A DNA stretch of 64,000 nucleotides, from assembly GCF_042453785.1 (NCBI RefSeq), contig NC_091661.1, positions 30,309,501 to 30,373,500 on the forward strand. The letters are read 5' to 3'. Origin of the DNA: Malus domestica. Lineage: Eukaryota; Streptophyta; Magnoliopsida; Rosales; Rosaceae. Made by a program: the position numbers and the translations under genes. Below are positions 1 through 64,000 of the stretch, piece after piece (within the stretch, counting starts at the first letter, position 1; the number at the start of each line of letters is the position of its first letter). Under the pieces are notes generated by a model. The model was not told where the DNA came from. It saw only the letters and a program-made list of their open reading frames with translations, and made no database searches.

Positions 1-610
1 TAATTGTCTTTCAACTAAAATTTATGATTATTGATCTTTTAATTCATCATAATACGCCGTTATGATTCTTTTCAGCAATTTTGTCAAAATTGAGGGATCA
101 TTTCTCTAATTGGCTTAAAATTGACGGATTATTTTTTTAATTAGGTTAAAGTAGAGGAGTCTTTATTATAACTTTTCTCATTTAGTTTTTCATATTTTGC
201 CCTTGTTTTAGGCTCACTTGCGTGACATGTAACTCTTTTTTATAGACATTCTAACGGAATTGATAAAAATAATCATAGCTTAACGTTTTGATGAATTTAT
301 CAACTAATAGTCGCGGATTTTTAGTTAAGAAACGATTTCACCGATTAGAATAAAGTTGGAGGACCAACCCAAACCCGGCTATACTGTACACGACAGCCAC
401 CCAACCCACTCCTTACAACCTCCGCGACAGCTTCTCCGCCGGCGACCTCCTCTCTCTCTCATTTTCTCGCCTTCTCCGTCTTTCTCTCTTCTCCTCCCTC
501 TTCCCTCCTGCTCCACCAGAACCAAACAGCCACTGCTGGCAGCCACTCACTCACTCACTCCCTGGCTGCCTGAACGAACTGGAGCTGAGATTTTAAATGC
601 TTTACCGAGC
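1..610. other. Upstream region and 5' UTR of the PPR gene
   Basis: No gene is seen in the first 350 bases, which are AT-rich with degenerate repeat-like text. From about 360 the sequence becomes rich in C and T with TCTCTC tracts, as in a plant core promoter or 5' UTR. The long open frame from 356 runs in frame into the ATG at 611, but its first 85 codons are low-complexity and look like untranslated leader. The conserved protein begins at 611. Confidence 0.5.
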
Positions 611-2417
611 ATGCTTACATTGAAACACTCTCTACCGGCCTTCACTCGAGGACTGGAATTCATCAAATTTCCCCACAGGAGAAGCAGTGTAGTGGTAGAA
701 GCTGCTTCCGACTGAAGTGCTTCCTGAATTTGCATAATTCGAAATTGTTGTTGCAGAAAGATTGTCACTTTCTTCTCAAATTTATATTTTTCAACGATGT
801 TTTCAGGTATGTGCTCAAAAGGGTCCAAGACCCAGGTGCCCAAGAGTCTGGAAAGCCAATAAACGGATTGGAACCGTTTCCAAATCCCTCAAACTTGTTG
901 AATCTGTAAGCTTTTATATTTCTTTGATCTTTTTTTCTTCTCAATTTCCATATTTTTGCTTGGTTTTTGAGAAATAATTGTAATAATAATTAATTTTTGT
1001 AGATTAAGGGATTGTCAAATGTGAAAGAGGAAGTTTATGGAGCCCTTGATTCTTTCATTGCTTGGGAATTAGAATTCCCTTTGATTACAGTGAAGAAGGC
1101 GCTCAAGTCCCTTGAGAATCAAAAGGAGTGGAAGAGGATAATTCAGGTTCGATTTTTCTCCTTCCTTGAAAATGTTCACTGTGTAACGTGGACGTGAGTT
1201 AGGCCGGTTGGTCATGTTAGTGTGCCCGCCCTCTTGCGCCTGAGTCCAAATTACCCTTGATAGTTTAGAATATGGCAATGCTAAAGAAAAATGCTCAATG
1301 TATAACATAGGCGTGAGTTAGGCCAGTTGGTCATGTTAGTGTGCCCGCCCTCTTGCACCTGAGTCCAAATTACCCTTGATAGTTTAGAATATGGCAATGC
1401 TAAAGCAAAATGCTTGATGTATAATGTAGACGTGAGTTAGGCGGGTTGGTGAGGGCTAGGTCTCCGCTCTCTTGCACCCCGAGTTCGAATTCCTTACGGT
1501 AGTTTATGAATGGGTCCTAACTTTTGAAATCTAAGACATCACATGTGTGTTTTGTAGGTGTCAAAGTGGATGCTGAGCAAAGGGCAAGGAAGAACAATGG
1601 GGACCTATTTCACACTGTTAACTGCTTTGGCAGAGGATGGGAGGATTGAAGAAGCTGAAGAGTTGTGGACCAAGTTGTTCTCGCAGTACTTGGAAAGCAT
1701 GCCTCGCATGTTCTTCGACAAGATGATTTCGATTTACTACCAACACGGCTTGCACGATAAGATGTTTGAGGTATTACAGTCCAACCACGTTTTCGTAAAC
1801 AGATTTATGAACATATCGATTCTTAAATCAATCCATGAGCCGTGCATCTTGTAACACTGTATATACTTGGTGCAATCTGAAACTCCCGGAACTTTGATTG
1901 ATAAACAGATTCGTTCTCATATCCCGAAAGGCCGAATGTCATGCTAGCTTGTATATTGGATCCTTGTTTTTCATGCAGCAAGGAGTTTTAACTTGTTGGA
2001 AACTTTCTCTTGTTGCAGATATTTGCTGACATGGAGGAGCTCGGGGTCCAACCAAATGTTTCGATTGTTACAAAGGTTGGAAATGCCTTTAAGGAGCTAG
2101 ATATGCTAGACAAGTACAATAAGTTGAAGAAGAAATATCCGCCTCCGAAATGGGAGTATCGGTACATCAACGGAAAACGTGTTAAAGTCCGAGCAAACTA
2201 TCAGAACAGGTCTGATGATGCTGCAAAAATGCCAAGTGAGGGGAAGGAAACAGTCCGCGGCTCGGAAGAAATGTTGGAACCCGAATCAAATCCAAACGAA
2301 CACATTGTTGAAGACGAGGAAGTGAACCGGAACTCAGATGAATTACTGGAGGAAGGCGAAACAAGTTCCGATGAACCGAGTGTTCAATCTCGAAACTCTT
2401 TTTCACCAGTTAGATGA
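611..2417 (+). CDS. EMB1417-like pentatricopeptide repeat protein
   Basis: I read five exons: 611-694, 807-905, 1003-1146, 1558-1770 and 2019-2417. All introns are GT-AG, every junction is phase 0, and the product is 312 aa. The protein matches, from memory, the short PPR protein encoded by Arabidopsis At4g21190 (EMBRYO DEFECTIVE 1417, about 307 aa). Shared landmarks are [55 protein letters not shown] and [15 protein letters not shown] few PPR helical repeats lie in the middle (about residues 75-215), and the tail after residue 235 is acidic and low-complexity. PPR proteins bind organelle RNA; the short N-terminus could be a targeting peptide, which is inference. The exon 1 donor (GTG|GTAGAA at 695) is the least certain junction, though it gives a smooth VV-VCAQKG join. 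Intron 3 holds a triplicated SINE-like unit. The gene is tail-to-tail with the SEC63-like gene. Confidence 0.85.
1171..1522 (+). repeat. Three tandem copies of a 119-bp SINE-like unit in intron 3
   Basis: Copies start near 1171, 1291 and 1410 with a period of 119-120 bases. Each carries a block like GTGAGTTAGGCCGGTTGGT, resembling a Pol III A box, and about 45 bases later a block like a B box (GAGTCCAAATTACC in copies 1 and 2, GAGTTCGAATTCC in copy 3). Copies 1 and 2 are almost identical; copy 3 is more diverged and keeps the better B box. The layout fits a tRNA-derived SINE that was then tandemly amplified. Confidence 0.6.
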
Positions 2418-2903
2418 AGCTGAAGCAAGTTTACGACGTTTCAATCGTCCCTAACCTCATTTCTCATCAGTGTGGGATTGGGGATTGAGTCCTTCGACCA
2501 TATCAGTATATACATTGTCTTTTAAGTGGCTCAAATCCGTCGGTTAAATGACCTTAGCTTTATTCAAAGTTGTAGTTAAGGAAGTTTTATAATTGTATTA
2601 GGTCTACGTAAGTATGTAAGTTTTGTAAATTCATGCACTCTAGAGTTTGTCTGTGCCAATGCATTACTGGATTGAAACGTCATGTAGCAGTGAACCGTTT
2701 CATGTAACTCTCAATAATGAGGTTAATTTATGGAAAAAAATAAAAAGGTCTATAATTTTTAATAACTGAAAGGGGTCAAATCGGTTTAGAACCCACGTTT
2801 TGTAGTATCAAAATTAGTATCTGTCTGGCTGTTTCAATCCTTTCACCAAATAAATGATAAACGAATAAAACCGGGTAGAAAACTACGTGAAGTTTTGTTT
2901 GTT
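2418..2903. other. Convergent 3' UTR region
   Basis: This stretch separates the stops of the PPR gene (+) and the ERdj2 gene (-). It is AT-rich and has no coding potential. CAATAATGAGG near 2712 may be a poly(A) signal for the forward gene. Nothing else is seen. Confidence 0.5.
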
Positions 2904-5900
2904 TTAGTCGTCGTCCGAACCTGAGCCATCGGAGCCGGAGCCTTGTTTATCGACAGTGCCGTTTGTAGCAGGGCCTTTCTTTTTTGTGTCGATTTGTTCA
3001 TCCGCCTCATCTTCGCTGTACTCGCTCTCACAATCGTCATCATATTCCTCATCTTCATTCTCTTCCTCCTCTTCAATACCATCCTCCGTAATTGGTCCCT
3101 CTTCCGCCACAAAACCTCCGCGGGTACCAGCCCGTGTGCGCTTCAAAATCTTCATCTTCAAGTTTGTCTTTCTATCACAACCAATCCAAGAGTCGCATAG
3201 GCAGTAGCATGTCAAATTGTAATTCCCCTCCCCTGGGGCCAGTAACCTGCCTTTTATCAGTCTAGACCCGCTCTTCACCTTCTCGACTGCTTCTTTGACA
3301 GCAGCACTAATCTCTTTCATAGTTGCTCCCGAACCCTCCTTTGTGTCCTCGATTGCCTTGGAAGCAACAGTAATGGCTGCAGCTTCATCCATGAAATTTA
3401 CCTTCTGCCAAAACCAAACGTTATTGGAGACACTGTCTGCAAGCAAAAACCAGAAGTTTTCTTCCTTGTGAAACGGGAAGTATGGGGCGTGGGGAAGGGC
3501 ACCAATCAGTCCGTTGGCACGCTTTAGTGTGACCCAAGCATGAACCGTGACAATGTCACCCTCTTGTATACCATCTTTACCTTCAGTCTCATCTGGAACT
3601 TCAATTGATATCGAAGGCATCGTCTGCAATACCATTTCAACATCCTGGACTTCAGCGGATGAGAATCCAGCTGTTTGAGAAAGTACCTCAGCACGATCTT
3701 CCACGGACATGTCCTGAAGCTCCTGAAACACTCTCAGCTTCTACAAGCAAAAGAAGAAGAAGAATTAAAGCTAAGATCAAATAGAAAAAAATACTATCAG
3801 GAGAAGAAAATGGATCAGCAAAAGAAGTGAAAGAAATGAACTTGACTAATTATAACAGAATGAAGATTTTCGGCTCATTCAGTAACAAAAAGAGGGATTT
3901 CACAAATATTTTCGATTTTAACTATCTCATGTAGCAATACAGTACTATAGCCTGCTCCCTGCAGCTAGGCAAGAGACGGATCATAAGTTCTATTCCAGCA
4001 TGGCATTGTCCAAACAAAGACTGTTTACCTTGCGGGCTATCTTTTTTATAACCGCCTCACTAAAATGTGGCAGCTGCAGAAAGGGGGCAATGCCTTCACT
4101 GGATCCTCCAATTGCCTTCCTTGCACTAAGAGGAACAGCCTGCATTATGGTCACAAAATAACATGAACTTCAAAATGAGTACCAATTCGTAAGATACAAT
4201 AATAAATGTCGTCACTATGTGCTTAATTTAATTGCAAACATAGTAAGCGTTTTGACAGGGCAGACACCAAAAGCCAATGGATGCACATACTTGCAAAACA
4301 AAAGAAAAGAGAAAATTATTTACTTCCATATATTTGTACAACAATACTTAATTAACAAGAAAGCTAAATCAATATGCAACCAGCTTCAAGAAATTAGCCC
4401 TTGCGTGATACTTCAGAACAAGATTTGTGTGCGAGGAACAGATGGCATGGTAACTTATGTATAAGCCCACGCAGTGTAATTGTATGAGAGAAATCTTAGA
4501 TCTTTGCAAAATTAGGATTTCACATTATTAGTGTATTTGTAAGATCTACATGCTTGACAAAAGTGGATAATGGACTATCACCTGAATGATACACTGAGAA
4601 AGTTCAACTACACCAATAGCAGGCCTCAGCCATCCCTGCCCCTGGGCATTGCGTGGCATAACTGCTATCTGCATGGAATAAAACATAAGTAAAACTAAGA
4701 CAACATGGCTTCCAAATTTGGTACAAATGTCATGAGATGCACTAGCACATTAATTTGATCAACTGTTCTCCAGAAATACTAGTAGCAAGTAACCAACTTC
4801 TGTACCCCTTCTAAATCTGTTGGTTAATTTTTAAGTACAGTATTGGAACAATTCTAAACACAAATATGAGTGAAGCAGTGCAGGATTAAGGAAAGTCTGT
4901 AACTTCTAAGAAGCATAAGCACTTGTTTTCGAGTTTGCTAATAGAATGTAAGATAAGACAGGAAAATGTAGAAATCACCTTCATCAATTCTTCAAGGAGG
5001 CAAGGGGCAAGTTCCAGAACACGTCTAAAATCACCTTGCAAAGATGGAGATAAGGATGCTGACTCACGAGTTAACTGTGCTTGAATCAACAATTCTGTCT
5101 GCGTAGAAAGTGGCATAAAGGTAAGCATATATCAAGGACTGGGACAAACTTTGCTGATCATTTAGTCTGGTATTGGAGCACAAAATACCTTTACAAGGGC
5201 TGGATGCTGTTTCCAAAACTTTGCCTGCTCTTGCTTGATATTCTTAAGGTCCAGATTCAACTCACTCCTGACTAGCATAAAAAGCTTCTGAAGGGGTTCA
5301 TCGTCAGTTCTGCGAACCGGAATTTCAGTATATTCAGCAGCCTTTATGAAGACATCCATTACTTTGCTGTATAATCAAATTATGTCATAAGATCAGTAAA
5401 AAAAAAAAATTAACAAACAATACAGCTTAATGTACACCTGATCCATCAAAACATAAACAAATATTGCCCCAAGCATCTGCTTATGTCACTATTCTACTTC
5501 AGACTTACAAGCAGCTGCTATTTAGATGCAAACAAGAAATAATAAACATATAAAAGCTAATCTCGACATTTCTGGTACTCAGCGTACTCTACTTGATTAC
5601 CATTGGAATTTAAAATACTACATGAACCCAACTGCCAACGAACATATCTTTGAACAAGTTGAGTACCTGGGAGCCAGAGAAGGCTTCATGCAGTAATCGT
5701 AAGTGGATAATGTGTGATGCATGACATAGTTGCCGGTATATTTTGCCGATCTTGAAAGATATACAACAGCTATCACCAATGGCAATAGAATACAAATACC
5801 AACAATCCAGAGTAGGAGTATTCCACTAGATGCCCCATCGATGTGTAGCAGGAACTGAGGAAGAGCTATGCCCATTTGAAACCCCTATTTGAAAAAAGTT

Positions 5901-6924
5901 GGTTCAATTTCAAAGCAAAATTTGTTCTACTTCATATGATATTGACAAGGAAACACAAATTAAAGTTGCTATCTGTTTTCCTTGAATGAGATTGGCAGAT
6001 TGCACATTACCTGCCTGCCATCTGGATGGCCATATTTTTCAAAATTCTCACGAGATACTGGATCCATCAGAGCCTGATAAGCCTTTGATATGAACTCCAC
6101 AAAGTAATTGTGGGCCTCTAGAAAAAATAATACAAATCAAAATTTTAGTGTATGCTTCATAACAGCCCCATCTTTCCTGCTAGTTTTAGGTTCAAATGAT
6201 AGGCATGCGTAAACTGAAAAGTAAAACACCATCAACCTGGATCTGGATTTTTATCTGGATGGTACTGTATGGAGAGTCTCCTATATGCCTTCTTTATTTC
6301 TGAATCAGAAGCTCCAGGTTCCAGTCCAAGAATACTGAATGGCTCGAAAACTTGAATCTGAGTTATTATAAAAGATTCTCAGGACAAGCACACGACATTA
6401 AAAATATAATATAAAGTCCGAATTAACTAAACTGAAACGGCATGGAAATGTAAAACATGGGCAGGAAGACCATACGATAACAGCTTCATTTATGCCTCAA
6501 AATGGCTAAAAATGTTTACCTCGCGGCTCATATTTTTGATGTAATAAACCAGGACTATCATGATAACCCAGAGAAGTATTAATGTCAAGTTACTCCATGT
6601 TGAGAAGTTTGAAATCTGCAAATGAATGATAATCACATACATCCAGACCCTTGTTAGATGGTTTAAAACAAATATTTTGGTTTTCTTCTTGCAGTGACTA
6701 TTGAAGAACAGATCTTAGCAACAACTGAAGGAACTAACCCGCTTAAAAATTGACTTGCGGTACTTTCCTGACCGAGCGCACTCAGAGCACTGACAGTGGA
6801 TGCTCTTTGCTTTCTTGGATGCAGCACGACATAACTTCGTAATTGTATAAGGCACTAGAGGCAGTGCCATTATGGTCAAAATGAAAATTGGGAACAACAC
6901 ACTATTCTCTTCCGAAGCAGCCAT
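2904..6924 (-). CDS. ERdj2 / SEC63-type DnaJ protein of the ER translocon
   Basis: Ten exons on the minus strand: 6924-6739, 6615-6520, 6357-6237, 6117-6011, 5884-5667, 5366-5189, 5098-4979, 4668-4582, 4139-4029 and 3740-2904. They join in frame into 686 aa, close to Arabidopsis ERdj2A/B (about 660-690 aa). The protein has an N-terminal membrane segment (about residues 8-30), a second in exon 2 (about 65-88), a luminal J domain (97-165) with the HPD motif at 127-129 inside YHPDKNPDP, a third membrane segment (about 190-213), the Sec63 region (about 240-600) with [13 protein letters not shown] and [14 protein letters not shown], and a very acidic tail. In the family, Sec63/ERdj2 recruits BiP through its J domain to drive translocation through Sec61. 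The start is the ATG at 6924, giving [18 protein letters not shown]. The last exon is long (279 codons with stop), as in the family. Confidence 0.93.
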
Positions 6925-7933
6925 GGCAACCTCCCTAGACTACTCCTATGTCCGTATTACGCCTGCAGAACAGATTTTGGTTAGAACCAATCAGTTCACA
7001 AAGACCAGAGCCGTGACCAATGTGGCATCACGAATTTCAAAACATCTCCAATGCAACGACATTAGGATTCACGATTACACCGCTGAAAACATCATTCGCA
7101 GCAATTTCATTTCCATAACGGAATTTATAAAAACCAGAATCAAACTCAAAATTAGGACATTATATGACTATGGCCAATCGGAATCACCGAATCTCGGTGA
7201 TACAACCAAAATATGAGATACACACACACACATACACATAAATACACATACATACACACATATATATACCAAACTGCAGCCTATAATTGTGAAGTCCATC
7301 AAGTCAATGACTGAGGTAGCGAGCTCACACTCAGTACAGCCAATTGAATACTGATAGTTAATTAACATAAAAAAAAGGCAAAAAATGGAGTGTCAAAGCT
7401 TCAAAAAATCACATAAATCAATTCAAAATACACGAACACGTACAATTAAATCAAAAGAAAATATCAAAATTGCAAAAAATAAAAAACGCATGCTCACCTC
7501 AATCAAAATTCGATGAACTGAATTTCCAATTAAAAATAACGAAATGAAAATTATATCAGAAATATAAATAAATAAATATATATATATATATATATGTATA
7601 GCTTGCCTGATAAAATCGGAGGTCGAGATCTGATTCGGAGGCCCTCTGTCCGTACGATGGCGCGATTACAGAGACAGAGAGAGAGGGAAGGTGAGAGCGT
7701 TTCTCAGCTGGGGGAGGAGGACAGAGGTGGAGAGCCTCGTTTTGGGTTTTATTTGGTGACGTCTGATCCGTTCTAATGGGCCGCAGCCCAGGCCCAGAAT
7801 GTTTACACGACCTGTCGTTGTGGAAAATTTAATTCCAACGACATCCAAAATTAAGCAGATATATCTCCGCGTCTCTCTCCCGAGCCTCATCCTCTTCCTT
7901 CTTATACACAGACAAAAGCACTTCGACAAATCC
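6925..7933. promoter_or_regulatory. ERdj2 5' UTR and probable bidirectional promoter
   Basis: Upstream of the ERdj2 ATG the minus strand has a good acceptor (GTCTAG|GG near 6934). The region then holds a (CA)n/(TA)n microsatellite (7216-7270), a (TA)n tract (7578-7595) and, from 7605 to about 7760, GC-richer sequence with GAGAGAGAG that looks like a leader exon. A possible 5' UTR intron lies between, with candidate donor ATCAG|GCAAGC (about 7604, non-canonical GC). The Tic22-like gene starts at 7934 on the other strand, so the divergent pair would share under 200 bases of promoter between about 7760 and 7930. The 5' ends are inferred. Confidence 0.45.
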
Positions 7934-10900
7934 ATGGCCTCGCCGTCCGAACCACCACACACCAATCAGCAACTCGGACCCACAGTAACCCACCTGGTCC
8001 ACTCCACCGCATCCAATCTCCTCTCCATCTTCGCCTCCCCCAAGACGACCCCCTCGCCGTCCACGCCCCCGCCGGCAATCCGCGTCGGGCTCCTCCTCCC
8101 CAACTCGCCAAAACCTCTCGCTTTCCAGCCCGACTCCAATACCTCCGCCATGAAGGGCGTGGCATCGTCGCCCGAGTCGACCTCCGGGTTCCCGTCAACG
8201 GTCAGGATTGCAGGGCTGAACTCGAACATCAAGGGCGGCGGTGGGCCGGCGTTTGTGGGCCGGCGTTTGTGGGCCAGGTCTTCAGTATTTGCGACCTCTC
8301 CGGGACTGGTCTCATGGCCGTCTCCACCCACTTCGACATCCCCTTTATTTCCAAAAGGTAACTCTTTTTTTCAACTTTTACAACAATGGTATTTCATATC
8401 ATGCATAAAGATATCGAATTCAATTCAATTTTTTATGAAGATGCTGTGTTTGATTTGAGATTATTAAAATTCAGGAAATTTTCAGTGTGCTGGAGATTTT
8501 TTTAGCTGAATTTCGTTTAATTTTCATGGCATTTACTTGTAGAACTCCTGAGTGGCTGAAGAAGATGTTTAAATCAATTACTAATAGTGAGAGAAACGGC
8601 CCTGTGTTTCGGTTTTTCATGGATTTAGGCGATGCGGGTAAGGATTCTGCATAAACAACTGGTTGGTTTTATTGGTTATTTGGTCAAATTTATTTCTATC
8701 TCGGGGTGACCTGCATTCTGACTGAGATTGTGTTGTTAGTTACGTATGTGAAACGGCTGAATATTCCGAGTGGCGTGGTGGGTGCTTGTCGTCTTGATTT
8801 AGCATATGAGCATTTCAAGGTAATCCCAGCTTGTACAGTATGTAAGATAGATATGAGAGTTGCAAGTTTTCACATTGGCTTAATTACCCATCTTGCACTA
8901 AGCTCACACGGGTTTAGCTTCATTCTGGTCTGTTATGAAGTAATGGGTAGAAAGTGTGCACCCTTGTTGTGTTTTGGATTGTGTCAAATTATAGATTTAT
9001 CGATACTTATATTGCTTTTCTTAGACTCTTTTTTGTCAGTAATTTCTGTGGTGCGTTACGCTTCTCTTGGATTAATGAGTGAGTTGTTCACTAAATCTTA
9101 TGCAGGAAAAGCCCCACTTGTTCCAGTTTGTTCCAAATGAAAAACAGGTAGGATATAACAAGTGACAACCGTCTTCCCTAACATTGTATAGCATTTCTCA
9201 AAATTTTCTGCTCCTACAGGTCAAGGCAGCTAACAAACTTCTCAAGACAATGCCGCAGAATGGCAAATGCAAAAGGGTTGACGGAGTTCCAGTTTTTAGT
9301 GCTCAAAACTTGGATATTGCAATAGCAAGCTCAGATGGGATCCAATGGTGTGTTCTAATGTTTTGTGCTTGCTTCTAGTTTTAGGATTTTGATACATATA
9401 TATCTCCTGTTCATTTAGCATTATATGAATGATTTCCGATTATCTGAGCTGTTCTTTTTTAGCAAGTTCTGTGCTACAGTCAGATCTTGATTTTCAATGA
9501 AAAAAGTTTCTTCAATGTCTGTAGTATATGGCAATACTGTATCGTTTTCCTTTGTGGTATAAAACTTTGCAATTTTTATTGCCCTTATTCACCTTTACGC
9601 TATGGAAATACTGGGCACCTATTTGATTTTTCAACTGAAGGCTGGTTTTTTTGTTGCATGATTACTTGTAATTTATAAGAGTCAAGTTTGTTTTTTGGTG
9701 AATTTTAAGTAGAATAGCTGATGCTCTATTGTTATCTTTTGTTCCAACAGGTATACTCCCTACTTTTTTGATAAAAACATGCTTGATAACATTCTTGAGG
9801 AATCTGTTGATCAGCATTTCCATTCTTTAATTCAAACTCGGCACATGCAGCGGCGACATGATGTGATTGATGACAACATACCAGCAGAAGTAATTGAAGA
9901 GATGGGAGATAACTTATGGGAGCCTCCAGAGGTATGAAATCTCATACCAAGTATTATTTTGATGGAGCAAGTAGTTTGGTGGTGAGACGTGTACAAGATT
10001 TTAAGATGAAGAATCGAGAATTGGGTTCGCATCGTCAACGATAAGCTTAGAATTATTACTCATTCCTCTGACATAATTACACATGTAGATGTATAAGTTG
10101 TGAAGTTAAAACAATCCCAGTTCACTTTCTTCCTGTTCTCACGTATGTGTATTTTGTTCGTTGCAACATATGTTTCTTGACAGGTTCAGGAAGTAATGGA
10201 TGAAATGGGGAATCCTGGAATACCTTTGAGTGTCATTTCAAAAGCTGCTGAAATGCAGCTCCTCTATGCTGTTGATAAAGTACTTCTGGGTAATAGGTGG
10301 GTACGGAAAGCAACTGGCATTCAACCCAAATTCCCTTATATGGTTGACTCTTTCGAGAGAAGGTACATTAGAATTTAGCAATTGCTTTCTCGAGATATCA
10401 AATACCTTTTTTTAAAATTATGTTCAAATAAACTGGCTTGTTCTATCTTTTAGGCTTTTTCTAAGAAAATCATGTTCATTCTGTTGCAGGAGTGCGGCCT
10501 CTTTCCTCAGAGCTTCTCAGTCAGCCAGATGCCTTGGCAATGGCGAAGCAGTAAATGATACTGAAGATTCTCTAGATTGTAGCACTTCGGAGATTAAATT
10601 AAAGGATGATATTCACACCAATAAAGGAAACAAAATAAAACTCTGGTTTCCTTTCGGAGATTGGTTTAGTCATCTGTGGTCGAAACAAAGGGACCAAAAT
10701 GAAGAGTTGTCAAAGGAATGCATAGAGCAGAGCTCACTACAAAATCCAAATCTTCCTAAGATTACTATGGTTGGCATTTCAACTGGTGAGGCAGGGCCGA
10801 TGAGTAAAGCAAATTTAAAGAAGACGATGGAGGATTTAACAAAAGAATTGGAGCAGACGGATTCAGGAAATGGTTTTGGTAGCGATACAAGTAATGAGTT

Positions 10901-11006
10901 AAGATTTGAAGATAGAGATCCGCTATTTGTGGCAAACGTAGGTGATTATTATTCTGGCATGGCAAAGACGGGTTCAGCTAGATGGGTTCGTGGAGGAAAC
11001 AATTAG
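7934..11006 (+). CDS. Tic22-like family protein, with frameshifting duplication in exon 1
   Basis: Eight exons: 7934-8357, 8543-8637, 8740-8819, 9106-9147, 9220-9347, 9751-9931, 10184-10362 and 10490-11006. All junctions keep frame if the extra 14 bases in exon 1 are discounted, giving about 543 aa. The protein resembles, from memory, the plant Tic22-like protein At5g62650 (about 529 aa), with DLSGTGLMAVSTHFDIPFI, TPEWLKKMFKSI, GPVFRFFMDLGDAVTYVK and KRVDGVPVFSAQNL. Tic22 proteins act in the chloroplast intermembrane space during import; the role of this larger paralogue is unclear. The odd point is a tandem duplication of GGGCCGGCGTTTGT at 8243-8256 and 8257-8270, which shifts the frame by +2 and runs into a stop at 8456-8458 inside intron 1. 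As written, the allele would not make the full protein. The C-terminus from about residue 370 is hydrophilic and less conserved. Confidence 0.75.
8243..8270 (+). repeat. 14-bp tandem duplication in exon 1 of the Tic22-like gene
   Basis: GGGCCGGCGTTTGT occurs twice head to tail. Upstream the conserved frame reads GGGGPAFVG; downstream the conserved frame (GQVFSICDLSGTGL) is in another phase. Deleting one copy joins them exactly. It may be an allele, a recent mutation or an assembly error. Confidence 0.9.
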
Positions 11007-12683
11007 GGAGCCTCGCTATGAAACCATTTTTGTGTTCTCTTCAGGTACGATAGAGAATATACTATGATACTGCCTCTCCCACCATCAAAAGAAGATACAT
11101 TGTTCGCATGCCATGTATTTCTTTTGATGATGGGATGCTGATTTCTCTAAGTTTCTCGTGCATTTTCGAGGCAGCATGTATTTCACGATATGTGAACCGA
11201 CCATTGTTGTAGAAAGGGTAAAAGAGCGTATGTGTAACGGAAAGGATAAGAATTTTTTTCGCCTTCAGTGAAGTAGGTACTGTAATAGATATTTTTTTGG
11301 GAATCATAATGAAATATTTTTGGTACTGTTCACTTTTAACGTTAAGAATATTTTTTCCTTGAAAAATCACTTCTGATACTATTCACTTACATTTTTATTT
11401 TGTCATTTTCATTAAAACTATAGTTTTTTAGGACTTTTCATTAGTTTTCCTTATTTTTTCCGGATGTGAATCGGGTTTCCATGGATAAGTCCATTTGTTT
11501 CTATTTTTTCTGTTCTCTTCTAGCAAATTTGCTTTGTAAAGGCAAATGAGATAATCAATCATAGGCGAGAAAGTTTAAAATATACAACAAATGACAAATG
11601 TGGTGGTGTTGGTCATCGTGGTGGAGATGGTTCCCTCGGTGCTTTGGTGTGTGAGTGCCCTCCACAATCTACATCTACCTCCTAGTGTGTGACACACTTT
11701 TCCCACACCATAAAGTGGTTTCTAATGACCTCTTTTTTCAAGAACCAAAGATTTTTCAGGATGCCGGAACTACGATCCGGTATATCAAGTATTATAATAC
11801 AAGTGGTTGGATATTTGAAAAAAAAAAAGAAAAGAATTTCAACCAATATTATGACACTTGGTATATTAGGTTGTGTTCTTAGCATGCTAAAAAATTTCTC
11901 CTCAAAAACCACAAATGATGTTGCTCAAATCCATGCCACCGTAGTCGTCCAAACGTGAGTGATTGTTAGTCATTAATGTATGTGTATTCGATCATGAATC
12001 AATGACTCAAGAGTCTTAAGAGCGACTGATGATTCGCTAATCGGAAAATGATGGTTGAAAGTCTTGAGGTTCAGACGCAAGTGAGTGATTGTCAATCATT
12101 TATGTATGTTGTATCCGATCAGGAATCAATGGCCTGGAGTCTCACAAGTGATTGATGATCCACTAATCGAAAAATGATGGTTGAGAGTATTGATACCCTT
12201 CCCTCCTCTTCTCTTCACCAAACCGACCCCCACCCCCCATCCTCTCTCTCTCATGACGTTGGCAGCAGTCACATCACTAATCTTCTTACTGGTTCAACCT
12301 CCACAGAGACATGAAGCTCAATGGTTTCATCCACAATCCAAAAGTCAACCCGCTTGAGAACTTGTTGGACCAAACCTAAAAGTCAACATGCTCTCCCCAA
12401 CATACATAATGCATTCATAAGCTTTCAGGGTCCAAGTTCCCACCACACAAAAAAGATACGAAAGAACTATATCAATCACAAATTCTTATTCCCTAACTAG
12501 ATTTGATCCTGAGATTAAAATGGAAAGGAAATGGTAGTGGTGGTCTCAAATCACCTTTTTTTTTTCAATTAAAGGTTTGTTTTGCAGACGTAAATTAGGT
12601 CAGTGTTCGTTATGTACACCTAAGTTCAAATTATCTCCATTTATAGAGGTTTTAGAATATTGCATCGTAAAAATAAAATGGTA
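11007..12683. other. Intergenic, 3' of the Tic22-like gene
   Basis: Bases 11007-11260 are probably 3' UTR. Bases 11290-11460 look like a degenerate copy of the MITE nested in the Copia LTR at 54915 (TACTGTTCACTTTTAACG and TTTTCATTAGTTTTCC occur in both). Bases 11955-12190 contain a roughly 110-base direct repeat (GTGAGTGATTGTTAGTCATTAATGTATG and a diverged second copy). No coding region is supported. Confidence 0.45.
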
Positions 12684-12950
12684 AGGGGCCGTTTGCCAAC
12701 CCTTTCAATTTTAGTTTTTAGCTTTTACTTTTTGAAAACTTAATTTTTTTTTTTTGGTAACTATTTTTAGTTTAAAAAAATGAAAAATAAAAACTAAAAA
12801 GTGAAAACTCAAGGCCATATTTTGAAAACTCAAATAGTTTTCAGTGTTCAATTTTTTTGAAAACTAAAAGTAGTTATCAAACAAAATTTCAGTTTTAAAA
12901 AAATTGGAGGAAAAGAAATTAAAAACAAAACAATTATAAAACGGTCCCTA
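12684..12950. mobile_element. MITE-like element, degenerate
   Basis: The left end AGGGGCCGTTTGCCAACC and right end ACGGTCCCT are loosely inverted, and the interior has long complementary tracts rich in TTTTAGTTTTTAG and CTAAAAACTAAAA. This resembles hAT-type MITEs common in plants. No clear target duplication was found, so boundaries are approximate. Confidence 0.4.
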
Positions 12951-13395
12951 AAGTTTTGTTATGCACCCTCTACTTATTATTTTGGAAGATTGGTGTATGA
13001 ATAGCTGCTGCTTGCTGGAGGAAGTTATGTGTGCTTCATGGAATTGATTAGGGAGAACTAGCTAGTTGGAAAAAAAAAATTCTTCCAAATTTTCAACCTA
13101 TTGTATTATAACACTTGATATACTGTGCTGTATTTTCGGCGCAATGACAAATTTCTCTCCAAATAAACGAAGGCAGCCCTGTCATTTGTTACATCTTTTT
13201 GCAGTAATAATTATTGCGTCTTTATTTAAATGTTTCCTGTTTATTCACATTAAAAAAAAAACACAACGATAGTTGGCACTTCTGGAGTCGATTTTAGAGT
13301 CTAATGAAATAATTAACTAACAATATGAACCACCATAACAAACCATTTCTTCCCAAAAACTTGAATTCTATTGAGAACCATATCCTATAATCAAA

Positions 13396-13547
13396 TTGGG
13401 ATGTGCTATCCACACACCCTAAATTACTTCTCACACACCCCTTGTTAATTTATGTCTGTTGATCTTCTTCAATTCATCCGATCCGACGGCCGAAAATTAA
13501 AAATATGTGTGAGAAGTAAAATGGAATGTGTGGATATCACACCCCAA
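13396..13547. mobile_element. 152-bp MITE with long terminal inverted repeats
   Basis: The ends are inverted copies over about 48 bases (left TTGGGATGTGCTATCCACAC; the right end in reverse complement starts TTGGGGTGTGATATCCACAC). Both sides are flanked by TCAAA (13391-13395 and 13548-13552), a likely 5-bp target duplication. The centre is unrelated sequence with GATCCGACGGCC. A diverged relative without clear ends lies around 21003-21150. Confidence 0.7.
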
Positions 13548-13552
13548 TCAAA

Positions 13553-15608
13553 TTATACTTAGACTAACTACGAATTTGCATTCACTAATTATATCCACTT
13601 ACTTTTAAAAAAGAATTAAATTTAATTCTCGTGAATAAAGATAATGTATATTTGTGATGAAAATTTGAGTTACGGTAGCTTTATGTTAGTTGTCTCATAG
13701 ACGTTGCAAAGAGTCATCAGATACCCTTATGTAATATCTAATCATTGATTTTCGAGACTACTCAGTAATTTGAACAACAACAAAAAAATCATTTTAGTAA
13801 GAAAAAACTACATTACTCGAATTGTTTTATTTTTATGTTTAAGAGATTCCCACATTAAAATAAATAAAAAATTTAGGATGATTTTCTTATTTTATCTTTT
13901 ATCGAAGTATACTCCACACTCTGAAGGGTATGACTAATCTCCAATGAAGCTCGGAAAAGTTAAAAGCATTTTAGTCCATCCTTCACCATAATCAAATAAT
14001 ACACGTCCTCTTAAAATTTACAACCAGAAAATCACTCGTGTTTTTGTACGATGATTTTGTTATTCTGTAATCCATATTTTCAAAACATGAAAATTAAACC
14101 CAGCCTTGACGGCCAAGATTTCTTAATCCAACTAACACCAGCACATCAAATTCAAATAATATAAATGGGAGAAGAGACAAAAACTTGGTATATAGGAGAA
14201 GAGACAAAAACTTGGGAGAGGAACATTGTCATTTACCTTTCTGTCCCTACTCCATACCAGTGGATTTATGCTTTATGCAGGACCCCACCACCCGTGGGAC
14301 CAGATTCCAGAATTAGGATCGTTGGTGGGGTGTGCTTGATGAACGGTTAGGATATTCTCATCTCCACGTGCGGATCACGCGTTATGGACTTTTGCACTTA
14401 GCTTCTTTTTTTCTTTTTTGGGTTTATCTTTGTGCTTTTTAATTACTTATAAAGTGCAAAATGCCAAAATGTGTGAGATTTTTTGTATCATTTTTAAGGT
14501 AACATAATAAAAAATAAAAAAAGAACAAAGTGCAGAATTACGGTTTTTTTTCCATTACAATTAATTTACATTCATGAACCTTGGCTAAACCCTCCGAAAA
14601 ATTATTATTGCGTTCTAGAACAATACTTTTTTTTCAATTACTTTTTCACCTATCACAATGTGATATTTTCTTGTCGATTTCACCGTGTCATAAGTTTTGG
14701 TTCATGAGAGGGTTCTTTTCTTTTTCTTGACTAATGGACTAAAGAAATTCAAATTTTAAATTAACGTCAATCTGAGATTTGAAACTCAAAACTTCATCCA
14801 ATACCGGACAAAAACCAGTTTCGAATTGGATGAGTGAATAATTAAGTAGAAATTCAGTATTAGACCAAATGGTAATCCACACAATTCGTACTAATATCAA
14901 GTTCCATTGCATATGTTATGATAAATACCAAAAAAGTAAAAATTAGTAACAAATGTCCGAATAGAAAAGGTCGGTCATGCAAGAGATTTGTAGATGAAGC
15001 AGTTAAGAGAACACACAAAGTTCTAGGTTCAATTCTCATTTTCTCAATATTGCTTGTATAAAAATGTGGGTCCGAAAATTTTGGAACTAAATTATGTTTC
15101 TTCCATTATTTCTACAAATTCTCTATCTTAACCATTGTTGATTATTCCTACTAAGTCGTCAAGTTAGTTTAAGATCAATTCATCTTAGGCTTTTTAACTA
15201 AAATGGTCCATGACAATGGCATAATTCCTCATTTTGATCCCTGATATTGAAAATCAGTAGAAGTACAATTTGGTCATTCCGCGATAAATCTGTTAATATC
15301 CTTGTTAAGTGGAGGTTTTGGTTTGATAAAAGTACCTTTAAAAATGTGGTCACCCGGCTATTTACGTGACAATTTAATAAGGATATTGACAATATTTTAT
15401 AGGGAATGAACAAAATGATTTACGTTAGATAAACTCAGGGACCAATTCTATCGATTTCATTGTCAAGGACTAAAGTGAAAAGTTATGTCAAAAGTCATCA
15501 TCTTATAATTAAGGGGCTCATGCTGCTCCGAAACTGCTCAGTATAATCTTCAAATTAACTGTCATTGACTCTTTAAATGAAACATAAACATTTTTGTTTG
15601 TCATGTTC
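13553..15608. other. Intergenic, no gene seen
   Basis: AT-rich sequence without a supportable reading frame. Bases 14165-14215 contain a short direct repeat of AGGAGAAGAGACAAAAACTTGG. Bases 15190-15480 resemble the decayed text of a common dispersed plant repeat (repeated phrases about TTTGGTC and GGACCA), with no defined ends. Confidence 0.4.
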
Positions 15609-15912
15609 TGTTCTTTCCTTTTTCATATTTTTATCAAATTCGTACGGAGTGGAACTTGAATGCAACAAGGCGGCCGACATAATGCCTTGCCAACTGACTT
15701 AACCCATGTTGTTCTTTCCGTTTTCATACTTTTCATCAAACACGTGCACAGTTGAACTTGAATGCAACAAGGTGGCGAACATATGCAATGTCCTGCCAAC
15801 TGACTTAACCCATTATGTTCTTTCCTTTTATACTTTTCATCAAAAATGTACACAGATGAACTTGAATGCAAGAAGGCAACAAACACAATGCCATGCCAAC
15901 TGGTTTACCCAT
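15609..15912. repeat. Three tandem copies of a 101-106 bp unit
   Basis: Copies begin with TGTTCTTTCC at 15609, 15710 and 15816. Each contains ACTTGAATGCAACAAGGCGG or a close variant and ends with TGCCAACTGACTTAACCCAT. Copies differ by scattered substitutions and small indels, so the array is old. Short open frames in the array follow the repeat and are not genes. Confidence 0.85.
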
Positions 15913-16905
15913 TTGCAACTCTATCCTATAGATAAAAATACTTAAATGCTATTTTGAATAGAAAAAAAAAACCCTATGACCCAACTATTGTCACACTATG
16001 TATCAATTTAAGTGTTTATCACTAATATTAACAACTATAATGAGTGTGTTACATTAATGCCACAAGTGAGAGCCAGCTCAATTTCATGCGAAAGAGTTGT
16101 TTGAAAAAACAATTTATCAAGCCTTCCTTGTACCTAATGACAAATACTATACACATTTAAACTATGGTTTCATATAATATATGAATATATACACAATTTG
16201 GTAATATAAAAATGGAGAATAGTTTAACTCAATTTTCCATGACATAATCCTAAATTAATAGCAAGCATGAATGTTGACAATGTGGCAGCATTGCTGTTGT
16301 CTTGTACCTCTTTACCAACCTCAAACGTTTTTGATCATATGCCGTTCAAAAGGGAGCTGGCTGGGCGAGCGTTATGCAGAGATAAAACCCAGCACTCCAT
16401 ATACCCTCCAGTTGTAGGGCATGCTAGGGCAGTGGTGCACAGACCGTTTGCTCGCATGGTGGTTTTCTAACGCTCACACACGACGGTTTCACACTTCGAC
16501 AGCCAATCAGATTTCGACTCGGACGGGCATATGTACCAACTGTCAGTGCCTTTGCCACCGTGTCCGGCCCCGTCTTTGACATTTTTACAAAAGTCAATCA
16601 AAAGCCACGGTTCAAAAAATGCATCAAAACCACTTTCTTTTTACTGTTCAAAATTTTTTTTGGGTTTTTTTTTCTCTCTTTTTGGGTTAAATTAGTACTA
16701 AATTTCAGTATAAATAATTAAACAATTTACCAAGTCAGTGCGCCATTTCCTCTCACTAGCTACAATCTTACTTTGTCCATGTCTGTGCTTGTATCTGTGT
16801 CTGTGTCTCTCTTCCTCCAAGTCAGCGCCGTCCTTTGAACCTCTCCTTCCTTATAGCTGCAACCAAAAACCACGACAAAACACCGCAGCCGCTGCCGTTC
16901 TGAAA
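15913..16905 (+). promoter_or_regulatory. WRKY27-like promoter and 5' UTR
   Basis: TATAAATA lies at 16709-16716, about 190 bases before the ATG at 16906. A W-box in reverse (AGTCAA) lies at 16592-16597 and TTTGACAT lies close by at about 16585, so self or cross regulation by WRKY factors is plausible. The leader between 16740 and 16900 is rich in CTCT and CTGTGTCT. In-frame codons upstream of 16906 are open but not conserved. Bases 15913-16250 are AT-rich with nothing recognised. Confidence 0.5.
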
Positions 16906-18635
16906 ATGGCAGATGATTGGGATCTTTACGCCGTTGTAAGGGGTTGCAAATCAACCGCCCAAACCACTACAAATACCACCGCCGCCGCCACCACCGCGAT
17001 CGTACCCACAACCCCTATCCATACACCGTCGGATGAATTCGCAGACGACCCTTTTTGGGATTTGTTGATCAGTTCCGACGAGTTAACCGATCCGTTGTTC
17101 TCTTTTCCCGATCTAGACGATCCCAAAGACAATGATTTGCAAGAGCAGCAACAGTCCTTTTTCCCCAACCCCACCACCACCAACAACAACAAGAACAACA
17201 ATCCTAGCACTAACAACACCACCTTTGGACCTAATAATATTATTCCAATTTCCCCCACTATTTCTGACTTTGGAGGATCTAGTGGTAGTGGCCAACATCA
17301 CCTCCAACAACATCAACAGCAACATCATGCACAACTCCAACAACAGCTGCAGCAGCAGCAGAACCAGCAACATCATTTGATGCCTGATCATTTCACCCGG
17401 GGAATACCGGCTCCTGCTTTTCGAGGAATCTATGGCCAACAACAACAGCAAATGATGCAGCGGGGGTATCAAATTCTTCAACCCCGGCAGCCCCAAAATC
17501 AGCAGGGATTTATGAGGCCCGGGTCCATGAATCCCGCTTATCCTCTTCCTCGGCTACCAATAACCATGCCATTGCACACCCCTCGCTCTCAAAGAAGAAG
17601 GTATATATACTCAAAATTTGCTATTGAGAAATGATTTACGCACGCCTTTTCTTTTTCTAACTTTTTTTACCTTTTTGAACTTTTAAATTGAATAAATTAA
17701 ATGATAATTAGGAGATAAAAATAAAAATTAGTGTTGAGAAAGAAAAAAAAGTGCACATAAATCGCTTTTAATTCATCTTTGTTCTTGTTTTTGCTTTTTT
17801 CACATGATGTGAACTACATGAATTGATTCACAGGAGAACCCAGCAAAATAAAAAGGTGTGTGAAGTGAAAGCTGAGGATCTCACGGCCGATTTATGGGCG
17901 TGGCGGAAGTACGGCCAAAAACCTATCAAGGGTTCTCCACATCCAAGGTATGTAATTAGGTTAATTTTCCACGCTCAATTTCTCCTTCCCTTTTCTTTGC
18001 GATTTTCTCTCTGAGTCATGATTCTTTACAGGAACTATTACCGATGCAGCACCTCAAAAGGGTGTGCGGCGAGGAAGCATGTGGAGCGGAGCACGACGGA
18101 TCCCAACATCTTCACAGTCACATACTCCGGCGACCACACTCACGCTCGCCCGACTCACCGGAACTCGCTTGCCGGTACCTCCAGGAACAAGCTGTCAGCT
18201 GCGTCTAAGTGTCAAAAGCAGCCAATTAACAACGATTCTGGTTCAGCAGCTGTTCCCAACCCCTCGTCTCCCACCACCGGACAACCCTTGACAGTCCAAG
18301 CTGAGGCTGTAGCCAATAAGGACAATTCTGACAATTCACTTGACAAAGAAAATGACGAATTTAATGATGACGATGAGGAGATGGATGAGACCGAGTACGG
18401 GGATGAGGACGAGGATGATGATGTTGTGATCCCGGACATGGACATGTCGGATGAGATATTCTTGGGGCAGAAGGAACTGGGTAGTACTAGTTCTAGCGGA
18501 AGTGGAAGTTCTTCTATGGTGGGTGCTTCCGGTGATAATTTTTTGGATAATGTGCAATCAAGTTTGGGGTCTTCTTGGACTGATGCTAATTGCTCCTCCG
18601 CTGCCGGAGCAACCGTTGGCAGTGGTTGCTATTAG
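16906..18635 (+). CDS. WRKY transcription factor, group IIe (WRKY27-like)
   Basis: Three exons, 16906-17600, 17834-17947 and 18032-18635, give 470 aa. The start [14 protein letters not shown] is the hallmark of the WRKY22/27/29 clade. The DNA-binding domain has WRKYGQK at residues 255-261 and a zinc finger of C-X5-C-X23-H-X-H. The intron falls after the PR of GSPHPR|NYYR, the conserved R-type position of this class. The N-terminal half has an N-rich stretch and a Q/H-rich stretch (about residues 130-170). After the domain come THRNSLAG and a long D/E-rich segment. At 470 aa it is longer than Arabidopsis WRKY22 and WRKY27 (about 300-350 aa), mainly through low-complexity sequence. WRKY27 is preferred over WRKY22 because the downstream NDUFA5, PPR and ABCG8-like genes match At5g52840-52860, next to At5g52830 (WRKY27). 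Clade members act in immune and developmental signalling in the nucleus. Confidence 0.92.
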
Positions 18636-21600
18636 CCAACAAGTAGGGAGGATGCATAGGGTTTTTATTTAACCTTTTATTATTGTGTTAGTTCTATGAG
18701 AGATAGAGAAAAAGAGAGACAGGGTTCTTATATTATTAGATTGTATAGAAGAGACAGAGAAAAGAATCTCTTCCTTCTTCCTCATAGAGTTTCAGCTGTA
18801 TTTATCTCTTCTTTTAAATTGAATATGAAGGGTTTCTGTTTTTCGCTAAGGATTACTTCTGGTGTTTAATATTTAATGAGAAAAAAATATCTTATCTATA
18901 ACGATTAACGAATTTATTGACTTTCACCATAATCACGTAAAAGTAAAACTAATTCACGTACAAAAATACGATTAGTCATATCGTTATTAGCTAGACGTTT
19001 ATAACTGATATATCGACTTCAAAAACTCAGACACGCGTTTCGTTTTATTAGAAAGAAAACTATTTATAACTGACTTACTGACTTCATCGTATTCACGTAA
19101 ATTCATCCACGTGGTTAGATATGATCGTAGCATAATCATTAAATTAACATGATATACTTAGGACATTACGCGTGGCAGTTTTGCTGGAAAAAAAATTTAG
19201 ATACGCGTTTCATTTCTATAAATGATTATTTGTCGACAAGTTCATTTATATAGATGGATATAATCAATTATATCATCATTAAACGATGTTTATATAACAT
19301 TTAAGGATGGTAATTTGGTAGAAAAAAAAAACATTAGGCATGAGTTTTGTGTGTTCTGAAAAACTAGTCTAACAAATGTGATTAAGGATGACAAAACCCT
19401 CATCTCTTAATGATGATGTAGTGAATATTTATACGTAACCATGCATGGATCATGAGGTGGTATGAGTTTGATACTTGTTGCGTTTGTATATTTACTTGTA
19501 TGCGCTTTGCCTTGAACAATTTCTTCCACCACATTCATGATATGATATATAATAAACATTTAACTAATTGCATGAGAAATATAAAAAATATTAATATAAT
19601 GAGTAAGTATTATTAGAAATTTAAAATCTTCAGGAAAAAAAGACAGTACAATAAATAACAAATTTTGTTAAAGACAAACACAGACTAGAGTTATGTTTTA
19701 GCGATCTAGGGCTCATTTGGAAAGTGCTATTAATTGAAAACATTTTTAGAGAAAATATTTTTGGATTTCAAAAGCATTTGAAGTGTTTTTTTCACGATTA
19801 ACTTGCATTTTTATTAAGGATTGGTTCCAAAACCATTTTATATAAAAGCGCTTCCAGACATTTAAAAGTCCTTTTGAAACAATTTTCTATACTATATTAT
19901 AGATACCCTTGTTTGTTAAGTGATAATTTTTTCCTTTTTTTTTCTTCTTCATATATAGAACGATTATATTAAAAATTTAAACGTAAAGGGTCAGGCTAAA
20001 CCATCACAATAAGTCATCAATAATTGATATCAAACTCACTATTCATGAAAGGTGAACTTAATACTTCTTACTTACAAGTGAGAAAAAATTGTTTACTAAA
20101 TCATTTGAAATTTAAGGTTATTTTTGTAATTACCTACAATCCACTTTTGTTTTTGGTATCTTTAATTTTCTCTCCCTTTTATGTTATGGTATTTATGACA
20201 ATATCCAACAACAAAAATTCTTATTAACTAAAGTTTCAATACTTTCTTAAGAAGAGGTGAAAAATCTGAGTGGATAATGAGTTAATACTGCTTTTTAGAC
20301 AACATTTATTATCGATACGGTTATTTTTTTTTTTTAATTTCAATGCATGCATGCATGGAGGCCACCTATATTAGTGAAGTGGTCAATAACATCTAATTTT
20401 TAAGGTAATAATTTTGTTTGGGAAAATTTTTGTACTTTTAGAAGTTGTTTATATCCTTCGATAAACCATAGTCTAAGATATATGTCATCCCCATGGTTTA
20501 ATTAGTCACCCGTGAACCGCTCCGGTTCAGTCTCCTTTGTCACGAGACAAACACTGGATTCTCTCGTTGTCTGTCCACATAAGAGGACAAAATTCGGGTG
20601 ACTTATTGGTAAAATAATCTCATTGGATATTTAAGGATTAGAATAGGTCAAATATATTTTACTTAGGGTTTTGTCTTTAACTTTAATTAGAAAATATTAT
20701 TGAATATTTTATGTGGAAAAGAAAACATCCAGGAAAGTGATTTACTAAATTTAGGGCTTGTTTGAAAGTGTTTTTGAAATTGTTGAAATTATTAAAAAAA
20801 GGGCATAGAAAACAAAACAAAGATAAGTTTTTCCTTGAAACACGAGGATAGGGTCGGTGAAAGCGTTTTTAGTAATAAAAAAAATTAGAATCAATTATTA
20901 GTAAAAATGCAAGTGAATTATGGAAAAACACTTCAAGTGCTTTTGGAACAAAAATTCATTTTCTCTACACTCGTTTTTTAAAAGCACTTTCAAATGAGTC
21001 TTAAGCCTCTCACACTCTCCTTTGTTTCTTACACTCCTCTATTTAAATTTGGTCGTCAATTCTGTTTAATTTATTCAATCCGATGGTGATAAATAAAGAA
21101 ACTTGCGTGAGAAGAAAAAATAAGTGTGTGAAAATCACTTTCCGACGTATAAATATGTGCAAGTGAATTATAAATTATTGATTGAGCATCAATCCTATAT
21201 CATAAGCAATGGGGTGTGGTTGCAGAAAAATACGACGAATTTTAATGGTGAAGCAAGTTGCTGGTTTATTATGTTTAAGTATGAGGGACCATGTCTATAA
21301 CAAAACGAATAAATTATAAAAAATAAAAATAAAATAACAAGAGTCCTTGTTTATTAATTGTTATTTATATCTTAAATCTTAATAAATAAGAGATGTAGTA
21401 CTATACTTATTAAATTAATCATTGATATGTGATGAATTATTCTTGTGGTTAGAACTTCCTCTTTGACACGTTGTGTTTCAAATTTAAACTTTTTCCACTT
21501 TAATTATAAATTAATATAAAATATCGTTTGTATTAACGAAAATTCCCTCGACCATTCGTATTTGGGCTCAGGCCCAAAGTCTACTGCAGGCCTTGATTGC

Positions 21601-21791
21601 TTTTACATGATTGGGCTCATGACGACGTGGCAACATCAAATTACTTGAAACCCGAATTCTGAAACCATATCCGTTTCCCAAAACGGGTTTTTACGGCGCG
21701 CGAGTGTGAGCTACGAGAGAGAAGAAGAACCGATCCGACTCGGAGCTTTCAAATCGCACAGAGAGAGAGAGAGAGAGAGAGATTCGAAAAC
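18636..21791. other. Intergenic with MITE remnants
   Basis: Bases 18636-18840 look like 3' UTR. Bases 18890-19290 hold several diverged short repeats around ATACGCGTTTCATTT and TTCACGTAAATTCA. A MITE-like text (GGGCTCATTTGGAAAGTGCT and an inverted partner near 19880) spans about 19709-19880. A clearer element is listed separately at 20753. Bases 21730-21782 end in a (GA)n tract just before the NDUFA5 ATG and belong to its leader. No coding region is supported. Confidence 0.45.
20753..21002. mobile_element. hAT-type MITE, about 250 bp
   Basis: The left end AGGGCTTGTTTGAAAGTGTT and right end AAAGCACTTTCAAATGAGTCTT form an imperfect inverted repeat, with AAAAACACTTCAAGTGCTTT inside. The same family, with GTTTGGAGGTG ends, occurs at 41936. 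No exact target duplication was found. Confidence 0.5.
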
Positions 21792-23176
21792 ATGTTCCTG
21801 CGAGCGATCGGACGGCCGTTGTTGGCCAGGGTGAAGCAGACGACAGGGATTGTAGGGCTGGACGTGGTCCCCAATGCGAGGGAGGTCCTAATCGAGCTCT
21901 ACTCCAAAACCCTAAAGGAGGTCCAGGCCATCCCCGAGGACGAAGGCTACCGCAAGGCCGTCGAGAGCTTCACGCGCCACCGCCTCAATGTCTGCCGCGA
22001 AGAGGAGGACTGGGAGGCCATCGAGAAGAAGCTCGGCTGCGGCCAGGTCGAGGAGCTCATCGAGGAGGCGCGCGACGAGCTCACTCTCACCGGCAAGATG
22101 ATCGGTCAGTACAATTTATTATTTTTATTGCTAGTTTTATAATTTACTTAATTCTTTATTCTCGTTTTTGAAAGAAATGAAATTGAGAGTGGTTATTTGT
22201 GTTTTGGGATTGACATGGGCCATGAAAATTGGAATTTAGCTCAGAAATGTGGTTTTATTTTGGGAAATTGAGTGCTTGTTTGTGATTTCGACATTTTTGC
22301 TTAGTTTGGTTGATGAGAAATCGAAAAGTAATCGAATTGGAATTAGAAAGTTTGGTGATTAATCTGGCCTGTGTAGTTTTGTTTTGTGATGGTAACTTAG
22401 TAAGTTGTTCATTTCTTGTAGTGGAAATTAGGGGAAAAGTGAGCGAAGTTCATAAATTCTTTAGCAGTCGGGTATTTTGTTTACTACGTCATGAAACGAA
22501 AGGTGGGTACTTGATTTTATCAGTTCCGAAGAAACAATGATTGCCCGAGAATGCTGGTTGTTTGTTAATGCATATCATATGGGGTGGTTAAAGAAGAAAA
22601 AAGAGGGTGGCAGGGGGAGTGGAGGGTGGCGGTTGCGGTGAATGGACACATTTGAATCCAAGCTCAAGTGGAACATATAATAAGCAAATCTGTTTTCTTC
22701 ACTTTGAAGCATTTCAAACTCTCGTTCAATGTCCAAAGTAGGAATCTTTGTTTGTGTGAACTGTGAACTATGGTTTTTACCAGCCATTGTGCACTTGCAT
22801 GCTTCAGTTAATGCTGATTTTTTAGTTCTTCCGTCTCAGAGTTTTATCATTCTGATGTTCAAACTGATGTCTTTCTGTTGCCTTTATATGAAGTTCTTGT
22901 TTGAGCGACATTTTGAGATACGATATACAATGGATTGTTCGTAATAGTTTGCATTCTGTATTGACTTGCATTGCAGAGTGGGATCCATGGGGTGTTCCTG
23001 ATGATTACGAATGTGAGGTGATCGAGAATGATGCTCCAGTTCCCAAGCACGTTCCTCTGCACCGACCTGGTCCTCTTCCTGAGGAGTTTTACAAAACGCT
23101 GGAAGGCCTTGCTACAAACCAACCAAAGTTGGATGAGGCTAAAGTCACCTCTATTGGTTCAGACGCAAAGGAGTAA
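21792..23176 (+). CDS. Mitochondrial complex I subunit NDUFA5 (B13)
   Basis: Two exons, 21792-22104 and 22977-23176, join as GATG-ATC-G|AG-TGG and give 170 aa, about the length of Arabidopsis At5g52840 (169 aa). The protein has the ETC_C1/NDUFA5 domain from about residue 15 to 120: TTGIVGLDVVPNAREVLIEL, a helical segment with EDEGYRKAVESFTRHRL, then EEEDWEAIEKKLGCGQVEEL. The C-terminal exon carries EWDPWGVPDDYECEVIEND. NDUFA5 is an accessory subunit of the peripheral arm of NADH:ubiquinone oxidoreductase on the matrix side. The short basic N-terminus (MFLRAIGRPLLARVKQ) fits mitochondrial import. The donor at 22105 is GTCAGT, a weaker but legal signal. A (GA)n run directly precedes the start. 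Other open frames between 22310 and 22960 are intronic. Confidence 0.95.
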
Positions 23177-23704
23177 ACCATCCGTCGGCATATGCTTCTA
23201 GGTACTTTGGATTCCAGATTTGAATTGAAGTCTTTTTTCTTGTATTCTCTCCTGTTTATTGCTGGTGACAGTGCCTGTTTGCTGGGCTGTATAAATTTTA
23301 ATCATGGGAGGAACGCTTGAATATTTCAATTTCTGCGCTTGATACCATTGCGATGTTGTTTACTTAAGTTCCGTCCCTGATTCCCATTGAGAATGAATAA
23401 TGTAACACAGTTTTAGCTCTTCGAGTATTGGCATTGGGATTGTTCGTGGTTTTGGTGTTATGAACGATCTCTGGTTCTTGATTTTGATCACACAATTGCA
23501 TAGTTATAAACACTTTGTTGTGGCTTTCTGAATTCTTGTAATTTTACATATTAAAACAACCAGAAAGATCCTCTGCTGCATATACGTATATACTTAGATG
23601 CGCGTATGGAGGCGTTACATGGTGTATTGAGAAGACCGAATGCCACAGCTAACTTCTCACTATGACATGATGAATCTTCATAGTCTGATACGGGTATCCT
23701 CTCT
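23177..23704. other. 3' UTR of NDUFA5 and spacer
   Basis: AT-rich sequence with no open frame of interest. The NDUFA5 3' UTR probably covers the first 200-300 bases. Nothing else is recognised. Confidence 0.5.
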
Positions 23705-24410
23705 TCTTCAACCCCCTAAACCCTTCTTCTTTAATCCCCTCTCCCTCATTGCCTGTCGTGTACTTTCGGCTAAATCCGGCTGACCAGAATCATCGTACAA
23801 ACTTGCAAGCAGCACGTAAAATGCTGCATCAGACGGGTCAAGCTCCATCCCTCGCCTTACTGTATATTCCCCGGGAGCAATGTTTTTATCTCCGTAAATG
23901 CTCTCAAACCATCTTCTACGAGGTCAGAAAACATTTCGTGTACAAGTATCATCCTCCAAGCCAGCGTTGATCACCGCGAATGAATCCAAGCTCGACCGCA
24001 TACGTATGGATTCAAGTCCTGTAATCCAACTCTCCGGCAATGAGCATGATTTTAAGATACTTGAGAGCGTAAACTCATTTGGGCACTGCCCCGGAAACAA
24101 TCGTCGAATCGAAGAATTCAAGCGAGACGTGATGGTGTCCGTTCCTGACATAAGCAGACAGCACCCCAGTCCAGGATACAACTCCAGAGCACGCATAGAG
24201 AGACAGCAGGTTGTTGGCTGAGTAGAGGTCGTCGTCAAGACGCGGTTTGGTAATTGCACTGCGGACACAGATGCCCCCTGGCAGGGACTGTGAGTTGCAC
24301 GCGGAAAGAACGCGAAGGCAACTTTTTCTGAAACAGTAAACTTCATTTGTGTTGACAACGAGCCTGGTGACTTCTGTTAGAGGCATCAAAGTTCAGAGCC
24401 TTTTCGAGTA
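23705..24410 (-). pseudogene. Decayed PPR gene, remnant of an At5g52850-type locus
   Basis: On the minus strand, pieces of one long PPR protein appear in several frames. Near 24390-24230 is the N-terminal part (CLRVLSACNSQSLPGGIC, then ANNLLSLYA). Around 24190-24120 are VVSWTGVLSAYVRNG and SLEFFDS. Around 24085-24040 is CPNEFTLSSILKSC. Near 23965 is VINAGLEDD, and at 23865-23710 a C-terminal block with ELDPSDAAFYVLLASLYDD followed by MRERGLKK. The intact Arabidopsis protein is about 890 aa. Here about 700 bases remain, with at least two large internal deletions and several frameshifts. The order of pieces is preserved, so this is an in-place wreck and not a scatter of copies. It lies directly after NDUFA5, as At5g52850 follows At5g52840. 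The identity of the parent gene is from memory. Confidence 0.8.
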
Positions 24411-26176
24411 GTTGAGTTTGAAGGAGGAAAAGACTAAACAGCAGTTTAACTATCGCACTTAGTAGAAACTAACGGTATTATATTGGAGAAATGTTTGAAC
24501 GTGATGAAAACACAATCAATACACCAGGTGTCATAATAAACAGGCTACGCCTAATAGCCACCTTAGTTGCCAACATGGCATTTGCTGAATTTTAGTATAT
24601 TGGGATAATGATTGGTGCAGGTCAATGGTCGTTGTTGTTGTATTTAGTCATGGACAAAGGGAAGCTTCCTTTCTCAATGACTGGGTATATGAATATGGAA
24701 GCTGCCACGAAAACTTATATCTAAAAAATATATTCCTATTTGCCTTGCTTTATATAATACGTGCAAAAACCGTGCATAAAGATATTTTTATAATAAGGGT
24801 GTGCTATGCGCAACGACACAATATAACATGCGACATTAATTTTAACAATATACTAATTCATGTCAAACGTTTTTTATATTATCGTATATAAAGCTTTACT
24901 TCAATGACGAAAAATAATCATATTTATGTACTTTGTCTTTGTTTCTTATTTGATGCCCACCTGCTCAAATAAAGAGTAGACTTTTCTAATCATTTGAGCT
25001 CATCCTGGGATTGGGAATAAATAGAAGTAGATGGAAACATGGAAGCTGCTAAGAAAAGTACAAGAAGTTGCCTTCCTTGTTTGGTTTTTCTTGGAAAAAT
25101 ACTTCCCCACCGAAACCAACAAAAAGATAACGAATTTGTTTGGTGCCAATGAGACCAAAATATAACAACTGTAAATTTAGTATGAAAACACTTTAGGAGT
25201 TTAATTGGAGAAATAAATTCTTCATCAATCTACTTGTCGTGCTACATTTAATTTTTCATTGTGAATCTCGTTTGATACTCTTTTCTCATTACAAAGTCAC
25301 CAACTTAACCAAGGAGCTTCTATATAAGCCTTTGTATAGAGATTATCTTACACGAGGTGGAGCCAGCGTTCGGTCGGATGTGATTAAAATATAGAGAATC
25401 TCATACTAATTTCGAATATATATTTTTCTTGTAAACTAGATTTAGCTAAATTAGCTAGAGTAATGTGCTCCACCTTCTTAGCCAAATTCAAATCTCTCTG
25501 TCTATTTTTCAAAGGTAAACTACAGCTTGACTCCATAAACTATTAGTCTATTACCCCAGTTGAAATTGACATTCTAAATTATTTTTTGGTAAATTAACCC
25601 TCTAAACCATTTGAAATCAGTTAGTTAAACCATCACCGTATAGTTCGATGAAAATTTCGTCAACTTTGTTAGAAAGTACTGGCACGACTTTACTCTCAAG
25701 AATAAATCACATGCCAGTATTTGAAGACAAAGTAGATAAATTTCATTAAAATTTAATGATGATGGATTAATTAGGTAATTTCTAATAATTCAGAGCCAAA
25801 GAAAATAGATCAAGAGATCAGTTTCAAGCGAGTAATAATTCAAGGGTTAAACGACAATTTTTCACTTTTTTAACGGAGTGAAAGACTTCATCAAAGTCTC
25901 CTTGGAACGTTCATAGATTCTTCTTAATCTCTCTCTCTCTCTCTCTATATATATATAGACACACACACACACATATACATATATACAAACACACACACAC
26001 ACACACATATTGGTGGGAACTACAAAGGGCCGAAGCCCAAAGGCCCAAAACACAACACTCTACTTGCGTCGACTTCGATAAGTTTTTTCCTCTTACTTTC
26101 GCTACATTTTTTCTAGATCCTTCCATCTCCCTCTCTCTCCAACTCCCAGTCCACGCTGACGGTTGCTCCTCCGCCC
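24411..26176. other. Intergenic and SGT1 promoter
   Basis: No gene is seen between 24411 and about 26030. Bases 25520-25860 read like a decayed dispersed repeat with loose ends. A compound microsatellite, (CT)n then (TA)n then (CA)n, spans 25928-26010. The region just before the SGT1 ATG (26090-26176) is CT-rich and probably 5' UTR. Confidence 0.5.
25928..26010. repeat. Compound (CT)n(TA)n(CA)n microsatellite
   Basis: CTCTCTCTCTCTCT, TATATATATATA and ACACACACACACAC follow one another, about 170 bases upstream of the SGT1 start. Such tracts are highly variable in length and could serve as markers. Confidence 0.9.
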
Positions 26177-29023
26177 ATGGCTTCCGATCCCGAACAGCGT
26201 GCCAAGGAGGCGTTCATGGACGACCACTTCGAGTTGGCCGTCGACCTCTACACCCAGGCCATCGCTCTCAACCCCCAGAGCGCCGAGCTCTACTCCGACC
26301 GCGCCCAGGCCAACATCAAAGCCGGCAATCTCACTGGTACCCTCTTTTCCTCGTGTAATTTCGTGAATACCCGTTTCTTTTTTTTTCTTGTTTGGTTCCC
26401 AAGAAATCCCGAGAAAATACTCGATTGGATTTTCTAATTCTCTTTATCTGTTGTGGGTTTTTTGTTGTTATCAGAGGCTGTTGCGGATGCGAACAAGGCG
26501 ATTGAGTTCGACCCGTCATTGTACAAAGCGTATTTTCGAAAAGGGTGAGTTCGAATGCACAACACCGATAACCCGTAATTATATTTGTTGTTTTTGAGCA
26601 CCTGTTTGTATTGGATACTGAAAAGAGTGTAACTTTTAATTGAAATTTTAGGTCTGTAATCTAATAGGGTGTTAAATTTTGCCTAAATCTTGCAACCATC
26701 AACTCGAAAGTCTATAAAGGTCGTGCTGATCCTCCGTTATCGTTGTGGATCATTCGCCTTTTGCGAAAGGGAAAGGATTATACTGCTAATTCTAAGTGTT
26801 TCGAAACTTTGGATTTTTGTTTTTGGCCAAAACCTTGGAGGGCTCATTTCTAGGGTATTGTGTAGTCCGTTCATGAAACTCGTTATGTATTGCGTGTAGG
26901 GTTTTATAAGTTATGTTCTGCACCGGGAACATGTCATTGCTAATGTCACAGATTGTTTTACGATTTGTGTTCTTTGCTGTTGATGGCTACAGAATTGCCT
27001 GCATCAAGCTCGAGGAATATCAGACTGCAAAGGCGGCCCTGGAAACCGGTGCTCCTTTGGCCCCGCAGGAGACAAGATTTGCTAGTTTGATAAAAGAGTG
27101 TGATGAGAAAATTGCAGGTGTGTTGTTTGACTGTTACAAGTTTGCACCTTTTTAGTAATTCATGTAATGACGGGCCTTTCTCACAGTTAGATGTTTAGCT
27201 TTCTTATACAGTGGAATTTTTTTGGTAATGGGGGCATCTAAGGAAATCATTGTTATAGAAATTACTCTTTCTCATGCAGTTGATCCTCTTTATCTTATTT
27301 AACTGTTTCATGTCCGATCAGAGGAAACTATTGTTCTACCAACACCTCCAGTGGAGAAAGACATTACAGAGAATGTTATACCTGAAAAAGATGTTGAGCC
27401 TGTGAGTCAACCTTCCAATCAGGTGACCGTAGCAACTGTCAAACCAAAATACAGGTTAGTCGAGATCAATTTAATTTCTGTTGCCGGAAGTGTTTTAGTT
27501 TCATATTTTTAAGGAGCATCACCAAAACATTCTGTTTGCAGTTTTTTTGTTATTGCTTTTCATCTTTTTGTACTGTCTGTATTGAAGCTCCGAGATATCT
27601 ATGCATGCTTGGGTAATACCCTCTTATTTGCTTTATGTATTGTATCCTTACTCCATGGTCATTGAGATGCATGATTTGGTGGAAATTTTTTATGTAGGCA
27701 TGAATTCTACCAGAAGCCAGAAGAAGGGGTTGTGACTATATTCGCCAAGGGCATACCGGCCAAAGATGTTCATGTTGACTTTGGTGAACAAATAGTATGA
27801 TTCTCATTGATTCAATGCTTCTTTTTATTATTTGTTCTCAGTGATCTCATAGTTTTCTAGAACTTACGGCTGATGAATCACTTTTTCTGGGTATTGTCAA
27901 TTGTGTACAAGTTTTACGGCTGATGAATCACTTTTATTGGTTGTTTCCAGCTAAGTGTTAGCATCGATGTTGCTGGTGAAGATACATATCATTTTCAACC
28001 TCGCTTATTTGGAAAGGTATTGCACCAATTCTATGTTGCTGAGGTTTTTCTTTTTGTTTATAACGAGGATATATACAGAAAATTAAAGCAAAACACGCAT
28101 GCCCGTTTCCAATTTTTATTTTCAAATAATTGGCAGTATCGTATCCTTTGCATTTAATCTGGCCCCAGTAGTTGGTATCCTTTTGAGCCATTGGCTGATT
28201 TTATATATGCATTATAGAAGGCTTACATTTTCGAACAAAAAATAACTGTGAGCTTTGGTGGTTGCAAACAGATAATACCTGAAAAATGCAGGTTCGACGT
28301 TCTCTCCACCAAAGTTGAAATTCGCCTGGCTAAAGCTGAACCGATACAGTGGGCATCTCTTGAATTCAGCAAGGACAGCCTTGTTCCATTTAGGGGCAGT
28401 GGCCCAGGTATGTTAATATGTTTGCAACCCTCTGATTCTAAAACTAGATTAGAAATTAGCTACTTAAAGGGGTTAACTGTCAACAGTTGTTGGAGCGCCA
28501 AGGCCATCCTACCCATCCTCAAAACCAAAAAGGGACTGGGATAAGCTGGAGGCTCAAGTGAAGAAGGAGGTTTGCTCGTAGCTCAGTTAGTTGATTTGAC
28601 ATTATAGTTGCATATTTCAATTCACGATACTTACTCCGATACATTGTGATTCCAGGAAAAAGAAGAGAAGCTTGATGGTGATGCAGCTCTGAACAAATTC
28701 TTCCAGGACATATACAAGGATGCTGATGAGGACACAAGAAGGGCGATGAGAAAATCTTTTGTAAGACATTTTTGTATCTTGTATTGTGATATCCAGTAAA
28801 ATTCATAATTCCGGTCACCATGAAAGATTCAGGTGGAACCACCATGGTCTTGGGAGTAAAATCAGCCTACTTTATATTGACTTGCATCTTGCATCGTTGT
28901 GTTTGTACTGTACAGGTGGAGTCAAACGGGACAGTGCTTTCGACAAACTGGAAAGAAGTGGGAAACAAAAAGGTTGAGGGAAGTGCTCCCGACGGCATGG
29001 AGATGAAGAAATGGGAGTTCTAG
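26177..29023 (+). CDS. SGT1: SGT1 co-chaperone (suppressor of G2 allele of SKP1)
   Basis: Ten exons: 26177-26336, 26475-26544, 26993-27117, 27322-27454, 27698-27794, 27951-28016, 28272-28407, 28487-28569, 28656-28760 and 28916-29023. They sum to 1083 bases and 360 aa, as expected for plant SGT1 (350-370 aa). Domain order is TPR (residues about 1-115, [19 protein letters not shown] onward), a variable linker, the CS domain (about 163-250, [20 protein letters not shown] to WASLEFSK) and the SGS domain (about 275-360, with [34 protein letters not shown] and the terminal GMEMKKWEF). SGT1 works with HSP90 and RAR1 to stabilise NLR immune receptors and with SKP1-type SCF ligases in hormone signalling. 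Nothing suggests loss of function. Plants often have A and B copies; which one this is cannot be told here. Intron 5 contains a 22-base direct repeat (27864 and 27914). Confidence 0.96.
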
Positions 29024-30062
29024 ACAGTTGCTGAATTCTTGTACTAGTTGGAACTCGGATGATATGCTTTTTTTGCTTGTAACCTATTTGGTGTGTGATT
29101 TTGTTGGTTGGGACAGAATGATTAGTTTCCAATTAGTCTTTGGCACTACTCTGGCTGTGTGGGTGATGACTCTCTCTCTTTTGAAATCAGCCAGAATTGG
29201 TTTATTTTCTACTGTGTTTTGCTTGTGCGTTGTACAATCGAAACCGATCCTGTCTGGACGAATTTGAAGTGTTTAATACTTATTTGCTTTGTTCTTGCCT
29301 TGATCATCTTCTGGTTTTGCCGAGTTCGGCTTTAACTCGTGCGGCCGGCGAGTCCTCGGTATGACGATGTGCGAAAGAGTGGTGCTATTCACGCTCCTTT
29401 TATTTCTCTTCATCTAGGGTTTTTATCACAGTTGGTTTGTGAAATTAGCTGGAAAAGAAAATTGGGTAAAGCGATTCAAATTTGGGTGTTGAGCGAGAGT
29501 GCAGAGCACTCTGCATTAGCTAACTTGGCTAAGTGGTGCGGTGATGCACCTAAACTTTTGATTTATCAAAAAAGAAAACTTGTCAATGTGTATATTCTCT
29601 TTTGATACAATCAATCAAGTGGTTAACATAAACAAGCAGTAGCAGTTGGCGAATTTTCTTAACCGACAACAACAATACCTATGCACTCTGGTGCGAATTC
29701 GATTTGCACAGATCCCCTCCCCATAACTTTAATAATTTAACTCACTAATGCTATGTTTGTAAAAGAAACCGTAAACGAGCAATACATATTTTACAAAAAA
29801 TTAAACTGAAGTTAAATTCTAAAGCATAGTATAAAACATAGCGTTCGACCCTCACTGACGAAAACGCTGCGTTCGACGATCTGATGGTTTCCTGCTACCT
29901 GTAAGTTCTGTGGTATCACTATCGTCCTCTCTAAAATCTGATCATTTTTTCTGTTTTTTTGGTCTGCGAGTGCGACGGCGAGTTCGGAAAATACGATCAA
30001 TCAGTCCGATCGGATTCCGATTTCGAAATTTGAAATCCGGCGAAGCAGAATATCCCCGAGAA
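29024..30062. other. SGT1 3' region and TRAPPC1 5' region
   Basis: About 29024-29280 is probably SGT1 3' UTR. Bases 29300-29880 have no supported gene. Bases 29910-30062 are open in frame with the TRAPPC1 start, but the encoded residues are not conserved, so this is leader. Confidence 0.5.
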
Positions 30063-31470
30063 ATGCAATTCTTCGGAGGAACGGAGATAAGCCCGTCGCT
30101 GCCGGCGTCGACGGCTTCGGGGAACAACGGGCACATGATGTACGTATTCAACCGTAACGGCGTCTGCCTCCTCTACCGCGAGTGGAATCGGCCGCTCCAC
30201 ACCCTGAACCAGCAGCAGGATCACAAGCTGATGTTCGGGCTCCTCTTCTCCCTCAAGTCCCTCACCGCCAAGATGGATCCCACCACGCCTGACAAGGCCA
30301 ACCTCGGTGTCCCTCAGCTCCCCGGGCAGGGCTGCTCCTTCCACAGCTTCCGCACCAATACCTACAAGCTCACTTTCATGGAGTCCCCTTCTGGCATTAA
30401 GGTTTTTTTTCTTCTTCTCAATTTTATCAGAAAAGTTTATCAATTTTTGCAAATCATTGGCATTCGGATCTAGAAATTGATAAATATGGGTTTGGATTTT
30501 GATTGGAATTAAAGGTTTTGCTGATTCTGGTGGCAATTTGCTCGTACTAGATCTACCCATTTAGCAATTTAGATTCTTGAACTTGAATTTGTGCTTAGCT
30601 TGGCAATTAGCAATTTCGATGTGTCTCGTTGTTTATGCTGAACTTCGTAATCGTATGATAATTCTTAATGCAATTTTAATGTGCTAGAAAAAGCTTTTTA
30701 ATTGATGTGCTCTGATTTCTGTTTTCGGTGTGCAGATTATATTGGTTACACATCCTAGAACTGGTGACTTGAGGGAGTCTCTGAAGTACATTTACAACTT
30801 GTATGTCGAGTATGTTGTGAAGAACCCGCTCTACACTCCCGGTACTCCGATCAGGTAACTGACTCTTTTCTCGTCATTATAATGTAGTGAATAATAATCT
30901 TCAGTTCTTCGCACGGGGAAGTTTCATGTGATAGGTCATAAATAGTTATTTGTGTTATCACAGGGAGAAGTTTCGTAGATAGTAATCCCTGCTACAAGAA
31001 TATATATTAAACTTTTTCATGTTTTCTTATCACGCTGATGCATCGTGTTGGGTTGGTCAAGTAAAAAAATTAGAAAGATGCAACTAATGATAAAGAAAAT
31101 GTGTCCTTAAATATTGTGTTGCGTGTCGATGTGTCTTGATATTCTGTATATGCAACATGTGTATTTGAATTCTTTTGATGGCTTAGGCATCGTAGATACG
31201 TCATGTATTCCTGAGTCGTTGATGTCTTGATACTAAAACAATTTCTTTTTTCCGTCAAACTCTAGAAAGGCTTGTAATGTCTTGCGATTGCTTTTTTAAG
31301 TGATTTCAATACAGGTTTCAACAGTACTGTCACTGTGTGGTTATATACTTTGTAAGGTTTTCACACAATCGGAAAGGGGTCTTTGAGTTGCAGAGTAATT
31401 GAGTGATTTTCCTTGTAGGTGTGAGCTATTCAACACAACTCTTGACCAATACGTCAGGAGCATTTCATAG
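30063..31470 (+). CDS. TRAPP complex subunit 1 (TRAPPC1 / Bet5)
   Basis: Three exons, 30063-30401, 30736-30854 and 31419-31470, give 169 aa. The product has the Sybindin/longin fold landmarks of the Bet5 family: MMYVFNRNGVCLLYREW, the loop with HKLMFGLLFSLKSLTAKM, FHSFRTNTYKLTFMESPSG, then GDLRESLKYIYNLYVEYVV and the end CELFNTTLDQYVRSIS. Plant TRAPPC1 proteins have an N-terminal extension and are near this length. TRAPP is the multisubunit exchange factor for Rab1/Ypt1-type GTPases in ER-to-Golgi and Golgi traffic, and TRAPPC1 belongs to its core. The ATG at 30063 was chosen because it opens the conserved MQFFGG start. Splice sites are GT-AG and the reading frame is intact. Confidence 0.94.
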
Positions 31471-32104
31471 AAGGAAAAGGGAAGTGCATTGGAAAGTTTC
31501 ACCTATAGGTGTTCTGCTTCGATACTAAATCATGTCTAGGCTTCTTTTCTGCCCACATCTATTCTTACCCTGGACCGAAGCCAATGGACATTTGGGTTCA
31601 TTCAGAATGTAGGTTATTGAATGTACCATGTAGTGGATATTTTCTGCAACTTGACTCTTAAGAGTTTTACAATGAGATACGAGCGTACATTTTCATCCGT
31701 GTGGACTTGATGTGTTCAATGTCATCATGTAGTGTCCTATTTGGTTATGACAAATTGATTTAATGTATTGTTGGAAGCATGATTTGTTAATTGTCAACAG
31801 TTACCGATTAATTTGTTTGGTTTTTCTTATCAATTTTAGTGTCTCTATGCCTCTTGCCGTAGGCGTCAATTAGTCTATTGGAATAGAACTCTGTAGTTTC
31901 CTATTGTTTTTTCGGATATCATGTATGTTGCGAACCAGTGTTTGACCTTTGTAGAAGATGCGGAATTGCGATGATACTGTTATTAGTGGTGAAACTGTAA
32001 TCTTTTGGTATATTGTTAGTGTCTCCGGAGATGCTTAGAAATATTATTCACTTTCCTTTTGAGGTTTGCAGCTAACAAATTTGTAAGATTAAGGATCCAC
32101 AGGG
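31471..32104. other. 3' UTR of TRAPPC1 and spacer
   Basis: AT-rich with no open frame of note. The first 200-300 bases are probably 3' UTR. Confidence 0.45.
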
Positions 32105-32283
32105 CTACAATTTCCTTTACCCGTCTCCACCAATTGGCCGCTTGGTGGCCATGGTAGAACCAGGCAAGCTAGATCAACTCCATCTCCGTCAGACTGCACG
32201 CCACCCCCCGCCCCCTTCCTGCGCAGGCACCACCTCAGGCACCATCTCTTTCCCTTCCTCACCTCTCCTCCCAACCACAAAAC
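32105..32283 (+). pseudogene. UGT88-type glycosyltransferase fragment (copy 1)
   Basis: At 32115-32171 the plus strand reads [19 protein letters not shown], matching the N-terminus of the intact UGT at 39564 ([19 protein letters not shown]) except for three changes. One replaces the catalytic His by Arg. Sequence at 32247-32283 matches bases 39786-39825 of that gene, so about 100 bases between were lost. Nothing of the rest of the gene follows. It is a dead remnant at the left edge of the UGT cluster. Confidence 0.8.
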
Positions 32284-32638
32284 ACACCATTATCAGCGGG
32301 GATAGATCATAGATTGTCGCTGCACAAAATGGTTGAGCTAAACTTCATTTGGTGTTCCTTGCCGGTATGACTGACTTTTTGCTAGCAAATTACCAAGTTT
32401 TTCTTATAGGTACCCCTATTATTTTGAGCAAATTTTATTTCTTGGTGAAGATGAAATGATTGAAATGGAAAAGATTGATTTATGGACCAAAATAATTATT
32501 CGCAACCGCAATGGGAGAGTTTAATTGCCATTCCATTCCGTACAAGGGTTTTGTAATTCAGTTGATTAAGAGCATTCACTATTGCTCCCTTGTTTTCGAG
32601 TTCACTTCCTCCCCTCCTCAAAAAATGTCATTGGTGTT
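32284..32638. other. Spacer left of the first palindromic MITE
   Basis: No coding sequence is supported. The left copy of the MITE's 9-bp target duplication is at 32630-32638. Confidence 0.4.
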
Positions 32639-32867
32639 GGACAAGGATTGTCTGCCCTCCTTGTTCCCGTGCCCTCTCATGCCCTCTTGTTTTGTGTGGT
32701 TACGGTTAAACCACGTTAACATTTTATATTGTTTTTTTTATAGAGATAATAAGACGAAAATGAATAGTAATATAAAATGTTGACGTGGCTTAATCGTGAC
32801 CACACAAACATAAGGGCATAAGAGCATGGGAGGGCACGGGAACAAGGAGGGCAAACAATCCTTGTCC
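32639..32867. mobile_element. Palindromic MULE-type MITE, copy A (229 bp)
   Basis: Both arms are long inverted repeats of roughly 100 bases (left GGACAAGGATTGTCTGCCCT, right ending AATCCTTGTCC). The element is flanked by a perfect 9-bp duplication, ATTGGTGTT, at 32630-32638 and 32868-32876. A 9-bp duplication is typical of Mutator-like elements. The loop contains TTTTTTTATAGAGATAATAAGA, shared with copy B. Confidence 0.85.
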
Positions 32868-32876
32868 ATTGGTGTT

Positions 32877-33609
32877 TGGTAACGATTGGATTGGAAAAGG
32901 GTAACGACTATGACAAGATACAAGCGGGTATATATCCATGTTCCTACAGAAAATTAGCAGCAATTGATATGTGACAAATGAGTTTTATTAGCAACTTACA
33001 GCGTTCGAGGTTCAAATCCTTCCTCTTCTCATCATTTTAGTGTAGTAATACCGCTTGTACTAAAAAAAATGGTGAGCTTAGTACGCCACGTTTTGGTGTG
33101 GGAAACAGATGCAAAAAAAAAAAAAAAATATGCAACAAGGTGCAAAACTCAGTAATATGCAAGGGTACCACCAATCCAATGACTTAAATTTCACAAGTGA
33201 AAGACCAAAAGAACAGAAGAAAGAATGCAAATGGAAACTGAAAGCTATGAATGTTCTAACACATTGACATCTACAAACTTTGCAGCAAGGGAAACAAAAT
33301 CCGGCTGTTGGAGAGAGAGAGGCGTCCTCGTTCAAGTTTTGCTTCCAAATTCCGATTCCAGACCGCCCCTCCGATCCTTCCGTCTTCTCCGTCGTCCTTT
33401 CGGAGTTGGAACCAAGGAAACTTTCAAGTGATGTTCACATATTCCTTCTTCCGTCGTCCGATTAGGCTTCTAAATGAAAGCATATATGTACATGTACATG
33501 AATATTTTTGAGTGACAACATAGTTTACCAACCACCACTTGACCGACTCAAAACTCACTCGCATAGATGGCTTATTGATTGGATAGAAACTCGAAGGGAT
33601 AACAAAATT
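32877..33609. other. Spacer between MITE copies A and B
   Basis: An A-run (33113-33128) and AT-rich text. Bases 33290-33470 are CT-rich and open in several frames (one reads DRPSDPSVFSVVLSELEPRK), but no family is recognised and no start or stop context supports a gene. Confidence 0.35.
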
Positions 33610-33831
33610 GGACCCGGCTTCTCTACCCTCTCACTTCCCATACACTCTCATCCCTTCCTATTTTGTGCGGTCACAATTAAGCCACGTCAACATTTTATAT
33701 TGATTTTTTTTATAGAGATAATAAGATAAAAAACAATAATAATATAAAATATTAACGCGGTTTAACCGTGACCGCACAAATAGAAAGAGATAGAAGTGTA
33801 TGAAAAGTGGGAGAGCAGAGAAGCTAGGTTC
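33610..33831. mobile_element. Palindromic MULE-type MITE, copy B (222 bp)
   Basis: The left end GGACCCGGCTTCTCTACCCT and the inverted right end (AGCTAGGTTC) match imperfectly. Inner arms carry TTGTGCGGTCACAATTAAGC and its inverted partner. Flanks are AACAAAATT (33601-33609) and GACAAAATT (33832-33840), a 9-bp duplication with one mismatch. The centre matches copy A, so they are the same family. Confidence 0.8.
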
Positions 33832-33840
33832 GACAAAATT

Positions 33841-34335
33841 AGGCATTTGTCACTTGTTTTTATACGGAAGAACAGAAAACCGATGTGATGTCTTTGTTTT
33901 TGTTGTTTGAAATTGTAGAATTGTATTAGAAAGTGGCCCGCATGTAGCTTGTGATAAGAAAATACGGAAGTTCGCACTTTTGATTTATTTTTCATGATAA
34001 ATTTGATGTAACTGAGGGACTGAGAAGCATGTTTTGTTAAATATATGTTAAGTTGCAGGTGATGGGTTGTTTTAATAGGACATGTAGGTCCTCATTTGGT
34101 GATTTTTGAAGAATAATATGACAACAAATTAAGTGTGTGTTGAACATATATCATACTTATAGTGAAGAGTAAAATACTCTCGATCATTTGATTATCTGAC
34201 AAACAATAATTATGTGATTCGGGGACCATGAACAATCATATTGTGAAATATTGGCCACAACGAAGGTGGCAACAAATATTGCAAATGGTAGTACTACTAA
34301 TGTAATTTTCACTTGCAATGAAGTGGTCATGCCGC
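33841..34335. other. Spacer between MITE copies B and C
   Basis: AT-rich; no gene, repeat or motif recognised. Confidence 0.4.
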
Positions 34336-34563
34336 GGAATTGGATCCTTGCTAGATCTAATTGCTGGGATCCTAGGAATCAATCCACGTGGACCGTTGAT
34401 AAAAAATCGTGCGGTCATAATTAAATATTTTAAAAGTAAAATAGTCTCGTTTTGTGTGAAAAATATATAAAAAAAAAATTATGACTGCACGATTTTTGAT
34501 TAACGGCCCACATGGGCTGATCCCTAGGATCCTATGAATTAGATCCGGCGAGGATCCAATTCC
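34336..34563. mobile_element. Palindromic MITE, copy C (228 bp), different family
   Basis: The ends are perfect inverted repeats at the tips (GGAATTGGATCC and GGATCCAATTCC), with further arms such as AAAAATCGTGCGGTCATAAT and its inverse. Flanks are GTCATGCCGC (34326-34335) and GTCACGCCGC (34564-34573), a 10-bp duplication with one mismatch. Its sequence differs from copies A and B. Confidence 0.8.
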
Positions 34564-34573
34564 GTCACGCCGC

Positions 34574-35346
34574 CTACCGCGCATTGCCAAACTCTGTTGG
34601 GAGTGTCACGAGCTACAATAACACTTTTTAGTCCTCACGCCACCTGTTTATAGTAGGAGTTGGTGGCTGATAGGAGAAGAAATTTTTAGTTATGATGGAA
34701 CACGGATGATACATCATGTGTTTTTATGTAAGTGGTGAAAAATTTTAATTTTTAAGTTATTAATCTTTTAAAACACATATCTCACCATTTATATAGAGAC
34801 ACATGTGCGCTCTAATATCAACGGACGCACACTCCTAATTTCTCCATGCGTCCTCCACCAAAAAAAACAGTACCGTGGGCTTTTTGTTAAAACTTCCTTA
34901 ACAAATTTTGAAATTTGAATTGTACTTTGTTTTGAATTTTTTCATTAAAAACTGCTGAACTTTAAAAACAGGGCTACATTGAAGTACATTCAAACATAGA
35001 ATTCAATTTCTCTTCGAATATTAAATAGTGCTCAAACCCTCGCTCACCTCCAACCGTGATCTAAGGGTGACAATGCTTGCCTGTGTGCAGTTGGTGGCTG
35101 GTGGCAAGAGTTAGATACACTCCAAAATTTTCACATGCATACTCCTCAGTCAACTTAGTCCATTCACCAATATTGCTGATATGATTAGATATCCTCATGA
35201 ATTGTAATTTTCTTTTAAATATTTGCATTAGAAACTGTTTGACGCTGAAATCAAAACTCTCTTTCAAAATTAAATAGTATTTAAACTCTCACTCTTTCCA
35301 ACATTATTAGAATAGAATATAGTTTTTAATAAAAAAAGTGTTGGTG
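34574..35346. other. Spacer before the LINE target region
   Basis: AT-rich with remnants of dispersed repeats; a piece at about 34865-34900 (ACAGTACCGTGGGCTTTTTG) recalls the MITE family found at 54915. No gene is supported. Confidence 0.35.
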
Positions 35347-35731
35347 AAATATATTTTTTTGAGTACTTTGCTATGTTTACACTAGGAGGAGGGAGAATTC
35401 AACTAAGTTACCTAATGGGCAGCTTAATTTGGTATCGAATTCGTCATCCACGAGATTCGAACTTAAGATCTCTCACTTCTAAATGAAAAGAAATATCACA
35501 AGACCGTAATACTGAATGATAATACTCAAAACCTGAAACTATTAGTGAATTTTATATCATAAGCAAAATTCAAATTGTCTTCCCTGATAGGATTAGTTTT
35601 TAAAGTGGAAAAAGGACAATTCATAATTTCATATGGGACGAGATTCTCTTCGGATCCTTATATTTTAGCTATTTATCGTTTATCATGCGATCAGTTTTAG
35701 TTAGATACTATTTATGTTTAATTTTATATAA
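35347..35731. repeat. Left 385-bp direct repeat flanking the LINE
   Basis: This segment equals 38851-39235 over all 385 bases with two substitutions (G/A at 35443 and A/G near 35671) and no indel. It contains a SINE-like unit on the minus strand (about 35351-35530) with the B-box-like AGTTCGAATCTC. The LINE starts exactly where the repeat ends. See findings for the target duplication idea. Confidence 0.95.
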
Positions 35732-38700
35732 GCTTGAGAAGGAAAAATACCAAGTTTTTCCATCTCTCTGCGGTGGTGCGGAGAAGGAAAAATAAGCTTG
35801 AAGGCCTTAATAATTCTGAAGGAGTTTGGACAGATGGAAAAGAGAATTTAAAGTCGATTGTTGTCAATTACTTCAAAGATCTTTTTTCATTTCGCATAAC
35901 GACGACAAATATGGAGAGTTTGCCCCATCTATTCCCTTGTCTTAGTGGTGATGACTTAGCTGTCCTAAACGGGGAAGTCACCGATGATGAGATTAAAGAT
36001 TGTATGTTTGCTATTGGTGGTCTCAAGGCCCCTGGACCTGATGGTATCCCTGCTCGTTTCTACCAAAAATTTTGGCATCTTTGTGGCAAGGATATTAGTG
36101 ATATGGTTAAGGGTTGTTTCAATTCAACTCAACTCCCGGACAACATCAACAACACCTTCATCTCATTGATTCCTAAGGTTGATAATCCTACAAGCATGAC
36201 TCAGCTGATGCCTATTAGTCTGTGTTCTACTCTTTACAAGGTCATCTCCAAAATTTTGGTGGGGAAATTGCGACCGCTTCTCCATAAACTTGTTAGCCCT
36301 ACTCAAGTGAGCTTCGTCCCGGGTAGGCAAATTATTGATAATATCATTGTTGCTCAAGAAATCCTCCATAAGTACAGAAACACCAAAGGTAAAAAAGGGT
36401 TCATTGCTTGGAAAATTGACCTTTCCAAAGCTTATGATCGGCTTCAGTGGAGTTTTATTAGAGATGTTCTATGGGAGATTGGGCTAAGAGGGAAAGTCTT
36501 GGAACTTATCATGCAATGCGTTACCACAGTCAAATACCAAGCTATTGTTAATGGTGAGCTCACTGATTCTTTCTCCCCACACTGTGGAATCAGACAGGGA
36601 AATCCCCTCTCTCCCTATTTATTTGTGCTTTGCATGGAAAAACTCTCCCATATCATTAATGGATGCATCACCACTAAGAAATGGAAGCCAGTTAAGCTAG
36701 CTAGAAATGGGCCTTCTGTATCTCATCTCTTTTTTGCGGATGATCTTATTTTGTTTGCGGAAGCCTCCTCAACTCAAGCCAAAATTTTGAAGGATTGTCT
36801 TGATAATTTTTGTGCTGTGTCCGGTCAGCAGGCGAATTTTGATAAATCATGTATCTATTGCTCACCTAATATCTCTCGAAGTAAGGCTACTGAAATTGCC
36901 AACATCTGTGGTTCTCCTCTCACTTCTGATTTAGGTCACTACTTGGGTGTGCCGTTACTGCATTCTAGAGTCAACAAAGAGACTTATGGCAACATTGTGG
37001 AAAAAGTTCAACGTCGACTCTCTGCTTGGAAGAGCAATACCCTCTCTATGGCAGGTAGGCTTGTTTACCTCCAATCAGTCGCCTCAGCCATTCCAATCTA
37101 CTCAATGCAATCTACTCGCCTCCCAATTTCCATATGTGATAAAATTGATAAGTTGAACAGGAATTTCTTATGAGGCCACACTGAGGGAAATTCCAAGGTT
37201 CACCTTGTTAAGTGGGAGACAATTTGCACGCCTAAATTCATGGGCGGGTTAGGATTGAAAGATACTCATGTTATGAACCAAGCCCTCCTTGCTAAAACTG
37301 GCTGGAAACTTATGCAAAGAGACTCGGGCCTATGGGCGCAAGTTTTAAAGGGAAAGTATCTCAAACACCATGACATGGTGGGTGCTTGCTCTGCTAAGTA
37401 CACTAATTGTTCTCATACTTGGCGTGGAATCCTCTTTGGTGCCCAAATCCTTCCTAATGGTATGAGATGAAGAGTCGGATCTGGAAGCCAAATTCATTTT
37501 TGGAAAGACAACTGGCTTGAGTGTGGAGTGCTCAAAGATTTTGCTACCATCTCTCTTTCAGACGACATGCTTGACTGGACAGTTGAAGACTTCCTTACTG
37601 ATTCTGGTTGGAATGTAGATTTGTTATACTCCTGCCTTCCTCCTGATGTTGTGGAACATATTTTCAGTTTACATGCTGGAATTGCGAATCAAAGGGAAGA
37701 TAAGATAATTTGGAGCCTCACCAATTCTGGAACATTATCCGTGAAAACTGCCTATCTCTCTCTTTTTAGCGATGATGATATCATTCCCTGGAAATGGAAC
37801 TTCATTTGGAAACTCAAGTTGCCCCCCAAATTAGTGACTTTTCTCTGGACTATTGGTTATGGGAAAATGCTCACCAATGTGCAGAGAGCTAAAAAAGGTT
37901 TTACAAATGATCCGTGTTGTCCAATCTGCCCTACTGTTGAGGAATCAATGGATCATATTTTCAGGTATTGTAGGCATTCTCCTTCCCTTTGGAATAATGT
38001 TGGAATCCCATATGAAGTTGCCCATTCCTTTGCTCTTGATTTTCAGAGTTGGATGGCCATAAATCTTAGGACACATTGTTCTACCACTCATGGTTTACCC
38101 TGGAACCTCATCTTTGCTTCAACTTTGTGGTATTGCTGGAAAATGAGGAACATGTTTGTCTTCAATAATGGACAACAACCGCCTGTCCCACCCCTTAAGG
38201 TTATTTTTCAATTTGCAAGAGATTGGTATGATGCCAACAAGTGTTCTTCTAGTAAGCCTCCTAGACAAATCATCTCAATCCATTGGATCCGTCCGCCAAT
38301 TGGTAGATATAAAATCAATACAGATGGGAGTTGTAAAGATCCATTTAGCCACATAAGTGCCGGAGGTTTGATTCGCAATTCTGAAGGGGATTGGATTAAG
38401 GGATTTGCTGCTAATTTAGGCAGAGGAACCATCATGGAAGCTGAGCTTTGGGGTGTTCTCATGGGCCTTTCTATAGCTTGGGACGAGGGTTGCAGGGACG
38501 TGATCCTTGAATGCGATTCTTGGGATGCTGTTATTTCAATCCAAAAACCTATATTGGCTTTGTACCCACTTTACAATCTCATTCTTGACTGCAAAGAAGC
38601 CATTGAAAGAAATTAGAGATGCGAAGTCATTCATATCTATCGAGAAAAGAATGCATCAGCTGATCATATGGCTGACTTGGGTCATGGGCTATTCCTTGGC

Positions 38701-38850
38701 CTTCATGTTTTTGTTTCTCCTCATTCCTCTGCTACTAATTTTCTAGCTTCTGATTCTATTGGCAGAGCCCTTCCTAGGGCTGTTCTTGCCTAGTTCTGTT
38801 TGTCTTTGTTTTGCTTGTCTGGCTTTGCCATCCTCTGTACCAAAAAAAAG
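35732..38850 (+). mobile_element. 5'-truncated LINE retrotransposon (RT, zf-RVT, RNase H)
   Basis: A single plus-strand frame from 35734 to about 38793 encodes the later part of a plant LINE ORF2. It begins just before the reverse transcriptase (NTKFFHLSAVVRRRKN), so the endonuclease is missing. The RT has GGLKAPGPDGIPARFYQKFW (from 36018), IRQGNPLSPYLFVL and FADD (36733-36744). A zinc-binding zf-RVT segment follows at about 37800-37990, then an RNase H domain with DGS, EAEL and ECDS carrying the D-E-D residues (38320-38530). Three in-frame stops break it, at 37171 (TGA), 37468 (TGA) and 38614 (TAG). It ends in CTCTGTACC plus eight A residues. It cannot move on its own. Confidence 0.93.
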
Positions 38851-39235
38851 AAATATATTTTTTTGAGTACTTTGCTATGTTTACACTAGGAGGAGGGAGA
38901 ATTCAACTAAGTTACCTAATGGGCAGCTTAATTTGGTATCGAATTCATCATCCACGAGATTCGAACTTAAGATCTCTCACTTCTAAATGAAAAGAAATAT
39001 CACAAGACCGTAATACTGAATGATAATACTCAAAACCTGAAACTATTAGTGAATTTTATATCATAAGCAAAATTCAAATTGTCTTCCCTGATAGGATTAG
39101 TTTTTAAAGTGGAAAAAGGACAATTCATAATTTCATATGGGACGAGATTCTCTTCGGATCCTTATATTTTAGCTGTTTATCGTTTATCATGCGATCAGTT
39201 TTAGTTAGATACTATTTATGTTTAATTTTATATAA
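38851..39235. repeat. Right 385-bp direct repeat flanking the LINE
   Basis: The second copy of the sequence at 35347-35731, starting right after the LINE's A-tail. After it the sequence continues into unique DNA leading to the UGT promoter. Confidence 0.95.
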
Positions 39236-39563
39236 AAAATTAAAAATAAATTTTTACCGATATATAATGAACGACTAAGATGTAAGGATTCTTAAGATCC
39301 CCATCATTTGAATCCAAATTCCATTCATATGGACATAAAAAGAAATAAGACATTTCCTAAAAGACATATAATATTTACAAAAATGTATCCACTTGTCATC
39401 TTGATTTTCCAATAACAAAAAATTGACAGATAATAATTTTTTATTTCTTATTTTTATCAAAAAAAAAAAATTGATGAGTGATTAAGGAAGAACCGAAGAA
39501 AGTATATAAGAACAGTTGTGATCAGGGAGCGCAGCTACAAAACCCTCACAGAGACAGAGAGCT
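39236..39563 (+). promoter_or_regulatory. Promoter and leader of the first intact UGT gene
   Basis: AT-rich with an A-run at 39460-39470. AGTATATAAGA at 39499-39509 is a fair TATA box, about 60 bases before the ATG. The LINE and right repeat end only about 330 bases upstream of the ATG, so the insertion may have changed the gene's upstream control. That last point is inference. Confidence 0.5.
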
Positions 39564-40991
39564 ATGGAGGAAGTAGCTATCGTTTTATATCCATCACCGC
39601 CGATTGGCCACTTGGTCTCCATGGTAGAGCTAGGCAAGCTCATACTCACCCACCACCCTTCTCTGCGCGTCCACATCCTCATCACCACCCCGCCCTACCG
39701 CGCCGACGACACCGCCTCATACATCACCTCCGTTTCCGCCACCATCCCTTCCCTCATCTTCCACCACCTCCCCACCATCTCTCTCCCTCCCTCCCTCGCC
39801 TCCTCCCCCAACCACGAAACCCTAACCTTCGAAGTCCTACGCCTCAACAACCCTAACGTCCACCAAGCCCTCCTCTCCATCTCCCAGAACTTCTCCATCA
39901 AAGCTTTTGTCATGGACTTCTTCTGCGCTCTCGGGCTCTCCGTTGCCACCGAGCTGAGCATCCCCAGCTACTTCTTCTACACGTCCGGCGCCGCCACCCT
40001 CGCCGGCTTCCTTTGCTTCCCCACCATTCACAACAATACCGACAAAAGCCTCAAAGACCTAAATACCCTTATCAACATTCCAGGAGTCCCGCCGATTCCT
40101 TCCTCCGATATGGCGAAACCGATTCTTGAACGAAACGACAAGGCGTACGAACATTTCCTAGAAAGCTCAAAGCAGTTCCCCAAATCCGCTGGGGTTATCG
40201 TAAACACGTTCGAATCTCTCGAACCTAGAGCTCTCAAAGCAATATCGGACGGTCTGTGCTTGCCCGAGAACTTTCCCACGCCGCCGGTCTACCCCATCGG
40301 ACCGCTGATTGTTTCCCACGGCGGTGGAGGCCGCGGGGTCGAGTGTTTGAAATGGCTGGACTCACAGCCAAGTGGAAGCGTGGTGTTCCTCTGTTTTGGG
40401 AGCTTGGGATTGTTTTCAAAGGAGCAGTTGAAGGAAATTGCAATTGGGTTGGAGAATAGTGGGCAGAGATTTTTGTGGGTGGTCCGTAATCCGCCGGCCC
40501 ATAATCAAATTGGGGTGGCCATTACGGACCAGTCCGATCCAGAATTGAAATCTTTGCTTCCCGATGGGTTCTTGGATCGGACCAAAGACCACGGTCTCGT
40601 GGTCAAGACGTGGGCCCCGCAAATGGCGGTGTTGAATCACGACTCGGTGGGTGGGTTTGTGAGTCATTGCGGGTGGAACTCGGTGTTGGAATCGGTGTGT
40701 GCTGGGGTGCCGATGGTGGCTTGGCCACTCTACGCCGAGCAGAGATTCAACCGGGTCGTTTTGGTGGAGGAGATTAAAATTGCATTGCCAATGAACGAGT
40801 CGGAAGACGGGTTTGTGATTGCGGCAGAGGTGGAGAAGCGAGTTATCGAGTTGATGGACTCGTCCGAGGGCGAGTCGATTAGGATGCGTACAAAGGCTTT
40901 TCAGAACGAAGCCCATGCAGCGTTGGATGAGGGCGGGTCGTCTCGGGTTGCATTGAATAAACTACTTGAACTATGGAGCCAAACCGGTTAG
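39564..40991 (+). CDS. UDP-glycosyltransferase, UGT88A-like (copy 2, intact)
   Basis: A single exon of 475 aa, the usual UGT length. The catalytic His is H16 ([16 protein letters not shown]), and the partner Asp lies in [11 protein letters not shown] near residue 119. The PSPG signature runs from residue 350 to 393: [20 protein letters not shown], then [20 protein letters not shown] and YAEQ. The final Gln favours UDP-glucose, as known for the family. From memory the sequence is closest to the UGT88A1 group ([30 protein letters not shown]). UGT88 enzymes glucosylate phenolics such as flavonoids, chalcones and dihydrochalcones; the substrate of this one cannot be read from sequence. It is cytosolic by family. 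It lies in a four-copy tandem cluster, with the next intact copy about 1.8 kb downstream. Confidence 0.94.
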
Positions 40992-42785
40992 AGTCCGACC
41001 GGGTTTATGACTTTTTTTTCTTTGACCGGGTTTATGACTTTGTTATTGTATTTTCCGGCCATGATTTTCTTCTTGTTCAATTTTATCAACGGAATCTTCA
41101 ATTACAAATGATCAATACGATTCATGCCAATAATTACTACGATTAACAGTATTTCCGACAATGATTTTCTATTTTTTTTAGTTAATTTTATCTGCAACAT
41201 GTTATTTTGATTGTGTTAGATGAATTCTCAAAAAATCATGTTTCACTGGTGAAAGAAGAGTTGTAAATGCGGTTGAAAACCAATAGCAAATGAACATGTA
41301 TCTGAATAATTGTAATTAAATATTTTTTATTTATAATTGGATTTCAGCATCACTTGTTGCTCTACTTTTAACAGCAAAGTTTGGTTTTTCATAAAAACAA
41401 AGATATTCTTTGACAAAAAAAAAAAAAAAAAAAAAAAAACAAAGGCATTATTTTGATTCCTTTGTGTCCACAAAGGAAGATTCATGTCATTCTTCACCAC
41501 GTATATATCTTAAACGCACGTAAGCCATTGCGTCAACAAATTCCTCGATGGCAGACATCTATCATTGGAAAATTTACGTTTGGGACATATATTGGTGTCG
41601 TTTTGCCAAACTAGTCAAAATAAGTATGATTTAAATACTATTTACAACGGTTTTCTGAATATTTAATTAGCTTTATATAACGTTGTCCCGCACCGAAAGA
41701 CATGAAGGTTATCCTCTTTGCATCGACCTAACTAGTATACATGTTTTCTTTGCCCATTCTGCAGAAGATAAAATGAACATGAAAAATCTCAAGTAATGGT
41801 CTTATAATAACGTGCACTATTGAAACATAGTTGTATGATTGTGGTGTACGTACGTCCACTATCCTCGAAGCATATGCCAAATAACCTTATAATGTATCCT
41901 TATTATGCTTCGTTTTATACCTTAGAGATATTTGAGAGTTCGTTTGGAGGTGTTTTTAAGATGACTAAAAACTTTTTTGATGAGAGTACTTTTGAAACTA
42001 ATCTTAATACAAATGTGAGTAAATCTTGAAAAAAAAAATAATTTTAAGTGTTTCTTGCAAGAAACACCAAAAAGCACTTGTGGAACTCAAATACACTTTC
42101 ACCAACAGTTTTTTCAGTCATTTTAAAAGCACCTCCAAACGAGTCCTTAAATTGCTCAAATTTCTAAATGAATTTGAACAATAGTGTACAAAATCAGGAA
42201 CAATCCTCTCACTAAATGACCTACTCCATATCTGCTACTCACGTATTACGTACATTTATTGAGTACTGATTATAAGAAAAAAACAAAAACAAAAAAACAA
42301 AAAGGAGCTGCAAATATTGACTTAGTTATAAGAGACAAGATGAAAGACCTAGATACATTTATCTCGTACGTACTAAACCTGACTAGGTGACTAACTCTCT
42401 ACGTGAGACTGTAAGAGCTTTCTATAAAAGCTCTACCAGTTTCCATAAGAGAGAGATGAGAAGATCATCAAGAAGCAATTAGAACAACTTGGAACACTCA
42501 CAAAATCAACACAAATCTAACACACACACACACACTAGCCAGTGATTTCACTGTCGGTTGAGAATTTTGAGATCCAGAATAACTGAGAAACTTGTAATGC
42601 CAGTTCTGGAAGCAATGATTTTGACCTGATTTGCTGATCTCCATATATATATTTATATATGCAAAAATATTCACCATGCACATTGCATGTAACCAGAATA
42701 AATTAGATGTTTCACGATCAATCTCTTCATCTTCTATATATGAAAAGTTAGAACAAGCTCACCCAAAAAATACTCCAAAGTATCA
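40992..42785. other. Spacer between the two intact UGT genes
   Basis: 3' UTR to about 41200, then AT-rich DNA with a run of 26 A at 41415-41440, a MITE at 41936 and the promoter of the second UGT. A (CA)n tract lies at 42519-42534. CTTCTATATATGAAAAG near 42731 is a possible TATA region. Confidence 0.5.
41936..42146. mobile_element. hAT-type MITE, 211 bp
   Basis: GAGTTCGTTTGGAGGTGTTT at the left and AAAGCACCTCCAAACGAGTCC at the right form a nearly perfect inverted repeat of about 24 bases. Internal subterminal inverted pieces are AAGTGTTTCTTGCAAGAAAC and GTGCTTTTTG variants. The same family occurs at 20753. The target duplication is degraded. Confidence 0.65.
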
Positions 42786-44246
42786 ATGGAGGCTATAGTT
42801 TTATACCCATCACCGGCAATAGGCCACTTGGTCACCATGGTGGAGCTTGGCAAACTCATACTTACAACTCGCTCTCCAAATTCTATATCCATCCACATCC
42901 TCATCACCACTCCCCCATATAGGGTGGATGATACTGCTTCGTATATCGCCTCCATCTCTTCCGATTCCATCATCTTCCACCACCTCCCCGCCATCTCACT
43001 CCCTCCCTGCGCCACCTCCTCAGTGCCCGCACACGAAACCTTAATCTGTGACGTCCTCCGCCTCAACAATCCTAATGTCCATAATTCTCTCCGTTCCATC
43101 ATCGACAAAAACTACAAGATTCAAGCCTTTGTCATGGACATCTTCTGCTCTCCTGCGCTTTCTGTCGTCACCAAACTCAACATCCCCGGTTATTTCCTCT
43201 TCACCTCTGGCGCAGCCTGCCTCGCCTGCGCCCTCTACCTTCCCACCATTCACAAAATCATAGACAAAAGCATAAAAGACTTAAATACCCTTCTCACCAT
43301 CCCGGGATCACCACCTATCCCATCTTCAGATATGCCGAAACCCCTTCGAGATCGTAACAATATAGTTTACGACTCCTTTGTCGAAAACTCAATCGAGTTG
43401 GCCAAATCAGCCGGCATTATAGTAAACACCTTCGAACGGCTCGAGCCGAGAGCCGTTAAAGAAATATCAGACGGACTGTGTGTGCCGGATGGCCCCACGC
43501 CGCCTGTCTACTGCATCGGACCGCTGATAGTAGCCGTTGCGTACAACAAAAGAGCTGCAGGAATGCACTCAGGAGGTGATAACGTGTCCAAGTGTCTGAC
43601 GTGGCTGGACTCTCAGCCACGTGGCAGCGTGGTGTTTCTATGTTTTGGAAGCCTAGGGTTGTTCAGTAAAGAGCAGCTGAAGGAAATAGCGTTAGGGTTG
43701 GAGAGGAGTGGGCATAGGTTTTTGTGGGTGGTGCGAAATCCTCCTAATTCTCAAAACGGTCAAACCGTTGACCTTACGGTTCAAGCCGGACCGGATTTGG
43801 AATCTTTGCTTCCGGATGGATTTTTGGGTAGGACCAAAGACAGGGGGCTTGTGGTGAAGATGTGGGCACCACAAGTGGCGGTGTTGAACCATGACTCCGT
43901 AGGAGGGTTTGTTACTCACTGCGGGTGGAACTCGGTGTTGGAGGCGGTGTGCGCGGGAGTGCCGATGGTTGCTTGGCCGCTGTATGCGGAGCAAAGGTTT
44001 AATAGAGTTGTGCTGGTGGAGGAGATCAAGATTGCTTTGCCGATGGACGATTCGAAAGACGGGTTTGTGAGTGCGGCTGAGGTGGAGAAACGAGTTACTG
44101 AATTGATGAACTCGGACTCGATGGAAGGTAATTCCATCCGGGTTCGGGCCAAGGATATGCAAATTGAAGCACGTGCTGCGTTGAGTGAGAGCGGGACGTC
44201 TAGGGTTGCATTAACTAGACTCCTAAAGTCGTGGAACCAATCATAG
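42786..44246 (+). CDS. UDP-glycosyltransferase, UGT88A-like (copy 3, intact)
   Basis: A single exon of 486 aa, clearly a tandem paralogue of the gene at 39564. The catalytic His is H14 (PSPAIGHLVTMVELGK), with AFVMDIFCSPAL carrying the partner Asp. The PSPG motif is residues 360-403, starting [20 protein letters not shown] and ending [23 protein letters not shown] and [13 protein letters not shown] are shared with its neighbour. Two short insertions relative to the neighbour lie before the WLDSQP block (KRAAGMHSGGDN) and in the loop after RNPP. GC-rich third positions in the 5' half give many spurious reverse-strand frames. The substrate is unknown; the same family considerations apply as for copy 2. 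Confidence 0.94.
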   Translation: MEAIVLYPSPAIGHLVTMVELGKLILTTRSPNSISIHILITTPPYRVDDTASYIASISSDSIIFHHLPAISLPPCATSSVPAHETLICDVLRLNNPNVHNSLRSIIDKNYKIQAFVMDIFCSPALSVVTKLNIPGYFLFTSGAACLACALYLPTIHKIIDKSIKDLNTLLTIPGSPPIPSSDMPKPLRDRNNIVYDSFVENSIELAKSAGIIVNTFERLEPRAVKEISDGLCVPDGPTPPVYCIGPLIVAVAYNKRAAGMHSGGDNVSKCLTWLDSQPRGSVVFLCFGSLGLFSKEQLKEIALGLERSGHRFLWVVRNPPNSQNGQTVDLTVQAGPDLESLLPDGFLGRTKDRGLVVKMWAPQVAVLNHDSVGGFVTHCGWNSVLEAVCAGVPMVAWPLYAEQRFNRVVLVEEIKIALPMDDSKDGFVSAAEVEKRVTELMNSDSMEGNSIRVRAKDMQIEARAALSESGTSRVALTRLLKSWNQS

Positions 44247-44554
44247 GAGATTTTTTTTCTTTTTGAAAATCAGAAATATTAGGTCAAAAATGTTATTCTT
44301 ACAACCTACTTGTAGAAAGATAGACCCACATACGTTGGTGGGTGCTACCTTTATTAGAAAGATAGTACAAATTATTGTATAAATAAATGGTAAGTGTAGT
44401 ATTACGTGTAAAATGTAGCTAGCCCTATGTTAAGAGATTATTTACATTATTGTGTATTTCACGAAACAACAAAGCAAGTTGAGGACTAGAAGATCGTAGC
44501 TCAATTCTGATAGATTACATCAATTTTTGCAAGCCGAAATTAATGTCATCTTCC
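44247..44554. other. 3' region of copy 3 UGT
   Basis: AT-rich; probably 3' UTR and spacer. The left target duplication of the hAT element (CATCTTCC) ends at 44554. Confidence 0.45.
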
Positions 44555-45467
44555 CAGGGCCGAACCAGAGATTTTTGAGGCTGGGGACAACGTAAAAAAA
44601 AATGCCCTAACTTCATGTAAGAAAAGTATTTATTTTCACACATAAGACATGGAAAAAATTATACTTAGAAAAACACTTCAAACTTAATAATTTAAAAACA
44701 CAGAAAGACTAATTTATTTTGTATTGAGAGAGGGAAACAAAAAGACTTACGGACTTACAAGTAGATAGATGATGAGTTTTGTTTTCCATCTGAACTTCGT
44801 ATGTGTTTTTGAATAAATCGTGAGATGTTTTTTTTCTTATTTACTAACCTTGTCAATATGGGACTAAAAAATAATGATGTTTTCGAGTCTTTAATTGATA
44901 TGTATTATTAATGAATGGGCACTAAATTAAACATTTTGATGACACGTCATATAATTTACAAATTTGGTCTACATATTATTCTTTGTTGAAGATTAGACTT
45001 GAATTAAAACGAATATTTAAAAATAACAATCCACATAGCTACTAGATAGTAACTAAAAATAAATTAACAACCAAACAAAAATTTGTAAAAATTGAAAAGA
45101 ATAAACATGCACATAGCATTTCGAACTTAGGACCTCTTATTAATTTTAAACAATAAAAATCATTGTTTCTAATTAAACTTCTTGATCCTTTAACCAAATT
45201 TTATAAATTTATAATCTTATAAAAAGAAATTTGTAAAAAATAGAAAGTAAATAAGCACACATGGTGTTTTGAACCCAAGACCTCCTCATTATTTTCAAAT
45301 GACAAACCACCACTTCTAATTAAATTTCTGTGTCTTTGAACCAAATTTTATAAATTTATACTCTCATAAAAACATATATAAATATATCACCCTAATAATT
45401 TTGGTGCCCGTAATTTGTTTGGACCCTGGACGGTCTCCCTGCCTGCACTGGGCCTGGGCCGGCCCTG
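44555..45467. mobile_element. Non-autonomous hAT element, 913 bp
   Basis: The left end is CAGGGCCGAACCAGAGA and the right end is GGCCTGGGCCGGCCCTG, inverted to CAGGGCCGGCCCAGG. Both sides carry the 8-bp direct repeat CATCTTCC (44547-44554 and 45468-45475), the hAT hallmark. The interior is AT-rich with no transposase and holds two diverged copies of a roughly 130-160 base unit (from about 45065 and 45225). Confidence 0.88.
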
Positions 45468-45736
45468 CATCTTCCATTCAGTACTTGGACGGAAAGTGTC
45501 GAACGGAAAATGCAGTTGGATCCTTGCAAAACTAATGTCATCTTCCATTCAGTGCTTGGAGGGAAAAGTGTGGAAAGGAAAGTGCAGTTGGATGCTGGAC
45601 GTATTTTCCAAAAGAATGATATAGTTAGTTGATAATTTATATCAAACACTCCTATACATACCAAAGCAACTCCCTATCGATTTCACTACTTTCTCTCTTG
45701 CCATCCAAAAAATCTCTCATTCCTCAGTGTAAAAAT
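45468..45736. repeat. Duplicated roughly 70-bp segment beside the hAT element
   Basis: CATCTTCCATTCAGTACTTGG at 45468 recurs as CATCTTCCATTCAGTGCTTGG at 45539, followed in both by GTGCAGTTGGAT or a variant. The hAT element sits in the first copy. The rest, to 45736, is the leader of the dead UGT copy. Confidence 0.7.
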
Positions 45737-46350
45737 ATGGCAGAGGCAATAGTTTTGTATCCGTTTCCAGGATTGGGTCACCTTATCGCCTTGGTATTCG
45801 GGAAGCCATTACTTACTCCACCCCCCCCCCCTCCCCCTCTCCTTCCTTTCATTCTCCATCACAATCTTCGTTTCCACCGGGCCAACCACCACGGTCGACA
45901 CCACTAAACTTGTCACAGACTCCAACACTCAACCAACAACATACGTACTTGGCAAAAAAAAAAAAAAAAAAAAAAACTGACAACATACGTAGAATCAGTT
46001 CCACCACCCATCCTTCCTTCAACTTCCAACACCTCCCAAACCTGTCCTCGATCCGCCCATTATCGCTTTCAAGATCACGCGACTTCACATCCGCAAAGCC
46101 CTCCAAACCCTTTCCCAAACAACCAACTCCAAAGCCTTTACCATTGACATGTCCTGCGACACTGCGTTTGACGTCGCAAGAGACCTCAACATCCCAACCT
46201 TTTACTTCTACACCTCCGCCGCCAATACCCTTGCCGTGTTCTTCACTGAAACAAGTCAACTGATTTTCCTAAGCCCATTCCCATCTCCGGCATACCGCAA
46301 TTCCCAGTTTCAGCATTTGCCCACAACACTATTCTACCGCAGTTTAAAAT
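45737..46350 (+). pseudogene. UGT88-type glycosyltransferase pseudogene (copy 4)
   Basis: The start MAEAIVLYPFPGLGHLIALV at 45737 is UGT-like and retains the His. Then come a C-run (45821-45832), a stop at 45905 and an A-run of about 23 bases (45954-45976). Further on, in changed frames, are FNFQHLPNLSS and at about 46130-46245 AFTIDMSCDTAFDVARDLNI, then PTFYFYTSAANTLAVFF. Homology ends near 46255, and no PSPG motif follows. Only the N-terminal third survives with several frameshifts. Confidence 0.85.
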
Positions 46351-46760
46351 TTTGAATACAACGGCTAGCTGCAATCAGCTAGCCGTTGCCTTACATTTTT
46401 TTTTTTAATTTTTTTTATGAATTTAAACCTTTTTTTTTCCTATAAATATCTAAATCATTTATTCACCATTTCTCACATAATTTTCACCTGGCATACTATC
46501 TCACTTCATTATATTTCAAATTTAAGTTGTAGTTTTTAAATTTAAGTTGTTGTTTTAAATTTAAATAAATTATGTTTGGCCCTCGGTTGGAGACGGTTTT
46601 TTGTGACAGGGCTAAAATGAGCCCTATGGCCCTTTGACCCTCGGTTGGAGATGGAGGCAAATATGATTATGTACTGTTTATTAAAATATTAATATTTTGG
46701 ATGACCAGATGGTTAAAACGAGCTAGCCCTCGGTTAGAGATGGCCTAAGCCCACTCTCTT
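46351..46760. mobile_element. DNA-transposon-like remnant with CCCTCGGTTGGAGA repeats
   Basis: A perfect 12-base inverted repeat with a 4-base loop (AACGGCTAGCTG and CAGCTAGCCGTT, 46360-46387) is followed by T-runs. GCCCTCGGTTGGAGA or a variant occurs three times (about 46580, 46636 and 46725). The text recalls a dispersed Rosaceae repeat, perhaps Harbinger-related, but neither ends nor a target duplication could be set. Confidence 0.4.
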
Positions 46761-49085
46761 AAATATTCAACCACTTTTTGCCCTCATGATTTTGGGTTTG
46801 AAGATTTGCAGGCAAACATGGAGTTTGTGAGAGGAAGTGAGGGAGAGAGATAGGAGAGTTTGGGTATACGAAATCTCATCTTGAGATTAACGGAAGAAAA
46901 ATGGTGATGGTGGAATTTATTTATTTTTTTTTTTTCTGAACAAGAAATATTTTCTACACTAAAGGGTGGAGGAGTGAGATAAGCTTCACAATAGGCGAGC
47001 CACAATAATGTGGTTCAAATTCGTCTTAAATTTAAATTCCAAAAATATTTTAGTCAGTAGCTTAGTTCTATATTGCACCAAATACTTCATTATTCTTGTA
47101 CAACTTAGTCCATACTAAGTTAATCCGACTTAATCAAGTTAGTTAAATTCGAAATAGTCCGTACAAAATTTCAACATGAACTGCTCAGTAACCACCTTAT
47201 TGGAAGAAAATGTATACACATATGAAGTAAATGTATTCCGATTAAGGTCGGTGGCAACCTTTTCTTCATTCCCTCTGCAACCTTTTTCTTTCCTTTTTGT
47301 TTATTTCCCTTGCTTTTCTTCCTACGTATTCCATAGCCTTTTCACCACTGACTATCACTAATCTCTCCATGCACTCAGATCCACTCATCGAACTCTCAGA
47401 TCCTTTCATTCATCCATACACCCATCTACATGTCTTTCTTCCGGATTCCACCGATTCCATCTCTATTCAGACCTTCAACCAATTTTGACCGCGAACTGTT
47501 GTGGTCACCAACTGAGAAGGTAATGTAGAGTTCCAGTGTTCACACCGGCTCGGGTGGCCACACCACCTCATTCTCTCTATCTGCCTTTTCTGGCAGTGTT
47601 GCTTGTGGTAATCCCACAGGCTTCTTTGCTTTGGTGGTCTTGTTTGACGAGATGTTATCGTTTGGAAGTCGGAATCCATCTTCTTTCCACCTCTGAGGTG
47701 ATGGTTCCTGGTAATAGTTGGTAGTGGCGGTTCGAGATCGTCGAGGTGTGCTGCTGCGGCGGTGATTTCGGCGGAAGAGCTGGAAGAAAGCATTTCGGTT
47801 AAGGTTTTCTGTTTTTTTTGTTGTGGGCCAATCCTTGTTTTGGGCTTTGGGTTACTTTTGAGGTCCATATTTTTGTTTATTTAGAATCTTTTTATGACAA
47901 CATTATCACTCATTCCATTACTAAGAAGAAACTGTTAGATGATCTCTTAGTGGAGGAAGGGAAACCCTAGAAATCGAAGGTTATGGAGCCTAATGTCAAT
48001 ATATAGACTAATGCTAAATAAATCAATCATCAACGATCACATTATATAATTTATAAAAGTATCATTTAAATTGATCGTCTTCATAACATTACTCTAATAT
48101 ATTTTGGACTTCATGAATTGAACCACGTGTATTCTAGTAAAGTTGCTTTTGTTGTAGGCCTGGAAAGGGTCTACTTGTGGTGAACACCCGAGTAGCTTTT
48201 CGTGATCATGACTCCTGTTTTTGATTTGTTGTCACGGATGGTAAAATAAGTCAGTGGGCACCGATTATATCAAATATCAATTGTTGGATTTGTATGAATG
48301 TTTGATTACTCACTTGTCACTTTCCCTTCCTTTTGGACACTACTTAGATATACAAGGAGTCATTCTTTTTTACATGTAGATGTGTTGTCATTTTAGTGTA
48401 CACCCATCATAATATGGAACCATGCACTCTCATTCACATTATCTAAATTTTTTTCTTGAAGAATTCATTCAATTTGGAGATTATTTGTCATCCATATGCA
48501 TGTGTTGACAAATTGACAATTCATCATGAATACATCAGTTTGTTACTTTAATTGTTGACTTTTTTGACACGTGATGACTAAACATTCTCCAAACTAAATG
48601 AATTTTAAAACAGATGATCTTTTATATGATTATGATGATGATGATAAAGAGAATGAATGTTTTGAATAGGATATTTGTACAACGAAATGATGCCGCGTCG
48701 TTATTAAAGAATGAATGGTTTTACACATAAGGAGCCAAGTGGTAGACGAGTTCGGTATCGAGAGCTTGTAACTAAGTGTGATATTAAAGTGATTGGTTGT
48801 ATGAAGTCGTTAGTTTGGTACTATAGTCACAAGTCACACCCTATCCACAATGGGTAGATAGTTAATAAACATTAACATAAAAAAACGTGATAAACTTTTT
48901 AGGCCCAACATTCTTGCTTCACCTTATCGATATTGATATTGTCTGAACTGAACTACCAATGAAAATCTTTAGTTGAATCCAAAACAACATGTCGTATCAA
49001 ACTGCTATAGTATTTCTTAGTCCATGGATCCGTAAAGTACCCAGTCGTTTCAAACTGTCGTAGTATTATTGCTTAGTCCATAGAT
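46761..49085. other. Intergenic, one weak ORF
   Basis: Mostly AT-rich without homology. A minus-strand frame of 133 aa at 47467-47868 is listed separately. A T-run lies at 46927-46935. Bases 48600-49080 contain nothing recognised. Confidence 0.4.
47467..47868 (-). CDS. Hypothetical 133-aa reading frame
   Basis: The frame starts MDLKSNPKPKTRIGPQQKKQ and has a serine/alanine stretch, then a basic half with RPPKQRSLWDYHKQHCQK and three Cys. I recognise no family. It is open for 400 bases in an AT-rich setting and GC-richer than its surroundings, which is why it is listed. It could be a short gene, a gene fragment or chance. Confidence 0.25.
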   Translation of the reverse strand: MDLKSNPKPKTRIGPQQKKQKTLTEMLSSSSSAEITAAAAHLDDLEPPLPTITRNHHLRGGKKMDSDFQTITSRQTRPPKQRSLWDYHKQHCQKRQIERMRWCGHPSRCEHWNSTLPSQLVTTTVRGQNWLKV

Positions 49086-49090
49086 AAGTA

Positions 49091-49425
49091 TGTTGAGAGT
49101 TGTCCCACATTGGTGAGGGACAAAGTTTGCTATGTGCTTGTATGATATTGGGCTACTCCTCATATTACCAATTGGTTTTATGGTGGAACCTCAATTTCAT
49201 CATGGTATCAAAGCAAGGTTGTCCACGTGTGAAGCCCAATGGCCACACGCGCTCCACATCACCCAGTTGTTGTCTACGTGTAGGCTTGAAAATCCGCCAC
49301 ATGTGCAGAGGCGTGTTGAGAGTTGTCCCACATTGGTGAGGGACAAGGTTTGTTATGTGCTTATATGATATTGGGCTACTCCTCATATGGCCAATTGGTT
49401 TTATGGTGGAACTTCAATTTCATCA
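49091..49425 (+). mobile_element. Complete 335-bp TRIM retrotransposon
   Basis: Two 112-bp LTRs (49091-49202 and 49314-49425) start TGTTGAGAGTTGTCCCACAT and end TTTCATCA, with the TG...CA borders of LTR elements. They differ at about eight positions. Right after the left LTR is TGGTATCAAAGCAAGG, a primer-binding site of the initiator-Met tRNA type. The 111-base interior has no coding sequence. AAGTA flanks both sides (49086-49090 and 49426-49430), a 5-bp target duplication. Confidence 0.93.
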
Positions 49426-49430
49426 AAGTA

Positions 49431-50227
49431 AGGTACATGTTTTTTCAGACTGATCATTAGCAGTTTGGCAATGTGCATTTTCTTTAACTTTGATCTCATT
49501 TTTTTGGTATTGTTGATCATTTTATTAAAGTGTTCAATTATCAGCCAGAACTTAAACTTTAAGTTTCTGGTTTTAGATTAGTTAACCACTTATATTTTGA
49601 TACTCGAAATTTAAAATCAAAACTTTTAAAATTTTGATCTATACTCTAAATTAAACAACCCTTTGTGTCATTTAGAATATTAGAATCTTTCAATAATTAA
49701 GTACAGTAATTCAATTGTGTTGTGTGCATGGAATTGCAAAAAGCTACAACAGGCCAACAATTGCAAAGACAAGATGACGAGAATGAGTTGAGCTGGGTCA
49801 CGGGATAACGTCAAGAAACCAAACTAAGAGAAACCCGTGACCGTGGACATTGCACTGAAGGCAAACAAACAAACAAACTCTCCTTGTCTTTCTTTTCAAC
49901 TTCTTCGTGACTACTTCAACTTCACCACCAGACAACAAAACCTTCTCTCTCTTGATCGATGTCATCAGAATATATTTGTTTAAGGCTGAGACGATCTTGA
50001 ATTCTTCGCTCACAATCTCAATGCATTGCGCATCGTTTTGCTTCCTGAAGGGACCCGTGATTACATATTGTTCTAACTTCTATCCACCATTCTACACCAC
50101 AACCTACTCCCTGACCAATCATCGTCATCATTTCACTCGATTCAGTACGTACGGCTCCCCGATGTATTTCATCTGCTGTGCATGTGGTGTGCTTGACTTA
50201 GATCTCAATGATCAATTCAAACAATGA
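49431..50227. other. Spacer between the two TRIM elements
   Basis: No gene with recognisable homology. Bases 49907-50227 are open in one forward frame, without homology and running into the Cassandra copy; I do not call it a gene. Confidence 0.4.
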
Positions 50228-50758
50228 TGACAAGAGCAACTTCCCAATGGGTCACCTATCCTGGAAGTGCTCTCGTATGCTACTCGCTTAACTTCAGAGT
50301 TCCAACGGAACCCGAAGCCAATGAGCTCCCAAAAAGCCTCGTGCTAGGTAGGGATAAGAATATACATTTAAATATCACTCCCCTTGACGATGTGGGATCT
50401 TACAATCCACCCCCCTTAAGGGGCCCGACGACCTCGTCGGCACACCACGGCCAGGGTTAGGCTCTGATACCATTTGTCACGTCCCGGCCCGAGATCCACC
50501 ACATCCTGGGCCCGATCCACCACCGTAGCACGATATTGTCCGCTTTGGGCTTACCATTCTCTCATTATTTTGTTTTTGGGAACTCACGAGCAACTTCCTA
50601 GTGGGTCACTCATCCTTGGAGTGCTCTCGTGTGCTACTCGCTTAACTTCAGAGTTCCAATGGAACCCGAAGCCAGTGAGCTCCCAAAAGGTCTCGTGCTA
50701 GGTAGGGATGAGAATATACATTTAAGGATCACTCCCCTGCGCGATGTGGGATCTTACA
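50228..50758 (-). mobile_element. Cassandra TRIM retrotransposon, 3' LTR truncated
   Basis: In minus orientation the 5' LTR is 50758-50475 (284 bp, TGTAAGATCCCACATCG to GGGACGTGACA). It is followed by TGGTATCAGAGC (50472-50461), the initiator-Met primer site. A purine tract (AAGGGGGGTGGAT) precedes the 3' LTR, which runs from 50404 and stops at about 50228, lacking its last 100 bases. Both LTRs contain text matching the 5S rRNA gene in reverse (AACTTCCCAATGGGTCACC, CGCTTAACTTCAGAGTTC), the hallmark of Cassandra. There is no coding region. Confidence 0.92.
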
Positions 50759-50963
50759 CTTTCAACCTATTTCATTTAGTATTTATCGACATCAACAATA
50801 TACTTTAATTGCTATAAGGAGCAATGTTCCTTTTAATTTCGTCATACATATATGGAGGGGATATTTCAGTAGCCAGCTTCGGTTTTTGGGAATCAAGCAA
50901 ATAAAATTCACGAACACAAACATACTAATTTATTGTACCTTATTAATATTTGACTTTAGTTGA
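50759..50963. other. 3' flank of the ABCG gene
   Basis: Short AT-rich spacer, probably the ABCG 3' UTR; the Cassandra element begins about 200 bases beyond the stop. Confidence 0.5.
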
Positions 50964-52772
50964 CTACTTCTTTGATCTGGAAACCCTTCTGATCAAAACC
51001 ATCAAACAAAGCACACGATAGAACACGAAAAACCCTAGCAGGATGTAGATATTAGTCCACCTCTGCCCTTCATGCAGCCCTCTCTTCTGCAACACGTCGC
51101 CTCCCGTCACCATGCAAACTTTACTATCACTGTTACTCTCTTGGTACCATATCAAACACGTTGACACAAGGCAACCGTACTCGTTGATCAGAAGGGCATC
51201 CAGGGCATATTTGTACATGGAGAAGAAGTGCATGAAGAGCCAGTACTTGGGCATGTTACCCTGGGAGATGAAGTAGCCAGAAAAGAGAAAAAACCCGCCC
51301 AAAAGTATCGTCACGAGCGAAGTCCCGGCGATGTAGTTGGGAGCCAGAGAGCTCAAGAACAAGACGAATGAATTCGCCATTAGAACAATGATCCATATGA
51401 CCAGAACAAAATAAGCAAACGCCTGCCAAGAACCACACAGACCCACCAAGAAGTAGACCGAAACGGAGTATATGATCGCAATGGCAAGCAAGTAGGGCAA
51501 GAAAACGAGAGTGTTGGCAATGAGGTATGAGGAGAGCCGGTAGATTCCGCCGGAGGTTTCTCGGAGGAGGATCGGCCTTTCGTTGATGAAGATCGGTAGG
51601 GCTTCGGTGGTGGAGGAGAGGAGGAATGTAAGAGTGAAGGCGAAGAGGCCAAACCGCTTTTCGATTCCTTGCTTATCGAATCCAATGTTGATGTAAATAG
51701 TTCCCAAAACAAGACCTACAAGAAGTGCTTCAAGAGTGTTTGTTAAAAGGAGCTGCCTTGTTCTGTAGATGATTTTCCAAAACCGGTTGTATAGAGCCAA
51801 TATCTCTTGAGTTCTAGAGCTTTTGTATCTAATGACTGGCCTAAATGCCTGCTTATCATGATTAATAGGATCATTAGGAGGCGATGATGTGGTGGTTGTA
51901 GTTGTGATGGGAGGGAGGCGGTTGAGAATTTCCATGGTATACTCCAAGGCATTGAGTTGTGGAGGGACAGTGAAGTCATTAGAGAGCAGAAAAACTTCGA
52001 GAGAGGAAAGGGTTCCGTGGTGGACAACTGACCCTTTTGATAGCAAGAGGATTCTATCAACGGTGGAGAGGATTTTGAAGCTGGGTTGGTGGATTGATAA
52101 AATCACAGTGCGGTGACGCGAGGCGCAAATGGATTTTAGGGTTTGGATTACGTTGAAAGCGGAGGTGCTGTCGAGACCTGAGGTGGGCTCGTCGAGAAGG
52201 AGGACAGCAGGGTCGTGGAGAAGGCTGAGGCCTATGGAGACACGCCTGCGTTCGCCGCCCGATAGGCCTTGGCCGAGGCGGGTGTTGGACAAATGTGTGA
52301 GCCGGAGCTCGGTCAGAAGAGAGGAGACAATGGCAGCAATGTTTGTAGGGTTAGGGTTAGGGACGAGGAGGCTTGCGGCAAAAGCAAAGGTTTCAAAAAC
52401 GGTGAGGAGGGGAAGGCATGCGTCGTGCTGAGGGACATAGGCTGAGAGCTTGCGGAATGAGGAATTGCTGATGGGGAAAGAGTTGAGGAGGAGAGCGCCG
52501 CTTGTGGGTGACCTTCGGGCGGCTAAGATGTCAAGCAGGGTTGATTTTCCGGCGCCGCTAGGGCCCACAATGGCGAGGATTTCGGAGGGGTAGGCGGTGA
52601 GGGAGATGTCTTTGAGGATGTAGGTGGTGGTGGGGAAGGTGCATTGCTTGAAGAGGAGGTGAAATGGGGAGAAGCTGGTGGCGGCTGTGATTGATTTGGT
52701 GTAGGATATGGAAGAGGCTGTTAGTTCGTAAGTTTTGGAGGGTGGTTGGGTTGGTGGTGCATCTGATTCCAT
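50964..52772 (-). CDS. ABC transporter G family half transporter (ABCG4/ABCG8-like)
   Basis: A single intron-less exon of 602 aa, as in the Arabidopsis ABCG4/ABCG8 group (about 580-590 aa). The nucleotide-binding domain comes first: Walker A GPSGAGKST (residues 70-78), Q-loop in YVPQHD (Q115), signature LSGGERRR (170-177), Walker B VLLLDEPTSGLD (190-201) and H-loop His in SIHQPS (H228). The C-terminal half has six hydrophobic segments from about residue 350, with VFLPYLLAIAIIYSVSVYFL and LVTILLGGFFLFSGYF among them. This NBD-then-TMD order defines ABCG half transporters, which dimerise in the plasma membrane to export lipids, hormones or metabolites. The substrate is unknown. Its place after the WRKY27, NDUFA5 and PPR loci matches Arabidopsis At5g52860 (ABCG8). 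All catalytic motifs are intact. Confidence 0.93.
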   Translation of the reverse strand: MESDAPPTQPPSKTYELTASSISYTKSITAATSFSPFHLLFKQCTFPTTTYILKDISLTAYPSEILAIVGPSGAGKSTLLDILAARRSPTSGALLLNSFPISNSSFRKLSAYVPQHDACLPLLTVFETFAFAASLLVPNPNPTNIAAIVSSLLTELRLTHLSNTRLGQGLSGGERRRVSIGLSLLHDPAVLLLDEPTSGLDSTSAFNVIQTLKSICASRHRTVILSIHQPSFKILSTVDRILLLSKGSVVHHGTLSSLEVFLLSNDFTVPPQLNALEYTMEILNRLPPITTTTTTSSPPNDPINHDKQAFRPVIRYKSSRTQEILALYNRFWKIIYRTRQLLLTNTLEALLVGLVLGTIYINIGFDKQGIEKRFGLFAFTLTFLLSSTTEALPIFINERPILLRETSGGIYRLSSYLIANTLVFLPYLLAIAIIYSVSVYFLVGLCGSWQAFAYFVLVIWIIVLMANSFVLFLSSLAPNYIAGTSLVTILLGGFFLFSGYFISQGNMPKYWLFMHFFSMYKYALDALLINEYGCLVSTCLIWYQESNSDSKVCMVTGGDVLQKRGLHEGQRWTNIYILLGFFVFYRVLCLMVLIRRVSRSKK

Positions 52773-54370
52773 GGAGTTTTAGGTGGTGGGTTGGACACGG
52801 AGAAGAAAGAGAAGTTGGAATGTTACTAGTAGCGGAAGAGAGAGGGATGCATGCATACAATTGAAAATTATTGTGTGCTGATGGTATTTGGTTTCTTTGA
52901 GTTTGGCATGCATGTAATGTTGGTGGAGTACTATGAATTGAAGGGCCAAAACTAATTAAATAGGTTGGGGATTGTAGATGTGTACGAAGTCAAGTTGGCT
53001 AGTTAAGATAGTATATATCTTTCTTCTGCATTATTCTGCATTAAGTTTTAATTTTTTTTGTCAATTAAATTATAATTTCGCTAGTATAAAAGAATTTGGT
53101 AATTTTTTTCTTCCTTCATCTTCTCAGTTTATTATGATGATTGAAATTTTATTCTTATAATTCATATTGAACTGAAACTAGGAAACATGCGTGGAATTTG
53201 CTTTTCTATTTAACTAAATAAGAAGAAAAAAAAGGGTAAAATATAAAGAAAAGTGCAAGTAAAAGAAATTTCAAAAGTAGTTGTGGGAGTAGAATTGGCA
53301 AAGTGGCCAATATGTTGCATGAAGAAGCATGTGAGCAAATCCATTTTTTTGTATCTCACTCCAAATTCACGAGCCTACATCTGTGCTCTCTTTCTGTCAT
53401 ATGCTTTTGTTTGAGAGTATAGTTGAGGCTTGGATAAAGCATTTCAATAGGCTGCCTTCACTTGACGACATGCTTTTGTATTAAATAACTGCACGTCCGT
53501 GAGTCCTACAACCCTACATGCACGATGAAATGATATGCACTTGCATAAAATATATAAATAATGCTCGCATTCTCCCACTCAAGAAATGGGCTCATTCTCA
53601 ACTTGTAAATAATATATTTTTATCGTTAAAATTTTATAATTGGAACTGTTAAATCTCTTAATCTTCATTTAAAGATTTTTTCTATAAAAAAATCATTCGA
53701 ATCGAACATCGTTTAGTCATCCAAATATATCAAACAAATCAACGGCTATGAATATGCTACTTGGTACCTACATCATTGATTTATTTTGATACATTTGAAT
53801 GACTAAGCGAGCTTCGGTTCGAAATAATTTTTTTTTTTGTAAGAATGATCTTCTAATAATGATTAAGAAATTGAACGGTTTTGATTATAATTTTTTTTTT
53901 TTTGGTAAAATAGATTCTTTGAAAGAGGTGGAATAAACTCATCCCTCCAAGAGGGGGATTACAAGTATTATTCGTCCATAATATGTAGTTATTAGTTTCC
54001 TTCGTGCATGAGGCTTGATATTATTTCTTTTTTGTCAGTTGGAGCCAGGATTGGTAATGAGCCAATATTACACAGTACGTATATATGATAGGAAGGCATA
54101 GGTGGGGTTGATCAAAGGCAAACTAAGCAGTAGTACCAAGACTATTAATTATAGATAAACTATAAGAATTGAATTGATCAAAGAATAAGAAAACGACACA
54201 ACGTGACAAAAAGAAAGTATCCAACGATAACGTCTTGACAAAAAAAATAGATAACCATAAAGCTTAATAAAATAAAAATCAGCAGAAAATAAAAGAAAAT
54301 TTCAAAATATAATGATTGAATACCATGAAAGATAACAAACTCTAGTATTCTAAAAGATGCTTATATAGTC
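52773..54370. other. Upstream region of the ABCG gene and spacer
   Basis: Bases 52773-52870 are probably leader. The rest is AT-rich with no gene. Around 53620-53880 two inverted, diverged segments (AACCGAACATCGTTTAGTCA-like and its reverse) hint at a decayed MITE without clear ends. Confidence 0.4.
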
Positions 54371-54550
54371 ACTCAGTACTACGGTCAGATGATATTTTTT
54401 TTCACTTGAAAGTGAAATGTCTCAAGTTCGAATTTCGTAGATAACGAATTCGATACCAAATTAAGCTACTTATTGTGTGATTTTGCTATTGTGTGATTTT
54501 ACCGAACTCCTCATCCTCTTAATGTAAAAAATATCGATGTACTAAAAAAA
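54371..54550 (+). mobile_element. tRNA-derived SINE-like element
   Basis: It starts ACTCAGTACTACGGTCAGAT, has B-box-like AAGTTCGAATTTCG, then ACGAATTCGATACCAAATTA, and ends with GATGTACTAAAAAAA, a short A-tail. The same unit occurs reversed inside both 385-bp repeats that flank the LINE (35351 and 38855). An internal 15-base duplication (TATTGTGTGATTTTG) is specific to this copy. Confidence 0.6.
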
Positions 54551-54803
54551 TGCTTATATAGGCCTCTTGGCCCTAGACTTTTTAGGAGTACAAACACAAA
54601 ACGAATTAGAAAAATCACATAATAGAGAAAAGTATATTCTAAAATCTTAAAATAATGATAAAACATTAGTAAACAATGAAATTCGATTGAAAATGCCTAT
54701 ACAGCAAGGCGAAGCGCTAAGACTTACTTATGATGTCGTTTTCTTCGAACCGGATCAAGGTCATAGGTCTAAATCTGCAAAGTTTAAAATTTTGTGTCGG
54801 ATT

Positions 54804-57800
54804 TGTTACAACCAATCAAATATCAATTATACAATATATAATAATTACATAGTTTATTTCGAATTACAATTTCATTATATACACAATATGCCAGAATATG
54901 AACAATTAATAAAAAGGAAAACTAATGAAAAGGGTTTGAAAACTTTGAGTTTTAATGATAAGGACAAAATAAAGGGTAAAGTGAATAGTACCAGGATTAA
55001 CTTTTTAGTGTAAAAATGTGGTTTTTGGTTAAAGTGAACAGTACCGGGTGCTTTTCGTTAAAGTTCCCTTAATAAAACTGCATATAAAATCATAACAATA
55101 ATCACTAACTTGTTTATGGAAGATAGAGACTTGCAGTAGTAATCTCCTAAGATAGAAATTCGCCCCTACACCAGTGCAGTAGTTCACGGACGTCTATCTT
55201 GCAGGATACAACTATCTAACCCAAATTCTTACACTCGAGCTTGGATTCTTAACGAATTTACTATGTGTTTCTCTGTGAAGGATCAGAGAGAGAGCAATGG
55301 AATTGTTTCTTCGTTTCTGATATCACAGCCATATATATAATGGCGTTTTTGAACAGTTATGGTTGTTCATTCTTATCCTTTCAAAATTGATGTACCTATT
55401 TTTGTAAACAATCTTATCCTTTCAGAAAAAACTAAATCCTAAAATTAAAAACGTAAAAATCGTACTTGTATTTTTCGTCCATCTGAGCCCCAAAGCCCAT
55501 CTTTGACATTTAATAAATACACCCAAACCTTCCAAGTCCAAGGGCCAAGGTCCATGGCTTTGGCCTAATTCCTTTCAAACAATAAGTGAGTGAACTCACT
55601 TATAAAGGGGAATTAGGTAAAGTGTATGGGCGATGTGGGACAATAGCCCCTCACAAGTTCCAACAATATACCACATTTTCTATTCAAACTCTAGCAATAC
55701 CCCACATTTGAATAGAAAATAAGATACTAACTAAATTAGTAACGTCTTTCTAAAGAACTAAGATATGATACGCATCGAGATAGGTGTCTTTTGGACTTGA
55801 ACCTTCTCTAGTGAGTACTTATCGGATTTACCAAATGAAGCAATGAATTTAATATCTTGAACTAATCATTCTTTGTAGCAAATCGAAACAATAAGTATCC
55901 CACATATCACATCTTAACACACTTCAAATTCATACGATTGTGTTCATTTTGGTCTTGAACATATCCTGATTTCATGAGACCTTTAGAAAATTGTAGTCAT
56001 ATCAATTCTCAAAGATGCGACCCCACATCAATCTCATACAGGTAATGCTAATCAAGAATATCATGTTCTATTCATCTTAACTAGAAGATATTAGCATTAT
56101 TAAGAATAGGGATTCACCTTCTTCGTCTTACAGGCAACACACTGTTTTCCATCATAAGAATGAGTAAGGATTGTGTATTTCTTACCTTGAGTTTTCCTCA
56201 ACTAGTTTACTTATTGAACCTAGACCATGGGATCTCCAATTAGATAGGGTAGGTTTCCGTCAAGTTATAACTCATTGAGTTGGCTTTAAACTTATTCCCC
56301 TCAATGTAAATGTCACTTGATCCTTGGGTAGGCCTTTAGTCAAAGGATCGACAATGTTCTCATTAGATTTAATATAGTCAATGGAAATAGTTCCATTCTT
56401 GAGTAGTTGTCTAATGGTTATATGTCTTCGCCTTATATGTCTCGACTTCCCATTATATTCAGCGTTTTGGCTCGACCTTGTGCAGCCATGCTGTCACAAT
56501 GTATGCATACTGCAGTCACAGGCTTGGGCCATAATGGAATATCTTCCAGAAAATGTTTAAGCCATTCAGCTTCATTAGCAGCTGCATCTAAGGCTATAAA
56601 CTCTGATTCCATTGTCGAATGTGCTATACACGTTTACTTAGACAATTTCCATACACAACTGCTTCACCAAGTGTAAATACATATCCATTTGTGGATTTAC
56701 TGTCTGTACTCCCTGAAATCCAATTTGCATCACTATATCCTTCTAATTTGGGGATATTAAGTGTAATGCAAACCATAGTTCATTGTATGCTTTAAATATC
56801 TTAATACCCTTAGTAAAGCATTCCAATGATCTATTCCAGGATTACTTGAATACCTGCTTAATCGGCTTATTGAATAAGCGAGATCAGATTTTGTACAATT
56901 CATAATGTACATCAAGCAACCTATAACTTGGGTATACTCCAATTAAGATACGTTATCTTCTTCATTTTTAGCAAGTTTATGAATGAAATCAAATGGAGTT
57001 ACGGCAGGTTTATAATCATAATGTCCAAACATTTTTAGAACCTTTTCGACATAATGTGATTGAGTTAGAACATATCCATCTAAATTCTTTAGAGTTCGAA
57101 CTCCAAGAATCACATCAGCTATTCCCATATCTTTCATATCAAAGCTAGAATTTAGCATTTTCTTTGTGGAATTAATCACATCTTTGTTTGTTCCCATTAT
57201 GAGCATGTCATCAACATATAGACATATAATAACACATGCATTTTTCGTTTGCTTAACATAAATGCATTTATCACTTTCATTGATTACAAATCCGTTTAAG
57301 ACTGAATTTTTCATGTCATTGCTTAGGAGCTTGTTTAAGTCCATATAATGACTTAATCATATTGCAAACCTTCTTTTCTTGACCTTTGACAATGAAACCT
57401 TCAAGTTGTTCCATATATATTTCTTCGTCTAATTCACCATTTAAAAATACAGTCTTGACATCCATTTGATGTATCTCGAGATTGTAAACAGACGTTATAG
57501 TTATTAACAACCTCATAGATGTTATTCTAGCTATTGGTGAATAAGTGTCAAAGTAGTCAAGTCCTTCTTTTTGACGATACCCTTTGGCAACTAGACGAGC
57601 TTTATACTAGTCTATGGTATCATCCGATCTCAATTTCTTGTTGAAAATCCATTTGTGTCCTATTGGTTTATTTCCCGAAGGCAAATTAACCAATTCCCAT
57701 GTATTATTTTGCATAATGGATTCCATTTCACTTTGAATAACTTCTTTCCAATAAGGTGCTTCAGAGGATTCTAATACAGCCTTACAAGTTTGAGGCTCTT

Positions 57801-60759
57801 CTTCGGTTAGATAAGTGAGGAAGTTAGGACCAAAATCCTTCGTAAATTTTGCCCTTTTACTATTCCTGGTTCCAAACTTGGCTTTGGATTCTAGAAGTTG
57901 AAGCTTGATTATCGTTATTATTTCTCGTAGTATCATCATGTACTTTTTTATTCAAAACATATGACATATCTTTATAAGGAAAATTTTCCTCAAAGAACTT
58001 AGCTTATGTAGATTCAAGTATTGTATTTACGTGAATGTCTGCAATTTCAGATTTATTAACCAAAAATCTGTATGCTGAACTATTATTGGCGTGACCAATA
58101 AATATACAATCCACTGTTTTTGGTCCAAACTTTTGTCTCTTCAGAAGAGGCACTTGAACTTTCGCAAGATAACCCCACACCTTCAAAGTTTTATATGTAG
58201 GTAACCTACCTTTCCAAATTTCATAAGGAGATTGATTAGTCTTCTTATGTGGTATTCGGTTCAATATTGTGTTGGCAGCAAGGAGTGTCTCACCCCATAA
58301 ATTATGTGGTGCACCAAAATCGATAACATGGAATTAATCATATCTTTCAATGTTTGGTTTTTTCGTTCAGCCACTCTGTTTTGTTGAGGAGTATATGGTG
58401 CTGTCGTTTGATATACTATTCCATGTTTCGAAAAAAAATTTGCAAAGTCATTAGATTCGTATTCACCACCTCTATCCGACCTTAAGACTTTTATTATTTT
58501 GTCTAGTTGATTTTCGACTTCAGCTTTAAATGTCTTAAACATATTTAAAGCTTCATCTTTGCTATGAATCAAATAAACATAACAATACTTATTGCAATCA
58601 TTAATGAAAGAAATATAGTAGTTATTTCCTCCACGAGTTGGTGTGGACTTGAAATCACAAAGATCACCATGGATTAAACCAAGTATTGCATTGGATTTTT
58701 CCACTGATTTATATGAATGTCTTGCATATTTGGATTATGTGCATATCTCACATTTAGATACTTTGTTCATGGAACATTTGGGCAATAGGCCTAAGTTAAC
58801 CATTCTTTGAAGAGAACAAAAATTAACATGTCCTAATCTTGCATGCCATAATGTAGAGGACTCAATCAAGTAAGCAGAAGAAGCACTAAACTTGTTATTA
58901 TTATTAATAGCATCAGCAGAAAGTACATTCAATTTGAAGAGCCCCTCAGCCAAGTAGCCATTTCCCACATACACCTCACCCTTGGTGATTACAAACTTAT
59001 CATATTCAAAGACTAATTTGAAACCTTTATTACTCAGAAGTGATCCAGAAATCAGATTCTTGCGAATATCAGGAACATGCAGAACATTGGTGAGTGAAAG
59101 CTCTTTTCCAGAAGTGAGTTTGAGCGTCACTTTTCCCTTCCCTACCACGGCAGATGCAATTGCATTTCCCATGTACATATTTTCTCCACCATCAATTAGT
59201 TGGTAAGAAACAAATAAATTCCGATCAGTACAAACATGCCTTGTTGCTCATGTATCAACCCACCAATCATTGGAATTAGTAAATAAATTGACCTCAAATA
59301 CAATAGCAACAAACTTTCCTTCTGAAATGTTTGTTTGATTGGAATTCTCAATATTCTGATCCTTCTTGTGGTGACAATCTTTGGCCATATAACCTATCTT
59401 TCCACAAACCCAGTAAACTCCTTTGACTTTCTTGAAGGTTTTCCCTTTCGCAGCAGTCAGTGATTCCTTTGTAACATCATTGCCTTTGTTTTTCTGATGG
59501 TGCTTTGCCTTGTGTGAGTTTCATCCTTCCACAATATTGGCTTTTGCCTCCAGCAATAAGGCATCATACTTCTCATTTTTGCGATAATTTTTTTCCACAC
59601 GCAGTTTGAGAATCAATTAATCCATGATCATGTCTTCAGTTAGATGCTTCAAATAAATCTTAAAGTCCTTCCAATTTGAAAGCAGTTTCTCTATAATAGA
59701 GCCAATCATAAAGCCTTATTTCTAACCAAGATTATTTTCATCTAACTCATGAATAATCACTTGGAGTTCTTCAACATGCTTGACAACAGACTTGGTGTCA
59801 CTCATCTTGTAATTCAGAAATTTTCCGATCACAAACTTCTTGGAACTAGCCATTTCAGACATATTTTTTGTCCATAGACTCCCACATATCTTTACTCGTC
59901 TTATATGATGAATAAACATCATACAGAGAGTCATCTAAAGCATTCATAATGTAATTCCTGCATCGAAATTCACTGTGAGTCCAGGCTTGTATAGCCTGCA
60001 GAATTTTGACAGGAATGTCTCCTTCTTCTGGTGCTTCAGGGGCCTCAGAAGTAAAGACGTGACTCAAGTTCATAGTTGTCAAGTAGAACAACATCTTATG
60101 TTGCCAAAGTTTAAAATCAACTCCCTTGAATTTCTCAGGTTTCTCAACGTGTTGCTTGACGACACCAACATTTGATTGATCCATGGAATAGAATTTTCTG
60201 TCTTAGATTGTTATAACCAATCAAATATCAATTATACAATATATAATAATTGCACATTTTATTTCGAATTACAATTTCACTATATACACAATATACCATA
60301 ATATGAATAATTAATAAAACTGCATATAAAATCATAACAATAATCACTGACTTGTTTATGGAAGATAGAGGCTTGGGCGTGAAGGATCAAAGAGAGAGCA
60401 ATGGAATTGTTTCTTCGTTTCTGATATCACAGCCATATATGTAATGACGTTTTTGAACAGTTATGGTTGTACATTCTTATCCTTTCAGAATGGATGTAAC
60501 TATTTTTGTAAACAGTCTTATCCTTTCAGAAAAAATTGAATCCTAAAATCAAAAACGTAAAAATCGTACTAATGTTTTTCGTCCATCTGAGCCCCAAGGG
60601 CAAGATCCATCTTTGACATTTAATATATATACCCAAACCTTCCAAGTCCAAGGCCCAAGATCCATATCTTTGGCCGAATTCCTTTCAAACAATAGGTGAG
60701 TGAACTCACTTATAAAGGGGAATTAGGTAAAGTGTATGGGCGATTCACAAGTTCCAACA
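54804..60759 (-). mobile_element. Decayed Ty1/Copia LTR retrotransposon, 5.96 kb
   Basis: The 5' LTR is 60759-60209 (551 bp, TGTTGGAACTTGTGA to TAACA). The 3' LTR is 55665-54804 (862 bp), enlarged by a nested MITE and by about 130 bases absent from the other LTR. GGATT flanks both ends (54799-54803 and 60760-60764), a 5-bp target duplication. Read on the minus strand the order is gag (60184 to about 59560), a degraded zinc knuckle (about 59390), protease with a stop in its active-site motif (about 59255), integrase (59178-58004, with PYTPQQN), RT (57939-56757, with YVDDM) and RNase H (about 56650-56440). Integrase before RT marks Copia. Many stops and frameshifts interrupt it, and no good primer site follows the 5' LTR. 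It is inactive. Confidence 0.93.
54915..55069. mobile_element. MITE nested in the 3' LTR of the Copia element
   Basis: About 155 bases with ends AGGAAAACTAATGAAAAG and (reverse) AGGGAACTTTAACGAAAAG. TTAATAAAA occurs on both sides (54906-54914 and 55069-55077). The other LTR has TTAATAAAACTGC without insertion and serves as the empty site. Related but decayed sequence is at 11290-11460. Confidence 0.85.
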
Positions 60760-60764
60760 GGATT

Positions 60765-63700
60765 TGCGCCTTTTAGTTTGATATATCTACTCTGCCATGT
60801 AATCTATATCATATTACCCTACTACAATGAGATAACAGACGGTACCCAAAATGATGTTTAATAACTTTTCTTTTGTCAATATGTGATGATAGGGGAGAGA
60901 ACCAAACCTAAAACTTCAGATAAAAAACTATACTCATAACAACTTAAACTACACGATTCTTGCTCCCTCTTATATTTATGTAGAGTAGTGATAATTTTCC
61001 TTCATGTTTGTTCTAAGGTAGGAAAACTGTAACGCACTTATTGATCCAATAGTGCCAGCCCCAAAACAAAATACTTTGATGAGGTGATCAGGATTATAAG
61101 CCCATTTTCCAAATAGTGAGAAGAGAATGACATGGGCCTAAAACCTGCTTAAGAATAATTTATTATATATTTCTTCTGAACAAAGTCGGGCAATTGCAGA
61201 TTTCACTCTGGTATAAAGATTGATCGACCGGCAAACAAGACACCGCAGAAGACAGCGCATTGTTCCCACACACCCCCCCCCCCCCCCCCCCGGGTCAGTT
61301 GTGTTGAGAATTCAGGGAAATATGCAAGGTCTTACATCTGTTATAGTTTAATCTTTTGTTGTATCCATATTTTATAGTTAATACAAACGAAGGGGAAACC
61401 CTAATCTCCCCAAGCTAGCGCCCCGCTCACCCCCAACATCCTTCCATTTTCTTTTTCTTTTTATTTGACTGGACTCGTAGTACTAAGAATATTTGGATTA
61501 ATTTGGACCATCCTCGTAATACACATCTTTAATTGCTGATTCATTTGTCGCATTATTGGTTAGGAATTAAAAAGTCTCTCAATGTCATTAAGAAACATAA
61601 TTAACACTAATCATATTTTGCCAGAAAGCGAAAGCACATGGGATCTTCAAGTTCAACGAAGAAGGCATCACATGGGATCTTTAAATTAACTAAAATTGTT
61701 TTCAGATCACCAAAAATGTGTTTGATATAAAAAATTAAAAGTGTTTCACTTAAAGTGCTTTATAAAAGAAGTACTATCTATACTTGTGGTTTTTATAGGA
61801 AACAATTTAAGTATTTTTTTTCTTCAGAAAGCAGTTACATTTTTATTAAAAGTTTCAATGTGCTTATCATAGAAGTGCTTATGAACAAAAGTGTTAGTTT
61901 AAAGAAGGATCTTCAAGGCCTTAATTATTGTAATAATATGATATGACCATCCTACATAATTTATGCTTTTACTTCGCAATATTAGCATTCAACAATAATC
62001 TTAAAAAAATATCAGACAATGATGAATGATATTCTTCATAATTGAAAAGATCAATGACGTCTTTCTCTGTATTTGCAAAAATTAATCTACATTTATTCAC
62101 ACGTTTTGGATCTCAAGGAACAAGGAGCCTATGATGGTATATAATAATATTGTTAGATACATTGTTTCCCAGATAATTTATATCAAGAAGCTTAGGATGG
62201 AATCGAATATTACGTTCATGGAAGGGACCAATTCGCCGCCGTGGAAGACCGGCCACCCAAAGGCCAATTAAGTTAAATCATCACACTGGTAACAATAAAC
62301 AATGACTGAAAATAACAACTAGGGTTTGGTATTATATGGTATGATATTATTTGATATACGCAACCTTGGTGCCCCTGGAAATTAAGTCCTTGTTCGAAAT
62401 ATTATGATATGGTCGTTTAATCCTTTAGTTAGCTAGCATGGCCAAGGTGATACCTCTACTATATATACACTACAAGTTCCCCGAATTAAATATTATCCAG
62501 TTGACGATTTGATGGATTTTGGTTCAAAAGGGAACTGAGCTGTTTTGCATCGTTGGATGAACATAATAATCCATCCTAGAATTATTTTCATACATTTGTA
62601 ACTGGTAAGAGAGTTTATATCAAACATGAGTTTAATCATGATATAAATTGAGTTTTAACTTTAATCATCCAGTTCATCCTAAATTTTGTATTACTTTTAT
62701 CTGTTTAGGTCATAAATAAAAACAAGGCATATGTTATGGGACCAAATTATTTTTATTTACGCAAAGTTGCATGACTCTGGCCCACCAACTTCAAAGCCTA
62801 ATTAAGGATCATATTCTAGGGCTAGGACAACCACCTCACTCCACTCTAACCCGTCTGAGGCTTGAACAGGTTCTTCCTTGATGCGCTTCTGCCATACAGA
62901 CTGTCAAATCTGGGAATATGTTGCATACTTAAATGTCGATGCACACGTCATCCTACACACTAATGTTGCCATATCAATCGTGCGAAACTCCACTAGACAT
63001 AACACCTACCAGGAATTACAGCCATTATCCGCCAATAAATTATCTATCCCGGCTCCAGCTCAGCAATAAGATCGATTTCCTTCTCCACTGTATAAATAGA
63101 ACTAGAGGTCTTCAAGCTCGGGGCCTTCGTTAAAATCAATCTCTATGATTATACAAAACCTTGAGTAATTCTTCAATCAATCCAACTGCTTTTTAGCAAA
63201 CTCTTAGCTCTTCAGCTACAAACTCAAAACTTTCTTTCAATGCACACTGATTGGACCCCTAAGATCTTAAATTTTTATAGCTCTCCCAGCTTGTGTTATG
63301 ATTCAGTTTACTTGCACCTTTCACAAGCACTTAAAACACAAACAATGTTTGTTGACAACCGCTAATAGTGACACATCTATTCTCTCTCTCTCTCGCCATT
63401 ATGTGGCAACAAAGTTGAAAGCAACATTTGGAGCAAATACGTGTTAAACCCAATCTAGATCTCCGTCTGAGTTTTGACACCAACATCATCATCATTACAT
63501 GATTGTTTTTAGAGTCGAATACAATAGAGCTTCCAAAGTATTCTTAAGATCCTAGCTGCATGTATATATGTGTGTGTGTATGAATGTCCTTGTTTTCCCA
63601 GTATCATGGGAAGCTTGTCACCCCCTCAAACTGCGAATATTTTAAACTTGAGCGACGCAACTTCGTCCTAGTATTACATGCCTTCTGCGTGAAATATTCT

Positions 63701-64000
63701 ATATCACAATATGTGACATTTCAAACTCATCTCTCTGACTCTCTACCTCACTCTGAGCTCAACACACTCTGTCATTCGACTTAGTCGCCCAATAGGAATT
63801 AGGTTAGGTAATTACTATACACTTTTTCACTCACAAGCCACACCATACCTCCTATATAAAACCTTAGTTCTGAGTTGTGAACTAAACAATTTTCTGTAGT
63901 TATCTCATAATTTATATTTATTTTTCAGATATACCATAATTAAAATCATCATGAGTAACCTACTTTATTTATTTATTTTATTGTTATTAAAAACATAAAT
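60765..64000. other. Intergenic, no gene supported
   Basis: AT-rich DNA. A run of 19 C at 61273-61291, a MITE-like stretch of AAAAGTGTTTCACTTAAAGT text (about 61730-61910), a (TC)n tract at 63381-63394 and a (TG)n tract at 63568-63580 are the only marked features. Short frames at 62878-63133 and 63584-63784 have no recognised homology or splice context. It may be the distal promoter of a gene beyond the window, but nothing here shows it. Confidence 0.45.

Follow-up and report, generated by a model that had tools for sequence, protein, structure and literature searches.

A 5'-truncated LINE in the apple (Malus domestica) genome was probably inserted in one retrotransposition event that left an exceptionally long target-site duplication of 386 bp. 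As a more tentative proposal, the second break of that event may have been supplied at a hairpin within an older repeat. The window, by which we mean the whole stretch of 64,000 bases that was analyzed, contains no N, and the features discussed here are collected in Table 1. The two direct repeats are 386 bp each and align without gaps, with two differences (35443 G versus 38947 A, and 35671 A versus 39175 G), both of them transitions. A chance match was ruled out by the BLAST comparison of the two copies within the window (E = 0.0). An earlier note, made from the letters alone, had described near-identical flanking repeats of 385 bases with two substitutions and no gap. The repeats are real and the 385-base blocks do agree, but the true length is 386 bp, as the identity continues for one more base to the left, with a G at both 35346 and 38850. 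All four edges are sharp (junctions marked by a slash): ..GGT/G at the left of the left copy, ..TATATAA/GCTTGAG where the left copy meets the 5' end of the LINE, ..AAAAAAAA/G where the LINE tail meets the right copy, and ..TATATAA/AAAATTAAAA at the right of the right copy. The G that follows the A-tail is a base of the repeat, since the same G precedes AAATAT in the left copy.

Table 1. Features of the insertion and its target, in window positions
Feature	Position	Strand	Remarks
Putative first nick	35345–35346	−	lower strand 5'-ATTTC/ACC-3'; at the A-tail of the old SINE
Old SINE-like repeat	35345–35519, present in the right copy too	−	A-tail at the first-nick site
Left copy of the 386-bp target-site duplication	35346–35731	+	MITE-like repeat cut off near its center by the right end; its matches stop at 35726–35731
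5'-truncated L1-type LINE, 3118 bp	35732–38849	+	ORF2 part running from upstream of RT through zf-RVT and RNase H; two in-frame stops
Irregular 5' junction	35732–35749	+	gapped against relatives; with the preceding TAA (35729–35749), a rotated copy of 35781–35801
LINE A-tail (A8)	38842–38849	+	ends where the right target copy starts
Right copy of the 386-bp target-site duplication	38850–39235	+	two transitions against the left copy
Palindromic MITE-like repeat (label by judgement)	39150–39315	+	crosses the right edge of the right copy unbroken
Top-ranked hairpin in the 1-kb scan from the first nick	39214–39251	+	16-base arms, one mismatch, loop 39230–39235

The LINE fills the space between the repeat copies exactly, with a repeat adjoining each of its ends. 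Its ORF2, open to 38616 apart from the in-frame stops, matches RVT_1 (4.4e-33), zf-RVT (4e-17), and RVT_3 of the RNase H type (5e-13), and its 3' end reads CTCTGTACC followed by A8 and then GAAATAT of the right target copy. Domains, A-tail, and abutting repeats thus bear out what had been noted before, namely a 5'-truncated LINE whose A-tailed body occupies the whole gap. We call the element L1-type on the strength of its domain order and of general knowledge of such elements. No endonuclease domain match was found in the ORFs of the LINE copy, which does not show the endonuclease and ORF1 of plant L1-type elements; we attribute the missing endonuclease match to the 5' truncation. Searches of viral contigs and prokaryote contigs found no relatives.

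The genome searched for copies of the repeat comprised 651,096,769 bases (651 Mb) in 19 contigs. Of 2851 first-look candidates, 40 matches were scored; the two window copies alone matched the whole 386-bp repeat at full length, and the other 38 matched no more than its first part (up to position 180), at 81–86% identity. A second copy of this SINE-like part elsewhere in the window carries its own 11-bp duplication (ATGCTTATATA). The alignment with that copy, together with a motif that we take to be tRNA B-box-like, suggests that the first part of the repeat is a SINE in reverse orientation, presumably of the tRNA type. An Rfam search returned no matches, the SINE-like part included. For the non-SINE half, 40 matches were scored of 728 first-look candidates. 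Here too the two window copies were the only full-length matches, with no third such copy found in the assembly among those scored, and the other 38 covered 54–90 bases within the last 91. This end of the segment reaches into the MITE-like unit, which is about 165 bp long and has an inverted-repeat structure. Eight genome copies of the unit were fetched and compared with both sites. Against the right copy and its flank, all eight pass the edge at 39235/39236 (seven reach 39272 to 39331, and one ends at 39250); aligned with the left copy, every one of them ends at the right end of that copy (Table 1). Consequently, the sequence across the right edge of the right copy is ancestral, and the MITE-like repeat of the left copy is cut near its middle by the LINE. 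Judged by its sequence, then, the duplicated stretch is a piece of older DNA, with a SINE tail at one end and a MITE center at the other, and no mobile unit in its own right. The earlier note had missed both the start of the segment at the SINE tail and its end at a hairpin loop.

This composition bears on two other accounts of the repeats. Near-identical direct repeats around a coding element look like LTRs, and the 386-bp repeat could be read as a mobile element or an LTR pair with the LINE inside. We rejected an LTR-like nature, and consider the whole reading extremely improbable, because the repeat is built of unrelated parts (SINE-like plus half MITE-like), its non-SINE half is full length nowhere else in the genome among the matches scored, and the inner element has LINE domains and an A-tail. 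An artefact of assembly or haplotype merging is very unlikely. The window has no N, the copies differ at two sites, and the scored matches contained no further full-length copy of the non-SINE half. In addition, both repeat edges coincide with the LINE ends and with sensible sites, one a nick of the type used by the family and the other a hairpin loop.

The insertion had been called recent on account of the two differences, and this is only roughly right. Two differences in 386 bases amount to 0.52%, with a 95% interval of 0.06–1.9%. At plant substitution rates of 1.3e-8 and 6.5e-9, this corresponds to an age of 199–399 thousand years, the limits being 24 thousand and 1.4 million years, and it would be an overestimate if a repair polymerase introduced errors when the duplication was made.

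To judge the length of the duplication, we turned to related LINE copies. A genome search with the whole LINE gave 50 matches, from which 30 loci were kept. Two relatives (L010 and L011) align with it from end to end at about 95% identity, with differences at 133 of 3118 and 143 of 3116 aligned positions. In full (as L049 and L050), these two measure 6075 and 6069 bp, extend about 3 kb further upstream than the truncated copy, and are taken as near full length; they are 98.6% alike over 6023 columns, except for their first 63 and 48 bases. Their target-site duplications are 14 bp (GAAGACTCACATGT) and 16 bp (GAATATGATTATGATA). Among 15 further loci with a 3' end, a clear adjacent duplication was present at three, with exact cores of 11 bp (L016), 13 bp (L017), and 10 bp (L031). 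Five longer stretches (L051–L055) added duplications of 18 bp at L052 and of 16 bp at L054 (28 bp with mismatches). There was no clear duplication at L053 and L055, and none at L051, which is the same element as L012 and had already been counted. In total, a clear target duplication was seen at 7 of 21 places, with exact cores of 10–18 bp, "clear" being a matter of judgement and many of the places being diverged. These 21 places represent at most 18 independent insertions, as L031, L032, and L033 share flanks and so do L029 and L035. No long repeat was found at the LINE ends in any of the 21, most of which were viewed with 1.5 kb of flank, and 14 had no recognizable duplication. Exact flank repeats of at least 16 bases occurred only at L035 (40, 24, and 19 bp), where they lie 1364–1455 bases before the LINE start and 853–960 bases past its end, and so not at the ends. 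A survey of this kind had been proposed in the earlier note as a way of learning whether long flanking repeats are typical. Against clear duplications of 10–18 bp elsewhere, 386 bp is exceptional, and it also lies outside the length of about 10–30 bp usual for target-primed LINE insertion.

The start of the duplication is more conventional. It begins with GAA here and in both 6.07-kb relatives (GAAATAT.. here, GAAGACT.. and GAATATG.. in the relatives), and on this account the first nick looks ordinary. The duplication cores of the truncated relatives L016, L017, and L031 start with other bases. For the poplar LINE Celine, PMC11288735 describes duplications that usually start with G or T, often followed by A, and a preceding base that is mostly A. 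The present copy has T at that position and the two 6.07-kb relatives have C and T, so the nick-site argument is confined to the GAA start. TTTC/a is also listed among human L1 nick sites in passages of PMC5223499. On balance, as far as the letters tell, the LINE seems to have carried out its part of the reaction in the ordinary way.

A different history would yield an identical final map. If a 386-bp tandem duplication had already existed, a LINE could later have entered exactly at the junction between its units. In such a tandem, each copy would have AAA immediately to its right, possible microhomology for the duplication (with the repeat start taken as 35347). We consider this quite unlikely. 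The LINE would have had to strike one exact junction, and the GAA start at the left edge, shared with the duplications of the two 6.07-kb relatives, is what the LINE's own first nick should leave. We also looked at the LINE ends for a concealed short duplication of the normal kind; the junction holds no more than 2 bp of one (5 bp if the ends are shifted by about 10–15 bases), against 10–18 bp in relatives, and this candidate was dropped. Since entry into an older tandem needs both the exact landing and so small a duplication of the LINE's own, a single event is much the simpler account. It was also the reading preferred in the earlier note, and it fits best with repeats that abut the LINE exactly and an A-tail set against the right copy.

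If a single insertion is accepted, what requires explanation is the second break. On the upper strand it lies between 39235 and 39236, which is the exact 3' edge of the loop of the hairpin listed in Table 1. A scan of the 1 kb downstream of the first nick (38850–39850) ranked this hairpin first, with a score of 13.5 against 9.7 for the next and 6.0–9.7 for the others, and the lowest of 961 40-base folding energies sits over it. To hit exactly one of about 1000 positions seems striking, but this is one event in an AT-rich region, and the coincidence was spotted after the MITE had been recognized rather than by a pre-set test. The whole MITE-like region folds only moderately better than shuffled sequence: the folding energy of 39130–39340 as single-stranded DNA is −21.8 kcal/mol, shuffled versions average −14.3 (z −2.5), and 7 of 200 shuffles were as good. 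A break at the 3' edge of the loop would leave the free 3' end that the model needs.

Two versions of the single insertion share the probability that we give it. It is possible, though short of probable, that a hairpin extruded from the palindromic MITE near the LINE nick and that the host supplied the second-strand cut by opening its loop on the 3' side. In the other version, which also stands somewhat below an even chance, the hairpin is coincidental: a nick of separate origin, or the end of a replication fork, lay by chance 386 bases from the first nick and served as the second break. Passages of PMC5223499 explain long human L1 duplications in NER-deficient cells by such a remote, unrelated nick, in an account that is there termed speculative. 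AT-rich DNA is rich in weak hairpins, as the lower scores in our scan illustrate, and a distant unrelated nick or a broken fork would leave identical repeats. Against coincidence stands the position of the break, which falls precisely on the 3' edge of the loop in the hairpin that ranked first in the 1-kb scan.

At the other end of the LINE, the joining appears to have been untidy. Relatives have GCTTAGAGAAGGAGATAAAAATACC where this copy has GCTTGAGAAGGAAAAATACC, and the gap bases are concentrated at the junction: the alignment with L010 has 8 gap bases and that with L011 has 9, and in each of them 5 lie within the first 12 of 3118 positions. The rotated repeat at the junction (Table 1) is rare by several measures. 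A swapped 21-mer of this kind was found at 6 of 63,867 window positions, two of which are the junction itself, and a recurrence of at least 12 bases was found at none of 2940 interior LINE positions. In 20,000 simulated sequences there were no swaps, no recurrences of at least 14 bases, and two of at least 12. These chance figures overstate the case for templated filler, because the native sequence of the relatives is itself similar there; for the same reason, templated filler as the sole account of the junction was dropped. Two small deletions in otherwise colinear LINE sequence would be an equally possible reading. Template jumps and small deletions alike suggest that the joining of an unfinished cDNA was error-prone. 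In plants, templated filler at sites of integration has been discussed in connection with polymerase theta, and a role for that polymerase at the present junction is our guess.

Put together, a single insertion with its second break at the hairpin would have run as follows. The LINE endonuclease would have nicked the lower strand at the TTTC/A site in the old SINE tail, and the freed 3' end would have primed reverse transcription on the A-tail, as in standard target-primed reverse transcription. The upper-strand break, which lies 386 rather than about 15 bases downstream, may have been made by a host hairpin nuclease or by breakage of a stalled hairpin. The ..TATATAA 3' end would then have been joined to the unfinished cDNA in an error-prone manner, perhaps with the help of microhomology, to give the irregular 5' junction and a truncated copy of 3.1 kb. 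Fill-in of the two 386-base overhangs would have produced the two copies.

Long LINE duplications are a known kind, described from animal cells in culture; the present case differs in that the LINE is a natural one of a plant and that the break coincides with a hairpin loop. In the literature searched, mostly titles and abstracts with subscription journals thinly covered, we came across no plant LINE with a long duplication, nor any long LINE duplication linked to a hairpin. HERV-K(HML-2) integrates by an integrase-based mechanism. It resembles our case as a retroelement with unusually long flanking duplications but differs in being an LTR element (PMC5488345, in part). A close parallel is human L1, for which passages of PMC5223499 report duplications of 217, 275, 277, 407, 503, and up to 6765 bp in repair-deficient cells. 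There, duplications longer than 100 bp made up at most 10% of events in HeLa cells and were dominant in NER-deficient cells. Those insertions share with ours an L1-type insert, in most cases an A-tail, an endonuclease-like first nick, and duplications of hundreds of bases. However, they came from an engineered L1 in mutant human cultured cells, whereas ours is a natural plant insertion with its break at a hairpin loop, and the passages on long human L1 duplications make no mention of hairpins. According to PMC2666801, the zebrafish element ZfL2-2 left a 1228-bp duplication in 1 of 25 insertions in wild-type DT40 cells. This is also a LINE with a very long duplication, and in repair-proficient cells, but the element is of the L2 type and the host was a chicken cell line. 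Among plants, Celine likewise has an A-tail, but its duplications are 10–30 bp with a mean of 15 bp (PMC11288735, in part). PMC4838847 gives 13–17 bp, with one doubtful case of 33 bp, for dicot L1-like retrocopies, and PMC2912911 gathered only duplications of 5–30 bp, while describing 5'-truncated L1 insertions in HeLa assays as often accompanied by extreme target changes. Transposed genes of Arabidopsis offer a further likeness in their long flanking direct repeats, which are single at the orthologous site and for which a long target-site duplication is one explanation. These are genes rather than LINEs, with no A-tail described in the passages concerned, and the authors discuss recombination between flanking repeats (PMC2869330).

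The origin of the second cut in LINE insertion, and the reason for its occasional offset by hundreds of bases, are not settled, and this case suggests where long LINE duplications can come from. As a natural and fairly young example, it yields a hypothesis that can be counted, namely that long duplications end at strong hairpins above chance. If a hairpin did supply the break, the distance from the nick to the nearest strong hairpin would set the length of the duplication, and MITEs would be generators of long LINE-linked duplications. For the locus itself, the insertion left a whole extra 386-bp segment, so that a glycosyltransferase gene still has an unbroken copy next to it, about 330 bases upstream.

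Open reading frame 2 (ORF2) of the 5'-truncated L1-type element (LINE) is interrupted by two in-frame stop codons (37171-37173 and 37468-37470) and is otherwise open to 38616. Two 6.07-kb relatives of this element in the same genome, L049 and L050, are 98.6% alike, but no alignment is obtained between the initial 63 bases of one and the initial 48 of the other; these are otherwise similar elements with different 5' starts.

Repeats of other kinds are also present in the window (see table). The three direct repeat pairs spaced about 5 kb apart range from 65 to 366 bp in length and from 89 to 97% in identity, and they possibly originated by local duplication. The SINE-like repeat carried within the target-site duplication has a second copy at 54357-54560, in forward orientation and about 84% identical over 99 bases; the 11-bp sequence ATGCTTATATA, duplicated on either side of this copy, occurs at 54357 and 54550.

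Downstream, the right copy of the target-site duplication is closely followed by a UDP-glycosyltransferase ORF, whose start codon lies 328 bases beyond the repeat. Two further stretches (42792-43217 and 46087-46231) resemble the first part of this ORF, and from this resemblance the three probably form a tandem cluster.

Repeats and coding feature in the window
Feature	Position	Details
Direct repeat pair	55275-55634 / 60379-60744	~5 kb apart
Direct repeat pair	54785-54914 / 60189-60319	~5 kb apart
Direct repeat pair	55069-55133 / 60311-60375	~5 kb apart
Short-range direct repeat	49091-49202 / 49314-49425	95%
Short-range direct repeat	50231-50404 / 50585-50758	90%
MITE-like inverted repeat, near LINE	34335-34564	88-nt arms, 84% complementary
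MITE-like inverted repeat, near LINE	33662-33780	50-nt arms, 80% complementary
UDP-glycosyltransferase ORF	39564-40991	UDPGT domain
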